From contig NZ_CP102280.1 in assembly GCF_025150085.1 (NCBI RefSeq), positions 2,057,001 to 2,121,000 of the forward strand: a stretch of DNA of 64,000 bases, given 5' to 3'. This document shows, piece by piece, positions 1 through 64,000 of the stretch. The stretch's first letter is position 1; each line of letters opens with the position of its first letter. The notes under the pieces were generated by a model. The model saw only the letters and a program-made list of their open reading frames with translations, was not told the origin of the DNA and ran no database searches. The DNA comes from Dorea longicatena. GTDB lineage: Bacteria; Bacillota; Clostridia; Lachnospirales; Lachnospiraceae. Position numbers and translations under genes: made by a program.

Positions 1-1508
1 TTAACTCCAATATGCATTGAATACCCGAAATTATTGATAAATGTTGCCAGTGTACGGATCTTTTCTTCATCTGGTGCTTCGTGGGTACGGTATACAAACG
101 GAAGCTCCTGCCAGTAGTAATCTTCTGCAACCGTCTCATTTGCCAAAAGCATGAAATCCTCGATAATCTTCGTTGCAACATTTCTGTCATATGGTTTAAT
201 ATCGATCGGCTTTCCATTCTCATCCAGGATCATCTTCGTCTCTGGGAAATCAAAATCAATGGAACCGCGTTTCTTCCTTCGGGCTCTTAAAATACCCGAA
301 AGCTCCTGCATCCGTTCGAACATCGGAACCAGTTCTTTGTATTCTAAGATCTCCGCTTCATCATGATCCGTCAGAATCTTCTTTACGCTGGTATAGGACA
401 TTCTGCGATCCACATGAATTACTGTCTCAGCGATCTCATGTGCGATCACATCACCAGACGGATCCACTGTCATGATGCAGCTGAGTGCAAGTCTGTCCTC
501 TCCTGCATTGAGTGAACACATTCCATTCGAAAGTGTATGTGGAAGCATCGGGATCACACGGTCTACCAGATATACACTTGTACCCCTTTCCAGTGCCTCT
601 CTGTCAAGTGCACTGTTCTCCTGCACATAATTCGTCACATCTGCAATATGCACGCCCAGAATATAATTTTCTCCCTCTTTTACAAGGGATACCGCATCAT
701 CCAGATCCTTTGCATCTTCTCCGTCAATCGTGACCATCTGCCAGTCACGCAGATCCTTTCTTCCATTCATGTCAGCTTCGCTGACCGGTTTTGCAACACG
801 CTCTGCCTGTCTTAATACTTTATCCGGAAATTCTACCGGGAGGTTATACCCTTTTACGATCGACATGATATCTGTTCCCGGATCATTCAGATGACCGATG
901 ATCTCCACGATCTTTCCTTCCGGTTTCTTTCCATTCTCTCCATAAGAGGTCAGCTCCACTACAACTTTGTGTCCATCCACTGCCCCTCTTGATTTTTCAA
1001 TCGGTACAAATATGTCCTGATCCAGTCTCTGGTTATCCGGAATCACGAACCCAAACTTCTTTCCCGGCTTCATGCGGTAAAGTCCGACTACTTTTGAAAG
1101 CCCCCGCTCCAGGATCTTCACGATCTTTCCTTCACGGCTTCTTCCTTCCGGTTCTTTTGTAAGTACGATCTCAACATGATCTCCGTCAAATGCACCACAG
1201 GTATCATCCGCACCGATGAATACATCCTCTGAATCTCCTTCGTCCAGCACTACAAAGCCAAATCCCTTAAGACTTGCCCGGAACACACCGGTCAGACGCT
1301 TTGCATGTCCCCTGCAGTATTTTCCTCTCTTGGAAAGATATATCTTTCCTTCCTGCTCCAACGCTTCCAGGATCTGTCTTAACTCATCTCTGTCTTCTTT
1401 TGCCACGCGAAGAAGCATTGCCAGTTCCTTGAATTTCATCGGTGTATATAAATCATCACAGATCAGATCATAGACAACTTTTTTTCTTTTATCAAATTTC
1501 TTACTCAT
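1..1508 (-). CDS. rnr: Ribonuclease R, N-terminal ~502 residues (partial)
   Basis: RNase R is a processive 3'-5' exoribonuclease that degrades structured RNA and takes part in tmRNA quality control. Reading starts at the ATG at 1508 (MSKKFDKRKK) and runs off the left edge, so about 502 of the usual ~700 residues are present and the C-terminal S1/basic tail is missing. Visible parts are an N-terminal winged-helix-like region, cold-shock OB folds and the start of the RNB catalytic domain, with the metal-binding motif DGEDAKDLDDA and later LNAGEDRLALS. It lies downstream of secG in the same direction, the usual Gram-positive order secG-rnr-smpB; smpB would lie outside the window. A hairpin terminator separates it from secG. 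Confidence 0.93.
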   Translation of the reverse strand, partial: MSKKFDKRKKVVYDLICDDLYTPMKFKELAMLLRVAKEDRDELRQILEALEQEGKIYLSKRGKYCRGHAKRLTGVFRASLKGFGFVVLDEGDSEDVFIGADDTCGAFDGDHVEIVLTKEPEGRSREGKIVKILERGLSKVVGLYRMKPGKKFGFVIPDNQRLDQDIFVPIEKSRGAVDGHKVVVELTSYGENGKKPEGKIVEIIGHLNDPGTDIMSIVKGYNLPVEFPDKVLRQAERVAKPVSEADMNGRKDLRDWQMVTIDGEDAKDLDDAVSLVKEGENYILGVHIADVTNYVQENSALDREALERGTSVYLVDRVIPMLPHTLSNGMCSLNAGEDRLALSCIMTVDPSGDVIAHEIAETVIHVDRRMSYTSVKKILTDHDEAEILEYKELVPMFERMQELSGILRARRKKRGSIDFDFPETKMILDENGKPIDIKPYDRNVATKIIEDFMLLANETVAEDYYWQELPFVYRTHEAPDEEKIRTLATFINNFGYSMHIGV

Positions 1509-1542
1509 ATCTCTATGCTCCCCTGCATATTCTGTGTTCCAA

Positions 1543-1574
1543 AAAGGGACACTCCCATACAGGAGTGTCCCTTT
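1543..1574 (-). terminator. Intrinsic terminator/attenuator between secG and rnr
   Basis: A perfect 13-bp stem (AAAGGGACACTCC paired with GGAGTGTCCCTTT, 6-nt loop) follows secG. On the minus strand it ends in a short T run. It would end secG transcripts or attenuate read-through into rnr. Confidence 0.85.
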
Positions 1575-1598
1575 CATCTTCTAAAAATATGCTCTATC

Positions 1599-1841
1599 CT
1601 ATGCAAATACTTTTAAATTCAACACTGCTGCCAGTACAATAAACAGAATCGCAAGGAATTTTGTCGACTTCACCAGTGCACCTTCCATAGAACGTCCCTT
1701 GTTCTGTCCCCAGTAAGTATCAGCGATACCACTAATGGCACCAAGCCCTGCTGACTTACCTTCCTGCATCAGTACGATAACTGTTAAAGCGATACAGTCT
1801 ATTGCAAATATTATCATTAATACAATCTTCAAAATGTCCAC
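1599..1841 (-). CDS. secG: Preprotein translocase subunit SecG
   Basis: SecG is the small auxiliary subunit of the SecYEG protein-export channel in the cytoplasmic membrane. The 80-residue product has the family layout: a first transmembrane segment (about residues 3-22), a loop containing the signature VLMQEGKSAGLGAISG and a Gly-rich region, then a second transmembrane segment (about 60-79). The start codon is GTG (1841), preceded by GGAGG at good spacing. Gene order with rnr downstream is conserved in Firmicutes. Confidence 0.93.
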   Translation of the reverse strand: MDILKIVLMIIFAIDCIALTVIVLMQEGKSAGLGAISGIADTYWGQNKGRSMEGALVKSTKFLAILFIVLAAVLNLKVFA

Positions 1842-1935
1842 TATTCACACCTCCTGCGGATAAACCACATATATTCTATCACAGGATGGACGATAAGGCA
1901 AGCTAATCTCTTTCGAAATCTTGTGTCAGACAGCA

Positions 1936-3330
<1,395 letters not shown>

Positions 3331-3361
3331 TCACACTCTTTTGCACTATTATATATAAAAA

Positions 3362-4477
3362 TTAATACAATTCTTTATAAATCTCTGCCATCTGCTGCCA
3401 GGTCAGTTTCACATAGCTTTGATTCAGAAGTCTCTGCTGTGTCTCTTCAACTGTCTTCGCAAAGCTCTCGATTTCTTCTTCCTTCATTCCATATTCATGT
3501 AACGGTTTTCTTGCAATGATCTGATCCAGAAGTTTCTCAATCTTGGTATATACTTCATCTGATTTGCACTTTAAAATATTGCTTAAGAAATTATTTAGTT
3601 TCTTTATTCTGCCATTTGGATCTAATTTCTGATATTTTGCGAATACAGCTGTCAGGAACTGATAGTTCGCTTCTCCATGTGTGACATGATACACGCCACT
3701 CAGAGGATAAGACATGGCGTGCACCGCTCCTGTTCCTGCATTGCCGAATGCAATACCGGCAAGATTGCTTGCTGTCAGGAAATCATCCAGCAGATTCATT
3801 CTGTATTCTTCCCCATGTTCAGCAATCTTCCGGAATCCTTCAATGATCATCTCCATTGCCTTCATACTGAACATCTGTGTATATAAAGTTGCTTTCGGCG
3901 ATACATAGGATTCAATCGCATGAATGAACGCATCAATCGCACTTGTCGAAAAAAATGAATACGGAAGACCGGTCAGAAGCTCCGGAATCAGCACTGCACG
4001 ATCTGCATAGATCTCATCGACAGCAAGTCCCATCTTTGTATGTAACTTCGTAAACTCTGCAATTGATACATTGGAAACTTCCGAACCGGCACCACAAGTC
4101 GTCGGCACTGCGATCAGAGTCTTCTCTCTTTTAAGCGGTACCTTCCTTCCAAAGATCTCTTCGGCGGTGTAATTTCCTGCAAGCACCAGGATCTTCGCCA
4201 TATCGATAACAGCTCCTCCTCCGATTGCAATAATTCTGTCACAATCCGTCTTACGGAAATCTGCCAGCAATGCATCGATCATCACATCTGTAGGCTCGCC
4301 TTTTCCATATTTACTTTTAAATTCCACATGTGCTTCCAGCCCAAGTGGTGCAAAATATGTCTCATATGTACTTTTACTTGCAAGAATAAAATCATTCTTA
4401 CCTATATTATATTCTTCTGCGAAATCTTTTGCGTGTTCAAATTTCTGTACTTCTGCCTTCTGCCAAAAAAGCTTCAT
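3362..4477 (-). CDS. 4hbD: Iron-type alcohol dehydrogenase, probable 4-hydroxybutyrate dehydrogenase
   Basis: Member of the Fe-dependent alcohol dehydrogenase family (NAD fold with GGGAVIDMAK near residue 90, then PTTCGAGSEVS and the metal-binding helix SAIDAFIHAIESY). Length (371) and sequence style match clostridial 4-hydroxybutyrate dehydrogenase, which reduces succinic semialdehyde to 4-hydroxybutyrate in succinate- and GABA-linked butyrate routes. No other gene of that pathway is nearby, so substrate assignment rests on family resemblance only. GGAGG precedes the ATG. The gene stands alone, divergent from the YitT gene. Confidence 0.78.
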   Translation of the reverse strand: MKLFWQKAEVQKFEHAKDFAEEYNIGKNDFILASKSTYETYFAPLGLEAHVEFKSKYGKGEPTDVMIDALLADFRKTDCDRIIAIGGGAVIDMAKILVLAGNYTAEEIFGRKVPLKREKTLIAVPTTCGAGSEVSNVSIAEFTKLHTKMGLAVDEIYADRAVLIPELLTGLPYSFFSTSAIDAFIHAIESYVSPKATLYTQMFSMKAMEMIIEGFRKIAEHGEEYRMNLLDDFLTASNLAGIAFGNAGTGAVHAMSYPLSGVYHVTHGEANYQFLTAVFAKYQKLDPNGRIKKLNNFLSNILKCKSDEVYTKIEKLLDQIIARKPLHEYGMKEEEIESFAKTVEETQQRLLNQSYVKLTWQQMAEIYKELY

Positions 4478-4541
4478 TTTTTCTTATCCTCCCGGTCATT
4501 TTTCTGAATATTTTGTCTCTTAATAATATACCACCAATACG

Positions 4542-4570
4542 TTGACTTTTCCAGACACGAGCGTTACAAT
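4542..4570 (+). promoter_or_regulatory. Promoter of the YitT gene
   Basis: TTGACT (4542-4547), a 17-bp spacer and TACAAT (4565-4570) fit a sigma-A promoter reading toward the YitT gene at 4639. Transcription would start around 4577, at the beginning of a perfect palindrome. Confidence 0.65.
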
Positions 4571-4576
4571 CATTGA

Positions 4577-4602
4577 GGATATGAAAGATTTCTTTCATAT
4601 CC
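4577..4602 (+). promoter_or_regulatory. Perfect palindrome at the presumed transcript start of the YitT gene
   Basis: GGATATGAAAG, ATTT, CTTTCATATCC form an 11-bp perfect inverted repeat just after the -10 box. As DNA it could be an operator; as RNA it would be a 5'-terminal stabilising hairpin. No T run follows, so it is not a terminator. Confidence 0.55.
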
Positions 4603-4638
4603 AAATAATTACAAAAGGAAAACTGGGGAATTTTTCAA

Positions 4639-5481
4639 ATGAAAGAACATTTAAAAAACTTTGCACTACTCACTGGCAGTACACTGATCATGGCAGTGGG
4701 TATTTACTTTTTCAAGTTCGCCAACAACTTCACGTTTGGCGGTATCACCGGTTTTGCGGTACTCGTTGCCAAGTTCACTCCTCTTTCGGCCAGTGATTTT
4801 TCCTTCATTGCGAATATGCTCCTTCTGATCATAGGGCTTTTCGTTCTCGGGAAAAAATTTGCTGCACAGACTGCATACAGTAGTATCCTACTTTCTGTCA
4901 CGCTGTCCGGACTGGAACGTATCTATCCAATGAGCCACCCGCTTACCAACGAACCATTGCTGGAACTGATCTTTGCGATTGTACTTCCTGCCATCGGTTC
5001 GGCCATTCTGTTCAATATCGGAGCATCCAGCGGGGGCACGGATGTTATTGCCATGATATTGAAGAAATACACCAGCGTTGACATCGGAAAAGGCTTGCTT
5101 GCTTCCGATATCTTATTCACAATCGCCGGTTTCTTCGTATTTGATATTAAGACGGGTCTTTATTCACTGCTCGGTCTTACGATGCGTTCGACACTGATCG
5201 ACAGTCTGATTGAAAGTCTGAACCGCTCGAAGTATTTCCACGTGGTATGCAGCGAGCCGGAACCAATCTGTGAATTTATCAAAAATGACCTGAAACGAGG
5301 TGCAACAATCGTACTCGCCCAGGGTGCATTCACAGGCGATGACAAATATATCATCCTGACTGTACTTAGTCCAAATGAAGCAATCAAGCTTCGTAATTTC
5401 ATAAAAGCTCATACAACTGGTGCATTCTTACTGATATCCAATACCAGCGAGATTATAGGAAAAGGGTTCCACTCTGTGTAG
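4639..5481 (+). CDS. YitT family membrane protein (DUF161 + DUF2179)
   Basis: A 280-residue integral membrane protein. The first ~200 residues hold about five hydrophobic segments with the family signature NIGASSGGTDVIAMILKK, and the last ~80 form the cytoplasmic DUF2179 domain (SEIIGKGFHSV at the end). The transported substrate or role of YitT proteins is not established. A strong promoter and palindrome precede it, and its stop codon lies inside a bidirectional terminator. A second YitT protein is encoded at 57699-58574. Confidence 0.88.
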   Translation: MKEHLKNFALLTGSTLIMAVGIYFFKFANNFTFGGITGFAVLVAKFTPLSASDFSFIANMLLLIIGLFVLGKKFAAQTAYSSILLSVTLSGLERIYPMSHPLTNEPLLELIFAIVLPAIGSAILFNIGASSGGTDVIAMILKKYTSVDIGKGLLASDILFTIAGFFVFDIKTGLYSLLGLTMRSTLIDSLIESLNRSKYFHVVCSEPEPICEFIKNDLKRGATIVLAQGAFTGDDKYIILTVLSPNEAIKLRNFIKAHTTGAFLLISNTSEIIGKGFHSV

Positions 5482-5492
5482 TGAAACCCTTT
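5461..5492. terminator. Bidirectional terminator between the convergent YitT and TetR genes
   Basis: AAAGGGTTCCACT pairs with AGTGAAACCCTTT (one mismatch) around a 6-nt loop and is followed by a T-rich run on the plus strand. The hairpin contains the YitT stop codon and touches the stop codon of the convergent TetR gene. Confidence 0.85.
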
Positions 5493-6072
5493 ATTTTTTC
5501 TCCGTATTCTCAATGTCCAACAGATCCAGGATTGAATGTGACATCATATACTGATAAAATTCCATTACATCTCCCGCCGAAATATTTTTGCTTTCCCGGA
5601 TAAGCCAATATTTCAGTCCATTCACCAATGATATTGCATGAAATTCCAGAAATACCTTTTCGTCGACGTGTGGCATATTTCTTAAGTGTTTTAACGGATG
5701 ATGCTTTACCAAAATTTCTTCCATATGGAAAACCTGTCCATACAGCATCTCCTCAAAGGAATTCTGCCCTGTTACTTCAAATACCTTTTCGTAATAAGTC
5801 TTGTCTTCTCCAAATCTCTGGAACAAAAGCTGCAGAGACTCCATTCCATGTTCCTGCTCCATAAGTTCTGAGACTTCTTTAAATACGTCTTCCCACAGAA
5901 GCCATTCCATCACTTCGTATTTGTCCTGAAAATAATTATAGAACGTCGGACGTATCACCCCTGCTGCATCTGTGATCATCTTGATCGTCAGTTTTTCAAA
6001 TCCTTTTTTCGCCACCAGTTCTTTAAATTTTTCTCCCAATAGTGCTTTTGTTAATTCACTTTTGCGCTCCAT
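5491..6072 (-). CDS. TetR/AcrR family transcriptional regulator
   Basis: A 193-residue protein with an N-terminal TetR helix-turn-helix (residues ~10-55, ending in the recognition helix FYNYFQDKYEVMEWL) and a ligand/dimerisation C-terminal domain resembling the DhaS-type group. The ligand is unknown. It lies convergent to the YitT gene and next to the MntP-like exporter gene (also minus strand); either could be a target, but no operator could be assigned. Confidence 0.85.
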   Translation of the reverse strand: MERKSELTKALLGEKFKELVAKKGFEKLTIKMITDAAGVIRPTFYNYFQDKYEVMEWLLWEDVFKEVSELMEQEHGMESLQLLFQRFGEDKTYYEKVFEVTGQNSFEEMLYGQVFHMEEILVKHHPLKHLRNMPHVDEKVFLEFHAISLVNGLKYWLIRESKNISAGDVMEFYQYMMSHSILDLLDIENTEKK

Positions 6073-6161
6073 CTCATCACCTTAATTTTTCTCAGATAAC
6101 TTGTAGTAAATTATTATACCCCTGCTATCCGGCAAAATCTACCGTCAAATTGCTCCATTTT

Positions 6162-6746
6162 TTACGTATAATAATGGAGAATTACGTCGAAACTGGCAAG
6201 TAAAAGGAGTGCTCCCCCGACCCAGTATGCACGTCTGTTTTCTTTCAGTCCCAGTCTGTATCCTGCAAATATACCGATTACCGCTTCCAGAACCGTTACC
6301 GGGAATAACACCAATGACTCTTCGATCATGGCTGTATCCAGGAATCCAAGTCCCATTCCGACAAAGAACGCATCGACACTCGTTACCAGTGCAAGAAGCG
6401 TTGTTTTCTTCCATTCGATCTCATCTTTTCTGCGTTCCAACACCTTCTTTTTACGGATTCCTTTGAGGATCATATAGATGCCAAGTGCCGCAAAGATCAG
6501 CACTGTCAGACCTTCCCATCTGTCAGCCGCCGTCTTCGTTCTGGTAATAGACAGTAACGGCAACAATGTGATCAGGTTTCCAAGTACCAGTACCCCAAGC
6601 TGGATACCGCCAAACAGAACGCTTAAGAGGACCAGATTCTTCCATCTGATCTTTGAAAATCCGGCTCCCATATAGGCCGCCGCCACAAATACATCGATCG
6701 ATAATCCAACGGATACAATCAACAGTTCCATCGTTGACAATTGCAT
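6162..6746 (-). CDS. MntP-like (DUF204) membrane protein, putative manganese exporter
   Basis: A 194-residue protein with six predicted transmembrane segments in two related halves. Each half carries the Asp-containing family motif, SIDVFV near residue 18 and SVDAFFVGMGLG near residue 124, as in MntP and the related YtaF proteins. Known MntP proteins export Mn(II). No yybP-ykoY manganese riboswitch was recognisable upstream, so metal specificity is inferred from family only. Confidence 0.78.
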   Translation of the reverse strand: MQLSTMELLIVSVGLSIDVFVAAAYMGAGFSKIRWKNLVLLSVLFGGIQLGVLVLGNLITLLPLLSITRTKTAADRWEGLTVLIFAALGIYMILKGIRKKKVLERRKDEIEWKKTTLLALVTSVDAFFVGMGLGFLDTAMIEESLVLFPVTVLEAVIGIFAGYRLGLKENRRAYWVGGALLLLASFDVILHYYT

Positions 6747-6915
6747 CGCCTTCTTTCTTTTCTCCTATTTTAGCCTATTTAGAATCGTTTTTGAAGAAAC
6801 AAATGCTATATAGATACCGAAATCGTACTACATTTTCCTCTATTTGTATAAAAACCAAATATACTCGATATATAAATATGATATATAGTAACTCCCGTAA
6901 CTCTTTTATTCCTGA

Positions 6916-6936
6916 ATACTTTGGTATCTAAAAAAC
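6916..6936 (-). repeat. Terminator-associated repeat, copy 1 (short)
   Basis: ATACTTTGGTAT followed by an A run, the conserved tail of a repeat found at seven places in this window. On the minus strand it sits directly after the T run of the terminator behind the AICAR transformylase gene. The GGACTTGCC..GGC part is not evident in this copy. Confidence 0.5.
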
Positions 6937-6977
6937 GAGAAAGCTACGCTCTTACGTAACCTTCCCGCTTTCTGCGA
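6937..6977 (-). terminator. Probable terminator downstream of the AICAR transformylase gene
   Basis: AGAAAGC and GCTTTCT pair around an inner TACG/CGTA stem, and the minus strand continues with TCGTTTTTT. The interior is imperfect, so confidence is moderate. Confidence 0.6.
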
Positions 6978-7024
6978 CATATATAGTATCAACTTTAGGA
7001 TGTGTCTCTTATATTATATCCCGA

Positions 7025-8203
7025 TTAGTGATGGAATAAACGGATTCCGGTAAATGACATCACCATATCATATTTATTACATGTTGCAATTACATTGTCA
7101 TCACGTACGGATCCACCCGGCTGTGCAATGTATTTTACACCACTCTTATGCGCACGCTCGATATTATCCCCAAATGGGAAGAATGCATCTGATCCAAGTG
7201 CAACATCGGTCAGTTTGTCCAGCCATTCTCTCTTGGCTTCTCTTGTGAATACTTCCGGTTTTTCTTTGAAGATTGCCGGCCATGCATCGTCTGCAAGCAC
7301 GTCCATGTAATCGTCTCCCATATAGAGATCGATCGCATTGTCTCTGTCTGCACGTCTGATTCCATCCACGAATGGAAGATTCATAACCTGCGGTGACTGT
7401 CTGAGCCACCAGTTATCTGCTTTGCCTCCTGCAAGACGTGTACAATGGATTCTGGACTGCTGTCCTGCACCGATACCGATTGCCTGTCCGTCTTTTACGA
7501 AACATACAGAGTTGGACTGTGTATATTTTAATGTAATCATAGAGATTGCCAGATCAATCTTAGCCTGCTCTGTCAGTTCTTTGTTCTCTGTCACGATATT
7601 TGAGAAGAAATCATCGTCAATCTTTAATTCATTTCTTCCCTGCTCAAATGTAACACCGAATACCTGCTTGTGTTCGATTGGAGCCGGTACATAATCCGGA
7701 TCGATCTGGATTACATTGTAGTTTCCTTTTTTCTTTGCTTTTAAGATTTCCAGCGCTTCCGGTTCATATCCAGGAGCGATCACACCATCGGATACTTCAC
7801 GTTTGATCAGTTTGGCAGTATCCACGTCACATACATCAGACAGAGAAATAAAATCTCCGAAAGAAGACATACGGTCTGCGCCTCTTGCTCTTGCGTATGC
7901 AGATGCAAGCGGAGATAATTCTCCGAGATCATCTACCCAGTAGATCTTTGCAAGCGTATCACTCAGTGGAAGTCCGACTGCGGCACCTGCAGGAGATACA
8001 TGCTTGAATGATGTAGCTGCCGGAAGTCCGGTTGCTTTCTTTAACTCACTTACAAGCTGCCATCCGTTAAATGCATCCAGGAAATTGATATATCCCGGTC
8101 TTCCATTCAGAACCTTGATCGGCAGTTCACTTCCGTCTTCCATATAGATTCTGGAAGGTTTCTGGTTCGGATTACATCCATATTTCAGTTCTAATTCGTT
8201 CAT
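7025..8203 (-). CDS. purH: AICAR formyltransferase (free-standing PurH transformylase domain)
   Basis: Transfers a formyl group from 10-formyl-THF to AICAR, the ninth step of de novo IMP synthesis. The 392-residue protein corresponds only to the AICARFT domain of bifunctional PurH: the catalytic Lys-His pair is in SFKHVSPAGAA (K67, H68), and the C-terminus has GGSVRDDNVI and FTGIRLFHH. The N-terminal IMP cyclohydrolase (MGS-like) domain is absent, not truncated, since a clean ATG with AAGGAG starts the gene. The missing activity is supplied by the gene 24 bp upstream, so the two form an operon. Confidence 0.93.
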   Translation of the reverse strand: MNELELKYGCNPNQKPSRIYMEDGSELPIKVLNGRPGYINFLDAFNGWQLVSELKKATGLPAATSFKHVSPAGAAVGLPLSDTLAKIYWVDDLGELSPLASAYARARGADRMSSFGDFISLSDVCDVDTAKLIKREVSDGVIAPGYEPEALEILKAKKKGNYNVIQIDPDYVPAPIEHKQVFGVTFEQGRNELKIDDDFFSNIVTENKELTEQAKIDLAISMITLKYTQSNSVCFVKDGQAIGIGAGQQSRIHCTRLAGGKADNWWLRQSPQVMNLPFVDGIRRADRDNAIDLYMGDDYMDVLADDAWPAIFKEKPEVFTREAKREWLDKLTDVALGSDAFFPFGDNIERAHKSGVKYIAQPGGSVRDDNVIATCNKYDMVMSFTGIRLFHH

Positions 8204-8227
8204 ATCTATTCTCCTTATCGATTCCTC

Positions 8228-8941
8228 TTACTGGTTCTTATTGATGATCTTTGTCTCATATGTACCTGTCGCGATATCAATATAGCGTACGAATAATGAT
8301 ACTTTGTTGTCCGCATTCAGGCTGTTCCATAAGCTGTCGGCAAATGCATCCATATCATCCGGAATTGCGATCAGTTTTGGTTCTCCTTCAAAGCTCGGAA
8401 GCGGATTGCCGTCACATTTGTATGTATGGATGAAATGTCCTTCTCCTGCTGCAGGATTCTCATATGCAAATGTATAACGGTTGCAGCTTTCCGGATTGCC
8501 GTTGTTGCTCTTTAGGATTGACATTGCGTAGTTAAATGTTCCATTTTCAATATGCATAACACCAGAAATTCTAGGTGTGTAGTTCGGTCCGTCTGGTTCG
8601 AATTCACGGCTTCTGAGTGACTGTTCAAATGTAAGCTGCTTGTCCATGCCCTCGTAGATGGTATCTGTCTGATCTCCGTTAGTTACGATCGTCTTGTTGC
8701 CAAGTACTCGTACCGGTGCATAAATGATCAGGCTTGGATCAGTCAGTTTGGATGGATCAAATGCCTGTGTGCGGATGCCTTCCCCTTCTTCTACAAACAC
8801 ACGGTTACGGCTGTTCTCACTTCTTCCCATAATAAAGTAAGCAGTTACAGCTTTGGTCCCATCTGCACTCTTTCCTATAATAATGCCACGTCCCGGGTAA
8901 GAATTGCCCTGCAGTTCCTTCTCGATTGATAACATTTCCAT
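8228..8941 (-). CDS. purO: IMP cyclohydrolase, PurO type
   Basis: Closes the ring of FAICAR to give IMP. The 237-residue sequence belongs to the PurO-type family first known from archaea, recognisable from the N-terminal NSYPGRGIIIGKS, the ALT-like YFIMGRSENSRNR stretch and the central DGPNYTPRISG. It is unrelated to the MGS-like cyclohydrolase domain of PurH. It immediately precedes the free-standing transformylase, so together they replace bifunctional PurH. AAAGGAG precedes the ATG. Confidence 0.88.
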   Translation of the reverse strand: MEMLSIEKELQGNSYPGRGIIIGKSADGTKAVTAYFIMGRSENSRNRVFVEEGEGIRTQAFDPSKLTDPSLIIYAPVRVLGNKTIVTNGDQTDTIYEGMDKQLTFEQSLRSREFEPDGPNYTPRISGVMHIENGTFNYAMSILKSNNGNPESCNRYTFAYENPAAGEGHFIHTYKCDGNPLPSFEGEPKLIAIPDDMDAFADSLWNSLNADNKVSLFVRYIDIATGTYETKIINKNQ

Positions 8942-8986
8942 GAATACATCTCCTTTTCCTATGTGGTTTTGAACGTTTCTATCCCT

Positions 8987-9066
8987 ATTATATATAAAAC
9001 CTTCTTATTTTTCCACCCCTTTTTATAAGTATAATTAAAAAAGTTCGTTTTTTTATAAGTACAATT
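8987..9066. promoter_or_regulatory. Divergent control region between purO and the lipoprotein gene
   Basis: On the minus strand TATAAT (8987-8992) is a -10 candidate for purO. Two near-identical 16-bp direct repeats, TTTTATAAGTAYAATT, lie at 9021-9036 and 9051-9066, exactly 30 bp apart. On the plus strand TTGAAG (9073-9078) and TATAAT (9097-9102, 18-bp spacer) would drive the lipoprotein gene. Which regulator binds the repeats is unknown. Confidence 0.45.
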
Positions 9067-9142
9067 TACAATTTGAAGCACAAAAGCGACATATATTATA
9101 ATTCGGAGAACAAGATTTATTTTATGAAAAGGGGGATTTCTC

Positions 9143-9413
9143 ATGAAACATCTACATGTACTCGCACTGCCTTGTCTTATGGCCGCTCTTCTGCTTTCCG
9201 GCTGCAGCCAGATTTGAATCCGGCACTTATTACTCCATTGATGAAGCCTCCCGTGCACTGGTAGAAAAGCTTGAACATTACGCAGCTTCCCCGGTCTATG
9301 GAGACGAGACAACAACAGATATTTCCTTAAACGGACATACGCTATCAGATTCCGGTAATGAAGATTCCGAACTGCAAAAATTAGGAACTATCATTTGCCC
9401 AATGCCTGAATAA
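9143..9413 (+). pseudogene. Frameshifted small lipoprotein gene
   Basis: An ATG at 9143 after GGGGGA opens a perfect lipoprotein signal peptide (MKHLHVLALPCLMAALLLS then the lipobox LLSGC) but hits TGA at 9215-9217 after 25 codons. In the +1 frame, coding continues at once from about 9207 (RFESGTYYSIDEASRAL ... QKLGTIICPMPE) to the stop at 9411-9413. One base inserted or two lost near 9205-9215 would explain it. The intact product would be a ~90-residue lipoprotein of unknown function. A sequencing error cannot be excluded. Confidence 0.7.
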
Positions 9414-9555
9414 ACGCTGATTCTTTTTGCATGGCAATTGCCAAAATACGACAATATACGATTAATGTCGCATTTGCTTGAATCTGAAAATCAAAAGTTT
9501 TAAGATAAGGTAACTGCAAAGAGAATATAATGCAGTAAAATGAGGAGGTAACACT

Positions 9556-10911
9556 ATGAATGTTGTAGACACAGTAAAAAACGCCGCCTTTGCTTCCGCT
9601 ATTCAGGCAGCACTTAACTACATGGATAAGGATCCTGAAACTAATATTCCAAAGGTTATGAGTATCGTTGACAAGGCTGCACCAGAAGGCTGGTATGAAA
9701 GTCAGCGTAATGCGATCCGTCAGGGTATCGCCGAAAAAGGTAATTGGTATCAGCTTGCACAGAAAGTATGGGAGCTGGATCCAGGTGTACGAAAAACTTT
9801 CTTTACAAACTTTATTGTTAACGCTTCTTTGAAGGGTTCTGCTCTTCAGAAGGAAACCGAGGAAAAAGAAGACTGTAATGTTCCTTGGGCGATTTTATTA
9901 GATCCGACTTCAGCCTGTAACCTGCACTGTACCGGATGCTGGGCTGCAGAATACGGACATAAACTGAATCTTTCTCTCGAAACGATCGATGACATCGTAA
10001 CACAGGGAAAGAAACTTGGTACATACATGTATATCTATACCGGTGGGGAACCAATGGTACGTAAAAAAGATATCATCACAATCTGCGAACGTCATCCTGA
10101 CTGTGAATTCTTATCTTTCACAAATGGTACACTGATCGATGAAGAATTCTGTCAGGAAATGTTAAGAGTTAAGAACTTCGTTCCTGCAATCAGTCTGGAA
10201 GGATTTGAAACTGCCAATGACGGACGCCGTGGTCCTGGTGTGTTTGATAAAGTAAAACATGCTATGCAGTTATTAAAAGAACACAACCTTCCATTTGGTA
10301 TCTCAACCTGTTATACAAGTATGAACTACAAAGATATCACAAGTGAAGAATTCTACGATATGATCATCGAAGCCGGTGCTTTATTCATCTGGTTCTTCCA
10401 CTATATGCCAGTTGGAAATGACGCCGCTCCGGAACTTATGCCAAATCCAGAGCAGAGAAAAGCTGTATACGAACGTATCCGTGCTTTCAGAAGCTCCAAA
10501 CCAATCTTCAGTCTGGACTTCCAGAATGATGCGGAATACATCGGCGGATGTATCGCGGGCGGACGTTACTACCTGCACATCAATGCAGCCGGAGATGTGG
10601 ATCCTTGTGTATTCATCCATTATTCGAATGCCAATATCCATGAAGTCAGTCTTCTGGATGCATTAAAGAGTCCAATCTTCCAGGCATACCGAAAAGGACA
10701 GCCATTCAATGACAACATGCTGCGCCCATGTCCAATGCTTGAGAATCCGGAATGCTTACCAAAGATGGTAAAAGAGACCGGTGCTCACTCTACCGATCCA
10801 CAGTCACCGGAAGATGTACAGCATCTTTGCGATAAATGTAAGCCTTACGCTGAGGCCTGGACGAAGATGGCTGATAAGCTTTGGGTGGAGAGACAGACAG
10901 CGAAGAAGTAA
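9556..10911 (+). CDS. Radical SAM protein with C-terminal Cys-rich (SPASM-like) region
   Basis: A 451-residue radical SAM enzyme. The CX3CX2C cluster motif is at C121, C125, C128 (SACNLHCTGCWA), followed by the GGEP motif (YTGGEPMV). A long N-terminal helical region (~110 residues) precedes the barrel. The C-terminus has further cysteines (GGCIAGG, VDPCVFIHY, RPCPMLENPECLPKMV, LCDKCKPY), suggesting an auxiliary Fe-S cluster as in SPASM/Twitch proteins. No peptide substrate or partner gene is adjacent, so the reaction is unknown. GAGGAGG precedes the ATG. Its stop codon abuts the giant inverted-repeat element. Confidence 0.85.
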   Translation: MNVVDTVKNAAFASAIQAALNYMDKDPETNIPKVMSIVDKAAPEGWYESQRNAIRQGIAEKGNWYQLAQKVWELDPGVRKTFFTNFIVNASLKGSALQKETEEKEDCNVPWAILLDPTSACNLHCTGCWAAEYGHKLNLSLETIDDIVTQGKKLGTYMYIYTGGEPMVRKKDIITICERHPDCEFLSFTNGTLIDEEFCQEMLRVKNFVPAISLEGFETANDGRRGPGVFDKVKHAMQLLKEHNLPFGISTCYTSMNYKDITSEEFYDMIIEAGALFIWFFHYMPVGNDAAPELMPNPEQRKAVYERIRAFRSSKPIFSLDFQNDAEYIGGCIAGGRYYLHINAAGDVDPCVFIHYSNANIHEVSLLDALKSPIFQAYRKGQPFNDNMLRPCPMLENPECLPKMVKETGAHSTDPQSPEDVQHLCDKCKPYAEAWTKMADKLWVERQTAKK

Positions 10912-10946
10912 TTTTCTATTTAATTAATTATCGTCTCCTCTCAGTC

Positions 10947-11160
10947 CATGAGAAAAACTTGGTGCTCTATTTGCTACTAAGATTCCGTGATGTAAGAAAA
11001 TCTAAGGATGTCCAAATCTCCTAAAAGCAAAGGCATTCCACTCATAACTCGCTTCGCTCAAACAATTCGTTCCATGCCTTTAACGGAGATTTGAACATCC
11101 TAAGTTTTTCTAAACATCACTCCATATACGCGACAAACAGAGCACCAAGTCTTTCTCATG
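10947..11160. repeat. Giant hairpin A
   Basis: The outer arms (10947-10973 and 11134-11160) match at 25 of 27 positions. After a symmetric 13-nt interior loop the middle arms 10987-11021 and 11085-11120 pair with few mismatches (GTGATGT ... CAAATCTCC). AAAGGCAT/ATGCCTTT closes a 37-nt loop containing CATAACTCGC. Confidence 0.88.
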
Positions 11161-11171
11161 TCGTGATTGGC

Positions 11172-11306
11172 CAATGATAATGAATTCAATAGATGGATTG
11201 TAACCGTTGTGTAGCCGGAAAGTTGTGGTGGAAGCCTTGATTTTCCGGATTTTTTGTACACTTTCGGTATCACGCCGGTTACGCTTCCACTATTGAATCA
11301 TTACTG
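11172..11306. repeat. Giant hairpin B
   Basis: Arms of about 60 nt pair imperfectly: TTCAATAG with CTATTGAA, GTAACCG with CGGTTAC, CCGGAAAGT with ACTTTCGG, and GGAA with TTCC near the loop. It is less regular than hairpins A and C. Confidence 0.78.
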
Positions 11307-11321
11307 TATGCGATAACGTAA

Positions 11322-11529
11322 GGAAGAAAAGGGAAAGAGTCCCGCTGCGTGCATATGAGATCATGGTTAGTATTTCTTAAGCATCAAAATTGGCCGTTAG
11401 CAGTCAAAAAATCATTGTCTGAGCTTGCGAGTTATGTTTTTTTGACTGCTGCTTTTAGGACAATTTTGATGCTTTAGAAATACTCCATGATTGAATCAGC
11501 ACGCAGCGGGACTCTTTCCCTTTTCTTCC
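11322..11529. repeat. Giant hairpin C
   Basis: The 31-bp outer arms 11322-11352 and 11499-11529 are perfectly complementary (GGAAGAAAAGGG ... CCCTTTTCTTCC). Further in, AGTATTTCT, AAGCATCAAAATTG and CAGTCAAAAAA pair with their complements. The loop (11412-11436) carries GCGAGTTATG, the complement of the hairpin A loop. Confidence 0.9.
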
Positions 11530-11554
11530 GGCCGGGTATCAACCGCTTAATGCA

Positions 11555-12988
11555 TTAAATAGAAAATCTCCCCCGCATCTCAAACCCATGATCCATCGGT
11601 CCGCTTCCTTTTCCCAGATCTAACATGGCTTCCAACGCCCCGCTGATATACTCTTTCGCGCGGTGAATAGATTCTTCCAGAGAATATCCTTTTGCCAGAT
11701 TGGATGCGATTGCGCTGGATAAGGTACAGCCGGTTCCGTGAGTGTTCGGGTTGTTGATTCTTTTTCCGTGGAACCATGTTGTTTCTCCATCCTGGTATAG
11801 GAGATCATTCGCATCATTCAGGCTGTGTCCGCCTTTGCATAAGACTGCACAGTGATACATTTCATGAATCTTCTTTGCTGCTTCCACCATATCATCTTCT
11901 GATCTAATCTCCATTTCTGCAAGAACTTCTGCCTCTGGGATATTCGGTGTGATCACAGTTGCCATTGGCAGCAGCTGTGTTTTTAATGTATCAATCGCGG
12001 TTTCACTGATCAGTCTGGATCCGCTTGTTGCTACCATCACTGGATCAACTACGATATTCTCCAGATGGTACTCTTTTAGTTTCTTTGATATCATTTTTAT
12101 TAACTCTTCTGATGACACCATACCGATTTTCACTGCATCCGGACGGATGTCTGTGATAACTGCGTCCAACTGTTGTTCTAGAAATTCCGGAGATACTTCC
12201 ATGATTCCGGTTACTCCGGTTGTATTCTGGGCTGTCAGTGCGGTGATTGCACTCATTGCGTAGACTCCGTTTGCCTGCATCGTCTTGATGTCTGCCTGAA
12301 TTCCTGCACCTCCACTTGAATCACTTCCGGCGATTGTAATTGCTGTCTTTTTTTTCATAAGTTCTGCCCACTCTCTACAATACCAGTCTACTTCTCTCTG
12401 AACCTCTTCCTGGTCATCCTTACTTGCTTCATCATAGATTCCTACAACCTGGAACCCTGCCTGCTTTGCAGTACGGATTGCATGAATGACATCTTCGAAT
12501 ACAACCGTCTCCTCCGGACGGGTTCCGAGATATTCTGCTGCCCGCAGATAAATATCCGGCTTCGTCTTTCCCGCACCGACCTCTTCACAGGTAAAGATCC
12601 GGTCAAAATATTTTGCAATTCCCAGACGCTCAAATGCCATCTCTATCTCTTTTTTATTATTGGATGATGCAACCGTCATTGGGATATTATGCTTATCAAG
12701 CTTTTCCAGAAGTTCCTTCACTCCACTCTTTAATAGTGCGGTTTTCTTATAATAATTGCTGATGATGTCCAGAACTCCCTGCACAATTTCTTCCGGCTCC
12801 TGGGACAGATGATAATGTTCTTTTACATATGCTGCACCTTCCTGGATGCTCATTGTAAATAACACCGTCCCAAGATCCGGCTCTGCCTCTATACCGATAC
12901 TGTTCAGATAACGGACTCCTACGTCTTCCCAGATCTCCATGGAATCCAGAAGGGTTCCGTCTACATCAAATATTGCTCCTTTTATCAT
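11555..12988 (-). CDS. thiD: HAD phosphatase-ThiD fusion (HMP kinase / HMP-P kinase)
   Basis: Residues 1-~212 form a HAD-family hydrolase of the beta-phosphoglucomutase-like group (FDVDGTLLDSM at the start, VVFEDVIHAI near 160). Residues ~213-477 form ThiD, which phosphorylates hydroxymethylpyrimidine twice (AITIAGSDSSGGAGIQADIK, then VDPVMVATSG and NTHGTGCTLSSAIASNL). The junction KKKTAITIAG looks like a normal ThiD start fused in frame. The HAD half may be a phosphatase in thiamin metabolism, but this is inferred from the fusion. Its ATG overlaps the thiE stop by 4 bp in a thiM-thiE-thiD operon under a TPP riboswitch. Confidence 0.9.
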   Translation of the reverse strand: MIKGAIFDVDGTLLDSMEIWEDVGVRYLNSIGIEAEPDLGTVLFTMSIQEGAAYVKEHYHLSQEPEEIVQGVLDIISNYYKKTALLKSGVKELLEKLDKHNIPMTVASSNNKKEIEMAFERLGIAKYFDRIFTCEEVGAGKTKPDIYLRAAEYLGTRPEETVVFEDVIHAIRTAKQAGFQVVGIYDEASKDDQEEVQREVDWYCREWAELMKKKTAITIAGSDSSGGAGIQADIKTMQANGVYAMSAITALTAQNTTGVTGIMEVSPEFLEQQLDAVITDIRPDAVKIGMVSSEELIKMISKKLKEYHLENIVVDPVMVATSGSRLISETAIDTLKTQLLPMATVITPNIPEAEVLAEMEIRSEDDMVEAAKKIHEMYHCAVLCKGGHSLNDANDLLYQDGETTWFHGKRINNPNTHGTGCTLSSAIASNLAKGYSLEESIHRAKEYISGALEAMLDLGKGSGPMDHGFEMRGRFSI

Positions 12989-13632
12989 GCTTTCACCATT
13001 TCTCCTGTTAAACTTTTTAGTTTCTCTGTCGCTTTTTTAATATCTTTTTCTGCAAATATCGCACTGATCACGGCAATTCCACAGATTCCGGTTCCTGCAA
13101 GCTCTGATACATTTTCTTTACTGATTCCGCCGATTGCGATTACCGGAATGTCTACCGCATCACAGATTGCTTTTAATGTCTCACGACTTACCTCAGCAAC
13201 ATCGGCTTTCGAATTTGTATGGAATACTGCTCCGACTCCCAGATAATCAGCTCCTCTCTTTTCGGCAAGAACTGCCTGTTCTACCGTCTGTGCAGATACA
13301 CCGATGATCTTATCCGGTCCAAGCTTTGCTCTTACGTCGTCTGCTTCCATATCACTCTGTCCGACATGTACACCATCGGCGTCCATTTCCAGTGCAATAT
13401 CTACATTGTCATTGATCACAAACGGCACCCGGTATCTGGCACAAAGTTCTTTGATTTCTTTTGCTTCTTTCAGGAAATGTGCTTCATCCAGTTCTTTTTC
13501 TCTCAGCTGTACGAATGTCGTACCGCCTTCCAGCGTTTTCTCTACCTGACTGTATAACGTCTCACCATTTAACCAGTGGCGATCTGTCACCGCATACAGA
13601 AGTAAATCTTCTTTTTTCATCTTTTTACACAT
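12985..13632 (-). CDS. thiE: Thiamin phosphate synthase
   Basis: Joins HMP-PP and HET-P to thiamin monophosphate. The TIM-barrel protein shows LLYAVTDRHWL, FVQLREKEL, DGVHVGQSD, IIGVSAQTVEQA and IGGISKENV. The frame is open far upstream into thiM, so the start is a choice: the ATG at 13632 gives 215 residues, the usual family length, with AAGGAG about 12 nt upstream. The alternative ATG at 13686 overlaps the thiM end and would add 18 residues. Confidence 0.92.
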   Translation of the reverse strand: MCKKMKKEDLLLYAVTDRHWLNGETLYSQVEKTLEGGTTFVQLREKELDEAHFLKEAKEIKELCARYRVPFVINDNVDIALEMDADGVHVGQSDMEADDVRAKLGPDKIIGVSAQTVEQAVLAEKRGADYLGVGAVFHTNSKADVAEVSRETLKAICDAVDIPVIAIGGISKENVSELAGTGICGIAVISAIFAEKDIKKATEKLKSLTGEMVKA

Positions 13633-13672
13633 ATGTTCTGTCTTCTCCTTCATCTGATCTTTTTCGAGCTCC

Positions 13673-14494
13673 TTATCTGATCTCATATTTTGCACCTTTA
13701 TCCAATGTCTCTTTATCCATATTGTAGATAGCATCAATGATACGGTTGCGGTAAGTAGCGTTACCGTCACCTTTCTGCATATAACTCCATCCGATCTCTC
13801 CGGCCAGCCCCATTGTACATACAGCTGCTGCAGCTGCTTCCAGTTTCTGTTCCGGATTCGCTGTTAAGAACGCTGTCATCATTCCCGATAACTGACATCC
13901 TGTTCCCGTAATCTTTCCCATCTCCGGACGACCGTTGCGGATCACATAGCATCGGTCTGCATCACTTACCAGGTCAATCGCACCTGTAATCGCAACGATA
14001 CATCCCGCCTTTTTGGCAAATGCTTTGGTAAATGCAATACCTTCTTCCAGATTCTCTTCTGTTACGGCATCTGTCACATCTGCATCTACCCCTTTTGTTG
14101 TTCCGCTGCCCTGTGCCAGTGTTTTTACTTCCGAGATATTTCCACGGATCACATCGAACCTGATCTTCTCCATCAGTTCTACAGCTGTATTCGTCCGAAG
14201 TGTGCTCGCTCCTGCTCCGACCGGATCCAATAACGTTGCATGCCCCAGCTCATTGGCACGCGCTCCGGCTGCGAACATTCCCTCAATACTTCTTTTGCTC
14301 AAAGTACCAATGTTGATATTCAGCCCTCCGCAGATTGAAGTGATTTCCTTTACATCCTCCGGTTCATCTGACATGATCGGGCTTCCACCACAGGCTAACA
14401 ATACATTCGCAACGTCATTTACCGTTACATAATTGGTGATGTTGTGTACCAACGGTACATTCTTTCTTACATTTTCGATACAGTTTCCTAACAT
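13673..14494 (-). CDS. thiM: Hydroxyethylthiazole kinase
   Basis: Phosphorylates the thiazole alcohol HET for thiamin salvage. The 273-residue ribokinase-like protein has PLVHNITNYVTVNDVAN near the start, GGLNINIGTL, the phosphate-binding region LDPVGAGASTLR and ITGTGCQLSGMM near residue 190. AGGAGG precedes the ATG. It is the first gene of the riboswitch-controlled salvage operon; with ThiE and ThiD it makes thiamin phosphate from HET and HMP without de novo thiazole or pyrimidine synthesis. Confidence 0.95.
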   Translation of the reverse strand: MLGNCIENVRKNVPLVHNITNYVTVNDVANVLLACGGSPIMSDEPEDVKEITSICGGLNINIGTLSKRSIEGMFAAGARANELGHATLLDPVGAGASTLRTNTAVELMEKIRFDVIRGNISEVKTLAQGSGTTKGVDADVTDAVTEENLEEGIAFTKAFAKKAGCIVAITGAIDLVSDADRCYVIRNGRPEMGKITGTGCQLSGMMTAFLTANPEQKLEAAAAAVCTMGLAGEIGWSYMQKGDGNATYRNRIIDAIYNMDKETLDKGAKYEIR

Positions 14495-14544
14495 ATTTTC
14501 TTCCTCCTGTTATTCATGTATTCCCGATTTTTCCATCTACAGGA

Positions 14545-14626
14545 CCTGCCACCTCCAGGGCCTGCCACTGGCAGCCCCTTACGGATACTTTGGTAACTGG
14601 CAGCTCCTTTCGAATGCATGGTAATC
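14545..14626 (-). repeat. Terminator-associated repeat, copy 2 (partly doubled)
   Basis: Contains CTGCCACTGGCAG (14562-14574), GATACTTTGGTAAC and a second GCAGCTCC ... CATGGTAATC block, i.e. about one and a half copies of the family. It lies just beyond the T run of the riboswitch terminator on the minus strand, inside the thiM leader. Confidence 0.55.
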
Positions 14627-14675
14627 AAAAAAGGACAGATCTACCTGTTTTTCAGATACATCTGCCCTGTCGGCA
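14627..14675 (-). terminator. Riboswitch expression-platform terminator of the thi operon
   Basis: GGACAGATCTACCTG pairs imperfectly with CAGATACATCTGCCC around a short loop, and the minus strand then has TTTTTT (14627-14632). Its place directly after the TPP aptamer indicates control by premature termination. Confidence 0.75.
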
Positions 14676-14682
14676 ACTTTTC

Positions 14683-14769
14683 TTTCCCTACGTTGGCATG
14701 ATCCAAATCAGTTTCCCGGGTCAAGACATCTTTAGTCTACTCTCAGCCCGCTCAGATTACGGACTCCCC
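14683..14769 (-). promoter_or_regulatory. TPP riboswitch (THI element)
   Basis: On the minus strand the aptamer signatures are present in order: GGGGAGTCC, GGCTGAGAGTAGACT, TTGACCCG, then GAAACTGATTTGGATCATG and CCAACGTAGGGAAAG. Thiamin pyrophosphate binding would let the following terminator form and switch off thiM-thiE-thiD. A -10 candidate TATAAT lies at 14789-14794 with a weak -35 inside the greA 3' end. Confidence 0.93.
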
Positions 14770-14802
14770 TTTTCCTTTAATGACCTCCATTATACTACGC
14801 TT

Positions 14803-15306
14803 TTAATATTTGCGCAATGTATCATGACTGTCATCTGTTGTATTGTCAATATTTTTGATCACGATATAATATCCGTCATTTCCGTTGGTCTTAACAAGTA
14901 CACGGTCTCCGACCTTATGTCCCTGTATCGCTTTGCCGAGTGGTGATTCAATACTGATCAGGCCCTGAAGGGAATTCCCCCTGATACTGGTTACAAGACG
15001 ATATGTCTCTGTCTCATCATCATCTTCAAAATAGACCTCGACCGTATTATTGATTCCGACTTCATCTGCTTTCGATGTATCTGATACGATCTTCGCATTC
15101 TTAAGCATTCTCTCCAGATAACGGATACGGCTTTCATTTCGGTTCTTATCCTGTTTTGCTGCCTTGTACTCAAAGTTCTCGCTTAAGTCGCCCTGCGCTC
15201 TTGCCTCTTTTACAGCTTCCAGTTCTTTCTTACGCACAACAATCTTGCGGTATTCAATCTCTTCTTTGATCTTCTTAACATCACTTTCGGTTAACTGTTC
15301 TCCCAT
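14803..15306 (-). CDS. greA: Transcript cleavage factor GreA
   Basis: Rescues backtracked RNA polymerase by stimulating its RNA cleavage. The 167-residue protein has the N-terminal coiled coil with ARAQGDLSENFEYKAAKQDK, which holds the acidic tip residues, and a C-terminal FKBP-like domain (ESPLGKAIQGHKVGDRVLVK). It is slightly longer than the usual ~158 residues. The stand-alone gene lies downstream of the Cof hydrolase gene on the same strand. Confidence 0.93.
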   Translation of the reverse strand: MGEQLTESDVKKIKEEIEYRKIVVRKKELEAVKEARAQGDLSENFEYKAAKQDKNRNESRIRYLERMLKNAKIVSDTSKADEVGINNTVEVYFEDDDETETYRLVTSIRGNSLQGLISIESPLGKAIQGHKVGDRVLVKTNGNDGYYIVIKNIDNTTDDSHDTLRKY

Positions 15307-15368
15307 GAAAATGCACTTCCCTTCTTCTCTCCGTATATTATAATACTCTGATACACGCTCTGCAAATT

Positions 15369-16154
15369 CTAAATCAATCCATAATGCTCCATCGCCTTAT
15401 AAAGCCCGTCATTCTCCACTGTATCTGTAATGTATTCTGCATATGGCTCCAGAACCGGATCATGATGCCCCATGATCACTCCATGTCCGGCAGCTTTGAT
15501 CATATCAAGGTCATTGCTGCTATCTCCGAATGCATAGATTTCATCATCAGCCAGATGCAGTTCTTTCTGTATGTACTCAATTGCAGTTGCCTTGGAATAC
15601 TCTTTCTGTACACATTCATAGACACCTCCCAGACGGTCGATATGGTTAAATACATCTTCTGTTTCTTTAAAGAATCGTTCTCCATCTGCCATCTTATCTA
15701 TATAGATCAGTATCTTATCAAAATCATAGCCTGTATCTTCCATTGCCTGTTCTCTTCCAAGCCCAAGTCCTGCCATATACCTTCTGCTGCTTTCTACCGG
15801 CTCCAGTCTGGAGATCCGGTTCGAATAATAGATATCCTCTGTTCCTTCCAGAAATCCTTCTACTTTACAGTCCTTCATGCTTTTAATAATTTCACGTCCT
15901 CTTTCATAGGGAATCGAATGATGAAACACAACCTGTTCTCCATAGATCAGATGCGTTCCGCATCCACACAGGAATCCATCAAATGATATCCTCTTTATCA
16001 TCGGTGGTACACTGCATATGGTACGCCCGGTATTGATAAATGTCTTGTGACCGTTCTCCTGTGCCTTATGTAATGCCTCCAGTGCACTTTCCGGTATTTT
16101 ATGTGTAATCTCACTTAAAATTGTTCCATCAATATCAAAAAATAATGCTGACAT
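15369..16154 (-). CDS. Cof-type HAD-IIB hydrolase
   Basis: A ~261-residue HAD phosphatase of the Cof/YidA group, which typically act on sugar phosphates and other small phosphometabolites. The nucleophile motif FFDIDGTILSE is at the N-terminus and the metal-binding GDSSNDLDMI near residue 215; the C2B cap lies between. The ATG at 16154 has GGAGG five bases upstream and is preferred over the ATG four codons earlier. The substrate cannot be told from sequence. Confidence 0.87.
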   Translation of the reverse strand: MSALFFDIDGTILSEITHKIPESALEALHKAQENGHKTFINTGRTICSVPPMIKRISFDGFLCGCGTHLIYGEQVVFHHSIPYERGREIIKSMKDCKVEGFLEGTEDIYYSNRISRLEPVESSRRYMAGLGLGREQAMEDTGYDFDKILIYIDKMADGERFFKETEDVFNHIDRLGGVYECVQKEYSKATAIEYIQKELHLADDEIYAFGDSSNDLDMIKAAGHGVIMGHHDPVLEPYAEYITDTVENDGLYKAMEHYGLI

Positions 16155-16398
16155 AATTTCCTCCATGATCTGTACTGCCAGTTTTTTAATCTTCCTGATC
16201 TGTCACCGACTTTTTTACAAGCGTCCGGCACAAAAAACTGACATCGTCTATTATAAATAAACGGTTCGCTCTTTTCAATAGATACAGCGGTTTCTATCTT
16301 CCATTTTCGACAAATATCTGGTAGTATAAATATATTATCTATAGAGCATGAAGTACAATAGTATGCACTTCACTGTTTTAAAACAGGAGGTATTCATT

Positions 16399-16722
16399 AT
16401 GATTACATTAGAACATTTTGATGAAGTCGACATGAGAGTTGGCACTATTACAGCTGTATCGTTGAATAAAAGGGCAAGAAAACCTGCTTATAAAATCACC
16501 GTAGATCTCGGCGATTTCGGAACCAAGAACAGCTCCGCTCAGTTAACCAACTATGAGCCTGAAGAACTGGTTGGAAAGCAGGTAGTCTGTGTATGCAACT
16601 TTGAACCCATGAGAATCGGTGATGTAAAAAGTGAAGTACGTCTGCTCGGAAGTGATACCGATGAAGGATGTATCCTTCTTACTTCTCTGACTCCGGTGAA
16701 AAACGGAAGTAAAATATTTTAA
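16399..16722 (+). CDS. tRNA-binding domain protein (CsaA-like)
   Basis: A 107-residue stand-alone EMAP/tRNA-binding OB fold: FDEVDMRVGTITAV at the start, KPAYKITVDLGDFG, SSAQLTNY, and VCNFEPMRIGDVKSEV. It resembles CsaA, a secretion-related chaperone, and the C-terminal domain of MetG. AGGAGG lies ideally before the ATG at 16399; the upstream in-frame ATG at 16348 lacks such a site. It has no operon partners. Confidence 0.85.
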   Translation: MITLEHFDEVDMRVGTITAVSLNKRARKPAYKITVDLGDFGTKNSSAQLTNYEPEELVGKQVVCVCNFEPMRIGDVKSEVRLLGSDTDEGCILLTSLTPVKNGSKIF

Positions 16723-16730
16723 ATCGCCCA

Positions 16731-16770
16731 GGACTTGCCACCGGCAGCTTCTTCCAAATACCTGGTAAAT
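16731..16770 (-). repeat. Terminator-associated repeat, copy 3
   Basis: GGACTTGCCACCGGCAGCTT followed by ATACCTGGTA, a copy of the window's repeat family. On the minus strand it lies directly beyond the fucO terminator. Confidence 0.6.
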
Positions 16771-16774
16771 GTAA

Positions 16775-16810
16775 AACAGGGTCAGAGAACCGTTCTTCTC
16801 TGACCCTGTT
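16775..16810. terminator. Bidirectional terminator between the CsaA-like gene and fucO
   Basis: A perfect 15-bp stem, AACAGGGTCAGAGAA with TTCTCTGACCCTGTT, has T runs on both strands. It serves two convergent genes. Confidence 0.9.
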
Positions 16811-16823
16811 TTTTATTCATATC

Positions 16824-17969
16824 TTACATTAATTTTCTGAACAGATCTTTCAGATCTTCTACGCTTGCATCTTTCGGGTTACCCGGTGCACATGCATCTG
16901 CGTGAGCGGATTCAGCAAGGAACTGAAGGTCTTCTTCTTTCAGAGCTTCCAGTTTTGTAGGAATTCCGACATCAACAGATAATTTACGTACAGCATCTAC
17001 TGCTGCTTTTCTGTATTCTTCTACAGACATATCATCTACGCCTTCAACGCCCATTGCTTTTGCGATTTCTTTATATTTCTCTCCTGTGCATTCTGCATTG
17101 TATTCCATAACGATTGGAAGCATCATTGCACACGCAACACCATGTGGTGTATCATATACAGCTCCAAGTGTATGAGCCATAGAATGTGCGATTCCAAGAC
17201 CTACGTTAGAGAATCCCATTCCTGCGATATACTGTCCGAGTGCCATGCCCTCGCGTCCTTCTTTTTCATTGGCAACTGCACTTCTTAAAGATTTGGAAAT
17301 GAGTTCGATTGCTTTCAAGTGGAACATATCTGTCATTTCCCATGCTGCCTTTGTTGTATATCCTTCAATTGCATGTGTCAGGGCATCCATACCTGTCGAA
17401 GCTGTCAGTCCCTTTGGCATAGAAGACATCATCTCCGGATCTACGACTGCGATAACAGGCATGTCGTGCGGATCTACACAGACGAATTTTCTCTTCTTCT
17501 CGACATCAGTGATAACATAGTTGATCGTTACCTCTGCTGCTGTTCCTGCTGTTGTAGGCACTGCAATGATCGGAACACATGGATTCTTGGTTGGTGCTGT
17601 TCCTTCCAGACTTCTTACATCTTCGAATTCCGGATTGGCAATGATGATACCGATTGCTTTGGATGTATCCATAGAAGATCCTCCGCCGATTGCGATAATA
17701 TAATCAGCTCCCGCTTTCTTAAATGCCTCAACTCCGTGCTGTACATTCTGAATCGTCGGATTTGGTTTAATGTCAGAATATAATTCATATTCCAGTCCTG
17801 CATCATCAAGTACTTTTGTTACCTTTGTTGTCACATTGAATTTGATCAGATCCGGGTCTGAACATACCAGTGCTTTTTTCAGTCCTCTTACTTTAACTTC
17901 TGCTACAATCTCTTTGATTGCTCCTGCTCCGTGAAATGATGTCTGGTTTAAATTAATTCTGTTTGCCAT
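16824..17969 (-). CDS. fucO: Lactaldehyde reductase (iron-type alcohol dehydrogenase)
   Basis: Reduces L-lactaldehyde from fucose or rhamnose breakdown to 1,2-propanediol with NADH. The ~381-residue protein follows E. coli FucO closely: MANRINLNQTSFHGAGA, GGGSSMDTSKAIGI, PTTAGTAAEVTINYVITD, the metal-binding MDALTHAIEGY and AHSMAHTLGA. The ATG at 17969 is chosen because AAGGAG lies ~11 nt upstream; a GTG four codons earlier overlaps that site. No fucose or rhamnose aldolase gene is in the window. An inverted-repeat operator lies upstream, and a TetR gene follows in the same direction. Confidence 0.9.
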   Translation of the reverse strand: MANRINLNQTSFHGAGAIKEIVAEVKVRGLKKALVCSDPDLIKFNVTTKVTKVLDDAGLEYELYSDIKPNPTIQNVQHGVEAFKKAGADYIIAIGGGSSMDTSKAIGIIIANPEFEDVRSLEGTAPTKNPCVPIIAVPTTAGTAAEVTINYVITDVEKKRKFVCVDPHDMPVIAVVDPEMMSSMPKGLTASTGMDALTHAIEGYTTKAAWEMTDMFHLKAIELISKSLRSAVANEKEGREGMALGQYIAGMGFSNVGLGIAHSMAHTLGAVYDTPHGVACAMMLPIVMEYNAECTGEKYKEIAKAMGVEGVDDMSVEEYRKAAVDAVRKLSVDVGIPTKLEALKEEDLQFLAESAHADACAPGNPKDASVEDLKDLFRKLM

Positions 17970-18087
17970 GATAACTGACACTCCTTTTATACATATTCTT
18001 TATTCGCGATGCGAAATATTTTTATTTTCTTGTTATCCGCATCTCTTTTCTTTATGTCTTTATTTTAACAACCTTTTTCTTGTTATG

Positions 18088-18146
18088 AAAGTTACAAAGT
18101 GATTATTTTGTAACTTTTGCATGTTACACTTTTGTTATTTTGTAAC
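18088..18146. promoter_or_regulatory. Inverted-repeat operator upstream of fucO
   Basis: AAAGTTACAAA (18088-18098) and TTTGTAACTTT (18107-18117) form a perfect 11-bp inverted repeat with an 8-bp spacer. A second, looser pair GTTACA/TGTAAC follows at 18123-18146. This is a likely regulator site controlling fucO and perhaps the TetR gene, both read on the minus strand. Confidence 0.6.
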
Positions 18147-18206
18147 TTTTTATGCTTTGTTCACAATACCATTCATTTTTATTTGTTATATAAATAACTT
18201 TGTTCT

Positions 18207-18290
18207 GTCCAGCAACAGCCATCGGAAGCTTCCTTCGAACGCATGGCGATACCAAAAAACACTTCTCTCGCATACTTTGGTATAAAAAAA
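18207..18290 (-). repeat. Terminator-associated repeat, copy 4 (extended)
   Basis: Contains GCCATCGG, GCATGGCGATACC and, at 18269-18290, GCATACTTTGGTAT with an A run. It lies immediately beyond the terminator of the TetR gene on the minus strand, as the other copies do. Confidence 0.6.
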
Positions 18291-18313
18291 GAACTCCCTT
18301 TTACAGGAGTTCT
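18291..18313 (-). terminator. Terminator of the DhaS-like TetR gene
   Basis: GAACTCC and GGAGTTC pair around an 8-9 nt loop, and the minus strand continues in a T7 run (18284-18290). It overlaps the last codons of the gene. Confidence 0.75.
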
Positions 18314-18864
18314 AATTTCTTAAATAGTGTTTCCAGCTCTGCCGGCATTGCTGCAACCAGATTTCTCGCCATCTCTTCCGGGCGCTTTTTCATATCTCCA
18401 AGTACCCACTGCGTTGTCATATATACAGATCCCTGACAATACATTTCCAGTTGGAAATGCAGATTCTCAGGAATTGGCTGTTTTGTCTTTTCCTGAATCT
18501 GGTTCTCATAGAATCTTAAGATCAGCTGAAAATCATGATCTCGCAGACAATTCTGATCATCATTACGAAAAGCAGCTTTGAAGAATAATTTTTCTTCTTC
18601 TATATAATGAAACTTATTAACAAGACCTTCATAAGCCGTCTTACCTTCTCCCATATGCTGGAACGATTCCAACAGGATCCGGTCAAAATACCAGTTGATC
18701 AGATCATATTTATCCTGAAAATTCCGGTAAAATGTCTGCCTTGTCGTTCCGCATTCTGTTACGATTTCTTTTACCGTAATCTTTTCTACCGGCATCTTCT
18801 TCATACAGTTTTTCATAGCGTCCGCCAGACGGTATTTCATTTTATCATGTTTTGTTTCTTCCAA
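18301..18864 (-). CDS. TetR/AcrR family regulator with DhaS-like C-terminal domain
   Basis: A 187-residue regulator. The N-terminal HTH ends in TRQTFYRNFQDKYDLINWYF (residues ~42-61), and the C-terminal part resembles the TetR_C_8 domain of DhaS-type regulators, which in some relatives act as co-activators. It lies on the same strand upstream of fucO with the palindromic operator between them, so it is the obvious candidate for binding that operator. Its ligand is unknown. Confidence 0.83.
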   Translation of the reverse strand: MEETKHDKMKYRLADAMKNCMKKMPVEKITVKEIVTECGTTRQTFYRNFQDKYDLINWYFDRILLESFQHMGEGKTAYEGLVNKFHYIEEEKLFFKAAFRNDDQNCLRDHDFQLILRFYENQIQEKTKQPIPENLHFQLEMYCQGSVYMTTQWVLGDMKKRPEEMARNLVAAMPAELETLFKKLELL

Positions 18865-18879
18865 TTATATCATCCCCAG

Positions 18880-20436
18880 TTAGAATACTTTTGTCGTCCA
18901 CTTACTCATGTCCCACACTTCATTCACTACATCCTGATAAAACTCAGGTTCGTGGCAGATTAAAAGAATACTTCCTCTGTACTCCTGCAAAGCTTTTTTC
19001 AACGAATCCTTTGCGTCCACATCCAGATGGTTTGTAGGTTCGTCCAGAAGTAATATATTCGTATCCCTGTTGATCAGCTTACAAAGTCTGACTTTCGCCT
19101 GTTCTCCACCGCTTAATACTCTGACCTGACTTTCAATATGCTTCGTTGTCAGTCCACATTTTGCCAGCGCAGAACGGACTTCATATTGTGTAAATGAAGG
19201 AAACTCCTGCCAGATCTCATCAATACAGGTTGTCTTATTCTCTCCTTTTACTTCCTGCTCAAAGTAACCAATCTCCAGATTCTCTCCCAGTTCGCAACTT
19301 CCGGATAACGATGGGATCAATCCCAGAATACTCTTCAATAATGTAGTCTTACCTATTCCGTTCGTTCCGACAAGTGCAATCTTCTGTCCACGCTCCATAC
19401 TGAAGTTCAATGGTTTCGATAACGGTTCATCATATCCCGTCACCAGATCATGTGTCTCGAATAACATCTTTCCGGGTGTCCGTCCATAACGGAAATGAAA
19501 TTCCGGCTTTGGTTTCTCTGCCGCCAGCTCGATCACATCCATCTTATCCAGTTTCTTCTGTCTGGACATCGCCATATTTCTGGTAGATACACGTGCCTTA
19601 TTACGTGCCACGAAATCTTTCAGCTCACTGATCTCCTGCTGCTGTCTTCTGTAAGCAGCTTCCAGCTGCGCTTTCTTCACTGCATAGACTTCCTGGAAGT
19701 GATCATAATCTCCCACATAACGGTTCAGTTCCTGATTCTCCATATGATAAATGATATTGACCACTTCGTTTAAGAATGGAATATCATGCGAGATCAGAAT
19801 AAATGCATTCTCATAATCCAGAAGATAGCGCTTCAACCATGCAATATGTTCCTCATCCAGGTAGTTGGTCGGCTCATCCAGAAGCAGGATATCCGGCTTT
19901 TCCAATAACAGTTTTGCAAGAAGGACTTTCGTTCTCTGTCCTCCGCTTAAGTCTGTAACATCACGGTCCAGACCCAGATCCAGAAGTCCGAGTGCTCTTG
20001 CCACTTCCTCTACCTTTGCATCAATCGTATAGAAATCGTGCAACGTAAGCTCATCCTGAATGGTTCCGAGTTCGTCCATCAGACGGTTCATCTCTTCTTC
20101 ATCTGCCGTTCCAAGCAGATCACAGATTTCATTCATACGCTGTTCTTTCTGAAGCAGCGGATCGAATGCAGATTTTAACACGTCACGGATGGTCATTCCC
20201 TTTTCGAGGACCGCATGCTGATCCAGATATCCTGCATGTACATTCTTAGACCATTCTACTTTTCCTTCATCCGGCACAAGCTTTCCGGTCACAATATTCA
20301 TAAAGGTAGATTTTCCCTCTCCGTTGGCTCCTACAAGACCGATGTGTTCTCCCTTTAAAAGTCGAAAAGAAACATCTGAGAATATGGCTCTGTCCCCGAA
20401 ACCATGTGTCAGATGTTCAACATTTAATATACTCAT
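18880..20436 (-). CDS. ABC-F family ATPase
   Basis: A 518-residue soluble protein with two ABC ATPase domains and no membrane segment. Walker A motifs are GANGEGKST (~residue 36) and GTNGIGKTT (~345), signature motifs LSGGQ and LSGGE, and Walker B LLLDEPTN occurs twice. A basic linker lies between the domains (about 240-300). ABC-F proteins bind the ribosomal E site as translation factors or antibiotic-resistance proteins. This one looks like the YbiT/YkpA housekeeping type, but resistance cannot be excluded from sequence. Confidence 0.9.
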   Translation of the reverse strand: MSILNVEHLTHGFGDRAIFSDVSFRLLKGEHIGLVGANGEGKSTFMNIVTGKLVPDEGKVEWSKNVHAGYLDQHAVLEKGMTIRDVLKSAFDPLLQKEQRMNEICDLLGTADEEEMNRLMDELGTIQDELTLHDFYTIDAKVEEVARALGLLDLGLDRDVTDLSGGQRTKVLLAKLLLEKPDILLLDEPTNYLDEEHIAWLKRYLLDYENAFILISHDIPFLNEVVNIIYHMENQELNRYVGDYDHFQEVYAVKKAQLEAAYRRQQQEISELKDFVARNKARVSTRNMAMSRQKKLDKMDVIELAAEKPKPEFHFRYGRTPGKMLFETHDLVTGYDEPLSKPLNFSMERGQKIALVGTNGIGKTTLLKSILGLIPSLSGSCELGENLEIGYFEQEVKGENKTTCIDEIWQEFPSFTQYEVRSALAKCGLTTKHIESQVRVLSGGEQAKVRLCKLINRDTNILLLDEPTNHLDVDAKDSLKKALQEYRGSILLICHEPEFYQDVVNEVWDMSKWTTKVF

Positions 20437-20474
20437 AAATTTCTCCCTGATTATTCACTTTTTTAATTTGAAAA

Positions 20475-20501
20475 GATGCCAGCAAACTCTCTGCTGACAT
20501 C
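20475..20501 (-). terminator. Terminator after the GNAT gene
   Basis: GATGCCAGCA pairs with TGCTGACATC around a 7-nt loop; the minus strand then continues with TTTT. It separates the acetyltransferase gene from the ABC-F gene. Confidence 0.75.
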
Positions 20502-20580
20502 TACATTATAACGTTTCAACCAGGACCTTGCAATCATAATATATTCCGGTTTGATTCGTACATTCTGTATTACATCTGCA

Positions 20581-21084
20581 TTATATCGCTTTACAGAAAA
20601 TACTCCTCTTCATCCCGCCATATTTTTCCTTCGTCATCACCTGTTCATACTGTAATTTCAGGAATGTATTCACACTTGCCACATTGTCCGGATGTGCCGT
20701 TCCAAGCAGATAATGATATCCCTGTTCTTTCAGAATCTGTTCTGACTCTTCCATCATCTTTCTCTGCAACCCCTGTCCGCGGTATTCTTTTCTTACCATG
20801 GCAATCTCCATATGTGCCGACTGCTTTCGCTGTTCTTCATCAAATTTCAGATCGTATCCGAGATTCTCATCCCCAAGATTCTTTGCCCGTGCGATAAAGA
20901 CACCTGCCAGTCTGCCATCACATATTGCCTTTAATCCAAAGCCACCAGTCATCATATAGCTTGTTACTTCCTCATCGCTATCCAGACTGAACCATTCCTT
21001 ATTCGGAAGTTCACTATAGATTTCATGGATCATTCGAAGAATATCCGGTATATCCTGCTCTGTTACAACTGCTATCTCATTCAT
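20581..21084 (-). CDS. GNAT family N-acetyltransferase
   Basis: A 167-residue acetyl-CoA-dependent acyltransferase of the GNAT fold. The acetyl-CoA binding motif A is visible as MAMVRKEYRGQGLQ-like IAMVRKEYRGQGLQRKMMEE (about residues 97-116), followed by LGTAHPDNVASVNTFLK. The acceptor substrate is unknown. It appears to be a single-gene unit with its own terminator. Confidence 0.85.
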   Translation of the reverse strand: MNEIAVVTEQDIPDILRMIHEIYSELPNKEWFSLDSDEEVTSYMMTGGFGLKAICDGRLAGVFIARAKNLGDENLGYDLKFDEEQRKQSAHMEIAMVRKEYRGQGLQRKMMEESEQILKEQGYHYLLGTAHPDNVASVNTFLKLQYEQVMTKEKYGGMKRSIFCKAI

Positions 21085-21176
21085 ATATCTTCTCCGTTCA
21101 TTTTTGTTGTTTACAGTATCATACTGTAAATATGTTCATCTGTAAATAGATGAACTTTTATCGAATATGCAATGCA

Positions 21177-21215
21177 AAAAACCCCGTGGGACAGCTTCTT
21201 CTGCCTCACGGGGTT
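21177..21215 (-). terminator. Terminator of the permease-serine hydrolase unit
   Basis: CCCCGTGGGACAG pairs with CTGCCTCACGGGG (one mismatch), and the minus strand ends in a T6 run. It lies just after the stop codon of the serine hydrolase gene. Confidence 0.85.
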
Positions 21216-21244
21216 CTCCTTTTTCCACTAACCGTTCATTCTAT

Positions 21245-22693
21245 CTACAGAATGCATGACGGTTCAAATGTTCCGGTAAACTTCCATGTCATATCTTCTT
21301 CTGCCGGAAGATACGTTACATTCGGTCTCCATGTTCCAACTACTACATTTTCCGAATTCACCCACAGACAATATTCTTCTCTGTATGATGTATTCAGAAG
21401 TCCCACAGAAAGATACAATGCATCTTCATCAAACGCATAAGATACCGCATGATATCTCTTCGTAAAATCATTCGGATACATATCATTACATTTCCAGTCC
21501 TTATATCCTGCAAAAAGAATCTTCTTTTCTCCTGCCACAGTAAGTTCCAGTTTTAATTCCTCTCCTACCGTTGAAATCACTGCCGACTCAATTTGTCTTG
21601 GATTCTCTGTAAACACAATTCTTTTATTTAATAGTTTCTTTGTTGCTTCATTTGTGTCTTTTTTGTCACCTTCCGGCTTCGGAAGTGTCAGATGTACCAG
21701 TTTCTCTTCCAGTTTTTCCTGTGCCTCTTCCAGATTTTCTTTTTCACACGGGATCTGAACTGCTTCTTTTATGTATTTCAGACAGATATCTGCTGCCAGA
21801 TATTCCGATGCCCCTGCCGTGATTCCGATTGCAACCGGATAATCACGAAAACAGATCAGATACTGTCCAAATGCTCCTTCTGCCGCAAAAATCTCTTTTC
21901 CGGCCTTGATATGATAAGCATAATGCGTCAGTGCTTTCTTCTCATCTTCCGGAATCACAACGCGCATCTTTCCTATCTCTTCGGTCCACCATGCCGGTAT
22001 CAGCTGCTCTCCATTCCATTCACCTTTTTGAAGCAGAAGCTGTGCCAGTGCAGAGATCTTTCCTGCAGTCAGGTACATTCCCCATCCACCGGTGTTGTGT
22101 CCTTCCGGACTGGTCAGCCAGTTGATCTCACCAAATCCCATCTTGTCAAATACACGCTCCTGCATCAGTGCCAGACAGTTTTTTCCCATAACCTTTGTGA
22201 CAATTCTTGAAAGTGTATAACTACATCCGGAATCATAATGGAATGCTTTTCCGATATCTTCTCTTATCTTCGGCTGTTTTAACCAGTTTGTCTCCCAGTC
22301 TCTTGTAAGCTTCGAAAACCATACATTATTGCAGCATTCTTTGGAACCTGCCTGCATGGTAAGCAGATGATAGATCGTCAGATCTTCCAGTGCCGGATCG
22401 TATTCTTCCGGAAGTTCATCTCTTACATAATCAAGCAGTTTATCTTCCAGATGAATCTTCCCCTCATCGAGTGCAAATCCCAGACAAATACTTGTTCCGA
22501 TTTTTGAAAGTGAATGCATCATCTGCGGCTTCTCCAGTGAGAACGGCTCCCATGCACCCTCTAAGATAACTTTTCCATCAAACCGTACTGAGATACTGTG
22601 GATTTCCACTGTCTGTTCCAGTTCCGTTAACATCTCTGTCAATTTCTCCGGATTCAGTCCCAGTTCACCTGGTTTTACATAAGTTGCCGCCAT
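21245..22693 (-). CDS. Serine hydrolase, class C beta-lactamase/esterase family
   Basis: A 482-residue cytoplasmic-looking protein without a signal peptide. The N-terminal ~310 residues form a beta-lactamase-like fold with the SxxK nucleophile motif at S61-K64 (HSLSKIG) and a plausible second active-site region HYDSGCSYTLSRI. The C-terminal ~120 residues form a separate beta-rich domain. Relatives are esterases or D-aminopeptidases rather than resistance enzymes. It starts one base after the stop of the amino-acid permease, so it probably acts on what that permease imports. Confidence 0.8.
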   Translation of the reverse strand: MAATYVKPGELGLNPEKLTEMLTELEQTVEIHSISVRFDGKVILEGAWEPFSLEKPQMMHSLSKIGTSICLGFALDEGKIHLEDKLLDYVRDELPEEYDPALEDLTIYHLLTMQAGSKECCNNVWFSKLTRDWETNWLKQPKIREDIGKAFHYDSGCSYTLSRIVTKVMGKNCLALMQERVFDKMGFGEINWLTSPEGHNTGGWGMYLTAGKISALAQLLLQKGEWNGEQLIPAWWTEEIGKMRVVIPEDEKKALTHYAYHIKAGKEIFAAEGAFGQYLICFRDYPVAIGITAGASEYLAADICLKYIKEAVQIPCEKENLEEAQEKLEEKLVHLTLPKPEGDKKDTNEATKKLLNKRIVFTENPRQIESAVISTVGEELKLELTVAGEKKILFAGYKDWKCNDMYPNDFTKRYHAVSYAFDEDALYLSVGLLNTSYREEYCLWVNSENVVVGTWRPNVTYLPAEEDMTWKFTGTFEPSCIL

Positions 22694-22694
22694 C

Positions 22695-24074
22695 TTACTT
22701 TTCCTCCTTTTTTACAGATGGATCCCAGAGTGAAGTCTCGATACGGATACCACCTTTCTTTGTCAAATAGATTCCGATCAGTATCAGTGCAAGCATAACA
22801 ATAACCGCTGCTACTGCATAAGATACTTTAATACTGAAAATACCCTTTACAAAGATAACTGTATAAATGATGATACTTACAGTACAGAATGTATATAATG
22901 CCCCATTTGAAAAATGGAATTTATTCTTTGCCCATGCTTCCGGATATCTTTTTGGAAGTCTTGAAATTGCATATACAACAGTCACATTCATGAAGAATGT
23001 AATTACCTGGAAAATGTTTGTGATTGTTACAATGCTCATATCCGTAACGATTGGGATCAGAACAACGATCAGTGTGTATGTATAAATCAGATACGGTGCT
23101 CCAAAACGATTCTCTTTTAAAATAAACTTTGGAAGCCATCCGTCTTTTGCAGCCTGTGCAAGAGGATATCTGACATCATTGAATACACCGTTCAGTGTAG
23201 TAATGATCGCCATGATTGGTCCGCCGATCATGAAAATCTTATATACTGCACCAGGAAGGATTGCCTGCGCTGCCGGTAAGATTGTCGGTGCTCCTGCAAC
23301 TTCATCATGCGGAAGCACACCGCCTGTTACCATGGCAAGCCCCACATAGATGAACAGAAGGCATGGCACACATGCCATACTTGCAAACGGTACATCCTTT
23401 GTCGCTTTCTTTGCATCTTTTCCGTACCAGAGGATATTGTAATATCCATTTGCTGAGTTGATCAGAAGTAATGCAGCAAGCATGAATCCTTTAAAGCCTC
23501 CGGTAAACATCTTATCCCCAGAGAACTGGAAGATCGGCTGCTTGATCTGTGTCAGTCCAAAGATAACATAAAGTACCATCGTGATCAACAAGATCGTTGA
23601 TAAGATCTTACTAACCTTTGCAAAAATATCCATTCCCAGAAGGTTTAATACAAATAAGATGCAGATTCCCACAACAGCAATTGCTTTTACTGTAATTCCC
23701 GGAAGAAGATTATTTACATACAAGCCTAATGCCAGTGCAAAAGAGCTGTTCAGGATTGGAGTTACAAGCTTCGTATACGCTACCAGTCCTCCTGCACTTA
23801 CACCGGATAAATTTGTTACAATCGAGTAAGGTCCCCCTGCCACTCTCATAGTTCCCCCAAGGATAATATACGGAAATACCATAAAAAATCCCATAACGAT
23901 AGCTGTCAGATATGCCAGCCATACGGAATATCCTGTCATTGCCATCGCCGGTCCGATCAATGTTACCATTCCTGATCCAATTACCATTCCTACCGCAATA
24001 GCAAAGAGATCTCCTCGCTCCAATATACCAGGCTTTGGTTCCGGAGTGTTCACGATTAAGTTCTTGTTACTCAT
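22695..24074 (-). CDS. APC superfamily amino acid permease
   Basis: A ~459-residue transporter with about 12 transmembrane segments. The N-terminal segment ERGDLFAIAVGMVIGSGMV carries the unwound GSG motif typical of APC carriers. The ATG at 24074 is preferred because AAAGGAG precedes it; an earlier in-frame ATG lies 11 codons upstream. The substrate is unknown. It is cotranscribed with the serine hydrolase gene (1-bp gap) and lies downstream of a GntR gene, suggesting a small regulated uptake-and-hydrolysis unit. Confidence 0.85.
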   Translation of the reverse strand: MSNKNLIVNTPEPKPGILERGDLFAIAVGMVIGSGMVTLIGPAMAMTGYSVWLAYLTAIVMGFFMVFPYIILGGTMRVAGGPYSIVTNLSGVSAGGLVAYTKLVTPILNSSFALALGLYVNNLLPGITVKAIAVVGICILFVLNLLGMDIFAKVSKILSTILLITMVLYVIFGLTQIKQPIFQFSGDKMFTGGFKGFMLAALLLINSANGYYNILWYGKDAKKATKDVPFASMACVPCLLFIYVGLAMVTGGVLPHDEVAGAPTILPAAQAILPGAVYKIFMIGGPIMAIITTLNGVFNDVRYPLAQAAKDGWLPKFILKENRFGAPYLIYTYTLIVVLIPIVTDMSIVTITNIFQVITFFMNVTVVYAISRLPKRYPEAWAKNKFHFSNGALYTFCTVSIIIYTVIFVKGIFSIKVSYAVAAVIVMLALILIGIYLTKKGGIRIETSLWDPSVKKEEK

Positions 24075-24101
24075 TTTTCTTTCTCCTTTGTCCTTTACTC
24101 T

Positions 24102-24141
24102 TATCATTTATTTTTTATTATTTATAAATGATAATGTATCC
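24102..24141. promoter_or_regulatory. Palindrome upstream of the permease gene
   Basis: TATCATTTA (24102-24110) and TAAATGATA (24125-24133) form a perfect 9-bp inverted repeat, followed by ATAATGTATCC. The latter resembles ATAATGTAAACC upstream of gntR, so both may be sites for the GntR regulator. Confidence 0.45.
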
Positions 24142-24163
24142 ATAATCAAATTGTAATCAAAAG

Positions 24164-24199
24164 CGCCGGACTTGTCAATCGTTAATCACAAGTTCGACG
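24164..24199 (-). terminator. Terminator of the gntR gene
   Basis: CGCCGGACTTGT pairs with ACAAGTTCGACG allowing one wobble and one mismatch; the minus strand then has CTTTTG. It separates gntR from the permease gene. Confidence 0.65.
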
Positions 24200-24234
24200 T
24201 TTTACATAATTTTTACTTTATTTTTTGTGCATAT

Positions 24235-24882
24235 TTACTTTTCAAATTCCGTCAATACATCCTCTAAGCTTCGTTCTATATGCTGATGCATCTTCATCGC
24301 TGCTTCCATGGTATCGCATTTTTTCATACTTTCTACAATACCCTCATGTTCTTTCAACGATTTTTTTGCATACTCTGCTTCTGTCATCTTTACTCCCATC
24401 GATAATCCGCTCCAGAGTTCCGAAAGCATTTTCTTTAATTTTTCATTCCCGGCAGCTATCCATATCTCCATGTGAAGCGACTGATTCAGCTTCGAATAGT
24501 TCTCATAATCCTGTTTCTCTATCATCTCTTTCGAAACAGTTAATACCTGCTCGATCCGGCTCATATCAATGCGGTTCTTACAACACAATACACACGCTTC
24601 ACTTTCCAGTGCCGCCCGGATCTGGAAATGTTCTCTGAGCGTTGTCTCATTGATTCCCAGTACCGTTGCTCCTTTGTTCTGTTGCAGATCTATCAAGCCG
24701 TCCCTTTCTAGAATCTGGAATGCCTCTCTGACTGGTGTAATGGAGACCCCAAGCTCTTGGGCCGTACTTTCCAGAGTTAACACTTCTCCTTCTGTAATCT
24801 GTCTTGAGATAATCGCCTTTCTAAGTGCTGCCGCCACTCTTTCCCTTGCCGGTAACATTTTTATCGGTTTTAAACCAAGCAT
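24235..24882 (-). CDS. GntR family regulator, FCD (FadR) subfamily
   Basis: A 215-residue regulator with an N-terminal winged helix (residues ~10-75; VSITPVREAFQILERDGL is the recognition region) and a C-terminal all-helical FCD ligand domain with conserved His residues (LNQSLHMEIW, HEGIVESM, HQHIERSL) that usually bind a metal. It sits directly upstream of the permease-hydrolase pair and probably controls it and itself. Confidence 0.87.
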   Translation of the reverse strand: MLGLKPIKMLPARERVAAALRKAIISRQITEGEVLTLESTAQELGVSITPVREAFQILERDGLIDLQQNKGATVLGINETTLREHFQIRAALESEACVLCCKNRIDMSRIEQVLTVSKEMIEKQDYENYSKLNQSLHMEIWIAAGNEKLKKMLSELWSGLSMGVKMTEAEYAKKSLKEHEGIVESMKKCDTMEAAMKMHQHIERSLEDVLTEFEK

Positions 24883-24919
24883 TTTTTATTCTCCTTATCA
24901 AAGTTTTCCTTGTGTTTAT

Positions 24920-24950
24920 ATTGTATACATTATTATCTATAATGTAAACC
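24920..24950. promoter_or_regulatory. Probable GntR autoregulatory site
   Basis: TTGTATACAT (24922-24931) resembles the TTGTATACAA-type operators of FCD regulators. Overlapping it, TACATTA and TAATGTA form a 7-bp inverted repeat (24927-24947). It lies just upstream of the gntR start. Confidence 0.5.
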
Positions 24951-25049
24951 CTTTTTCTTTAATAAGTCTTCCGTTGATTTTTGCTCATATTCTCGCGTTC
25001 TTTCTCATTTTATGTTATAATTTTCTTAAAAACTTAAGGAGGTTTTACT

Positions 25050-25382
25050 ATGAGCCATATTTCCTATGCCTTCAATCATTCTGACATAGAAGCAACCGCT
25101 TACGCTCTTACCGTTCTGCCTCGTCTTGGACTTGCAGAATCAGAAGCCCAGGCAGAAATTAATTATCAACTCTGTTGTTCTGCGGCGAAAAAATTGATTA
25201 ATCACGCCACAGATATTACACCCGACGAATTTCGTACCATTATTGCAGCACTCCAGGCTGCCAAACTCATCATTCTTGGTGATATCGAAGTCGATGCAAA
25301 AACATGCAGCGAATGCAAGAGTTATTTCTTTACGATCAACAAATTATTATCCACCTTTGAAAAGCAATTATTGCAGGAATAA
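25050..25382 (+). CDS. Uncharacterised 110-residue protein
   Basis: A clear start (AAGGAGG before ATG) and a downstream hairpin support a real gene, but I do not recognise the family. The product is soluble, probably mostly helical and mildly acidic, with a central LGLAESEAQAEINYQLCC stretch and a CSECKSYF motif near residue 88. No signal peptide or membrane segment is seen. It is transcribed alone on the plus strand between the gntR and rpsI regions. Confidence 0.75.
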   Translation: MSHISYAFNHSDIEATAYALTVLPRLGLAESEAQAEINYQLCCSAAKKLINHATDITPDEFRTIIAALQAAKLIILGDIEVDAKTCSECKSYFFTINKLLSTFEKQLLQE

Positions 25383-25395
25383 GATCAACTGAACT

Positions 25396-25440
25396 ACAGA
25401 TAAAGCTGCCGATGGCAGCTTTATCTGTATGCTTTGCTAT
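25396..25440. repeat. Terminator-associated repeat, copy 5, with perfect 15-bp hairpin
   Basis: ACAGATAAAGCTGCC (25396-25410) and GGCAGCTTTATCTGT (25414-25428) are perfectly complementary with a 3-nt loop, followed by ATGCTTTGCTATGC. It can end the 110-residue protein's transcript. It also resembles the repeat family and lies just past the rpsI terminator as seen from the minus strand. Confidence 0.6.
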
Positions 25441-25451
25441 GCAAAGAAAAA

Positions 25452-25476
25452 CCCCGGAAACATTGCATTTCCGGGG
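25452..25476 (-). terminator. Terminator of rplM-rpsI
   Basis: CCCCGGAAA and TTTCCGGGG pair around a 7-nt loop, and the minus strand continues into GTTTTTC. It ends the ribosomal protein operon. Confidence 0.85.
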
Positions 25477-25521
25477 CTGCTGTGTACTTCTTTTTTGTAT
25501 ATCTCGAATGATTCGTATAAA

Positions 25522-25914
25522 TTATCTCTTTGAGAACTGTGGTGCTCTACGAGCTGCTTTGAGACCGTATTTCTTACGTTCTTTCATACGTGGATCACGT
25601 GTAAGGAATCCAGCTTTCTTAAGAACTGGTCTGTAATCAGCATCAGCCTCAAGAAGTGCTCTTGCAACACCGTGACGGATTGCTCCAGCCTGTCCTGTGT
25701 ATCCACCACCCTTAACATTAACGATTACATCAAATTTTCCTTCTGTGTCTGTTGCAGCTAATGGCTGGCGAACAACAACCTTTAATGTCTCAAGTCCAAA
25801 ATACTCATCGATATCTCTTTTATTGATAGTAATTTTACCTGTTCCTGGTACTAAATATACTCTAGCAACAGATTTTTTTCTTCTACCTGTTCCGTAAAAT
25901 TTTGCAGTAGCCAT
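25522..25914 (-). CDS. rpsI: 30S ribosomal protein S9
   Basis: A 130-residue S9 protein of the small subunit head; its C-terminal tail reaches the P-site tRNA. It has the family start [16 protein letters not shown], the motif [21 protein letters not shown] and the invariant basic end ending in KR (PQFSKR). It lies 25 bp downstream of rplM in the universal L13-S9 operon. Confidence 0.98.
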
Positions 25915-25939
25915 TGTAAAATCCTCCTTTTAACCTTTC

Positions 25940-26368
25940 TTAGAATTTCAGTTCAACTGGTTTCTGAGCCTGCTGAGCGTGCTCTGGTCCAGCGTATACG
26001 TGAAGTTTCTTGATCATAGATCTTCCTAAAGGTCCCTTTGGAAGCATTCCCTTAACAGCAAGTTCGATAACCTTCTCTGGTTTCTTAGCCATCATCTCTG
26101 CTAATGTAGTCTCTTTCATTCCACCTACATATTCAGAGTGATTGTAATAAATCTTCTGATTCAGTTTCTTACCTGTTACATTAACCTTTTCTGCATTTAC
26201 AACGATTACATAATCGCCTGTATCAACGTGTGGTGTGAACTCCGGTTTGTTCTTTCCTCTTAAAACCTTAGCAACTTCTGATGCTAAACGTCCTAATGTA
26301 TATTCCGAAGCGTCAACTACATACCATTTTCTTTCAATCTTATCTGGATTAGCCATATAAGTTTTCAT
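25940..26368 (-). CDS. rplM: 50S ribosomal protein L13
   Basis: A 142-residue early-assembly protein of the large subunit. It shows [50 protein letters not shown] and [12 protein letters not shown]. It is the first gene of the L13-S9 operon, with a long leader and its own promoter upstream. Confidence 0.98.
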
Positions 26369-26476
26369 TGTGGTTTACCTCCTGTGAATCATTAACATTT
26401 TCATGATAATATATCAGAATCAGCAAGATTCCGGGGCTTTGGCCTCTTACTGTTTCTCCTTTTGTCATACTTGCTT

Positions 26477-26505
26477 ATTATATTATACTGTACCGTGTGT
26501 GTCAA
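26477..26505 (-). promoter_or_regulatory. Promoter of rplM-rpsI
   Basis: On the minus strand TTGACA (26500-26505), a 17-bp spacer and TATAAT (26477-26482) form a consensus promoter. The resulting leader of about 100 nt contains small hairpins (for example GGCCAAAGCC). Some Firmicutes have an autoregulatory L13 leader, but I could not confirm that structure here. Confidence 0.75.
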
Positions 26506-26594
26506 CTGTTTTTTGACATATTTTTCTTATATTTTTACTTATTTTCGTTGATCAAATGTACTTTTCCCGAGAATCTTCCCGTACATTTTTCATA

Positions 26595-27902
26595 CTAAAA
26601 TTTTAAATACTGTACACTATATGGTTTCAGTTCAAGCTGACCATTCATCGTAACCGTTTCCCCGGTCAGCAGATCTGCTGCCGTTCCATTCAGTTCTCCT
26701 GCATTGGCAGTGTATGGATAATCCGCAGCATTGATTGCAACGATCACTCGTTCTTTCTCTGAGCAGCGCTCGAATACCAGCTGATGATTCTGGATCACTA
26801 CATTCTTATAAGCACCATTGCAAAGTGCATCACTTTCCTGGCGTACACGGATCAGTTTCTTAATAAACTCTGTCAGCTCATTTGGCTTTGGTTCTTCAAA
26901 GCAAGGGCGAAGCGCATAGTCATTATCCGGTGCTTTCTCCCCCGGCTCAGCCCATTCACTTCCATAATACAGGCACGGGATTCCCGGCATACCCATAAGC
27001 AGTCCGTATGCCAGCGGAATATGTTTCTTATTCGTCAGAATGCTTGCCAGTCTTGTAACATCATGATTATCCACAAATGTCATCAGGTGCTTTCCTCTGT
27101 AAATACACCACTGATCACTTCCGAACTGGCGGTGCAGGGAATGTGCGATCTCGAACATATTCATACTGTTAAAGCTGGAATATAATCCCTTGTAGCACTC
27201 ATAATTCGTGCAGCTGTGAAGCATCTCATCATTCACGATAATATTATAATCGCCAAACAATACCTCTCCGATCAGTGCAAAGTCCGGTTTTAATTCCTGT
27301 GTATAAGAGCGGAGACGTTTCATGAAATTGTGATCCAGACTATAAGCCACATCCAGACGGAGACCGTCGATATCAAATTCGTCAATCCAGTATTTTACAC
27401 ATTCCATCAGATAATCTACGACTGCCGAATTCTGAAGGTTTAATTTGACCAGCTCAAAATGGCCTTCCCATCCTTCATACCAGAATCCGTCATTATAGCA
27501 GCTGTTGCCGTCAAAGCTGATATGGAACCAGTCTTTGTACGGTGAATCCCATTTCTTCTCCTGTACATCTTTAAATGCCCAGAAGCCTCGTCCCACATGG
27601 TTAAATACACCATCCAGTACAATTTTTACGTTATGTTTATGCAGATCTTCACAGACCTCTTTAAAATCTTCATTCGTTCCAAGCCTGCAGTCGATCGTCT
27701 TAAAATCTCTTGTATCATATCCATGATTGTCCGATTCAAAGATCGGATTTAACAGAATTGAATCTACTCCTAATGTCTGAAGATACTCAGACCAGTCCAT
27801 AAGTTTGCGGATACGAGGAACACACACACCGTCATTGTGCACTGGTGCCCCACAGAATCCGATCGGATAAATCTGATAAAAAATACTATTGTAAGCCCAC
27901 AT
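26595..27902 (-). CDS. Cytoplasmic GH13 alpha-amylase family glycosidase
   Basis: A 435-residue alpha-glucan hydrolase. Conserved regions are visible in order: DGVFNHVG (I), DGLRLDVAYSLD (II, nucleophile Asp), LIGEVL (III, acid Glu) and FVDNHD (IV). A short C-terminal beta domain follows. No signal peptide is present, so it acts inside the cell, probably on maltodextrins or short branched oligosaccharides, like neopullulanase-type enzymes. No sugar transporter adjoins it. Confidence 0.9.
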   Translation of the reverse strand: MWAYNSIFYQIYPIGFCGAPVHNDGVCVPRIRKLMDWSEYLQTLGVDSILLNPIFESDNHGYDTRDFKTIDCRLGTNEDFKEVCEDLHKHNVKIVLDGVFNHVGRGFWAFKDVQEKKWDSPYKDWFHISFDGNSCYNDGFWYEGWEGHFELVKLNLQNSAVVDYLMECVKYWIDEFDIDGLRLDVAYSLDHNFMKRLRSYTQELKPDFALIGEVLFGDYNIIVNDEMLHSCTNYECYKGLYSSFNSMNMFEIAHSLHRQFGSDQWCIYRGKHLMTFVDNHDVTRLASILTNKKHIPLAYGLLMGMPGIPCLYYGSEWAEPGEKAPDNDYALRPCFEEPKPNELTEFIKKLIRVRQESDALCNGAYKNVVIQNHQLVFERCSEKERVIVAINAADYPYTANAGELNGTAADLLTGETVTMNGQLELKPYSVQYLKF

Positions 27903-27999
27903 TACTCATCCATCCTTTCTGTGTCTGCCATAAACTATGCTCCGGCAGATCACTTACTGTTCTATTGTACCACATTTCGTTCTTTAAAGACACAAAAGA

Positions 28000-28060
28000 C
28001 ACTGCCACTGGCAGTGCCTCTTGCATACTTCCCTATCTGAAAGACCTGCCGCTGGCAGGT
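28000..28060 (-). repeat. Terminator-associated repeat, copy 6 (two palindromes)
   Basis: CACTGCCACTGGCAGTG (28000-28016) and ACCTGCCGCTGGCAGGT (28044-28060) flank GCATACTTCCC. The second hairpin touches the MATE stop codon and may serve as its transcript end. The order on the minus strand fits the other family members. Confidence 0.6.
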
Positions 28061-29418
28061 TATTTCCTGTTATATATAAGTTTCTCTCCCCGCATGAATA
28101 TGTAGAACCATACAAACAGCAGCACACCTTTCAGAATACTCGAAATCGTAATACTCCACCAGATCCCGTTCAGCGCAAGTGTTGTATGAACCAGTATCAG
28201 CGCAAGCGGAATCCTGAGCGCCGTAAATACAATACTGATCACAGATGGCGGCACGGTCTTTCCATACCCCGAAAATGCACCTGCCGTCGTAATCTCAAGA
28301 CTCATAAAAAGCTGCGATACACCAAGGATCCGAAGATAATCCACTCCAAGCGGAATTACATCTTTTTCTGTAATAAAAATCCGGAATACCGGAGCCGGAC
28401 AGCATATTAATAATAGCGTACAGAAAATCCCCCATACAAATACTACTTTTAATGCGCTGACATATCCCTGATAGATCCGTCTCTTCTTACCTGCGCCATG
28501 GTTCTGCGATGTAAATGAATTCACCGCTGCTGCAAAACCATCCGCTGTCATCCACGAAATTGATTCTATCTGTGAACCAACTTTCTGGACAGCCACCGCC
28601 GCATCTCCATATCCCGCGACCAGACGTGCAATGATCATCGATATTCCGGTAAACAGCATACTCTGAACAGACGTTGGAAAACCGATTCTGACAATTCCTT
28701 TCAGATGATGCAGATCCGGCTTCTTCAGATATCTTACATATTGAAAAAGTACGGTATCCTTCATCGCAAATATAAAAAACATAACTGTAACGATCATCTG
28801 CGCGGTTACCGTAGCAATTGCTGCACCTGTCACTCGAAGAACCGGAAATGGTCCGATTCCAAAAATCAGAACCGGATCCAGGACGATATTAACAACCAGT
28901 CCGGTCGTTGTTGCCAGAAATACCGGCCTGCTGTTACCGATTGCCGTAAATAATCCGGTATACGTCTGATTTAAAAAGGAAAACAAGACAAGACCGCAAG
29001 TAATTTCAAGATAATATATGGCATCCCGGATCACCTGTGCCTGATTCAGATGGAAAAAATGAATCAGTGGTTTTGCCCCTAATATACAGACAAGTCCATA
29101 AATAATCCCCAAAATCAACGTAAGCTGTAACGCGTTGGATGCATATTCTGCGGCCTCTTCACTATTAGATGCCCCAAGTGCATGTCCGACATTAACCTGC
29201 CCTCCCATTTTTGCAAGCGCGGCAAGTCCGTTGGAAAGCCACATATACATTCCTGCTGCCCCAACAGACGCTACCGCCGAACTTCCGATACGGCCGATCC
29301 AGATCATGTCGGTCATATTGTACGCCATCTGGATCAATGACGTCGCCATGATCGGGACAGCCAGTCTGGTAAGAGATGATAATACAGGTCCGTTTACCAA
29401 ATCAATTTTCTTTTGCAT
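28060..29418 (-). CDS. MATE family efflux transporter
   Basis: A 452-residue membrane protein with 12 predicted transmembrane segments in two bundles, of the MATE (MatE) antiporter family that expels drugs or metabolites against Na+ or H+. The start QKKIDLVNGPVLSSLTRLAVPIMATSLIQMAYNMTDMIWIGR and the GxGxxAVA-like region after it are typical. It starts 7 bp after the flavin reductase gene stop, so the two are probably cotranscribed. Confidence 0.87.
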   Translation of the reverse strand: MQKKIDLVNGPVLSSLTRLAVPIMATSLIQMAYNMTDMIWIGRIGSSAVASVGAAGMYMWLSNGLAALAKMGGQVNVGHALGASNSEEAAEYASNALQLTLILGIIYGLVCILGAKPLIHFFHLNQAQVIRDAIYYLEITCGLVLFSFLNQTYTGLFTAIGNSRPVFLATTTGLVVNIVLDPVLIFGIGPFPVLRVTGAAIATVTAQMIVTVMFFIFAMKDTVLFQYVRYLKKPDLHHLKGIVRIGFPTSVQSMLFTGISMIIARLVAGYGDAAVAVQKVGSQIESISWMTADGFAAAVNSFTSQNHGAGKKRRIYQGYVSALKVVFVWGIFCTLLLICCPAPVFRIFITEKDVIPLGVDYLRILGVSQLFMSLEITTAGAFSGYGKTVPPSVISIVFTALRIPLALILVHTTLALNGIWWSITISSILKGVLLFVWFYIFMRGEKLIYNRK

Positions 29419-29424
29419 GATTGG

Positions 29425-29934
29425 CTATACTCTTTTCAATACTTTCACGATCTCGCCCATATACATCGTATGATAATCCTTATCCGGATACCATTTATCA
29501 TCATTTTCCTTAACATCGAAACATTCCGGTTTCATATCCTGTGTATACTGAGTCTTGCATACGAAGATCAGATCTGCTTCTTCAACTGCAGTTGTTCCGT
29601 CTACCGCATATGGATGAAGGCCTGCTTCTTTCCATTTATCTTCTACGTCTTTTCCTGATACAGATCCGCATACGCTTAATGCTTTTCTGTAATCTTCTGA
29701 CAGGAAAGAAAGCGTGTACATACCGGTCTCATCCATGAATTTCTTCGTGTATCTCTGTGGGCGGATATATGCAGTTGCGATATTCTTTCCCCACATGATT
29801 CCGACACCACCCCAGCTTGCTGTCATGGTGTTACTCTTTTTTTCATCTCCTGCTGTTACCAGCATCCACTCTTTTGAAATCTTTGTGAATGGGTTGAATT
29901 CCAGACTTTCAATTGCTACTTCTTTAAATGCCAT
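29425..29934 (-). CDS. Flavin reductase family protein
   Basis: A 169-residue FMN-binding split-barrel protein of the flavin reductase-like family. It shows NTMTASWGGVGIMWGKNIATAYIRPQRYT (FMN phosphate region), then FLSEDYRKALSVCGSVSGKD. The ATG at 29934 is chosen because AAGGAGG lies 8 bases upstream; the upstream open frame lacks a site. The substrate is unknown. Confidence 0.85.
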   Translation of the reverse strand: MAFKEVAIESLEFNPFTKISKEWMLVTAGDEKKSNTMTASWGGVGIMWGKNIATAYIRPQRYTKKFMDETGMYTLSFLSEDYRKALSVCGSVSGKDVEDKWKEAGLHPYAVDGTTAVEEADLIFVCKTQYTQDMKPECFDVKENDDKWYPDKDYHTMYMGEIVKVLKRV

Positions 29935-30073
29935 TTCCATATCCTCCTTATCGTCTTTATGTACTCTCACAAAATTAAGTATGAAACAGTAGCAAGAGTA
30001 CATCTTTGCTTTTAGAATTACAGACAGTGAGTATTCACTGCCTGCAATTTTACTGTATTCTTTTATAATTATA

Positions 30074-31297
30074 CTACTTTACTAACACTTTACGGAAGTT
30101 TTTCTTACCCTTTTTCAGGACTACGCCTTCTCCACTTAATGCTTCTCCGGCAAATGTCTGGAATACATCTGTCACCTTCTCACCATCTACAGATACTCCA
30201 CCCTGCTGTACGGCACGGCGTGCTTCTGACTTAGAAGCTGTCAGTCCTGATTTTACTAACATCGTCAGGATATCGATGTTACCGTCTGTAAGGTCTTCTT
30301 CTGTCAGTTCTGTCTTTGGCATATCTGCTGCTGCACCTGTTGAGAATAATGCTCTTGCTGCCTCCTGTGCCTTCTGTGCTTCTTCTTCACCGTGAACCAG
30401 TTTTGTAAGCTCGAATGCAAGAATCTCTTTTGCTGTGTTAAGCTGTGCACCTTCCCAGCTGTCCATCTTGTCGATCTCTTCTAATGGAAGGAATGTCAGC
30501 ATACGGATGCATTTTAACACGTCTGCATCTGCAACATTTCTCCAGTACTGGTAGAATTCGAATGGTGATGTCTTGTTAGGATCAAGCCATACAGCACCGC
30601 TCTGTGTCTTACCCATCTTTTTACCTTCTGAGTTCAGAAGCAGTGTGATCGTCATAGCAGAAGCGTCTTTTCCGAGTTTACGACGGATCAGTTCTGTACC
30701 TGCAAGCATGTTGCTCCACTGGTCGTCCCCGCCAAACTCAAGGTTACATCCGTATTTCTGGTATAACTCATAGAAGTCATATGCCTGCATGATCATGTAG
30801 TTGAACTCAAGAAAGCTGAGTCCTTTTTCCATTCTCTGCTTGTAGCACTCTGCTGTCAGCATACGGTTAACGGAGAAATGTGCTCCGACTTCACGTAATA
30901 CTTCGATGTAGTTCAGTCCCATCAGCCAGTCAGCGTTATTAACCATCAATGCTTTTCCATCTGAGAAATCGATAAATCGACTCATCTGTTTCTTAAAGCA
31001 GTCACAGTTGTGCTGGATTGTCTCCGGTGTCATCATCTGACGCATATCTGTTCTTCCGGATGGATCACCGATCATAGCTGTTCCTCCACCGATCAGTGCG
31101 ATTGGTTTGTTTCCTGCTTCCTGCAGACGTTTCATCAAGCACAGTGCCATGAAATGTCCTACGTGAAGGCTGTCTGCTGTCGGGTCAAATCCGATGTAGA
31201 ATGTAGCCTTTCCATTGTTGACCAAGTCTTTGATCCTGTCTTCGTCTGTTACCTGTGCGATCAGACCTCTTGCAACGAGTTCTTCATAAATTCCCAT
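30074..31297 (-). CDS. tyrS: Tyrosyl-tRNA synthetase
   Basis: Charges tRNA-Tyr. The 407-residue class I synthetase has the HIGH-like motif HVGHF near residue 43, the tyrosine pocket [28 protein letters not shown], the KMSKS-like [10 protein letters not shown] near 230, and a C-terminal S4 RNA-binding domain ([22 protein letters not shown]). It is preceded by a tyrosine-specific T-box leader and promoter, so expression rises when uncharged tRNA-Tyr accumulates. Confidence 0.97.
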
Positions 31298-31397
31298 TTT
31301 TATTCTCCTTTTATTATGTTAATGATTTACAGAATTCTCACTTTACTTCAGCTTGCAAATATGCTTTTCAGGAAGCGATTTTCCCACATAACTGGTC

Positions 31398-31434
31398 AAA
31401 AAAAGTCCTTATCCAATCAATATTGGATAAGGAC
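31398..31434 (-). terminator. T-box terminator hairpin
   Basis: GTCCTTATCCAAT (31405-31417) pairs perfectly with ATTGGATAAGGAC (31422-31434), followed on the minus strand by T7. The T-box sequence competes with its 5' arm. Confidence 0.92.
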
Positions 31435-31730
31435 GATATTAACCGTGGTACCACCTTATTTTGCTGATTACCTGCGTATTCAGCCTCATTCAGTCTGCGT
31501 GTTCACAGACCTTTGCACTATAACGTGTGCCCGACGTCACAGCCTACTTTCGAAAACACTCATAATTCTTATCGTGTATCATTTCGGTGTGCAGCTCCAA
31601 GACGTATTCATTCTTCACTCTTTCATGCGCCTCTCATCAACCGGCAGCTTTCTGTATGGGTGTGTGAATCACTACTTCTTCTTTTCCAAGCCTTTGTGAT
31701 ATCTGTATATTATTTTCCTGTCTGTGTTAA
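31405..31730 (-). promoter_or_regulatory. T-box leader of tyrS (Tyr specific)
   Basis: On the minus strand the T-box core AAGGTGGTACCACGGTTAA (around 31441-31459) precedes the leader terminator. Upstream lies a stem I region with a plausible specifier UAC at 31604-31606 (GAATACGTC). Uncharged tRNA-Tyr would pair with UAC and with the T-box bulge and stabilise the antiterminator. Confidence 0.93.
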
Positions 31731-31759
31731 AGACTAACTGATTTGATGAACTTTGTCAA
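31731..31759 (-). promoter_or_regulatory. Promoter of the tyrS T-box transcript
   Basis: On the minus strand TTGACA (31754-31759), a 17-bp spacer and TAGTCT (31731-31736) lie just upstream of the T-box leader. Confidence 0.75.
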
Positions 31760-31767
31760 GATGATTT

Positions 31768-32391
31768 TTAATCTCCATCTTTTATTTTTTCAAAAAGTTG
31801 CAGCCATGCTCCTGCAATTATTTCATTTCCATATTCTGTCAGATGAATACCATCCGTTGTAACACTCTCATATCCTGCTTTTTCTGCTTTCAATATTATC
31901 ATCTCCTGAAGCGCAAGAAAGTCCGCATGATATTTTTCTGCAATCTTTTTTTCGATTCTTTCTGTCTGTTTTATTCCCGGAATCCAGTTTTCATACATTC
32001 TGGGATATGGCACTATAAATGGCGACATACAGATAAGCTTTGCATCCGATTGCTCTGTAATTTCTTTCACAATGGCTTCATAACAGGCTTCAAACTGCTG
32101 TTCTTCCAGGCTCTTTCCTGTATTCATCATAACTCCGACGTCATTGCATCCTATCAGAATGCTTACGACATCCGGTCGTTTTAAAATGCATTCCTTCTCC
32201 AATATACGTTTCACTCCATGAATCGTGAATCCATCATGTCCTCGATTCATAATGTCGTACTTCTTCCTTCCGCCGCCACTGTCATTCAACTTCTCAGCCA
32301 CCATATTCACATAACCGTTTCCCAGTGGATTTTCTAAAAAGCAATGACTGGCATCTGTAATACTGTCACCTAAAAATATAATCTTTTTCAT
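31768..32391 (-). CDS. SGNH/GDSL-type hydrolase
   Basis: A 207-residue esterase-like protein with the SGNH blocks: FLGDSITDA (nucleophile Ser), NRGHDG (Gly), IGCNDVG (Asn) and the C-terminal DGIHLTEYGN (Asp-His). No signal peptide is present, so it acts in the cytoplasm. It is the last gene of the minus-strand amino-sugar run, 43 bp after nagA. An O-acetyl sialic acid or O-acetyl sugar esterase role is an inference from context. Confidence 0.82.
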   Translation of the reverse strand: MKKIIFLGDSITDASHCFLENPLGNGYVNMVAEKLNDSGGGRKKYDIMNRGHDGFTIHGVKRILEKECILKRPDVVSILIGCNDVGVMMNTGKSLEEQQFEACYEAIVKEITEQSDAKLICMSPFIVPYPRMYENWIPGIKQTERIEKKIAEKYHADFLALQEMIILKAEKAGYESVTTDGIHLTEYGNEIIAGAWLQLFEKIKDGD

Positions 32392-32434
32392 CTGTCCTTA
32401 ACACCAAATGGCCTTATACTATAAATTGCATGAA

Positions 32435-33586
32435 TTATAATTCCTGTCCGTCCTTAATTACCATCTTAAGCTCCAAATTCTCGTCTAATAATACGATATT
32501 CGCTTTCTTTCCCGGTGCGATCGAACCATATGTATCTTCAATTCCAAGACTCTTAGCCGGATTGATCGTCGCACATGCAATAGCTGTCTCAAGTGGGATC
32601 TCCATCTTTTTAACTACTGTACGCAGGCAGTCAGCAAGGTTTGTTACTGATCCTGCAAGTGCTCCGTCAGATACCAGTGTCGCATGATTTCCAACTACTT
32701 TTACATCCAGACCGCCAAGTGTATACTGTCCGTCCGGCATTCCGGTTGCACGCATGCTGTCACTGATCAGGATCATGCGGTCTGCTCCCATCATCTTGAA
32801 CGCTGCTCTTACCATAGATGGGTGGATATGTACACCGTCACAGATAATTTCTGCCATTACATGTTCACTATCTGATACTGCACCTACTACACCCGGTTCA
32901 CGGTGTGTGAATGCAGGCATTGCATTAAAGAGATGTACCGCATGATTCGCACCTGCATCAAACGCTGCTTTTGCGTGTGCATAATCAGCATTCGTATGTG
33001 CAAGGGAAATATTCACCTTATCTTTCATTGCTTTTACAAATGCAACTGCTTCGTCACTTTCTTCCGGCGCAAGTCCGACAAACTTTACAAGCCCTTCGGA
33101 AGCATCAATGAATCTCTGACAGATTTCCGTATCACAAGGCATGATGTTTCTTTCATCCTGTGCACCTTTTTTCACCGGACTGATAAACGGTCCTTCCATG
33201 TTCACACCTACAAGGTCCGCTCCCTTAGGATTCTGCTCTTTTTTGTATTCAGCTGCCGTTCTTAAGATCGTTTCCAGCTCTTCGACCGGAAGTGTCATGG
33301 TTGCCGGTGCAATTGTTGTAACACCTACAGATGCCTCATATTTTGCAATATTTTCAATTGCTTCTTTGCTGTTATCGCAGAAGTCATCTCCCATACATCC
33401 GTGGAAATGCAGATCGATCAGTCCCGGGATTGCATATGCTCCCCGTCCATCGATCACTTCCTCTCCGATCATATCCGGTACATTTTCTGTTGTATAAATA
33501 TTATCAATTTTATCATCGTGGATTACAATACCACCTGCTGTAAATTTCTTATCTTCTGTATAAACGATTACATTTTTGATTATCAT
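32435..33586 (-). CDS. nagA: N-acetylglucosamine-6-phosphate deacetylase
   Basis: Removes acetate from GlcNAc-6-P to give glucosamine-6-P. The 383-residue amidohydrolase shows the metal-binding GLIDLHFHGCMGDDF near residue 60, NMEGPFISPVKKGAQ, the His-containing SLAHTNADY and AVHLFNAM, and the catalytic Asp in LISDSMRATGMPDG. It lies in the nan cluster after rpiR; its product feeds NagB, encoded divergently at 39486. Confidence 0.96.
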   Translation of the reverse strand: MIIKNVIVYTEDKKFTAGGIVIHDDKIDNIYTTENVPDMIGEEVIDGRGAYAIPGLIDLHFHGCMGDDFCDNSKEAIENIAKYEASVGVTTIAPATMTLPVEELETILRTAAEYKKEQNPKGADLVGVNMEGPFISPVKKGAQDERNIMPCDTEICQRFIDASEGLVKFVGLAPEESDEAVAFVKAMKDKVNISLAHTNADYAHAKAAFDAGANHAVHLFNAMPAFTHREPGVVGAVSDSEHVMAEIICDGVHIHPSMVRAAFKMMGADRMILISDSMRATGMPDGQYTLGGLDVKVVGNHATLVSDGALAGSVTNLADCLRTVVKKMEIPLETAIACATINPAKSLGIEDTYGSIAPGKKANIVLLDENLELKMVIKDGQEL

Positions 33587-33663
33587 TTCAGTTATCCTCC
33601 AATTTATTCTGTCTATTTCCGCATATCATTTTATCATTCATACGATGTCCCCGTGATATGTAT

Positions 33664-34506
33664 TTATTTTAATAAGCTCCTGCGAAGCGCCTCACCTTCT
33701 TCCAGTGCACGCAGTGTATTATCATGCAGTACCTCTTTTTCATACTTATCCTGCTCTACATAATAAGAATAGATAATATCCAGCATGACCAGGATTGGGA
33801 ACTGTGGTGATATAACGTTACCATGGTTCAAATGCCGAAGCGACGGAAGTAAGAGTACTTCCGAACAATATTGTTCAAAATCACCCCGGTTATTCGCCGT
33901 CAGCAGTACGGTTTTTGCACCTCTTCGATAAGCTTCCTGCAGCAAAAACAATACCGATTCTTTTGTACCACTGATACTGATTCCGAACACCAGACTTCTC
34001 TTATCCTGAAATACCGCCTGCATCCTCATCATATCCGTCTCCACCAATGAATCAATATCCACACCGATACGCATAAAGCGAAGCTCCATCTCCCTTGCAG
34101 AAAGTCCCGAACTTCCCGTTCCACATACAAATACCCGCTCCGCCTGATTCAGATATCTGCTGATTCTTGCAATCTGAGCTTCATCTACCAGACTGTACGT
34201 CTTATTCAGGAGTTCCTGGTATGCATTCAAGATCATCCTGGTATTCCCTGTAATAGATTCCTGCTTTTCAACAAATGTTTCTTCATACTGATAGACAAAT
34301 TCCCTGTAACCTCTGTAGCCACATTTTTTTGCAAATCTTGAAAGTGAAGCTTCTGATACAAAAAGTCTTTCTGCGATAGATTTCGCAGAAAAATCTACTT
34401 TCTTTCTGTTCTGTATAAAAAAATCTGCAATATTTCTTTCTACTGTTGTGAACTTATCATAGTTGGATTCTATGATCGGTACTACTGATTTCACATAATA
34501 TTCCAT
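33664..34506 (-). CDS. RpiR/MurR family regulator (candidate NanR)
   Basis: A 280-residue regulator with an N-terminal RpiR HTH (residues ~1-80; FVSEASLSRFAKKCGYRGYREF is the recognition part) and a C-terminal SIS sugar-phosphate-binding domain (VFVCGTGSSGLSAREMELRF, GISISGTKESV). In related bacteria RpiR-type NanR represses sialic acid genes and senses a phosphorylated amino sugar. It lies between the ROK kinase and nagA genes. Palindromic GAAAG..TTTC sites in the nanE-nagB intergenic region are plausible operators. Confidence 0.87.
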   Translation of the reverse strand: MEYYVKSVVPIIESNYDKFTTVERNIADFFIQNRKKVDFSAKSIAERLFVSEASLSRFAKKCGYRGYREFVYQYEETFVEKQESITGNTRMILNAYQELLNKTYSLVDEAQIARISRYLNQAERVFVCGTGSSGLSAREMELRFMRIGVDIDSLVETDMMRMQAVFQDKRSLVFGISISGTKESVLFLLQEAYRRGAKTVLLTANNRGDFEQYCSEVLLLPSLRHLNHGNVISPQFPILVMLDIIYSYYVEQDKYEKEVLHDNTLRALEEGEALRRSLLK

Positions 34507-34530
34507 AGCTTATTATCCCTGTTCTGATTA

Positions 34531-35409
34531 CTAGTGTCTTCCCTGGAAATGATAGAATGCTCCAAGCATACCGGCATTGTTCTGATTTTTGGCAAATGCA
34601 ATCCTTGTATGCTCCCACATACTGGACACCAGATATTTTTCTACTGCTTTTTCAATCTTATCTTTTAAGAATGCTTCCTGTGCCATAATTCCACCGCCAA
34701 GTACAACAACTTCCGGATTCACTACATAGCAGATATTGGCAATTCCTTTTCCAAGTACATCCACCATCTCGTCAATTGCACGGTTACAGATCTCATCGCC
34801 TTTTTTCGCCTCTTCGAAAATGTGATATCCGCTCCAGTTTTCGGTTGGTTCTTCCTTCCACGCAGCTACTTTCTTTGTCAGGATGCTTGCTGCTCCGAGT
34901 GTCTGGAAATCACTGTCATCCATATGCATATATCCAACTTCACATGCACTGTTGCTGAATCCGTGGAACACTTCACCGTTCAGAAGGATACAGCCGCCGA
35001 TTCCGGTTCCGATCGTCAGCATCACTGCTGCCTTGCTTCCTGCAGCCGCACCTGCTTTATACTCTGCAAGTCCGGCACAGTTTACATCATTTTCCACTTC
35101 ACATGGAATTCCGAATCGTTCTTCTACTGTCTTTTTAAATGCCGTTCCGATATAATTCGGGATCAACGGTGCAGAATAGAAGATTTCTCCTTTTTCGATG
35201 TCCACCATACCTGCAGTAGAGATACACACACCTGCATCTGCTTCACCTTTTAACTCTTCTACAATACCGATCACTTTCTCAAGGATCGCCGGTCCGCCTT
35301 TTTGTGCTTCTGTCTTCATTTCTTTTTTTAACAGTACTTCTGCATTCTCGCTTACAATCCCATATTTGATGGCTGTGCCGCCGATATCAATACTAATATA
35401 TTTTTTCAT
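34531..35409 (-). CDS. nanK: ROK family sugar kinase, probable N-acetylmannosamine kinase
   Basis: Probably phosphorylates ManNAc to ManNAc-6-P, between NanA and NanE. The ~292-residue ROK kinase has the ATP phosphate motif SIDIGGTAIKYG and the catalytic ENDVNCAGLAE, then LTIGTGIGGCI. The usual ROK zinc motif (CxCGxxGCxE after the Gly-rich loop) is missing: the sequence there is CEVGYMHMDDSDFQTLGAAS. The start ATG at 35409 follows AGAGGA; the open frame extends further upstream without support. A terminator-like hairpin separates it from nanQ. Confidence 0.82.
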   Translation of the reverse strand: MKKYISIDIGGTAIKYGIVSENAEVLLKKEMKTEAQKGGPAILEKVIGIVEELKGEADAGVCISTAGMVDIEKGEIFYSAPLIPNYIGTAFKKTVEERFGIPCEVENDVNCAGLAEYKAGAAAGSKAAVMLTIGTGIGGCILLNGEVFHGFSNSACEVGYMHMDDSDFQTLGAASILTKKVAAWKEEPTENWSGYHIFEEAKKGDEICNRAIDEMVDVLGKGIANICYVVNPEVVVLGGGIMAQEAFLKDKIEKAVEKYLVSSMWEHTRIAFAKNQNNAGMLGAFYHFQGRH

Positions 35410-35459
35410 TTCTTCTTTTCCTCTTTCACTATCCTTCATTATACTCGTTAGGCCAGAAA

Positions 35460-35487
35460 AGGGCAAACCGTTCTTTCATGGTTTGCC
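35460..35487 (-). terminator. Hairpin between nanQ-like and ROK kinase genes
   Basis: GGGCAAACC pairs with GGTTTGCCC around a 10-nt loop and the minus strand then shows TTTTC. It may reduce read-through into the kinase-rpiR-nagA part of the cluster. Confidence 0.65.
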
Positions 35488-35501
35488 CTCGACTTTTCTG
35501 A

Positions 35502-35951
35502 TTAGATCTTTACTTTGAATATTGCCTTTTTGATGGCTTCCGGTTCCTGAACCTGAACCGCTGTTCTGTGTCCGTCACTTGGATAACAGATCAGGAAATC
35601 TCCATCTGTCAGGACTACTGAAGAATTCTTTTCTCCATCCATTGGAAGAAAATCATCTTTTTCCACAAAATCTTTTAATTCCATATTCTGAATGAAGTTC
35701 AGATCGATCTGTTCATTTCCATGGATCATTACATGGACGTCCAGATAATTTTTATGTGCTTCCCAGAAACGTTCTTCCGGTGTTGTTGTTGTATATTCTA
35801 CGATATTGACAAACAGTCTGTCACCATCGATCTCATGACTTCCCTTTTCATAAGATGCAAGATCGTGTGTCTTTGCATATTCAAAGCACTCTTTTACTTG
35901 TTCTTCTAAGAATGGGAATTCTGATAAATTATTGATATTTCCAAAAATCAC
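35502..35951 (-). CDS. nanQ: YhcH/YjgK/YiaL family protein (NanQ-like sialic acid anomerase)
   Basis: A cupin-like protein of about 149 residues. E. coli NanQ (YhcH) speeds the conversion of alpha- to beta-sialic acid or opens the ring for NanA. Conserved features are the N-terminal IFGNINNL, the metal-ligand region YLDVHVMIHGNEQID, and CYPSDGHRTAV near the end. I chose the GTG at 35951, 11 nt after AAGGAG; the more upstream GTG overlaps that site. Its place directly after the symporter gene supports the role. Confidence 0.83.
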   Translation of the reverse strand: MIFGNINNLSEFPFLEEQVKECFEYAKTHDLASYEKGSHEIDGDRLFVNIVEYTTTTPEERFWEAHKNYLDVHVMIHGNEQIDLNFIQNMELKDFVEKDDFLPMDGEKNSSVVLTDGDFLICYPSDGHRTAVQVQEPEAIKKAIFKVKI

Positions 35952-35969
35952 GAAAATCGTCACTCCTTC

Positions 35970-37475
35970 TTAGTTTTTGTAAATGGTTGTGTTAGGAGCA
36001 GGTACGGAATCGTCTCCTTTTGCCTTTCTCCAGATGATACTTGCCGGGATACCAATTACCAGTGATACTACAATTGAGATGATTGAGTATGACCAGATTG
36101 ATACGTGATCAGCAGGTACGAAGTATTTGATGTATACCATTACGCCTGATGCAACGATGAATGCACATACTGCACCAAATGTATTGGCAACCTTTGTAAA
36201 TGCTCCAAGGATAAATGTTCCGATCAGGATACCAAGTACCAGTCCCATGAATCCATTGAACCATTCGTATGCAGATTTTACTCCGCCGTTAGCCAGTACC
36301 ATAGCAACTACGATTGCGAAGATACCAACGATCAGAGATACATACTGTCCGATCTTTGTCTGTTTCTCAAAGCTTAATTCTTTCTTAGAAAGTCTTGCCT
36401 GGATATCCAGTGTCCAGCTTGATGCTACAGAGTTCAGACCTGTAGAAAGTGTAGACTGTGCTGCTGCATAAATAGCTGCTAACAGAAGTCCTGTTACACC
36501 AACCGGAAGCTCAAATGCGATGTAAGATGCGAAGATCTGGTCCTGAGCTGCTGCCGGTGGAAGTGTATTCTGCTGATAGAATACGTATAATCCTGTACCG
36601 ATCAGGTAGAATACTGTTGCGATGAAGATTGATAATCCTCCGTTTGCAAGCATCATTTTGTTCAGTTTCTTTGTATCAGTTGTTGTTGTAAAACGCTGTA
36701 CAATATCCTGGCTTGATACGTAAGATGCCATTGTATTGAATCCGGCACCAACGATCATGATGAATACGCTGTCTTTAAAAATGTTAGCATTGAAGATCGG
36801 CTGATCTACAGCAAGGAACTTATGCTCTGTTGTCAGTGCATGTGCGATTGCTCCAAATCCACCATCTAAGTGTGCTAACAGGAAGATCAGTGCAAATGTA
36901 ACACCGATCAGAAGTACAGATCCCTGGATGAAGTCTGTCCAAAGTACGGATTTAAGACCTCCTGTGTATGAGTAAATAATAGCAATGATACCCATGATAA
37001 TGATCAGTAAGTTTACGCTGATTCCAGTCAGACTTCCAAGTACCATACATGGAAGGTACATGATGATTGACATACGTCCGATCTGGTAAATGATGAACAT
37101 TACAGCTCCAAGTACACGAAGTCCTTTGCTTCCGAATCTCAGTTCCAGATAATGATATGCTGTATCAATATCCAGTTTGCTGTAGATTGGCAGGAAGAAT
37201 TTAATCGTGATCGGGATAGCTAACAGCATACCAAGCTGTGCGAACCACATGATCCATGTTCCTGCGTATGAGTTTCCTGCTAATGACAGGAATGAAATCG
37301 GACTTAACAGTGTTGCGAAAATTGATACGGAAGTTACCCACCACGGTACAGTTCCGTCTCCTTTAAAATACTCTTTTCCTTTCATTTCTTTCTTTGCGAA
37401 ATGAAGGCCGGCGAACAGTACAGCCGCGAGATAAATTACTAAAATGACTAAATCTACTACGGTAAACCCTTGCAT
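35970..37475 (-). CDS. Sodium:solute symporter, probable sialic acid transporter
   Basis: A 501-residue SSS-family carrier with 13 predicted transmembrane segments. Typical SSS features include GTVPWWVTSVSIFATLLSPISFLSLAGN near residue 40 and YTGGLKSVLWTDFIQ around 165. Some SSS proteins take up N-acetylneuraminate with Na+. Its position between nanA and nanQ makes sialic acid the likely substrate. No TRAP or ABC sialic acid transporter is present in the window. Confidence 0.85.
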   Translation of the reverse strand: MQGFTVVDLVILVIYLAAVLFAGLHFAKKEMKGKEYFKGDGTVPWWVTSVSIFATLLSPISFLSLAGNSYAGTWIMWFAQLGMLLAIPITIKFFLPIYSKLDIDTAYHYLELRFGSKGLRVLGAVMFIIYQIGRMSIIMYLPCMVLGSLTGISVNLLIIIMGIIAIIYSYTGGLKSVLWTDFIQGSVLLIGVTFALIFLLAHLDGGFGAIAHALTTEHKFLAVDQPIFNANIFKDSVFIMIVGAGFNTMASYVSSQDIVQRFTTTTDTKKLNKMMLANGGLSIFIATVFYLIGTGLYVFYQQNTLPPAAAQDQIFASYIAFELPVGVTGLLLAAIYAAAQSTLSTGLNSVASSWTLDIQARLSKKELSFEKQTKIGQYVSLIVGIFAIVVAMVLANGGVKSAYEWFNGFMGLVLGILIGTFILGAFTKVANTFGAVCAFIVASGVMVYIKYFVPADHVSIWSYSIISIVVSLVIGIPASIIWRKAKGDDSVPAPNTTIYKN

Positions 37476-37524
37476 CGTCTCTCTCCTTACAGATATTTTT
37501 CTTTCACGTATTTTTTATATAATC

Positions 37525-38442
37525 TTACAGATATTTAGCTTTTGCGTCGCGAACCATCTTAGCTGCTTCTTCAACGATAGCCATGTCTTCTTCTACTAAT
37601 GCTGGCAGTGGCTCTCTTACTCCGCCAAGTTCCAGACCTTCGTTGATCTTTAACATAGCTTTGATCACTGCGTACATATTTCCGTGTGCAGAGCACATCT
37701 TATAGATAATCTCATCACAAGCATACTGGATTTCTCTTGCTTCTTCCATCTTTCCGGCTCTTACATACTCGTCTAATTTCAGATATAATTCCGGCATAAC
37801 TCCGTATGTACCACCGATTGCTCCTTCAGCTCCGATGACACGTCCACTCATGAACTGCTCATCTGGTCCGTTAAAGATGATGTAGTCAGGGCCTGCTGCC
37901 TGTTTGAACATCTGGATATCCTGTACCGGCATAGAAGAGTTCTTAACACCAATTACGTTAGGATTCTTTCTCATCTCTGCGAAAAGTCCCTGTGTAAGAG
38001 CTACTCCTGCAAGCTGTGGAATGTTGTAGATTACGAAGTCTGTGTTTGGTGCTGCTGCACTGATGTCATTCCAGTACTGAGCGATTGCATACTCTGGCAG
38101 GTGGAAGTAGATCGGTGGGATTGCTGCGATTGCATCAACTCCAAGGCTTTCTGCATGTCTTGCAAGCTCCTGGCTGTCTTTTGTGTTGTTGCATGCAACG
38201 TGTGCGATTACTGTAAGCTTTCCTTCTGCTGCTTTCATAACGTTCTCAAGGATGATCTTACGGTCTTCTACGCTCTGGTAGATACATTCTCCTGATGAAC
38301 CGTTAACGTATACACCTTTTACACCTTTTTCTACGAAGTACTTTGTCAGTGCCTGTACGCCTTCCGGACTTACATTGCCTTCGTTGTCATAACATGCATA
38401 GAATGCTGGGATCACGCCTTTGTACTTTTCAAGATTTCTCAT
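37525..38442 (-). CDS. nanA: N-acetylneuraminate lyase
   Basis: Splits N-acetylneuraminate into pyruvate and ManNAc by a Schiff-base mechanism. The 305-residue DapA-type barrel has the active-site VNGSSGECIYQS near residue 47, the catalytic Tyr in VIYNIPQLAG, the Schiff-base Lys in VIGVKNSSMP, and GAEGAIGGTYGVMPEL, whose GxxG region distinguishes NAL-type enzymes. AAAGGAG precedes the ATG. It follows nanE in the cluster. Confidence 0.95.
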   Translation of the reverse strand: MRNLEKYKGVIPAFYACYDNEGNVSPEGVQALTKYFVEKGVKGVYVNGSSGECIYQSVEDRKIILENVMKAAEGKLTVIAHVACNNTKDSQELARHAESLGVDAIAAIPPIYFHLPEYAIAQYWNDISAAAPNTDFVIYNIPQLAGVALTQGLFAEMRKNPNVIGVKNSSMPVQDIQMFKQAAGPDYIIFNGPDEQFMSGRVIGAEGAIGGTYGVMPELYLKLDEYVRAGKMEEAREIQYACDEIIYKMCSAHGNMYAVIKAMLKINEGLELGGVREPLPALVEEDMAIVEEAAKMVRDAKAKYL

Positions 38443-38515
38443 TGTTTTTTCTCCTTTTCTTTTTTGATATATTGCTTTATCTTTTTATAATGTTATCAAT
38501 AAATCCTTTAGGGAA

Positions 38516-39205
38516 TTATCTTTCCATTTCTTCCACAAATGATTTTGTGATCAGCTGTGGTCTTGTGATAATAGAACCGACAACAACGCTGTATGCTCCA
38601 AGTTCGATCACGTGTCTTGCTTTTTCCGGTGTGTTGATGTTACCTTCTGCAATGACTCTGTGTTTTGCTTTTGCGACAATCTTTCTTAAGATTTCGAAAT
38701 CATTTGCCTCGATCTTGTCGCCCTTGCTCTGCTCTGTGTAACCAACCATTGTAGTTCCAATGAAGTCAAATCCAAGTTCATCCGCATGCAGTGCTTCTTC
38801 CACTGTAGAACAGTCTGCCATAAATAACTGATCCGGATATTTTGCTTTTACTTCTTTAAAGAACTCATCTAATGTCTTTCCGCCAGGTCTCTTTGAAATA
38901 GTAGCGTCCATAGCGATGATTTCAGGTTTTACTTCCATCAGTTCTTCGATTTCTTTCATCGTTGGTGTAATGTAGATATCACTGTCATCATAATCTCTTT
39001 TTACGATTCCGATGATCGGCAGATCAACCTGTGACTGGATCTCCTTGATATCTTCTTTTGTATTTGCACGAATTCCGCTTGCACCTCCCTGTTTTGCAGC
39101 CAGTGCCATTCTTCCCATAATGAATGAAGAATGTAAAGGTTCATTCGATAATGCCTGACAAGAAACGATTAATTTTCCTTTCAGATTTTCAACTTTCTGA
39201 TTCAT
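38516..39205 (-). CDS. nanE: N-acetylmannosamine-6-phosphate 2-epimerase
   Basis: Converts ManNAc-6-P to GlcNAc-6-P. The ~229-residue TIM barrel shows [16 protein letters not shown] at the start, [17 protein letters not shown], the catalytic-region [22 protein letters not shown], and the phosphate-binding [10 protein letters not shown] and [10 protein letters not shown] start it at the ATG 39205, which has AAGGAGG 10 nt upstream. It is the first gene of the minus-strand nan operon and diverges from nagB. Confidence 0.94.
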
Positions 39206-39279
39206 TGTTTTGTTCCCTCCTTCGTTCTGCAATCAGTATAATATTGTTCGATTTTATTTTCAAGTGTCTTTGTAGTTGT

Positions 39280-39395
39280 TGAAAGCTCTTTCATTCTTTT
39301 CAATTCCCATATCCTATTTTCCTTATTTTTCGCCTTTTATTTTGTGCAACTTGCACAATTCCAGGTAGTTTCTTTCCAGTTTTGAAAGTAGTTTC
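39280..39395. promoter_or_regulatory. Candidate regulator sites between nanE and nagB
   Basis: Two similar 12-bp palindromes, GAAAGCTCTTTC (39281-39292) and GAAAGTAGTTTC (39384-39395), flank a perfect 8-bp inverted repeat TTGTGCAA-C-TTGCACAA (39342-39358). The former resemble GAAA..TTTC operators of RpiR-type regulators; the binder of the latter is unknown. Confidence 0.5.
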
Positions 39396-39412
39396 TGTTC
39401 TTTCTATTTCAC

Positions 39413-39440
39413 TTGAAAATTCATTTATAATGTATATACT
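39413..39440 (+). promoter_or_regulatory. Promoter of nagB
   Basis: TTGAAA (39413-39418), a 16-bp spacer and TATACT (39435-39440) lie 46 bp before the nagB start and just downstream of a GAAAG-type palindrome, a suitable place for repression. Confidence 0.6.
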
Positions 39441-39485
39441 GGTATTCAGAAACAAAAAACAATTGAATAAGGAGAGGTTATTATT

Positions 39486-40217
39486 ATGGTAATTTATAAA
39501 GCAAAAGACTATCAGGATATGAGCCGTAAAGCAGCAAACATTATTTCTGCACAGATTATTATGAAACCAAACTGTGTACTTGGACTTGCAACCGGATCTT
39601 CACCGGTCGGTACTTATAAACAGCTGATTGAATGGTATAAGAAAGGTGATCTTGATTTTTCTCAGGTTACAAGCGTGAACCTCGATGAATATAAAGGACT
39701 CAGTCCGGAAAATGACCAGAGCTACAGATATTTCATGAACACCAATCTTTTCGATCATGTAAATATCGATAAAACACGTACTTTCGTTCCGAACGGACTG
39801 GAAGCAGATTCTGACAAAGCCTGCAGTGAATACAATGAGATCATCCGCAAACAGGGCGGCGTAGACCTTCAGCTTCTCGGTCTTGGACACAACGGACACA
39901 TCGGATTCAACGAGCCAGGTGCTGCTTTTGAAAAAGAGACACACTGTGTAGATCTGACAGAAAGCACAATTGAAGCCAACAAACGTTTCTTCGAATCTGA
40001 AGATGATGTTCCAAGACAGGCCTACACAATGGGTATTAAAAATATCATGCAGGCAAAGAAGATCCTCGTAGTCGTAAGCGGAGAAGATAAAGCTGCAATC
40101 TTAAAAGAAGTATTATACGGCCCAATTACTCCGGAAGTTCCTGCTTCTATCCTTCAGCTTCACAATGATGTTACGATTGTGGCTGATGCAGCTGCACTTA
40201 GCAAAATTAATATGTAG
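39486..40217 (+). CDS. nagB: Glucosamine-6-phosphate deaminase
   Basis: Turns glucosamine-6-P into fructose-6-P and ammonia, the last step of sialic acid and GlcNAc breakdown. The 243-residue protein shows VLGLATGSSPVGTYKQL, VNLDEYKGL (catalytic Asp), LLGLGHNGHIGFNEPG and the lid region that follows. It is near the usual ~240-residue Gram-positive length, without the longer allosteric tail of E. coli NagB. AAGGAGAGG precedes the ATG. Confidence 0.96.
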   Translation: MVIYKAKDYQDMSRKAANIISAQIIMKPNCVLGLATGSSPVGTYKQLIEWYKKGDLDFSQVTSVNLDEYKGLSPENDQSYRYFMNTNLFDHVNIDKTRTFVPNGLEADSDKACSEYNEIIRKQGGVDLQLLGLGHNGHIGFNEPGAAFEKETHCVDLTESTIEANKRFFESEDDVPRQAYTMGIKNIMQAKKILVVVSGEDKAAILKEVLYGPITPEVPASILQLHNDVTIVADAAALSKINM

Positions 40218-40223
40218 ATCACA

Positions 40224-40269
40224 GGACTTACCACCGGCAAGTTCTGTTGTATACTTTGGTATAAAAAAG
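40224..40269 (-). repeat. Terminator-associated repeat, copy 7 (best-formed)
   Basis: GGACTTACCACCGGCAAGTT, then TCTGTTG and TATACTTTGGTATAAAAAAG. The A run merges into the 5' side of the nagB/lgt terminator. It gives the clearest consensus of the family. Confidence 0.65.
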
Positions 40270-40302
40270 CAGGCGTTCTATTGAAAGAATGCCTGCTTTT
40301 TT
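40264..40302. terminator. Bidirectional terminator between nagB and lgt
   Basis: AAAAAAGCAGGC pairs with GCCTGCTTTTTT, with inner TTCT/AGAA. The poly-A and poly-T flanks make it work for both convergent genes. Confidence 0.9.
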
Positions 40303-40311
40303 ATATCTGTC

Positions 40312-41190
40312 TTACTGATTTGACTCCGTACTTTTGATGCGTGCGGCTTTTTTTCTGCCTGTAATAACCAGGATTGCTGATACTATCACAATTGTGCCTG
40401 CCAGAAGTTGTGATACCGGAAGTCCAACTTTCGGCAATAAAAGCTGATCTGTTCTGAGGCTTTCGATCCAGAATCTGCCAAGACCGTAGCCTAAGAGATA
40501 GATCAGGAAGACCTCTCCATCGAATTTCTTGTGTTTGCGGTATAGCAGCATAATGATCAGCACCATCAGGCACCACATGGATTCATACAGGTATGTCGGG
40601 TGAACCTGAATGTACATGACCCCTTTTACGGTCTCTGCATGATTCCACATCTTTGTAGTAATGTCTGAGCTTCTGACTGCATCTACCGGAAGTCTCATTG
40701 CAAATAAGCCATTTGTATATTCACCGAATGCTTCTCGGTTAAAAAAATTTCCCCATCTTCCAATCATCTGTCCGGTGATCAGACCAAATCCGCCGGTATC
40801 AAATAAAAGAAACGGTGATATTTTTTTTATTTTTGCAAATATGAATACTACAATAATTGCAGTAATTACACCACCGTATATAGCAAGTCCTCCCTCACGG
40901 ATATTAATGATGCTCTTAATGTCGTCTTTATACATATCCCAGGAGAAGATCACATAATATGCTCTTGCTCCGATAATCGAAAAGATTACTCCGTATATTG
41001 CCAGATCATAATAATCCTCTACATTCTGATGTGTGCGCTTTGCTTCCATTACTGCCAGCATGAGTCCCGCCAGGATCCCAATTCCTATGACGATCCCATA
41101 ATATGCAATATCAAATCCAAATACGGTGATATGATCTCCGACAGATTTTAAATGAATTCCCAGATTCGGAAAATCAATTGTTCTGTGCAT
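40312..41190 (-). CDS. lgt: Prolipoprotein diacylglyceryl transferase
   Basis: Attaches diacylglyceryl to the lipobox Cys of prolipoproteins in the membrane. The ~292-residue protein has seven predicted transmembrane segments, the signature GGLAIYGGVI and the strongly conserved GRWGNFFNREAFGEYT near residue 125-140, followed by HPTYLYES. I start it at the ATG 41190 (MHRTIDFP); the frame is open further upstream but lacks a ribosome site. C-terminal residues are basic. Confidence 0.93.
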   Translation of the reverse strand: MHRTIDFPNLGIHLKSVGDHITVFGFDIAYYGIVIGIGILAGLMLAVMEAKRTHQNVEDYYDLAIYGVIFSIIGARAYYVIFSWDMYKDDIKSIINIREGGLAIYGGVITAIIVVFIFAKIKKISPFLLFDTGGFGLITGQMIGRWGNFFNREAFGEYTNGLFAMRLPVDAVRSSDITTKMWNHAETVKGVMYIQVHPTYLYESMWCLMVLIIMLLYRKHKKFDGEVFLIYLLGYGLGRFWIESLRTDQLLLPKVGLPVSQLLAGTIVIVSAILVITGRKKAARIKSTESNQ

Positions 41191-41239
41191 TTCTTTTTCC
41201 CTTTCCTTTTTCTTTATAGATATGACTTTCCAGATTGGC

Positions 41240-41272
41240 AGAAAAGCCGGCACATACCATGCCAGCTTTTCT
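41240..41272 (-). terminator. Hairpin downstream of ychF
   Basis: AGAAAAGCCGGCA pairs with TGCCAGCTTTTCT (one mismatch, 7-nt loop). The T run is weak on the minus strand, so termination is only probable. Confidence 0.5.
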
Positions 41273-41314
41273 ATTTATACATTTTCTTATGTGTTTTCAG
41301 CATGCTTAGTATGC

Positions 41315-42415
41315 TTATACATTGAAACGGAACAGCATGATGTCTCCGTCTTTTACCACATAGTCTTTTCCCTCCAGACGGATCAGACCCTTTTCTTTGG
41401 CTGCTGTGTGACTTCCGCATGCGATCAGATCATCATAAGATACAACCTCTGCACGGATGAATCCTCTTTCAAAGTCAGAATGAATCTTTCCAGCTGCCTG
41501 AGGTGCCTTTGTTCCTTCTGTGATCGTCCATGCACGGACTTCCGGCTCACCTGCTGTCAGGTAACTGATAAGTCCAAGCAGTTTATAGCTTGCTTTGATC
41601 AGTTTTTCCAGACCAGACTCTTTTAATCCAAGATCTTCCAGGAACATCTTCTTCTCATCATCATCCAGTTCTGAAATCTCTGCTTCGATCTCTGCACATA
41701 CAACGAATACTTCACTCTGCTCTCCCTTGGCATACTCACGAACAGCCTGTACCCCTTCGTTATTAGCCGCATCATCTGCCAGATCGTCTTCAGATACATT
41801 TGCTGCATAGATCACTGGTTTGTAAGTCAGAAGATTGTAGCTTTCCAGCCATGCCTGTTCTTCCTCGTCATCTACTTCTTCGAATGTCTTTGCAAGCTTT
41901 CCGTCTTCGAGATGTGCTTTAACCTTATTCAGAAGTCCGAGTTCTTTTGCTGCTGATTTATCATTTCTTGCAACTTTGGAAACTTTGGAAATTCTTCTTT
42001 CCAGGATTTCAAGATCAGAGAAGATCAGCTCTAAGTTAATTGTCTCGATATCACGAAGTGGATTAATGCTTCCGTCTACGTGTACGATATTGCTGTTCTC
42101 AAAGCATCTCACTACATGTACGATTGCATCTACTTCACGGATATTGGCAAGGAACTGGTTCCCAAGTCCTTCTCCTTTTGAAGCACCTTTTACGAGTCCA
42201 GCGATATCAACGAATTCAATTGCTGCCGGGATGATTTTTTTTGTGTGATACATCTCTCCCAGTACATTTAATCTTTCATCCGGTACAGTTACAACTCCTA
42301 CGTTCGGGTCGATGGTACAGAACGGGTAGTTAGCTGATTCTGCTCCGGCCTTTGTAAGTGAGTTAAACAGTGTACTCTTTCCTACGTTTGGTAATCCTAC
42401 GATTCCTAATTTCAT
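41315..42415 (-). CDS. ychF: Ribosome-binding ATPase YchF
   Basis: A 366-residue OBG-family P-loop NTPase that prefers ATP and binds ribosomes, with reported roles in stress responses. Motifs are G1 [13 protein letters not shown]3 [14 protein letters not shown], a coiled-coil insertion in the middle and the C-terminal TGS-like domain ending in [12 protein letters not shown]. The length matches the family. It is a stand-alone gene on the minus strand. Confidence 0.95.
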
Positions 42416-42518
42416 TTTTCTATTTCCTCCTGTGAATCTATCTGTTTTCTCTTTTTGGCACTCTATGTCTGATAGTCTTGCCGGTAATCATTCTCATTCC
42501 GGCACTCTTATATCACAA

Positions 42519-42570
42519 TAAAAAAGTCTTAACACAGTATTTTGTATTATACCATGCTAGGACTTTTTTG
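42519..42570. terminator. Terminator between thiN and ychF
   Basis: AAAAAAGTC and GACTTTTTT pair across an AT-rich interior, with A/T runs on both sides. It lies after the last gene of the priA-thiN run. Confidence 0.6.
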
Positions 42571-42605
42571 TGAATAATTTTGCTTTAAATTCTATTATGA
42601 AAATT

Positions 42606-43265
42606 TTATCTGTCTTTTGTCTCCATCAGGATTACAATCCCTTTCATGAAGCTGATCGTAACTTCATCTTCCTGAAACTGATTGCTTACACACAGACTGT
42701 CATAAGGAATCAGGGTATGATTATCAAGCGGATACTTTGCCCCCTTAATACTAAATCCATATACCTCTTTCCCCAACGGGAACACTGAAAAATACGGCCC
42801 ATATGTTTCACCTTTCTTCAGGTGTGTCTCCCCGCCTCCGATCAGACGGATCTTATTCTGCGTATCCATAATAACGGCATCAATCCCTGCTTTAAATGGA
42901 ATTGCAAGGCTCTGTACATTAGCCCAGAGATGATCAATTCGCCCTCCGGTCGCTCCAAGGATCAGGATTTCCTTAGCCCCTAGTGTCATCGCAAGTCTTA
43001 TTGCAATCTCTGTATCCGATGCATCTTTTACCGGATTAAATTCACGAATAGGAACATTCGTCTCATTGCGGTAATAATCACCGATTTCTTTTTTTACACT
43101 GTCGAAATCGCCAACAATATAATTCGGCAGTATCTGATGTCTGCAAAGGAACTCCATACCTCTGTCCACACCGATGACATACTGATTCTCTTCTTTTTCA
43201 AGAATCGATAATACAAATTCTTCATTCAGTTCCCCACCACTGATGATGATAATCCTCTTACTCAT
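42606..43265 (-). CDS. thiN: Thiamin pyrophosphokinase
   Basis: Transfers pyrophosphate from ATP to thiamin, giving TPP. The 219-residue protein shows YVIGVDRGMEFL, YIVGDFDSVKKE, KDASDTEIAIRLA and the active-site ILGATGGRIDH. It overlaps rpe by 8 bp and is the last gene of the conserved housekeeping cluster. It allows TPP to be made directly from salvaged thiamin and complements the thiM-thiE-thiD operon at 11.5-14.5 kb. Confidence 0.95.
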   Translation of the reverse strand: MSKRIIIISGGELNEEFVLSILEKEENQYVIGVDRGMEFLCRHQILPNYIVGDFDSVKKEIGDYYRNETNVPIREFNPVKDASDTEIAIRLAMTLGAKEILILGATGGRIDHLWANVQSLAIPFKAGIDAVIMDTQNKIRLIGGGETHLKKGETYGPYFSVFPLGKEVYGFSIKGAKYPLDNHTLIPYDSLCVSNQFQEDEVTISFMKGIVILMETKDR

Positions 43266-43923
43266 AACTCTTTAGTATCTCCATAAATTTTGCAGTATTT
43301 TCTCCGGCATCCCCTCTGAATACAGCGGAGCCGGAAACAATCACATTCGCTCCTGCATCCAGTACTTCTCTTACATTCTCTACATAGACGCCGCCATCTA
43401 CCTGAATATCCGTCTCCAGATTTTTTTCATTTAACATCGCACGAATCGCACGAATCTTGTCCAATGACTCTGGAATGAATTTCTGTCCTCCGAATCCAGG
43501 ATGAACACACATCACCAGAATCATATCCACTTCTTCAAGATACGGTACAACTTCCTTCACATCCGTCTCCGGATTAATAGAAAGTCCTACTTTCATTCCG
43601 CATTCGCGGATCTTATTCAGCGTAGCTTTTACATCCTCACAGGCTTCTACATGTACAGTTACAGAATCAGCCCCTGCTTTCTGAAATGCTTCCACATAAC
43701 GGATTGGCTCCTGAACCATCAGATGTGCATCCATGAATTGCTCTGTAGCATCATGAATCGATGCCATAACCGGCATACCGAATGAAATGCTTGGTACAAA
43801 CATTCCATCCATGACATCAAAATGAATATATTCCGCTCCATTATCCTCAGTCTTTTTCATTTCCTGACCCAAAACTTTGAAATCCGCCGCCAGTATTGAC
43901 GGTGCTAATACATAGTTTATCAT
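43258..43923 (-). CDS. rpe: Ribulose-phosphate 3-epimerase
   Basis: Interconverts ribulose-5-P and xylulose-5-P in the pentose phosphate pathway. The 221-residue TIM barrel shows APSILAADF, HFDVMDGMFVPSISFG, DAHLMVQEP, MCVHPGFGGQKFI and the phosphate-binding VDGGVYVENV and VSGSAVF. Its start codon overlaps the rsgA stop region by one base, showing tight translational linkage. Confidence 0.97.
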   Translation of the reverse strand: MINYVLAPSILAADFKVLGQEMKKTEDNGAEYIHFDVMDGMFVPSISFGMPVMASIHDATEQFMDAHLMVQEPIRYVEAFQKAGADSVTVHVEACEDVKATLNKIRECGMKVGLSINPETDVKEVVPYLEEVDMILVMCVHPGFGGQKFIPESLDKIRAIRAMLNEKNLETDIQVDGGVYVENVREVLDAGANVIVSGSAVFRGDAGENTAKFMEILKSYE

Positions 43924-44801
43924 CAGTACCTCCTCTTATTCTTCAATTCCTCATACATTTCTATATAATTCTGATAACGGATCTTATGAATCTTTCCTTC
44001 TTCCAAAGCTTCTTTTACTGCGCATCCCGGCTCATGCACATGATCACATCCATTAAACCGACACATTCCTTCATATTCCCGGAATTCCGGGAATAAATAT
44101 TTCAATTCTTCTTTTTCATAATCATTGACGTACAATGAGCTAAATCCGGGTGTATCCATGATATAAGAATCCTCATCGATCGCGAATAGTTCCGAATGTC
44201 GTGTCGTATGTTTGCCACGCTCAATCTTTGTGCTGATCGCACCGGTCTCCATCTCGGCGTCCGGCTGCAGAATATTGATGATCGAAGATTTTCCTACCCC
44301 TGACGGCCCTGCAATTGCCGTCGTCTTTCCTTTTAGCAATTCACGTATTTTTTCAATTCCCCGTTCTTCTTTTGCACTTACGAATACCATTGGATAGCCA
44401 CATGTTTCGTAGATTTCTTCCAGTTCTTTTATCTGAGGATCTGTTGCAATATCTTCTTTATTAAAGCATAAAACCACCGGAATTTCTTTGCTTTCCATCA
44501 TGACCAGAAATCTGTCCAATAGATTAAAATGCGGATTCGGTTTTGTGATTGCAAAAACCACCAATGCCTGATCGATGTTAGCCACTGCCGGACGTATCAA
44601 TTCATTCTGACGAGGCAAGATTTTTACGATATTGCCTTTCTTCTCGGATTCATCCAGAACCTCTATCTCTACATTATCTCCGACCAGAGGTTTTATCTTT
44701 TCTTTACGAAATACCCCTTTTGCTTTACATTCATAAACACCGAATTCTACTACATGAACGTAGTAGAATCCGGCAATTCCTTTTATAATTTTTCCCTGCA
44801 T
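43923..44801 (-). CDS. rsgA: Ribosome small subunit GTPase RsgA
   Basis: A circularly permuted GTPase that helps late 30S maturation. The 292-residue protein has an N-terminal OB fold, G4 FNKEDIA (in the permuted order), G1 GPSGVGKSSIIN, G3 DTPGFSS and a C-terminal zinc site CRFNGCDHVHEPGCAV. It lies 6 bp after the Ser/Thr kinase gene, as is usual in Firmicutes. Confidence 0.96.
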   Translation of the reverse strand: MQGKIIKGIAGFYYVHVVEFGVYECKAKGVFRKEKIKPLVGDNVEIEVLDESEKKGNIVKILPRQNELIRPAVANIDQALVVFAITKPNPHFNLLDRFLVMMESKEIPVVLCFNKEDIATDPQIKELEEIYETCGYPMVFVSAKEERGIEKIRELLKGKTTAIAGPSGVGKSSIINILQPDAEMETGAISTKIERGKHTTRHSELFAIDEDSYIMDTPGFSSLYVNDYEKEELKYLFPEFREYEGMCRFNGCDHVHEPGCAVKEALEEGKIHKIRYQNYIEMYEELKNKRRY

Positions 44802-44807
44802 ATCTTT

Positions 44808-46922
44808 TTACTGATTACCACCGTTATTTCCATCACCGGAATTCTGGCCGTTATTTCCTGAATTTCCGGAATTGTCACCATTATTTCCAGTGTTATTACT
44901 ATCTTGTGATTTTGATCCAAGACTGATCACATAACTGATTGTTCCTCCTTTGGAAACTGTTCCTGAAGAAGGAGTCATGGAAATAATACATCCTTTTGCA
45001 TAACTGTCACTGTATTGTGAATCAGATATATTGGTATAAAGTCCTTTTGACGATGCCCAGCTCTTCAGTGCTGATTCCTGTTGACCGACAAAACTCTGTA
45101 CTTCTATCTTTTCCTCCGGTTTCGGTCCGTTACTTACGGTAATAGAAATACTCGTTCCTGCAGAAGCCTTTGTTCCAGGTTCTACTGTCTGACTGATGAC
45201 CATTCCTTTTTCTACACTGTCGCTGTAATCATAAGTTACAGTTCCTACATTAAATCCGTAACTCTTGATTGTACTCTGTGCAGTTGCATCTGCCATACCT
45301 CTTACATCCGGCACTGTCTTCTTATTGCTTCCCTGACTTACCAGCATCGTAACCGTCGAACCTTTCTCAGCTTTTGTACCTGCTTCCGGTGTTGTACTGA
45401 TTACTTTTCCACTTTCAACACTGTCATCATACTGGAAACTTGAAGTTACTTTAAATCCTGCCTCCTCAAGTTCATTCTGTGCCTCTGTCTCACTCATACC
45501 ACTGACATACGGTATTGCCTTTTTGCTTCCAACTAGTCCTGAACTTACAACTACTTCAATCTTGGTATGTTTTGATACCTTTTCTCCGGCTTCCGGTGTC
45601 TGTTTTGAGATCTTTCCTGCCTTATACTTCTTAGACTCTTTTCTTGTCACAACCTGAATTCCGAGTCCTTTTTTATTCAGCAGTGCCTTTGCATTCTCTT
45701 CAGACATACCACGGACATCCGGTACTGTGACCTTGCCTGATTTATCTTCCTCGTCCTGAGTTGTAATTCCACCAAATGATTTAAATACGCCTGCCGCCTT
45801 ACCAACAGTAAATACAAGGATCAGCACGATGATCGCCACAACTACGATTGTAAGTATCTTCATGATCTTATGCATATGCGGATTGACTTCATCTGCCCCT
45901 CTGCCACTTTCATAATTCTCATAATCTTCGTCGTTGTCATCATTTCCATACATGGTATCTGTATCATACTCATCTGTATCATACTCTTCTGTATCATACT
46001 CTTCATCATCATTTCCATTCCGGATATCATCCAGATCTTTGTCTGTCATGATAACGGTATCTGTCATACCACCGATTGGAGGGATCACTACAAAATCCCC
46101 ATCCGGATCGACCAGTGAATGCTTCAGATCCTGAATCAGAGCCCCTGTACTTTCATATCTTCTCTCTGAACTTTTCTGCGTACATTTCAGAATGATCTGC
46201 TCCAGACTGTACGGAATATCCGGTACGAGTTCTGACGGCGGTGTAATCTCCTGCTGCAGATGCTTCATTGCAACTTCTACCGTTGTCTCCCCGTCAAATG
46301 GAACCTGACCGGTTACCATTTCGAATAAAGTTATACCAATTGAATAAATATCACTTCTCTGATCACTGAATCCGCCTCTTGCCTGCTCCGGCGACGTATA
46401 ATGAACCGATCCCATCGCATTCGTACTTACCGTATTGGACGTTATGGCCTTCGCAATTCCAAAATCCGTAACTTTTACCTTTCCGTCCTTGGAAATAATA
46501 ATATTCTGTGGTTTGATATCGCGATGGATAATTCCCGATGCATGTGCTGCGCCGATACCGCTGCACATCTGAATCGCAATACTGATCGTCTCTTTATGAG
46601 AAAGTCTTCCCTTTCTCTCTATATATTCTTTTAATGTAATTCCTTCTACGAGTTCCATAACCATATAGTTAAGGCCACGGTCCTCCCCTACATCATATAC
46701 ATTTACAATATTCGGATGTATCAGTCCGGCTGCTGCCTGTGCCTCCGAACGAAATTTTCTCACGAAATTTTCATCCTCTTTATACTGTTTCTTTAATACC
46801 TTAATCGCTACATATCGGTTCAGCATCTGATCCCGGCCTTTATAGACATCTGCCATTCCGCCGGCACCGATCTTACTAAGTACAGCATATCTCTTGCCTA
46901 GTACGATTCCATCTTTTACCAT
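44808..46922 (-). CDS. prkC: PASTA-domain Ser/Thr protein kinase (PrkC/Stk1 type)
   Basis: A 704-residue membrane kinase that senses peptidoglycan fragments or lipid II. Residues ~10-270 form the Hanks kinase: GAGGMADVY, Lys41, HRDIKPQN at 133-140, DFG at 153-155, and SPEQ. An acidic juxtamembrane linker (~300-340) contains tandem EYDT repeats. One transmembrane helix spans ~355-374. Four extracellular PASTA domains follow (~398-669), then an Asn/Gly/Ser-rich tail of about 30 residues. It overlaps the cognate phosphatase gene by 7 bp. Confidence 0.95.
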   Translation of the reverse strand: MVKDGIVLGKRYAVLSKIGAGGMADVYKGRDQMLNRYVAIKVLKKQYKEDENFVRKFRSEAQAAAGLIHPNIVNVYDVGEDRGLNYMVMELVEGITLKEYIERKGRLSHKETISIAIQMCSGIGAAHASGIIHRDIKPQNIIISKDGKVKVTDFGIAKAITSNTVSTNAMGSVHYTSPEQARGGFSDQRSDIYSIGITLFEMVTGQVPFDGETTVEVAMKHLQQEITPPSELVPDIPYSLEQIILKCTQKSSERRYESTGALIQDLKHSLVDPDGDFVVIPPIGGMTDTVIMTDKDLDDIRNGNDDEEYDTEEYDTDEYDTDTMYGNDDNDEDYENYESGRGADEVNPHMHKIMKILTIVVVAIIVLILVFTVGKAAGVFKSFGGITTQDEEDKSGKVTVPDVRGMSEENAKALLNKKGLGIQVVTRKESKKYKAGKISKQTPEAGEKVSKHTKIEVVVSSGLVGSKKAIPYVSGMSETEAQNELEEAGFKVTSSFQYDDSVESGKVISTTPEAGTKAEKGSTVTMLVSQGSNKKTVPDVRGMADATAQSTIKSYGFNVGTVTYDYSDSVEKGMVISQTVEPGTKASAGTSISITVSNGPKPEEKIEVQSFVGQQESALKSWASSKGLYTNISDSQYSDSYAKGCIISMTPSSGTVSKGGTISYVISLGSKSQDSNNTGNNGDNSGNSGNNGQNSGDGNNGGNQ
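45957..46001 (-). repeat. Three 15-bp tandem repeats in the kinase linker
   Basis: On the plus strand the unit is close to CTGTATCATACTCWT, three copies in tandem, encoding EYDTE, EYDTD and EYDTD of the acidic juxtamembrane linker (residues ~308-322). In-frame copy-number change would lengthen or shorten the linker without breaking the gene. Confidence 0.75.
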
Positions 46923-47659
46923 ACACTCACCTCATCAGCAAGTGGCTCTGCTACGATAACCCCTATATTATCTCTCCCGCCATTGCTATTTGCTTTTTCT
47001 ATCAACATCTGAACAGCTTCCACTACGTCTCTGGAACCTTTGACAATATTGAACATGTCTTCATCCTCTACCATATTACTGAGGCCATCTGTACACATCA
47101 ATATCATATCACCCTTTTTCAGACGATATTCATAAATGTCCGGTTCCACATCTTCTTTTACACCAATTGCCCGTGTAATGATGTTCTTATCCGGATGGTT
47201 TCTTGCTTCTTCTGCTTTGATTCCACCAAGTCTTACCATCTCTTCTACCAGCGAGTGATCTTTGGAAAGCTGACGGATCTTATCGTTGATCAGGTAAAGT
47301 CTGCTGTCTCCCACATTGGCAAAGTACAATGTATTGCCAACAACAGTTGCCGCTACCAGTGTCGTTCCCATACCTTCCAGTTTTATATCTCTTGAAGCTG
47401 CCTCGATTAATTTATGATTTGCAATACTGACTACGCTCCTTAGGATCTCCTCGGGTTTATCCATCGGTGTCTTCTTCAGTTCATCTTTTAATACATTTAC
47501 CGTATAACTGGACGCGAAATCTCCCGCCTTATGTCCGCCCATTCCGTCGGCGACCGTAAGGAGATTTGGAAATGGTCCAATCGGTCTGTCTGTCACATAT
47601 ACATAGTCCTGATTGACCTCACGTCTTCTTCCTACATCAGTCATTGCATAAATTTTCAT
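46916..47659 (-). CDS. prpC: PP2C-type Ser/Thr protein phosphatase (PrpC/Stp)
   Basis: Mg/Mn-dependent phosphatase that counteracts the PASTA kinase. The 247-residue protein shows DVGRRREVNQDY, VADGMGGHKAGD, NVGDSRLYL, MCTDGLSNMV and GGRDNIGVIV, the metal-binding aspartates of the PPM family. The ATG at 47659 fits the family start (MKIYAMTDVG); the frame continues 20 codons upstream into rlmN. The two genes overlap by about 23 bp with that start. Confidence 0.94.
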   Translation of the reverse strand: MKIYAMTDVGRRREVNQDYVYVTDRPIGPFPNLLTVADGMGGHKAGDFASSYTVNVLKDELKKTPMDKPEEILRSVVSIANHKLIEAASRDIKLEGMGTTLVAATVVGNTLYFANVGDSRLYLINDKIRQLSKDHSLVEEMVRLGGIKAEEARNHPDKNIITRAIGVKEDVEPDIYEYRLKKGDMILMCTDGLSNMVEDEDMFNIVKGSRDVVEAVQMLIEKANSNGGRDNIGVIVAEPLADEVSVW

Positions 47660-48707
47660 CTGTCTCTCCCTCGCTTTTGGCTGCGTGTCTGCGACGCAAC
47701 TGTCCACAGGCTCCGTCAATATCAGAGCCTCTTTCCCTTCTTATAGTAACATTAATTCCGTTTTTTTCAAGTTTATTTTTAAATTCCATGGCATTTTTGC
47801 GGTCCGGCTTTTTGAAATCTCTTTCCTTGATCGGGTTCACCGGAATCAGATTAAGATGACAATTTCGCCCTTTTAAAATCGTCGTAAGTTCCCGGATATC
47901 GTCCGGCTGGTCATTCACTCCGGCTACCAGACTGTACTCGAAAGTAATCCTTCTTCCTGTCTTGTCAAAATAATAATCGCAGGCATCCAGTACTTCCGAC
48001 AGATCGTATTTATTCGCTACCGGCATCAGTTTCTTACGTTTTTCCTGACTGGAACCGTGAAGTGAAAGTGCCAGTGTGATCTGAAGTCCTTCCTCCGCAA
48101 GCCGTCTCATATTCGGAACGATTCCACAGGTAGACGCCGTAATATTTCTCTGACTGATATTCAGTCCGTGCTCATCACTCAACATATGGATAAACTTTAC
48201 AAAATTATCATAATTATCGAGCGGTTCTCCGGTTCCCATCACAACAACATTCGAAACACGTTCTCCGGTAATCTTCTGGATGTGATAGATCTGCCTTAAC
48301 ATCTCAGACGGCTCCAGGCTTCTTACCAGTCCACCGATTGTCGAAGCGCAGAATCTGCACCCCATACGACAGCCCACCTGCGAAGAGATACATACGGAAT
48401 TACCGTAATTATATTTCATCAGAACACTTTCTACCATATTACCGTCTTCCAGTTCGAATAAGAACTTCTCCGTCGGATCTTCTTTTGATATCTGATGATC
48501 GATCATCTTCACTTTGCGGATCTCATAATTTTTTTTCAGTTTCTCACGTAAGGCTTTTGACAGATTCGTCATTTCATCAAAATCATCTGCCAGCTTTACA
48601 TGAAGCCATTCATAGATCTGTTTGCTCCGGAATGCCTTCTCTCCGATTACAAGCATCTCTTCTTTTAATTCATCATAATTATAGGAACATATATCTTTCT
48701 TACTCAT
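47637..48707 (-). CDS. rlmN: Dual-specificity 23S rRNA/tRNA (adenine-C2) methyltransferase RlmN
   Basis: A radical SAM methylase that makes m2A2503 in 23S rRNA and m2A37 in tRNAs. The 356-residue protein has the CX3CX2C cluster at C113, C117, C120 (CRMGCRFCASTIGG), GTGEPLDNYDN, and the second catalytic Cys near the C-terminus in GSDIDGACGQLR (~residue 340). It overlaps rsmB by 8 bp and prpC at its end. Confidence 0.96.
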   Translation of the reverse strand: MSKKDICSYNYDELKEEMLVIGEKAFRSKQIYEWLHVKLADDFDEMTNLSKALREKLKKNYEIRKVKMIDHQISKEDPTEKFLFELEDGNMVESVLMKYNYGNSVCISSQVGCRMGCRFCASTIGGLVRSLEPSEMLRQIYHIQKITGERVSNVVVMGTGEPLDNYDNFVKFIHMLSDEHGLNISQRNITASTCGIVPNMRRLAEEGLQITLALSLHGSSQEKRKKLMPVANKYDLSEVLDACDYYFDKTGRRITFEYSLVAGVNDQPDDIRELTTILKGRNCHLNLIPVNPIKERDFKKPDRKNAMEFKNKLEKNGINVTIRRERGSDIDGACGQLRRRHAAKSEGETDENLCND

Positions 48708-50010
48708 GGTTCACCCTTTTTATTATTGCTATGTAGAATCCATCTCCTGCATCTTTACCCGGAATCATCTGTTTGTCTTTCACCAGTTCAAATTCCGGAT
48801 ATTCTTTCAGGAACCATTCTACATTCCCCTCATTCTCTTCTCTGTGTATGGTACAGGTACTATACAGAAGCTTCCCGTCCGGTTTTACATAATCCTTTAC
48901 CACCGACAGGATCTTCCTCTGTAATTCCACCAAGTCAGCTTCCGTCTTTTCATTCATCTTATAACGCAGATCCGGTTTCTTTCCAAGTACACCAAGTCCG
49001 GAACACGGAAGATCTGCGATTACAATATCTGCACTCTTTTTCTTATCCGGATCATACACGGTTGCATCCTGGCATACTGCCTCAATATTGGTAAGGCCGC
49101 TTCTTTCGATGTTGTCCCGGATCAGATCGACTTTATATTCAGTCAAATCTCTTGCTTCCACATGGCCGGTTCCGTTCAGAAGTTCTGCGATATGTATGGA
49201 TTTTCCACCCGGTGCGGCACACACATCCAGTATCTGGTCTCCTTCTTTCACTTCTGACCATAATGCTACCTGCATAGAACTTAAATCCTGCACCTGATAA
49301 AGTCCTTCGCAGAAGCTTGGAAGTGCGGACAGGTGATCATATCCTGACAGATATAATGCACACGGAATCTCCGGCACTTCACCAACCGTTACACCTTCTT
49401 TTTTCAGGATTCCGACCAGATCTTCTTTTTTGATCTTATGTTCATTAAACCGGACTGTTAATGGCTTTTCTTCCAGAAATGCACTTCCGATTGTCTTTAC
49501 TGTCTCTTCGTCGTATACGTTCAGCCATTGTTTGACCAGCCATTCCGGCAGCGAATACTTCACGGAAAGGTAAGACACCTTATCCTTCTCATCCGGATAG
49601 TTAATCTTGTCAAGATTCCTGCTGATATTGCGGAGCACTCCGTTGACGAATCCTTTCAGATTCACGAATCCTCTTTTGCCTGCAAGCTTCACCGCTTCAT
49701 TACAGATTGCCGAATCCGGTACGCTGTCCATATATTTCATCTGATACACCGAACTTCTTAAGATCGTTCGTATCAACTGTTTCATCTTATTTACTTTTAC
49801 CTTTGAAAACAGATTAATGATATAGTCGATCTCAATCATGCGTTCCAGGGTTCCATTTACCACTCTTGTGATAAATGCACGTTCTCGTTTGTCCAGATAC
49901 TGATATTTATCCAGAACATTCTTTATAACAATATGGCTGTACTCACCGTCTCTCGTGATCTGAAGCAGCATGTCCAGCACTAATTCTCTTTCATTTACAG
50001 ACGCCTGCAT
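48700..50010 (-). CDS. rsmB: 16S rRNA (cytosine-967-C5) methyltransferase RsmB
   Basis: A ~436-residue enzyme with an N-terminal NusB-like RNA-binding domain (~1-140) and a C-terminal SAM methyltransferase: ILDVCAAPGGKSIHIAELL, the motif IV Cys in ADLPCSGLGVLGKKP, and the catalytic Cys in LLYSTCTIHREENEGNV. I start it at the ATG 50010 because AGGAGG precedes it closely; an in-frame ATG lies ten codons upstream. Confidence 0.95.
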   Translation of the reverse strand: MQASVNERELVLDMLLQITRDGEYSHIVIKNVLDKYQYLDKRERAFITRVVNGTLERMIEIDYIINLFSKVKVNKMKQLIRTILRSSVYQMKYMDSVPDSAICNEAVKLAGKRGFVNLKGFVNGVLRNISRNLDKINYPDEKDKVSYLSVKYSLPEWLVKQWLNVYDEETVKTIGSAFLEEKPLTVRFNEHKIKKEDLVGILKKEGVTVGEVPEIPCALYLSGYDHLSALPSFCEGLYQVQDLSSMQVALWSEVKEGDQILDVCAAPGGKSIHIAELLNGTGHVEARDLTEYKVDLIRDNIERSGLTNIEAVCQDATVYDPDKKKSADIVIADLPCSGLGVLGKKPDLRYKMNEKTEADLVELQRKILSVVKDYVKPDGKLLYSTCTIHREENEGNVEWFLKEYPEFELVKDKQMIPGKDAGDGFYIAIIKRVNHE

Positions 50011-50077
50011 ACGTCCCCTCCTCTTCCCATAGATATACAATCAGGGAAGCGGTTTATATCCCCTTCCCTTTCGTTAA

Positions 50078-50785
50078 TTAATCGTTTCTTCGATTTCCAG
50101 TCAGAAGCAGTATACGCAGAAGCTGCAGAATTGCAGATGCTGCTCCGGCTACATAAGTAAGCGCTGCCGCTGTCAGCACCTTTCTGGTATCTCTGACTTC
50201 ATCCTCATACAACATGCCTGTATTACCAAGGATCTTTAATGCTCTGTGCGACGCATCAAATTCCACCGGTAATGTCACAATCTGGAATAACACTGCAAGT
50301 GAAAATGCAAGGATTCCAAGATTGATGAACAGTGAAGAGGTCGTACTGCTGTTGAAGAAAAATCCAAGGATAATTAACGGCCACGCGATCGAACTTCCGA
50401 AATTCGCCACCGGCACCAGGCTGCTTCTTAACTTCAGCGGCACATATCCCGTCGCATGCTGTACTGCATGCCCGCATTCATGCGCTGCTACGCCAAGTGC
50501 TGCTACTGATGTAGAATTATACGTTGCATCCGAAAGTCTCAGCGTCTTTGTTCTTGGATCATAATGGTCAGTGAGATTGCCGGAAATATGCTCGATCCGC
50601 ACATCATACAGTCCTTCCCTGTGAAGGATCTGCTCTGCAGCATCTCTTCCTGTCATACCGGAATGATTCCTTACTCTGGAATATCTGCTGAATGTGGAAT
50701 TCATCTTCGCAGATGCAATCAGGCAGATCACGACACCAATCAGCACTAATATATACGTTGGATCAAAATACATTGGATAATACAT
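50078..50785 (-). CDS. YugP-type neutral zinc metallopeptidase, membrane-bound
   Basis: A 235-residue membrane protein of the PF04298 (YugP) family. One N-terminal transmembrane helix precedes the zinc motif HECGHAVQHATGY (HExxH-like, ~residues 101-113), and two or three more helices follow, with the third-ligand region EFDASHRAL. Its substrate is unknown. It sits between fmt and rsmB in the translation-factor run, a position common in clostridia. Confidence 0.88.
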   Translation of the reverse strand: MYYPMYFDPTYILVLIGVVICLIASAKMNSTFSRYSRVRNHSGMTGRDAAEQILHREGLYDVRIEHISGNLTDHYDPRTKTLRLSDATYNSTSVAALGVAAHECGHAVQHATGYVPLKLRSSLVPVANFGSSIAWPLIILGFFFNSSTTSSLFINLGILAFSLAVLFQIVTLPVEFDASHRALKILGNTGMLYEDEVRDTRKVLTAAALTYVAGAASAILQLLRILLLTGNRRND

Positions 50786-50861
50786 AATTATCAGCCTCCT
50801 TGCTCTCTATGACCTGCATTATATATGAAAATTTCCCCAAATAGCAGGTTTTCATACATTT

Positions 50862-51812
50862 TTAACAATTCTTAATCATTTGTGAAGAAAGTTCACATCC
50901 TGTTTCGATCTGATAACCTCGTAAGAAAGCGTCCGCTTCCATTCTCTTCTTTCCAGGGATCTGAAGTACCAGTACTTTCAGAAGTCCGTCTCCTGTCTGT
51001 ACAGAAAATCCGTCTTTTTCCACTTTCACGATTGTTCCCGGGGTTGCATCGGTATTCTCATCCAGAACTTTTGCTTCCCAGATTTTCATGACTTTACCAT
51101 TCCAGTCTGTGTAAGCACTCGGCCATGGATTCAGACCCCGGATCAGACATTCGATTGCCTTCGCAGACTTGCTCCAATCGATATCTCCGAGCTTTTTGTC
51201 CAGCATTTTCGCATATGCTGTCGGGCTTTCTCCCTGTGTTTCCCACGTTGCAGTCTTATCTTCCAGTGCCTTTAATGTCTCAACACAGAGCTTTGCACCT
51301 GCTTTAGCAAGCTTGTCATGAAGGCTTCCGCCTGTCTCATCTTCTGCCAGTGGCACTTCTGTCTTCATGATCATATCTCCCGTATCCAGGCCTTCATTCA
51401 TCTGCATCGTCGTTACACCGGACACTTTATCCCCGTTGATAACTGCCCACTGAATCGGAGCCGCACCACGGTAACTTGGCAATAAGGACGCATGTACATT
51501 GATGCATCCGTATGGTGTCATCTCAAGAATTTCTTTTGGAAGGATCTGTCCGAATGCGATAACGACCATGATATCTGCATTATATTTGCGAAGTTCTTCT
51601 ACGGCCTGCGCTTCTCTGATCTTCACCGGCTGAAAGACTGGGATTCCATGTGCCAGTGCTGCTTCTTTGACCGGTGTATACTGCATCTTGCCGCCACGTC
51701 CCTTCGGCTTATCCGGCTGTGTGACTGCAAGTACGACTTCATGTCCGGCTTCGATCAGTGCTTCCAGTGTTCCGACCGAAAAGTCCGGTGTTCCCATGAA
51801 TATTACTTTCAT
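50862..51812 (-). CDS. fmt: Methionyl-tRNA formyltransferase
   Basis: Formylates initiator Met-tRNA with 10-formyl-THF. The ~316-residue protein shows MKVIFMGTPDFSVGTLE, the catalytic GCINVHASLLPSYRGAAPIQ, and ETGGSLHDKLA, followed by the C-terminal OB-like domain. I chose the ATG at 51812, one base after the def stop codon, with a purine-rich ribosome site inside the end of def. Confidence 0.96.
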   Translation of the reverse strand: MKVIFMGTPDFSVGTLEALIEAGHEVVLAVTQPDKPKGRGGKMQYTPVKEAALAHGIPVFQPVKIREAQAVEELRKYNADIMVVIAFGQILPKEILEMTPYGCINVHASLLPSYRGAAPIQWAVINGDKVSGVTTMQMNEGLDTGDMIMKTEVPLAEDETGGSLHDKLAKAGAKLCVETLKALEDKTATWETQGESPTAYAKMLDKKLGDIDWSKSAKAIECLIRGLNPWPSAYTDWNGKVMKIWEAKVLDENTDATPGTIVKVEKDGFSVQTGDGLLKVLVLQIPGKKRMEADAFLRGYQIETGCELSSQMIKNC

Positions 51813-51813
51813 G

Positions 51814-52287
51814 CTATTCTTCCTCCTCATAGTTCACGTCATGTACTTCACCCTCTACCAGTCTGGTATATAACTTACCATCCAGATGGTCGATCTCATG
51901 ACAGAATGCTCTTGCAAGGAGACCTTCTCCTTCCAGGATCACTTCTTCCATATCTTCATTCAATGCTTTTACTTTCGCATAATTCGGTCTTGTCACGATT
52001 CCTGCTTTTCCAGGAAGGCTTAAGCATCCTTCTTCGCCTGTCTGTTCTCCGGATGTCTCCAGGATCACCGGATTGATCAGGACGATCGGTCCTTCTCCGA
52101 TATCAATGACTACGATACGCTTCAGGATCCCAACCTGTGGTGCCGCAAGCCCTACGCCCATTGCTTCATACATGGTATCTAACATGTCGTTGATCAGTAC
52201 TTTTGTGCGAAGCGTCATCTTCGTTACTTCTTTACATTCTTTATTCAGAACTTCATCCCCAAATTCTCTGATTGTTCTAAGTGCCAT
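51814..52287 (-). CDS. def: Peptide deformylase
   Basis: Removes the formyl group from new proteins. The 157-residue metalloenzyme has all three motifs: [11 protein letters not shown] (I), EEGCLSLPG with the metal-ligand Cys (II) and [11 protein letters not shown] (III). An acidic C-terminal end (EEEE) is present. It is translationally linked to fmt, which supplies the formyl group it removes. Confidence 0.97.
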
Positions 52288-52308
52288 CTCTTTTGTCTCC
52301 TTTATCTT

Positions 52309-54537
52309 TTAAAAAATATTCATCGGATTAAAGTCAAACTGTATCCTCATGTTCGCAAATCCTCTGTTGATCTCGATATAGCGTTCCATATGGTTCTTGA
52401 TCCGCACAAGCACCTGATATTCCTCACTTTTCAGATATATGACTTTCCGGTAAACGTCATTGACTTTTCCAACCGACGGACTTGCCGGTCCGATTACCTG
52501 CACTTCTCCGTCTGCGCTTACCCGGATTGCATATTTCTTCAGATATTCTGCTGCCGTTGTAAGCTTATTTTCATCAGATCCGGTCATCAGGACTGCCATC
52601 AGCTGTGATGCCGGCGGATATCCCATCAGATCCCGGTAATTCATCTCTTTTTCATAGAAGCCTTCGTAATCCTGTCTCGCTGCCATCCGGATACTGTAAT
52701 GATCCGGACTGTAAGTCTGTATTATTACCTCCCCCGGACGTCTGCCTCGTCCCGCACGGCCCGCCGCCTGTGTCAGGAGTTGGAATGTACGTTCTCCGGA
52801 ACGGTAATCATCCGAATACAGCGACATATCTGCCGCCAGAACACCGACCAGCGTCACATTTGGAAAATCATGTCCTTTTACGATCATCTGTGTCCCGATC
52901 ATGATATCTGCTTCTTCATCTGCGAATTTCGCCAGGATTTTCTCATGTCCGCCTTTGTTCTTCGTGGTATCCATGTCCATCCGAAGAACCCTTGCCTGTG
53001 GGAATTCCCGCTTCACCAGATCTTCAATCTGCTGTGTTCCCGCCCGGAAACCTCCGATATACGGAGACCCGCACACCGGACAATTCTTAACAGTCTGTGT
53101 CTCATACCCACAGTAATGACAGACCATTTTTCCGCCCCGGTGTACCGACAGTGATACATCACAGTGAGGACATTTTACTACATATCCACAGGCTCTGCAA
53201 GAAACAAAGCCTGCGTATCCTCTCCGGTTCAGGAATAACATTATCTGTTCCTTCTTCTCCAGCCGGTCCTGCATCAGTACTTTTAACCGGTCACTTAAGA
53301 TAGAACGGTTCCCATGCTTTAATTCTTCCCGCATATCTGCCACATATACTTCCGGGAGTGCCTGCTTCCCGGTGCGGTTCCTAAGCCTCAGCATCTGATA
53401 TCTGCCACACTCACACGCATAAAATGCTTCCAGAGACGGAGTTGCCGAACCAAGTACTACACTTGCGCCCTCCATCCGTGCTCTTTCGATTGCCGTCTCT
53501 CTTGCATGAAATCTCGGTACCTGTTCACTCTTATAAGTCGGTTCATGCTCTTCGTCAATGACGATCAGTCCCAGTCGTTCGAACGGTGTGAACAGAGCCG
53601 ATCTCGGACCAATCATGATATCGACTTCACCTTTTTTCACACGTTCCATCTGATCATAACGCTCTCCCTGTGACATCCTGGAATTCAGGATAGACACCCG
53701 TCCGCCAAATCTTGTGTAGAACCGCATCACAGTCTGATAGGTCAGTGCTATCTCCGGAATCAGTACGATTGCCTGTCTGCCCTCACTTAGAACTTTATCG
53801 ATCATTTCCATATATACTTCTGTCTTGCCGCTTCCTGTCACCCCGTATAACAGATAAGTCTTACGGATTCCCTGCTCATAATCCTTCGAAAATGTCCGGA
53901 TTGCCGCCTGCTGTTCTTCTGTATAAATGATTTCTTTTTGTTCTTTCTGCTGATAAATCACAGGGTTACGGTATACTTGTTCCGATTCCAGTGCCAGAAC
54001 CTTCTGCTCTTCCAGTGCCCTTACCACACTTCTCGTCAGATTCAGCTTATGGATCAGAAAATCATAATCCTGTTCCGGCTGATCCAGAAGTGCCGCCAGA
54101 AGTCTGGCTCTTGCTTTCTGATTCTTGTGCAGATACAGTTCCAGCTTTTCTTTTCCCTCTGCTTCCGGCAAAAGAAGCCGTACCTTCTGCTTTTCCTTTG
54201 CTTTTTCTTTCTTCTTGATCGGAAGTACCGTCTTCAGTGCCTGGATCATCGTTCCCCCGTAAGATTCCTTCATCCAGGCCGCCAGTGCAACAAGTTTACT
54301 TTCAATCGCCACACTTTCTTCGGCAATTTTTAAGACCTCTTTCATCTTCTCCGGTGCATACTCCGCACGTTCGGAGAATCCGGTTACATAGCCTTTGATT
54401 TCTTTATTTCCCATGCCGAACGGAACTACAACTTCCATTCCAACCTTAAGCATCCCCTCCAGATGAGAGGGGATGCGGTATTGAAAGACTTTATCTAATT
54501 TTTCATGCGTAATATCAACGATAATATCAGCGTACAT
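52309..54537 (-). CDS. priA: Primosomal protein N' (PriA helicase)
   Basis: A DNA helicase that restarts stalled replication forks. The 742-residue protein has an N-terminal 3'-DNA-binding region, Walker A GVTGSGKTEVY (~residue 230), DEEH in LIVIDEEHEPTYKSE, eight zinc-binding cysteines (CRACGYVVKCPHCDVSL and CHYCGYE...CPVCGS) and the helicase C-terminal motifs GTQMIVKGHDFPNV and QAAGRAGRG. It starts one base after murE ends and leads the translation run. Confidence 0.96.
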   Translation of the reverse strand: MYADIIVDITHEKLDKVFQYRIPSHLEGMLKVGMEVVVPFGMGNKEIKGYVTGFSERAEYAPEKMKEVLKIAEESVAIESKLVALAAWMKESYGGTMIQALKTVLPIKKKEKAKEKQKVRLLLPEAEGKEKLELYLHKNQKARARLLAALLDQPEQDYDFLIHKLNLTRSVVRALEEQKVLALESEQVYRNPVIYQQKEQKEIIYTEEQQAAIRTFSKDYEQGIRKTYLLYGVTGSGKTEVYMEMIDKVLSEGRQAIVLIPEIALTYQTVMRFYTRFGGRVSILNSRMSQGERYDQMERVKKGEVDIMIGPRSALFTPFERLGLIVIDEEHEPTYKSEQVPRFHARETAIERARMEGASVVLGSATPSLEAFYACECGRYQMLRLRNRTGKQALPEVYVADMREELKHGNRSILSDRLKVLMQDRLEKKEQIMLFLNRRGYAGFVSCRACGYVVKCPHCDVSLSVHRGGKMVCHYCGYETQTVKNCPVCGSPYIGGFRAGTQQIEDLVKREFPQARVLRMDMDTTKNKGGHEKILAKFADEEADIMIGTQMIVKGHDFPNVTLVGVLAADMSLYSDDYRSGERTFQLLTQAAGRAGRGRRPGEVIIQTYSPDHYSIRMAARQDYEGFYEKEMNYRDLMGYPPASQLMAVLMTGSDENKLTTAAEYLKKYAIRVSADGEVQVIGPASPSVGKVNDVYRKVIYLKSEEYQVLVRIKNHMERYIEINRGFANMRIQFDFNPMNIF

Positions 54538-56001
54538 TTATTTCTTTAATTCCTCTAATACTTCCTTGATCAGAACACGTTCGTCCATATCGTGTTTCAC
54601 ACCCTTGATTTCCTGATATGTCTCATGTCCCTTTCCTGCCAGAATGATGACATCTCCAGGCTGGCCGTGTTCGATCGCATACTTGATTGCTTCTTTTCTG
54701 TCACAGATCGTGATGTATTTTCCATCTGTCTTCTTCATTCCTACTACAATGTCATCGATGATCGCCTGTGGTTCTTCAAATCTCGGGTTATCAGATGTGA
54801 TGATCGTAAAGTCGGATAATTTACCGGATACTTCACCCATCTCGTAACGTCTGGTCTTAGATCTGTTACCGCCGCAACCGAATACGGTCACGATTCTTTC
54901 CGGATGATAATCTCTTAATGTATCCAGAAGACTTTCGAGTGCCATGGCATTGTGTGCATAGTCGATCATCAATGTAAAGTCATCAGATACTTTGATCATC
55001 TCGATACGGCCTTTGACTCTTGCAACCTTCAGCGCCTTCTTAATATCTTCTACCGGCACACCGAAATGTCTGCATACGGCAATTGCTGTCAGTGAGTTAT
55101 ATACACTGAAGTCTCCGGGAATGTCGATCTCTACATCAAAGTCCATAAGTCCCGCTACATGATACTGTACTCCAAGGTATCCAGGTCTTGAGATGTGCTT
55201 TACATCCGTTGCACGAATATCTGCTTTTTCAGAAAATCCAAATGTTTCCACTTTGCATGTTGCGTCTTTGAATATATCTTCGAACCATTTATCATCTACA
55301 TTACCGATTCCGATCTTACACTGCTTGAATAACAGACTCTTACAATATTTATATTCATTGAAATCTTTGTGCTCATTCGGTCCGATATGATCTTCTCCAA
55401 GGTTCGTAAAGATTCCGATCTCAAATGGAATTCCTGCGGTACGATCCAGTTTCAGCCCCTGTGAAGAAACTTCCATAACTACACATTCGCAGCCTTCTTC
55501 TACCATCTCTGAAAAATATTTCTGAATGGTATAAGATTCCGGCGTTGTATTATTTGCCGGGATACTCTTATCTCCGATGATTGCCTCAATCGTACCGATC
55601 AGTCCGACTTTGATGCCGACTTCTTCCAGAATGGATTTCACCATATAGGTTGTCGTTGTCTTTCCTTTTGTTCCTGTGATACCGATGACTTTCAGCTTCT
55701 CTGCCGGATATCCGAAATATGCTGCCGAAGTTAATGCCAGTGCGTAACGGGTATTCTCTACCTTAATGACTGTCAATCCTTCCGGTGCTTCTACATCTTT
55801 TTCTACGATCACAGCCGCTGCTCCTTTTTCCGCAACCTGCTGTACATAAGCATGTCCGTCGGAAACCGCTCCGCTGATGCATACGAACACACTTCCTTCT
55901 GTCACTTTACGGGAATCGTTGATCAGTTCTGTGACTTCAATCTGGTCGTCTCCCTGTACTACTTCATATTCTAAACGTTCCAGTAACTGGGTTAATTTCA
56001 T
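54538..56001 (-). CDS. murE: UDP-MurNAc-tripeptide synthetase MurE
   Basis: Adds the third amino acid to UDP-MurNAc-L-Ala-D-Glu in the cytoplasm. The 487-residue Mur ligase has the ATP loop GITGTKGKTTTTYMV (~residue 110), NNTTPESYTIQKYF, the carbamylated-Lys region and TSDNPRFEEP. The DNPR motif points to meso-diaminopimelate rather than lysine as the substrate. It is cotranscribed with priA without a gap. Confidence 0.95.
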   Translation of the reverse strand: MKLTQLLERLEYEVVQGDDQIEVTELINDSRKVTEGSVFVCISGAVSDGHAYVQQVAEKGAAAVIVEKDVEAPEGLTVIKVENTRYALALTSAAYFGYPAEKLKVIGITGTKGKTTTTYMVKSILEEVGIKVGLIGTIEAIIGDKSIPANNTTPESYTIQKYFSEMVEEGCECVVMEVSSQGLKLDRTAGIPFEIGIFTNLGEDHIGPNEHKDFNEYKYCKSLLFKQCKIGIGNVDDKWFEDIFKDATCKVETFGFSEKADIRATDVKHISRPGYLGVQYHVAGLMDFDVEIDIPGDFSVYNSLTAIAVCRHFGVPVEDIKKALKVARVKGRIEMIKVSDDFTLMIDYAHNAMALESLLDTLRDYHPERIVTVFGCGGNRSKTRRYEMGEVSGKLSDFTIITSDNPRFEEPQAIIDDIVVGMKKTDGKYITICDRKEAIKYAIEHGQPGDVIILAGKGHETYQEIKGVKHDMDERVLIKEVLEELKK

Positions 56002-56127
56002 CTGATTGCCTCCTATTTTCCTACAATATCATAAGTATACCATCATTTTTCCATGCAGCAAAGGAAAAATTATGTTATAGTAATAGTTAGAATATTTTGA
56101 AAAAATAAGAAAAGGGGAATGTAACTT

Positions 56128-57345
56128 ATGAAAGCTTATGAAAGATTACTGAAATATGTCGTTGTCCGTACACCAAGTGACGAAAACAGCGAAACTGTAC
56201 CATCTTCTGTATGCCAGTTCGATCTTGCAAGACTTCTGGAAGCGGAAATGAAAGATCTTGGACTGACGGATGTTGTTCTGGATGACCAGTGTTATCTGTA
56301 TGGCAAGCTTCCGGCTACCGCAGGTCTGGAGGACAAACCGGCGATTGGATTCATCGCACATATGGACACTGTATCTGATTACTGTGACCATGATATCAAA
56401 CCAATCGCTACTGAAAATTATGACGGTGGCGAGCTTAAGCTTGGAACAAGTGATACTGTATTAAGTCCTAAGAACTTCCCACATCTGGAAAGTCTTAAGG
56501 GACGTACACTGATCACCTCCGATGGAACAACGGTTCTCGGTGCAGACGACAAAGCCGGAATTGCTGAGATCTTAACTATGATCGAACGTGTACAGGAAGA
56601 AAAGATTCCTCACGGACCTCTGTGCGTTGCATTTACACCGGATGAAGAGATCGGTACCGGTGCTTCTCACTTCAACGTAGAACAGTTTGGTGCAGACTAT
56701 GGATACACACTGGACGGTGATACCGAAGGTGAGATCCAGTACGAGAACTTCAATGCTTGTAAGGCTGATTTTGTGATCAAAGGATTCAACGTGCATCCTG
56801 GCTCTTCCAAAGATACCATGATCAATGCAAGTCTTGTAGCTATGGAAATCAACAACGCACTTCCATCTATGGAAACACCTCGCGGAACAGAAGACTATGA
56901 AGGATTTTATCATCTGGTAAGTATGTCCGGAGAAGTTGCGGAAGCTGAACTTCATTATATCGTAAGAGACCATGACAAAGATCTCTTTGAAGCGAAGAAA
57001 AAAACTTTAAAATTAATCGAGAAAGACATGAATGAAAAATGGGGCGAAGGTACTGTAACACTTACCATTTCTGAACAGTACCGTAACATGGCTGAGATTA
57101 TCTCCACCTGTATGCATCTGATTGACAATGCGAAAAAAGCATGTGAAAATGCAGATGTGACACCACTTGTACTTCCGATCCGCGGCGGTACAGACGGCTG
57201 TCAGTTAAGCTTCAAGGGCCTGCCTTGCCCGAATCTCGGAACAGGCGGACATGCTTATCACGGACCTTATGAACATATTACTGTAGAGGGTATGGATAAG
57301 AGTGTGGATGTGGTTACAGAGCTTGTAAAATTATATGCAGAATAA
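56128..57345 (+). CDS. pepT: Peptidase T (tripeptide aminopeptidase)
   Basis: Cleaves the N-terminal residue from tripeptides. The 405-residue M20B metallopeptidase shows the zinc site GFIAHMDTVSDY, the bridging Asp in GADDKAGIAEI, catalytic FTPDEEIGTGASHF, FNVHPGSSKD in the lid domain and GGTDGCQLSFKGLPCPNLGTGG near the end. It is cytoplasmic, a single plus-strand gene with its own terminator. Confidence 0.95.
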   Translation: MKAYERLLKYVVVRTPSDENSETVPSSVCQFDLARLLEAEMKDLGLTDVVLDDQCYLYGKLPATAGLEDKPAIGFIAHMDTVSDYCDHDIKPIATENYDGGELKLGTSDTVLSPKNFPHLESLKGRTLITSDGTTVLGADDKAGIAEILTMIERVQEEKIPHGPLCVAFTPDEEIGTGASHFNVEQFGADYGYTLDGDTEGEIQYENFNACKADFVIKGFNVHPGSSKDTMINASLVAMEINNALPSMETPRGTEDYEGFYHLVSMSGEVAEAELHYIVRDHDKDLFEAKKKTLKLIEKDMNEKWGEGTVTLTISEQYRNMAEIISTCMHLIDNAKKACENADVTPLVLPIRGGTDGCQLSFKGLPCPNLGTGGHAYHGPYEHITVEGMDKSVDVVTELVKLYAE

Positions 57346-57363
57346 ATATTCTCTTTTCAATGT

Positions 57364-57396
57364 AAGAAGACCAGCCGGTAATTGGCTGGTCTTCTT
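57364..57396 (+). terminator. Terminator of pepT
   Basis: AAGAAGACCAGCC pairs perfectly with GGCTGGTCTTCTT around a 7-nt loop and is followed by ATTTTTAT. It lies about 20 bp after the pepT stop. Confidence 0.9.
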
Positions 57397-57405
57397 ATTT
57401 TTATA

Positions 57406-57656
57406 TTTGTTTTAAAAAGTCCATGGGCCGTTTCCGGAGCCTTTTACTGGATAGAAGATTTTTTCAAAAATCTTTTCCAAGGAACCGCTTATTCCACGTT
57501 AAAACGCGCACCGGTAACTGCATATGGAAGCAACATCCGGAATATCGGTCTCCTTATCAGATCACTGATTTCGATATTATTCAGTAAGCGGTTCAGTATT
57601 AAAAAAATCCGTTTCGGCAAACAAGTTCTGGTATCTGAAGGATATTACAAATAGAA
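57406..57656 (+). other. Unassigned 250-bp stretch with an open frame but no start codon
   Basis: The plus frame stays open from the terminator to TAG at 57652-57654 (about 82 codons; YWIEDFFKNLFQ ... GKQVLVSEGYYK) yet has no ATG and no ribosome site, so it is not called as a gene. The stretch holds AAGATTTTTTCAAAAATCTT and a distant pair AACCGCTTA/TAAGCGGTT. It may be the remnant of a gene whose 5' end was lost. I recognise no family. Confidence 0.35.
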
Positions 57657-57690
57657 AAAGTGTATGGTCTTTCACATTTGACCATACACT
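57657..57690 (-). terminator. Terminator of the second YitT gene
   Basis: AAGTGTATGGTC pairs perfectly with GACCATACACTT around a 10-nt loop. The minus strand continues with TTTTTC. Confidence 0.88.
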
Positions 57691-57698
57691 TCTTTATT

Positions 57699-58574
57699 TT
57701 ACAGTTCAATATCCGGAATTTCTTCCTTGAATCCCTCTCCCACAACTTCATTGGATTCTACGATGATTGTAAATGCTTTCGGGTCGATGGTATGCACCAT
57801 CTTTTTAATAGTATACATTTGCTTATTATTACATGCACACATTACGACGTCTTTGTTTTTCTTAGAGTAGCTTCCCATTCCTTTCAGAATTGTGGAACCT
57901 CTTCCTGAGTAGGCATCTATCTGTTCTGCGATCTCGGCACCTTTATCGGTTACGATCAGGGTCATCTTTCCTTCGTCAATACCATACATGATTCTGTCCA
58001 TTACCATTGCCATCAGATAAGTAACGATGACACCGTAGATCAGGCCGTCCACATCCTTGAATACCAGTACTGTTCCAAGGATGATCGTACAGATATCAAG
58101 AACAAATGTAATGATTCCAAGTGTAATGTGTGGTTTTACTTTCTTGATCGCTACGCTGATGAAGTCCTGTCCGCCTGTTGAAGAACCTCTCATGAAGATC
58201 ATAGCGTATCCGATTCCACATAACACACCCATGCACAGAGCGGCCAGCAGTCTGCTGCCGTTATAGACTGGGAACAGTGGTGCTACGTAATCCATCAATA
58301 ATGACGAAATGATCATCGATTTCATAGATTTTAAGAAAAATTCTTTTCCTAAAAATTTATAACAGAAGATTGCAACAGGTACGTTCAGAATAATGGTTCC
58401 GGCACCGACCGGCAATCCGAATATGTGATACAGAATGATCGCGATACCGGAAAATCCGGCTACCGGGAAATCTGCATTCAGCGCAAAGTTATAGATACCA
58501 ACTGCGATGATCATACCTGCTACGATATCCACAAGGATATCAATGAATAATTCTTTCCAATTTACATTTTTCAT
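57699..58574 (-). CDS. YitT family membrane protein (DUF161 + DUF2179), second copy
   Basis: A ~291-residue homologue of the protein at 4639. Five or six hydrophobic segments fill residues ~8-200, with the signature MRGSSTGGQDFISVAIKK, and the C-terminal DUF2179 domain ends in ESNEVVGEGFKEE. The ATG at 58574 has AGGAGG 7 bases upstream; 29 codons upstream remain open without support. The function of the family is unknown. A hairpin-containing leader precedes it. Confidence 0.87.
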   Translation of the reverse strand: MKNVNWKELFIDILVDIVAGMIIAVGIYNFALNADFPVAGFSGIAIILYHIFGLPVGAGTIILNVPVAIFCYKFLGKEFFLKSMKSMIISSLLMDYVAPLFPVYNGSRLLAALCMGVLCGIGYAMIFMRGSSTGGQDFISVAIKKVKPHITLGIITFVLDICTIILGTVLVFKDVDGLIYGVIVTYLMAMVMDRIMYGIDEGKMTLIVTDKGAEIAEQIDAYSGRGSTILKGMGSYSKKNKDVVMCACNNKQMYTIKKMVHTIDPKAFTIIVESNEVVGEGFKEEIPDIEL

Positions 58575-58608
58575 TTCCATTCCTCCTAGATTTATTTTTA
58601 CATTTTCC

Positions 58609-58652
58609 GCGGACATACATCTCACGACTAACGTCGTTCGATGATTGTCCGC
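58609..58652 (-). promoter_or_regulatory. Structured leader hairpin before the second YitT gene
   Basis: GCGGACATACATC pairs with GATGATTGTCCGC around an inner ACGAC/GTCGT stem. It lies 35 bp upstream of the start codon in the leader and has no T run. Confidence 0.5.
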
Positions 58653-58679
58653 TTTCTTCATTTATGGACAAACAAAGAA

Positions 58680-58719
58680 AGCAGCCACAAATTATATGTA
58701 AATATAATTCGCAACTGCT
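58680..58719 (-). terminator. Probable terminator of clpB-dinB
   Basis: AGCAGCCACAAATTATA pairs with TATAATTCGCAACTGCT (a few wobbles, 6-nt loop). The minus strand goes on with TTCTTTGTTTG, a moderate T-rich tail. Confidence 0.55.
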
Positions 58720-58771
58720 CTTATATTCATAACTATAGCAAATTTCATTATGGTTGTCAAGGATTTTTCCT

Positions 58772-59959
58772 TTACCATCCCTTTTTTACAATCCCATCCC
58801 CATATTTTCCTTCTAATTTCTTCAACGCCTCTTTCAGATTTTTCTTTTTCTTCCTCGTCTCTTCGGATTCGAACTTCATATCGAACAGACTCAACTGCTC
58901 CGGTTCGCTTTCTTCCGATAACTTGGACGTCCGGATTCCAAGAAGTCTGATAGGTTCCCCGCTCCACAATTCGCGGAACAGTTCGATAGATGCCTGATAA
59001 ATATCCTGATCCTGGTTCGTCTGTCTCTCCATCTGCTTCTGATGAGACATCTGATTAAAAGTGTGGTACTTAATTTCTACGCTCACCATTCCGGCTTTTT
59101 GTCCGGCTTTTCTCAACCGTCGTCCCACACTTACAGCCAGATCTTTCAATACCGGCAATGCCTCTGCTTCTGTTATCAGATCTTTGGGAAGTGTCGTGGA
59201 ATTGCCGACTCCTTTTGCCTCTGCACGGACACTTTCCACTTCCGAATCATCCAGCCCGTTGGCAAATTCCCATAGCTTTCTTCCATGGCTTTTCAAATGC
59301 AGTTCCAAAATTGCCGGATCCGTATTCGCCAGATCTCCGATCGTATAGATTTCAAGCTTCTTCATCGTCTCTACACTGGAACGGCCTGCCATGAATAATT
59401 CTCCGATCGGCAGCGGCCACATTTTCGCCGGGACTTCTTCTGGGAATAAGGTATGCACTTTATTTGGTTTTTCAAAGTCAGATGCCATCTTTGCCAGGAC
59501 TTTTCTGGAAGATATCCCCACATTCACCGTGAATCCGAACCTTTTATACACCTCATCTTTGATTTCAGACGCACCTTCCACCGGAGATGTGAACCGGTCC
59601 GCAATCTCCGTAAAATCCATATAACATTCATCCACACTGACCTGTTCTATATGTGTCGTGTAAGTACGTAAAAATTCCATCAGCTTTCTGCTATATTCAC
59701 GGTACATCTGATGATCCGGCAGATAGGTCTTAAGATTCGGACACTTACGAAAGGCATTCGCAACAGGTTCCCCCGTACGAATGCCATATTTTTTTGCCGA
59801 AATGGATTTTGCCAGTACGATACCGTGGCGGGACTTCTGGTCTCCGCCAATGATCGCAGGTATCGTCCGGATATCCACCCCGGCTCCGTTTTTCAATTGT
59901 TCTACTGCTGTCCAGCTAAGATAAGCTGAATTGACATCTATGTGAAATATTATTCGCAC
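58772..59959 (-). CDS. dinB: DNA polymerase IV (Y-family)
   Basis: An error-prone translesion polymerase. The 395-residue protein shows [15 protein letters not shown] (metal Asp), the palm motif [13 protein letters not shown] with the catalytic Asp-Glu, helix-hairpin-helix-like [14 protein letters not shown], and a little-finger domain; a basic, charged C-terminal tail follows. The start is GTG at 59959, inside the last codons of clpB, with AAGGAG 9 nt upstream also inside clpB. The 10-bp overlap implies translational coupling to clpB. Confidence 0.93.
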
Positions 59960-62544
59960 ACGCTCTGACTCCTTGCCACAAGCTTACCGTCTTCTACGTC
60001 TATGATGATCGTATCCTGTGCTCCAACGTCACCTTGCAGCATCAGTTTTGCTGCCAGTGTATCGACATGTTTCTGGAGGAATCTCTTCAGTGGTCTTGCA
60101 CCATAGTTCGGATCGTATCCTCCGTCTACGACATATTTCTTCGCATCTTCGGTCAGGAAGATTGAAATCTCACGATCAGCCAGACGTTTGTTGACATCAG
60201 CTACTAATAAGTCAATAATGTCATAAATATTGTCTTTCGTCAATGGTTTGAACATGATCGTCTCATCCAGACGGTTCAGGAACTCTGGTCTGAAGTGTGC
60301 TCTTAAGTCTTCCATTACCGCATTCTGGCTTTCCTGGCTGATGTTGCCATTTTCGTCCATACCATCCAGCAGATACTGAGATCCAATATTGGATGTCATG
60401 ATCAGGATCGTATTCTTAAAGTCCACGGTACGTCCCTGTGAATCGGTGATACGTCCGTCATCTAATACCTGTAACAAGATATTGAATACATCCGGATGTG
60501 CCTTTTCTACCTCATCAAACAGTACAACCGAATAAGGTCTTCTTCTGACTGCCTCGGTAAGCTGACCGCCTTCATCGTATCCAACATATCCCGGAGGCGC
60601 TCCGATCAGACGTGACACAGAATATTTCTCCATATACTCACTCATATCGATACGTACCATGTTGTTCTCATCGTCGAACAGATTCTCTGCCAGTGCTTTG
60701 GCAAGCTCTGTCTTACCTACACCGGTAGGTCCAAGGAACAGGAACGAACCGATTGGTTTGGTCGGGTCTTTGATTCCTGCTTTGGAACGGATGATGGCTT
60801 CTGTTACCAGTTCTACCGCTTCATCCTGTCCAATGACTCTCTTATGCAGTTCATCACCTAAATGTAAAGTCTTGCTTCGTTCGCTTTCATTTAACTTGGC
60901 AACCGGAATTCCTGTCCAGCGGGATACGATTCTTCCGATCTCTTCGTCATTAACACTTTCGTGTACGAGAGACAGATCTTCGTCTTTTACCTTTGCTTCT
61001 TCCTCTTCTAACTGTTTCTGAAGCTGTGGCAGTTTGCCATACTGAAGTTCTGCTGCCTTCTCCAGATCATAGGAATGCTGTGCTCTTTCGATGTCTTTAT
61101 TGACCTGCTCAATCTCTTCACGTAGTTTCTGTACACGTTCGACACCGACTTTTTCATTGTCCCACTGTGCTTTCTTACCGGCAAATTCATCTCTAAGCTC
61201 TGCCAGTTCCTGCTGTAAGTGTTCCAGACGTTCTTTACTTAACCGGTCATCTTCTTTCTTAAGAGCCGTCTCTTCAATCTCCATCTGCATGATCTTACGG
61301 TTCAGCTCATCCATCTCTGCCGGCATAGAATCCAGTTCTGTCTTAACCAATGCACACGCCTCATCTACAAGGTCGATAGCCTTATCCGGAAGAAAACGGT
61401 CGGAAATGTAACGGTCAGATAATGTTGCGGCTGCTACCAGGGCACCATCTGTGATCTTCACACCATGGAATACTTCATAACGTTCTTTCAATCCACGAAG
61501 GATAGAAATGGTATCTTCAACGGTGGGTTCTTCTACCATAACCGGCTGGAAACGTCTCTCAAGTGCGGCATCCTTTTCAATATACTGACGGTATTCATCC
61601 AGTGTCGTTGCACCGATACAGTGGAGTTCACCTCTTGCCAGCATAGGTTTTAACATATTGCCGGCATCCATGGCTCCGTCTGTCTTACCTGCTCCGACAA
61701 TGGTGTGTAACTCATCGATGAACAGAATGATCCTTCCGTCACTGTTCTTGACTTCTTCGAGTACTGCTTTCAGACGTTCCTCGAATTCACCACGATATTT
61801 GGCACCTGCTACCAGAGCACCCATATCCAAGGAGAAGATTGTCTTCTCTTTCAGTCCTTCCGGTACATCACCGCGTACAATACGCTGTGCAAGACCTTCT
61901 ACAACTGCTGTCTTACCTACACCAGGTTCACCAATCAGGACCGGGTTGTTCTTCGTCTTACGGGAAAGGATTCTGACCACATTACGGATCTCGGAATCAC
62001 GTCCGATAACCGGATCCATCTTCTGTTCTCTTGCTCTTTCTACCAGATCGGTACCATATTTATTCAATGTATCATAGGTATCTTCCGGGTTATCGCTGGT
62101 CACTCTCTGATTACCTCTGACGGTTGATAATGCCTGTAAAAATCCTTCTCTCGAAATTCCCACTTCACGGAAAAGTGCCTTCATATCTTTACTTGCATAT
62201 TTCATCATTGCCAGGAAAAGATGTTCTACAGATACATATTCATCTCCCATAGCTTTTGCTTCGTCTTCACCGTGTACCAGTGCATTGTTCAGATCCTGTC
62301 CGACATACTGCTGTCCGCCCTGGACTTTCGGACGTTTCTGAATGGCTTCTTCTACTCTGTTAATGATGAGGTTCTTATCAAGCCCCATCTTTTCCATCAG
62401 TTTCGCGATCAGGCTATCATCCTGTGTCAGCAACGCATAGAGCAGATGCTCCTGTGCAATCTCTTGGTTGCCATAGTCCATTGCAATACGTTCACAGTTC
62501 TGAACAGCCTGCAGTGATTTCTGTGTAAATTTATTTATATTCAT
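59950..62544 (-). CDS. clpB: ATP-dependent chaperone ClpB
   Basis: An AAA+ disaggregase that works with DnaK. The 864-residue protein has the Clp N-domain (~1-145), NBD1 with [15 protein letters not shown] (~residue 205), the long coiled-coil M-domain (~400-525), NBD2 with [18 protein letters not shown] (~605), and the C-terminal small domain ([11 protein letters not shown]). The M-domain identifies ClpB rather than ClpC. A CIRCE element overlaps its promoter, and dinB is coupled downstream. Confidence 0.97.
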
Positions 62545-62585
62545 ATAGACAACCTCCTTTTCACTCTTGTTCTATTTGCAATATA

Positions 62586-62628
62586 ACATTACATCGTTTT
62601 GTTAGCACTGTCAACCCCCGAGTGCTAA
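62586..62628 (-). promoter_or_regulatory. CIRCE operator and promoter of clpB
   Basis: TTAGCACTG, N9, GAGTGCTAA (62602-62628) is the HrcA-binding CIRCE inverted repeat with one base off the consensus. On the minus strand the -35 box TTGACA (62609-62614) lies inside it, followed by a weak -10 TAATGT (62586-62591). HrcA binding would block the promoter. Confidence 0.88.
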
Positions 62629-62694
62629 TTTTGTTGTATTTTTTTGCCACAGAAGGATTGCTCCCACCGTGGCAACGTTTCTTACCTTATTTAA

Positions 62695-63147
62695 TTATCC
62701 CTCAATGGAAATATAATTTTTCTTTTCTTCCACTGGTTTTGCTTCCTCTTTCGGAACACTGAAGGAGAGGATTCCGTTCTCGTATTTCGGATGTACATCC
62801 TCTACGGTTACGTATTTTCCTACATAGAAACTTCTGCTCATGCTGCCTGCATAACGCTCTTTTCTGATGTAGTTACCTTTCTTGTCTTCCTCATCTTTGT
62901 CCAGTCCTTTGGCTGCGCTGATGGTAAGCACTCCATCATTCAGCTCCATCTGAATTTCATCTTTCTTAAATCCCGGAAGATCCATATCTACTTCATAACC
63001 TTTCTCGGTTTCTTTTACATCTGTCTTCATTAAATTCTTTGCATGTTTTCCATACAGTTCTTTGTCTACATCCGGAAATGCAGGTAATCTGAAATCGTTC
63101 ATAAAATCATCAAATAAGTTTTCTCCCAAAATACTAGGCATCATCAT
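62695..63147 (-). CDS. hsp20: Small heat-shock protein (Hsp20/alpha-crystallin)
   Basis: A 150-residue ATP-independent holdase. The alpha-crystallin domain spans about residues 45-140 with VDMDLPGFKKDEIQMELNDGVLTISA and the conserved YENGILSFSVPKEE; a short hydrophobic-charged N-terminus and a VEEKKNYISIEG tail flank it. AAGGAG precedes the ATG. The gene carries its own CIRCE promoter and lies upstream of clpB on the same strand. Confidence 0.95.
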   Translation of the reverse strand: MMMPSILGENLFDDFMNDFRLPAFPDVDKELYGKHAKNLMKTDVKETEKGYEVDMDLPGFKKDEIQMELNDGVLTISAAKGLDKDEEDKKGNYIRKERYAGSMSRSFYVGKYVTVEDVHPKYENGILSFSVPKEEAKPVEEKKNYISIEG

Positions 63148-63288
63148 AAGTCATTTCTCCTTCCAAATGTTTAAAATGTATTGTTAGCATCATCGGATAA
63201 TTCCTGGATGTTGTTTGCTGGAACTTCTGGAGTTTCGATTCGGAATCATATCTTTGATTCTTTATCTCTCTTCATTTGTTCTATTTGT

Positions 63289-63331
63289 ACTATAACACAC
63301 TTTGTTAGCACTGTCTAGAGGTGAGTGCTAA
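63289..63331 (-). promoter_or_regulatory. CIRCE operator and promoter of hsp20
   Basis: TTAGCACTG, N9, GAGTGCTAA (63305-63331) repeats the clpB operator, including the same off-consensus base. On the minus strand TAGACA (63312-63317), a 17-bp spacer and TATAGT (63289-63294) form the promoter. The leader start resembles that of clpB. Confidence 0.9.
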
Positions 63332-63346
63332 TTTTTTGTTTTTTTT

Positions 63347-63381
63347 TTGCAACACTTGTTTTTACAGGGTTTGCAACACTT
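63347..63381. repeat. Direct repeat TTTGCAACACTT upstream of the hsp20 promoter
   Basis: Two exact copies of TTTGCAACACTT, at 63347-63358 and 63370-63381, spaced 23 bp apart. They lie just upstream of the hsp20 CIRCE promoter. No known operator was recognised; from here to 63618 no gene is seen. Confidence 0.5.
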
Positions 63382-63618
63382 TTCAATGTTATACTCCAAA
63401 ATGTAAGATTTACGCTCGCAAATACTGCATCTATAAAATAATAATTTTTCTGTTGAGAAATTTAATATCTAAAAAACTATGGAATCAGAAATAATCATGT
63501 TCAAAAAATGTTACTCCAACTAGTAAATTTTACAGATACACAACTCCGTGGTATCTGGAACTGTCTACAAACTACCTACAATGAATTCCTCAGCAAATCC
63601 TATCGAAAAAAAGGAAAA

Positions 63619-63664
63619 AAGCCTACCATTATCCGTAGAATACTCCACAGATAATAATAGGCTT
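63619..63664 (-). terminator. Terminator behind the NifX-like remnant
   Basis: AAGCCTACCATTATC pairs with GATAATAATAGGCTT (two mismatches), and the minus strand ends in TTTTTTCC. It begins about 11 bp after the TAA of the remnant. Confidence 0.75.
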
Positions 63665-63674
63665 GACTCACTCA

Positions 63675-63812
63675 TTAACAGTTACCTGCATTACCGTTAC
63701 AGCCATGCTTATCTTCACCACAATGATGTTCTCCGCAGGAATGCTCGTGTTCATGATGGGTGCAATGCACTTCCGGATTATAGTTCAGGTTTCCGGCTAT
63801 ATAATTTTCTGT
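63675..63812 (-). pseudogene. C-terminal remnant of a NifX/NifB-type metal-cluster-binding protein with a His/Cys tail
   Basis: An open frame of 45 codons without a start runs from just after a TAG (63813-63815) to TAA at 63675-63677. It reads ENYIAGNLNYNPEVHCTHH then a tail with 8 His and 5 Cys in about 30 residues, ending GNAGNC. Such a YNP(E/N)VxC plus His-rich end is typical of NifX-like (dinitrogenase FeMo-cofactor domain) proteins. The rest of the gene is missing, and the adjacent partial gene overlaps it in another frame. Confidence 0.6.
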
Positions 63813-64000
63813 CTACAAAATTTCCTTTTCTTTTTGACATTATATTGCCGATAACAAGCTTAAGCTGCTTTTTGCCGTCACTCAGCCATTTATCAACTCT
63901 ATTCTTATTCGTAAGGTCAAATACCGGTGTCCATGTATCCAGCATAATCACACTATAGTAGGCATCAAAGTTCTGCCCATTATGAGCCATAATCTTCTTC
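63778..64000 (-). CDS. C-terminal part of an unassigned protein (possibly flavodoxin/ferredoxin type), cut by the right edge
   Basis: The minus frame is open from the window edge (KKIMAHNGQNFDAYYSVIML) to TAA at 63778. The segment LDTWTPVFDLTNKNRVDKWL followed by a basic end recalls the C-terminal parts of clostridial flavodoxin/4Fe-4S (EFR1-type) proteins, but only ~74 residues are visible and I am not sure. Its last codons overlap the NifX-like remnant in another frame, so its own end may have been altered by a deletion or frameshift. Confidence 0.4.
   Translation of the reverse strand, partial: KKIMAHNGQNFDAYYSVIMLDTWTPVFDLTNKNRVDKWLSDGKKQLKLVIGNIMSKRKGNFVDRKLYSRKPEL

Follow-up and report, generated by a model that had tools for sequence, protein, structure and literature searches.

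A 657-bp palindromic spacer of Dorea longicatena is probably a composite copy of a non-coding, non-autonomous mobile element family

The bacterial MITEs comprise types such as Correia/NEMIS, ERIC, RUP and bcr. In the parts of PMC3733652 and PMC3116915 that were available, REPs are given as 20-40 bp long, most of them with GTAG or CGTC tags, and REP, BIME and REPIN repeats are described as often lying downstream of genes, between convergent genes. Template switching, as far as excerpts of PMC8794818 and PMC8604942 describe it, produces simultaneous complementary multi-base changes in both arms of a stem, with examples from RNA genes and a yeast coding sequence.

The window analysed here, a stretch of 64,000 nucleotides of the Dorea longicatena genome, contains between the convergent radical SAM and thiD genes a 657-bp spacer that can be compared with each of these systems. 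Like bacterial MITEs, the element in this spacer is short, non-coding, dispersed in multiple copies and bounded by terminal inverted repeats, and its relatives have target duplications and ends in common with a transposase gene at one locus; unlike MITEs, the element consists throughout of long near-perfect hairpins, its arms are rewritten in concert, and one internal module is common to elements with different ends. With REP, BIME and REPIN repeats, as characterised in those excerpts, it shares extragenic palindromes whose inverted pairs make larger hairpins, whereas its hairpins of 115-340 nt exceed a 20-40 bp palindrome, a RAYT gene is not consistently present, and the relatives have DDE-type target duplications. 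As in the template-switched stems of the excerpts, both arms change together over several bases, but here the stems belong to a mobile repeat family and conserved mismatches escape correction. A literature search with the apical strings gave no match and one with the end strings only unrelated papers, judged by title and start of abstract; the keyword search, of partial coverage and thus no proof of absence from print, found the family described in no title or abstract start.

The sequence-only reading had placed three very long hairpins inside an outer inverted repeat at 10911-11567 that overlaps both flanking stop codons, and this architecture was confirmed. In the repeat search the outer arms (10911-10930/11548-11567) are 20 nt long and 90% complementary, and they touch the stop codons of the radical SAM gene (10909-10911) and of the ThiD-side frame (11555-11557). 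Hairpin 1 has arms at 10947-10993/11114-11160, hairpin 2 at 11184-11220/11262-11298 and hairpin 3 at 11322-11366/11485-11529, and there are further nested arms. The minimum free energy of the RNA fold of 10900-11580 was -286.9 kcal/mol versus -156.4 (sd 4.7) in 20 shuffles (z -27.6), and the DNA fold of 10911-11567 gave -165.1 versus -66.3 (sd 4.6) in 20 shuffles (z -21.5). Hairpin 2, for which 135 bp had been stated, spans about 115 nt. The idea that the three hairpins are mutually unrelated in sequence was dropped, since hairpins 1 and 3 carry the same module, termed module M, in opposite orientation. The parts of the window copy are the following:

10911..10934, + strand: left terminal inverted repeat of the composite element, ATTTTCTATTTAATTAATTATCGT (repeat search; end-motif enrichment)
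10947..11160, + strand: hairpin 1, unit 1 (arms and fold; covariation in 8 own-genome copies)
11002..11107, + strand: module M, sense copy (module comparison; mismatch survey)
11169..11193, - strand: GGCCAATGATAATGAATTCAATAGA, a diverged version of the left end in inverted orientation that closes unit 1 (by eye)
11184..11298, + strand: hairpin 2, with inner inverted ends GTAACC (from 11200) and GGTTAC (to 11283)
11214..11255, + strand: terminator-like stem GCCGGAAA..TTTTCCGG followed by six T, within hairpin 2 (by eye)
11289..11312, + strand: end-like sequence ACTATTGAATCATTACTGTATGCG, opening unit 2 (by eye)
11322..11529, + strand: hairpin 3, unit 2 (arms and fold; covariation in 8 own-genome copies)
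11369..11477, - strand: module M, antisense copy (module comparison)
11544..11567, - strand: right terminal inverted repeat, which includes the final codons of the ThiD-side frame together with the stop (11555-11557)

Module M has the layout CTAAG-stem A-CTAAAAGC-stem B-AACTCG..CTCAAACA-stem B'-TAACG-stem A'-CTAAG. With up to 2 mismatches, the end motif occurs 24 times forward and 25 times reverse in the genome, a count that takes in places inside the copies, versus 3 and 4 times for the backwards pattern; ATCTATTGAATTCATTA at 11169..11193 is one of the 2-mismatch matches. Element ends in this genome read TTTCTATTTAAT, and a stand-alone copy of unit 2 (L018) starts with TTTCTATTTAATTATTATGGC. 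By eye, the ends of the window copy offer stop codons in two of three frames and the AGTTCATC variant in one of three. No frame of at least 75 aa lies inside the window copy; in some other copies of this genome, frames of 75-181 aa start or lie within the element.

At least 29 related copies or fragments were found at different sites of the genome, each with its own flanks, while BLAST returned 48 places including the window copy, one other matching it at 97% over nearly the whole length. Near-identical pairs (W/L009 97.4%, L011/L012 99.2%, L015/L016 98.9%) have flanks that are dissimilar over 300 nt. Many copies are devoid of one or more hairpins; L015 and L016 share an identical 228-nt deletion, and the deletions in L010, L014, L015 and L016 lie at hairpin bases with direct repeats of 5-7 nt. 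In a genome of the same genus (G002) the order is thiD, a CytX-like frame, a short GC-rich hairpin and radical SAM, and the element is absent. Nothing similar to the element was found in plasmid and phage records; one viral contig of the collection carries the motif inside a long frame. Because of the dispersed copies, their unrelated flanks, the element-free relative and the deletion derivatives at hairpin bases, and because module-bearing relatives have defined ends and 8-bp target duplications, we consider it likely that the spacer belongs to a family of palindromic mobile elements, non-coding and non-autonomous, and is a composite copy in which two hairpin units in opposite orientation would surround a third, smaller hairpin. 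Of the origins proposed earlier for the structure, a non-autonomous mobile element is thus well supported, by its terminal repeats as well.

The target duplications looked for as a sign of mobility were present in the relatives and absent for the own genome's type. Eight elements ending in GTWANNGTTC, of which 6 carry the module and 2 do not, are flanked by 8-bp repeats with at most 1 mismatch, versus 0 in four shifted controls, and Hungatella-type relatives have the module in palindromic elements about 290 bp long that are bordered by target duplications of 8 bp. A repeat of at least 8 nt borders 11 of 98 Lachnospiraceae-type elements against 0.38 expected; the count required about 260 nt of sequence on either side of a module, and two of the 11 (L196, L207) have doubtful ends. 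Of the 98, 78 have no repeat of at least 6 nt at their computed ends. Left out of the target-duplication and mismatch counts, and counted apart for gene context, were 22 loci: 12 Bacteroidota-titled among the 80 records listed, 1 Selenomonadales MAG and 9 set apart by sequence form. Duplication was therefore seen for the GTWACNGTTC type of the relatives; in the own genome, repeats of at least 6 nt border 1 of 10 copies, with 0.2 expected.

As for the mobilising enzyme, GTTACTGTTCA-type ends adjoin a DDE_Tnp_1/IS4-type frame at one locus, the only match among 299 genomes in a scan that scored two candidates per genome, so that its negatives are soft. The frame is short (328 aa), and its NCBIfam score of 95.1 is below the cut-off of 115. 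Another per-genome scan scored at most 9 candidates per genome, with likewise soft negatives, and the own-genome search, apart from IS4-type genes, found no mobilising transposase with this genome's ends. IS66 was rejected as mobiliser, as the own genome has no IS66 match and a GTWACNGTTC end occurs in 0 of 16 IS66 loci; ends could be located for one IS66 element and read GTAAGCGCC. An IS4-type DDE transposase may act in trans on the relatives, and some other transposase on the version of this genome. The own genome without target duplication or matching transposase counts against the mobile-element explanation, as do an IS4 link from a single locus with a short, sub-cut-off frame and the 78 relatives without a repeat.

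Covariation among homologues, proposed earlier as a check, proved strong. In alignments of 8 own-genome copies each, picked as complete for the hairpin concerned, hairpin 3 gave 100 double-sided, 6 one-sided and 5 unpaired among 633 cells, and hairpin 1 gave 117, 8 and 33 among 568, while the measure of further pair types was not above shuffles (166/500 for hairpin 3, 85/500 for hairpin 1). The outer stems of the 19 Hungatella-type elements with both inner anchors keep 49-55 of 56 positions in Watson-Crick pairs at a mean left-arm divergence of 0.31, with residual G-T 10 and A-C 11. Among these 19, L067 and L189 have an identical 56-nt arm, and L059 and L071 are the least perfect. In the core, mismatches were G-T 50, A-C 83 and C-T 76, the yardstick of six tRNAs giving G-T 17 and A-C 0. 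An A.A mismatch stands at stem position 17 in 67% and, 10 nt away, at position 27 in 53% of 45 modules, thinned from 113 distinct ones in a survey that required an AACG anchor and 40 nt on each side.

In our view, the two arms probably serve as templates for each other during replication. The DNA hairpin would fold at the replication fork and one arm would now and then be copied from the other by template switching, considered in the available part of PMC8794818 as a means of keeping stems paired, so that the arms stay complementary. The persisting mismatches (A.A in a UAA/UAA context 10 nt apart, an asymmetric internal loop and the apical loop) would be under selection because a putative factor recognises the folded single strand. 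Several points count against this explanation: changes are mostly single in some close pairs (hairpin 1: L013/L017 1 double and 5 single, L030/L031 0 and 2), the measure of further pair types does not exceed shuffles, C-T mismatches are common in the core, and template switching is expected to erase conserved mismatches unless selection restores them.

A possible, if doubtful, alternative makes the module itself a mobile single-strand hairpin in its own right, in which roughly one helical turn separates the A.A mismatches and the apical loop is fixed. A dedicated factor of the host or of the element would read it in its folded single-stranded DNA form, and transposable elements whose ends are unrelated would have taken it up in Lachnospiraceae and perhaps also in Bacteroidota, the outer arms recording template switching. 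Of 397 Lachnospiraceae genomes, 11 contain the module motif, versus 0 of 393 other genomes of the phylum, and a looser form is present in Bacteroidota records. Stem B is paired at 9 or more of 10 positions in 88 of 106 Lachnospiraceae-type modules (chance 3%), against only 2 of 12 Bacteroidota-titled modules and 1 of 10 others set aside, and this rarity in the Bacteroidota-titled modules led us to weigh the explanation lower. A Pfam scan of 20 frames beside the module at 16 loci, with 10 frames each from the Bacteroidota form and from single-copy Lachnospiraceae loci, found no transposase and no recurring mobile-element family, 3 frames being unmatched; on this sample a partner gene adjoining the module was rejected.

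Rather unlikely, in our judgement, is a structured RNA or a target of an RNA-binding protein under RNA-level selection and spread by transposition. The structured RNA of the sequence-only reading is partly supported, by the very strong base-pair covariation and by the conserved internal and apical loops; in addition, 29 of the 43 modules between tandem genes point with the genes and 14 opposite, a strand bias that would fit an RNA role. Yet G-T does not outnumber A-C in the outer stems or the core, in contrast to the six tRNAs, promoter matches were at chance level (2 versus a mean of 1.2 in shuffles), and one or more hairpins are missing from many copies. Rfam 15 had no family above the gathering threshold, with four sub-threshold microRNA-precursor matches at the window element, and no match at the elements of 8 loci of Bacteroidota form, and the 20 neighbouring frames have no evident common function.

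That the structure is an extreme bidirectional terminator or anti-read-through hairpin selected between convergent genes is improbable, even though 18 of the 29 copies in the own genome have convergent neighbours (a further 9 are in tandem contexts and 2 are unassigned) and hairpin 2 contains a terminator-like stem with six T. The relatives' modules lie in 28 convergent, 43 tandem and 11 divergent contexts and 6 times inside frames, versus 97, 447 and 92 (convergent, tandem, divergent) for all neighbouring frames of their loci, but the divergent and intragenic copies speak against such a role. A strict terminator consensus scan (loop 3-8) of 10850-11650 was empty, a short hairpin suffices for G002 at the same gene end, and target duplications and rewritten arms are left unexplained. 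The window copy may still serve as a transcript end by way of by-product, copies at gene ends being perhaps tolerated or so used, but the structure is not accounted for in this way.

A REP/BIME/REPIN-type repeat moved via single-stranded DNA by a REP-associated tyrosine transposase is very improbable. It would account for inverted hairpin pairs with conserved mismatches, and the own genome has one Y1_Tnp gene, but the 8-bp target duplications of the relatives are not expected from the chemistry of such a transposase. Of 11 module-bearing genomes, 3 have no Y1_Tnp match, and 9 of the 13 module-free genomes do have one, an inconsistency on which a Y1/HUH transposase was rejected as mobiliser; the hairpins also exceed in length the REPs described in the excerpt of PMC3733652. 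Although assemblies are often broken by repeats, an assembly artefact is scarcely conceivable, since the genome is a single contig, the 29 copies or fragments have their own flanks and the module recurs in independent named records.

In bacteria, long palindromes are generally regarded as unstable; against this view, tens of them persist and multiply here. As a mobile element family, these copies are many natural replicates in which arms change together without a G-U excess, and they can test directly whether covariation comes from DNA template switching or from RNA selection. Such a test bears on the reading of covariation as proof of RNA function, and the conserved mismatches point to a putative factor that reads the folded single strand.

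The spacer between the radical SAM/SPASM gene and the HAD-ThiD fusion gene is wholly occupied by three long hairpins and an outer inverted repeat of 20 nt, as the sequence-only reading had claimed. Its predicted fold is much more stable than that of shuffled controls (z of -27.6 as RNA and -21.5 as DNA, 20 shuffles each). The outer pair does reach both stop codons, which lie within the repeat or in contact with it.

9556-10911, radical SAM/SPASM gene, convergent with the HAD-ThiD fusion gene
11169-11193, inverted recurrence of the end sequence directly after hairpin 1, placed by eye
11289-11312, recurrence of the end sequence before hairpin 3, placed by eye
11555-12988, minus strand, HAD-ThiD fusion gene

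The element end supplies part of the coding sequence for the ThiD fusion's C-terminus (..MRGRFSI; window 11555-11600); the ThiD frame of G002, a genome of the same genus, ends in ..ITSKYTELCDTKEEH. Rfam gave four microRNA-precursor matches at the window element, all of them sub-threshold. The three hairpins had been described as different in sequence, but hairpins 1 and 3 share a single module, which lies on the plus and the minus strand, respectively. It runs CTAAG, stem A, CTAAAARC, stem B, AACTCG, a small variable stem, CTCARACA, stem B', AACG, stem A' and CTTAAG. Because the end sequence recurs internally and the hairpin-3 unit is also found standing alone (locus L018), we read the window copy as a putative composite of two hairpin units in opposite orientation flanking the smaller hairpin 2, with internal ends set by eye. 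Two-module composites also occur on MAG contigs of Mediterraneibacter (L190) and Lachnoclostridium (L187) and in Lachnospiraceae bacterium B67_67_LP_H (L162, L165).

In the window's own genome, a single contig of 2,919,963 bp, BLAST with the element found 48 places including the window copy, and 28 further loci were fetched. L009 is 97% identical to the window copy over nearly its full length, and L011, L012, L013 and L017 about 73-76%. Hairpin 3 is missing from L010, L015 and L016 and its upper part from L014; other copies lack hairpin 1, L025 lacks nearly everything between the ends, and some are fragments. The flanks of near-identical copy pairs are unrelated. An identical 228-nt deletion at two distant sites, L015 and L016, suggests that the deleted copy itself moved, the alternative being that the same deletion arose twice. 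In G002 the order is thiD, a permease frame that we take to be CytX-like, a short GC-rich hairpin and radical SAM, and the element is absent.

L271:2288-3468 (G002), CytX-like permease frame between thiD and radical SAM

This frame is missing at the matching place in the window genome, so that the window side also lacks one gene. A search for the element in 60 relatives (E <= 0.001, scoring up to nine candidates in each genome) gave no match.

The motif pattern of the module was present in 11 of the 397 family genomes scanned: 24 matches in the own genome, 61 in Hungatella effluvii (G386), seven in its genus mate G072, four in G140 and one in each of seven others; the backwards pattern matched none. 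In a phylum scan of 398 genomes, five of them from the same family, the own genome was the sole match, with none among the 393 others. A scan of named genomes gave at least 120 stretches, and among the 80 matches listed were Candidatus Mediterraneibacter species, Hungatella effluvii, Blautia, Clostridium sp. AT4 and chh4-2, Lachnospiraceae MAGs and 12 Bacteroidota records. Stem B was paired at nine or more of its ten positions in 88 of 106 Lachnospiraceae-type modules (3% by chance) and in only 2 of 12 modules from records titled Bacteroidota. The Bacteroidota forms retain the apical motif, and the hairpins they fold into differ at the base. Some of these matches may be due to chance, and the two forms may or may not share an origin. 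Ahead of five Bacteroidota-form copies (L119, L145, L161, L204, L223) lies another conserved stretch, roughly CTTGAT..AAAAG..AAAAAATCAAGGCT, which is a separate repeat class. One viral contig alone matched the motif (L353:9396-9439); the match falls inside a long reading frame and may be accidental.

That the element is a mobile repeat, one of the options raised initially, is well supported by its dispersal, the unrelated flanks, its absence from G002 and 8-bp duplications in relatives. In Hungatella effluvii and G072 the module forms the tip of one hairpin, about 290 bp long, with ends of roughly GTWACNGTTC. Flanking 8-bp repeats with no more than one mismatch were found at eight elements with these ends, of which six carry the module, and at none in four shifted controls. 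At computed ends, repeats of at least 8 nt flank 11 of 98 Lachnospiraceae-type elements (0.38 expected), two of them (L196, L207) at doubtful ends, and 78 have no repeat of 6 nt or more, partly because arm extension places ends poorly. In G171, a slightly diverged GTTACTGTTCA end with CAATGTCATTTAGTTAA adjoins a DDE_Tnp_1 frame related to IS4 transposases; B67_67_LP_H elements have the longer end in common (L162; L155, L186). Against mobility stands that no target duplication was found for window-type copies with TTTCTATTTAAT ends (6 nt or more in 1 of 10 copies, 0.2 expected), and a search for IS66 and Y1 genes found no transposase for this type. Elements without the module, L224:295-438 (144 bp) and L280:8661-8811 (151 bp), have GTTACTGTTC/GTAACAGTTC ends and 8-bp flanking repeats. 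Four G386 contig ends (L303, L312, L318, L321) break about 100 nt inside sequences starting GTTACTGTTCAGAGG, with three different interiors. L079 has another perfect, long-armed palindrome (AAGGCATTTTAGTAAAGCGTCAAGGCATTTT and its complement) slightly more than 100 nt past the element's right end.

A role at transcript ends draws on gene context: with a simple frame caller, 18 of 29 own-genome copies lie between convergent genes, nine between tandem ones and none between divergent ones (two unassigned), and many flanking frames terminate inside element ends. Copies in relatives are convergent in 28 cases, tandem in 43, divergent in 11 and inside frames in six, compared with 97 convergent, 447 tandem and 92 divergent for all neighbouring frames of these loci. 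Copies are likely tolerated, or used as transcript ends, which leaves the remaining features unexplained.

Covarying base pairs, which the sequence-only reading had named as a check, are present in hairpins 1 and 3. In alignments of eight own-genome copies per hairpin, both sides changed in 35 of 80 pairs of hairpin 3 (100 double-sided, 6 one-sided and 5 unpaired of 633 cells) and in 45 of 71 pairs of hairpin 1 (117, 8 and 33 of 568). Both hairpins far exceeded shuffled and slid controls on three measures (paired cells, double-sided changes and covariation score), whereas further pair types were no more numerous than in shuffles. Compensated pairs, some of them transversions, already appear in copies 2-6% apart. 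Double versus single changes in hairpin 3 were 2 vs 1 between the window copy and L009, 4 vs 4 for L011/L024, 2 vs 1 for L013/L017, and 0 vs 1 for both L011/L012 and L013/L018; in hairpin 1, changes were mostly single (1 vs 5 for L013/L017, 0 vs 2 for L030/L031). Among 45 thinned modules, each of the four Watson-Crick pairs occurs at most positions of stems A and B, with 76-100% standard pairs versus 35-75% after shuffling (two mismatch zones excluded). The outer stems of 19 Hungatella-type elements have 49-55 of 56 pairs Watson-Crick despite a mean left-arm divergence of 0.31 (lowest value 0).

Selection on an RNA helix should place G-U far above A-C. The outer stems hold 10 G-U and 11 A-C, and the module core 50 and 83, with C-T mismatches also frequent (76) and some A.C positions that look conserved; six tRNAs in the fetched loci gave 17 and 0, a small reference set obtained with a program that itself favours pairing. 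A structured RNA, also suggested at the outset, would account for the strong covariation of the arms but not for the lack of a G-U excess. With G-U no commoner than A-C, the pattern fits DNA-level copying between the two arms, along the lines of the template-switch model in PMC8794818, a reading that is moderately supported; such copying would keep the arms complementary. Deletions at hairpin bases with direct repeats of 5-7 nt (L010, L014, L015, L016) and tip deletions leaving clean hairpins (L035, L023) point to folding of the DNA while it is replicated. At the remaining deletions of L023 and L025 the repeats are no longer than 0-3 nt.

Arm copying would erase mismatches, yet A.A is conserved at stem positions 17 (67%) and 27 (53%), 10 nt apart, among the 45 thinned modules, and so is the asymmetric internal loop, in part by construction, since it belongs to the search pattern. 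We therefore infer that selection opposes their erasure, and that some factor may recognise them. The element is a real and unusual mobile repeat, a variant among the non-autonomous palindromic elements whose mismatched module is conserved.
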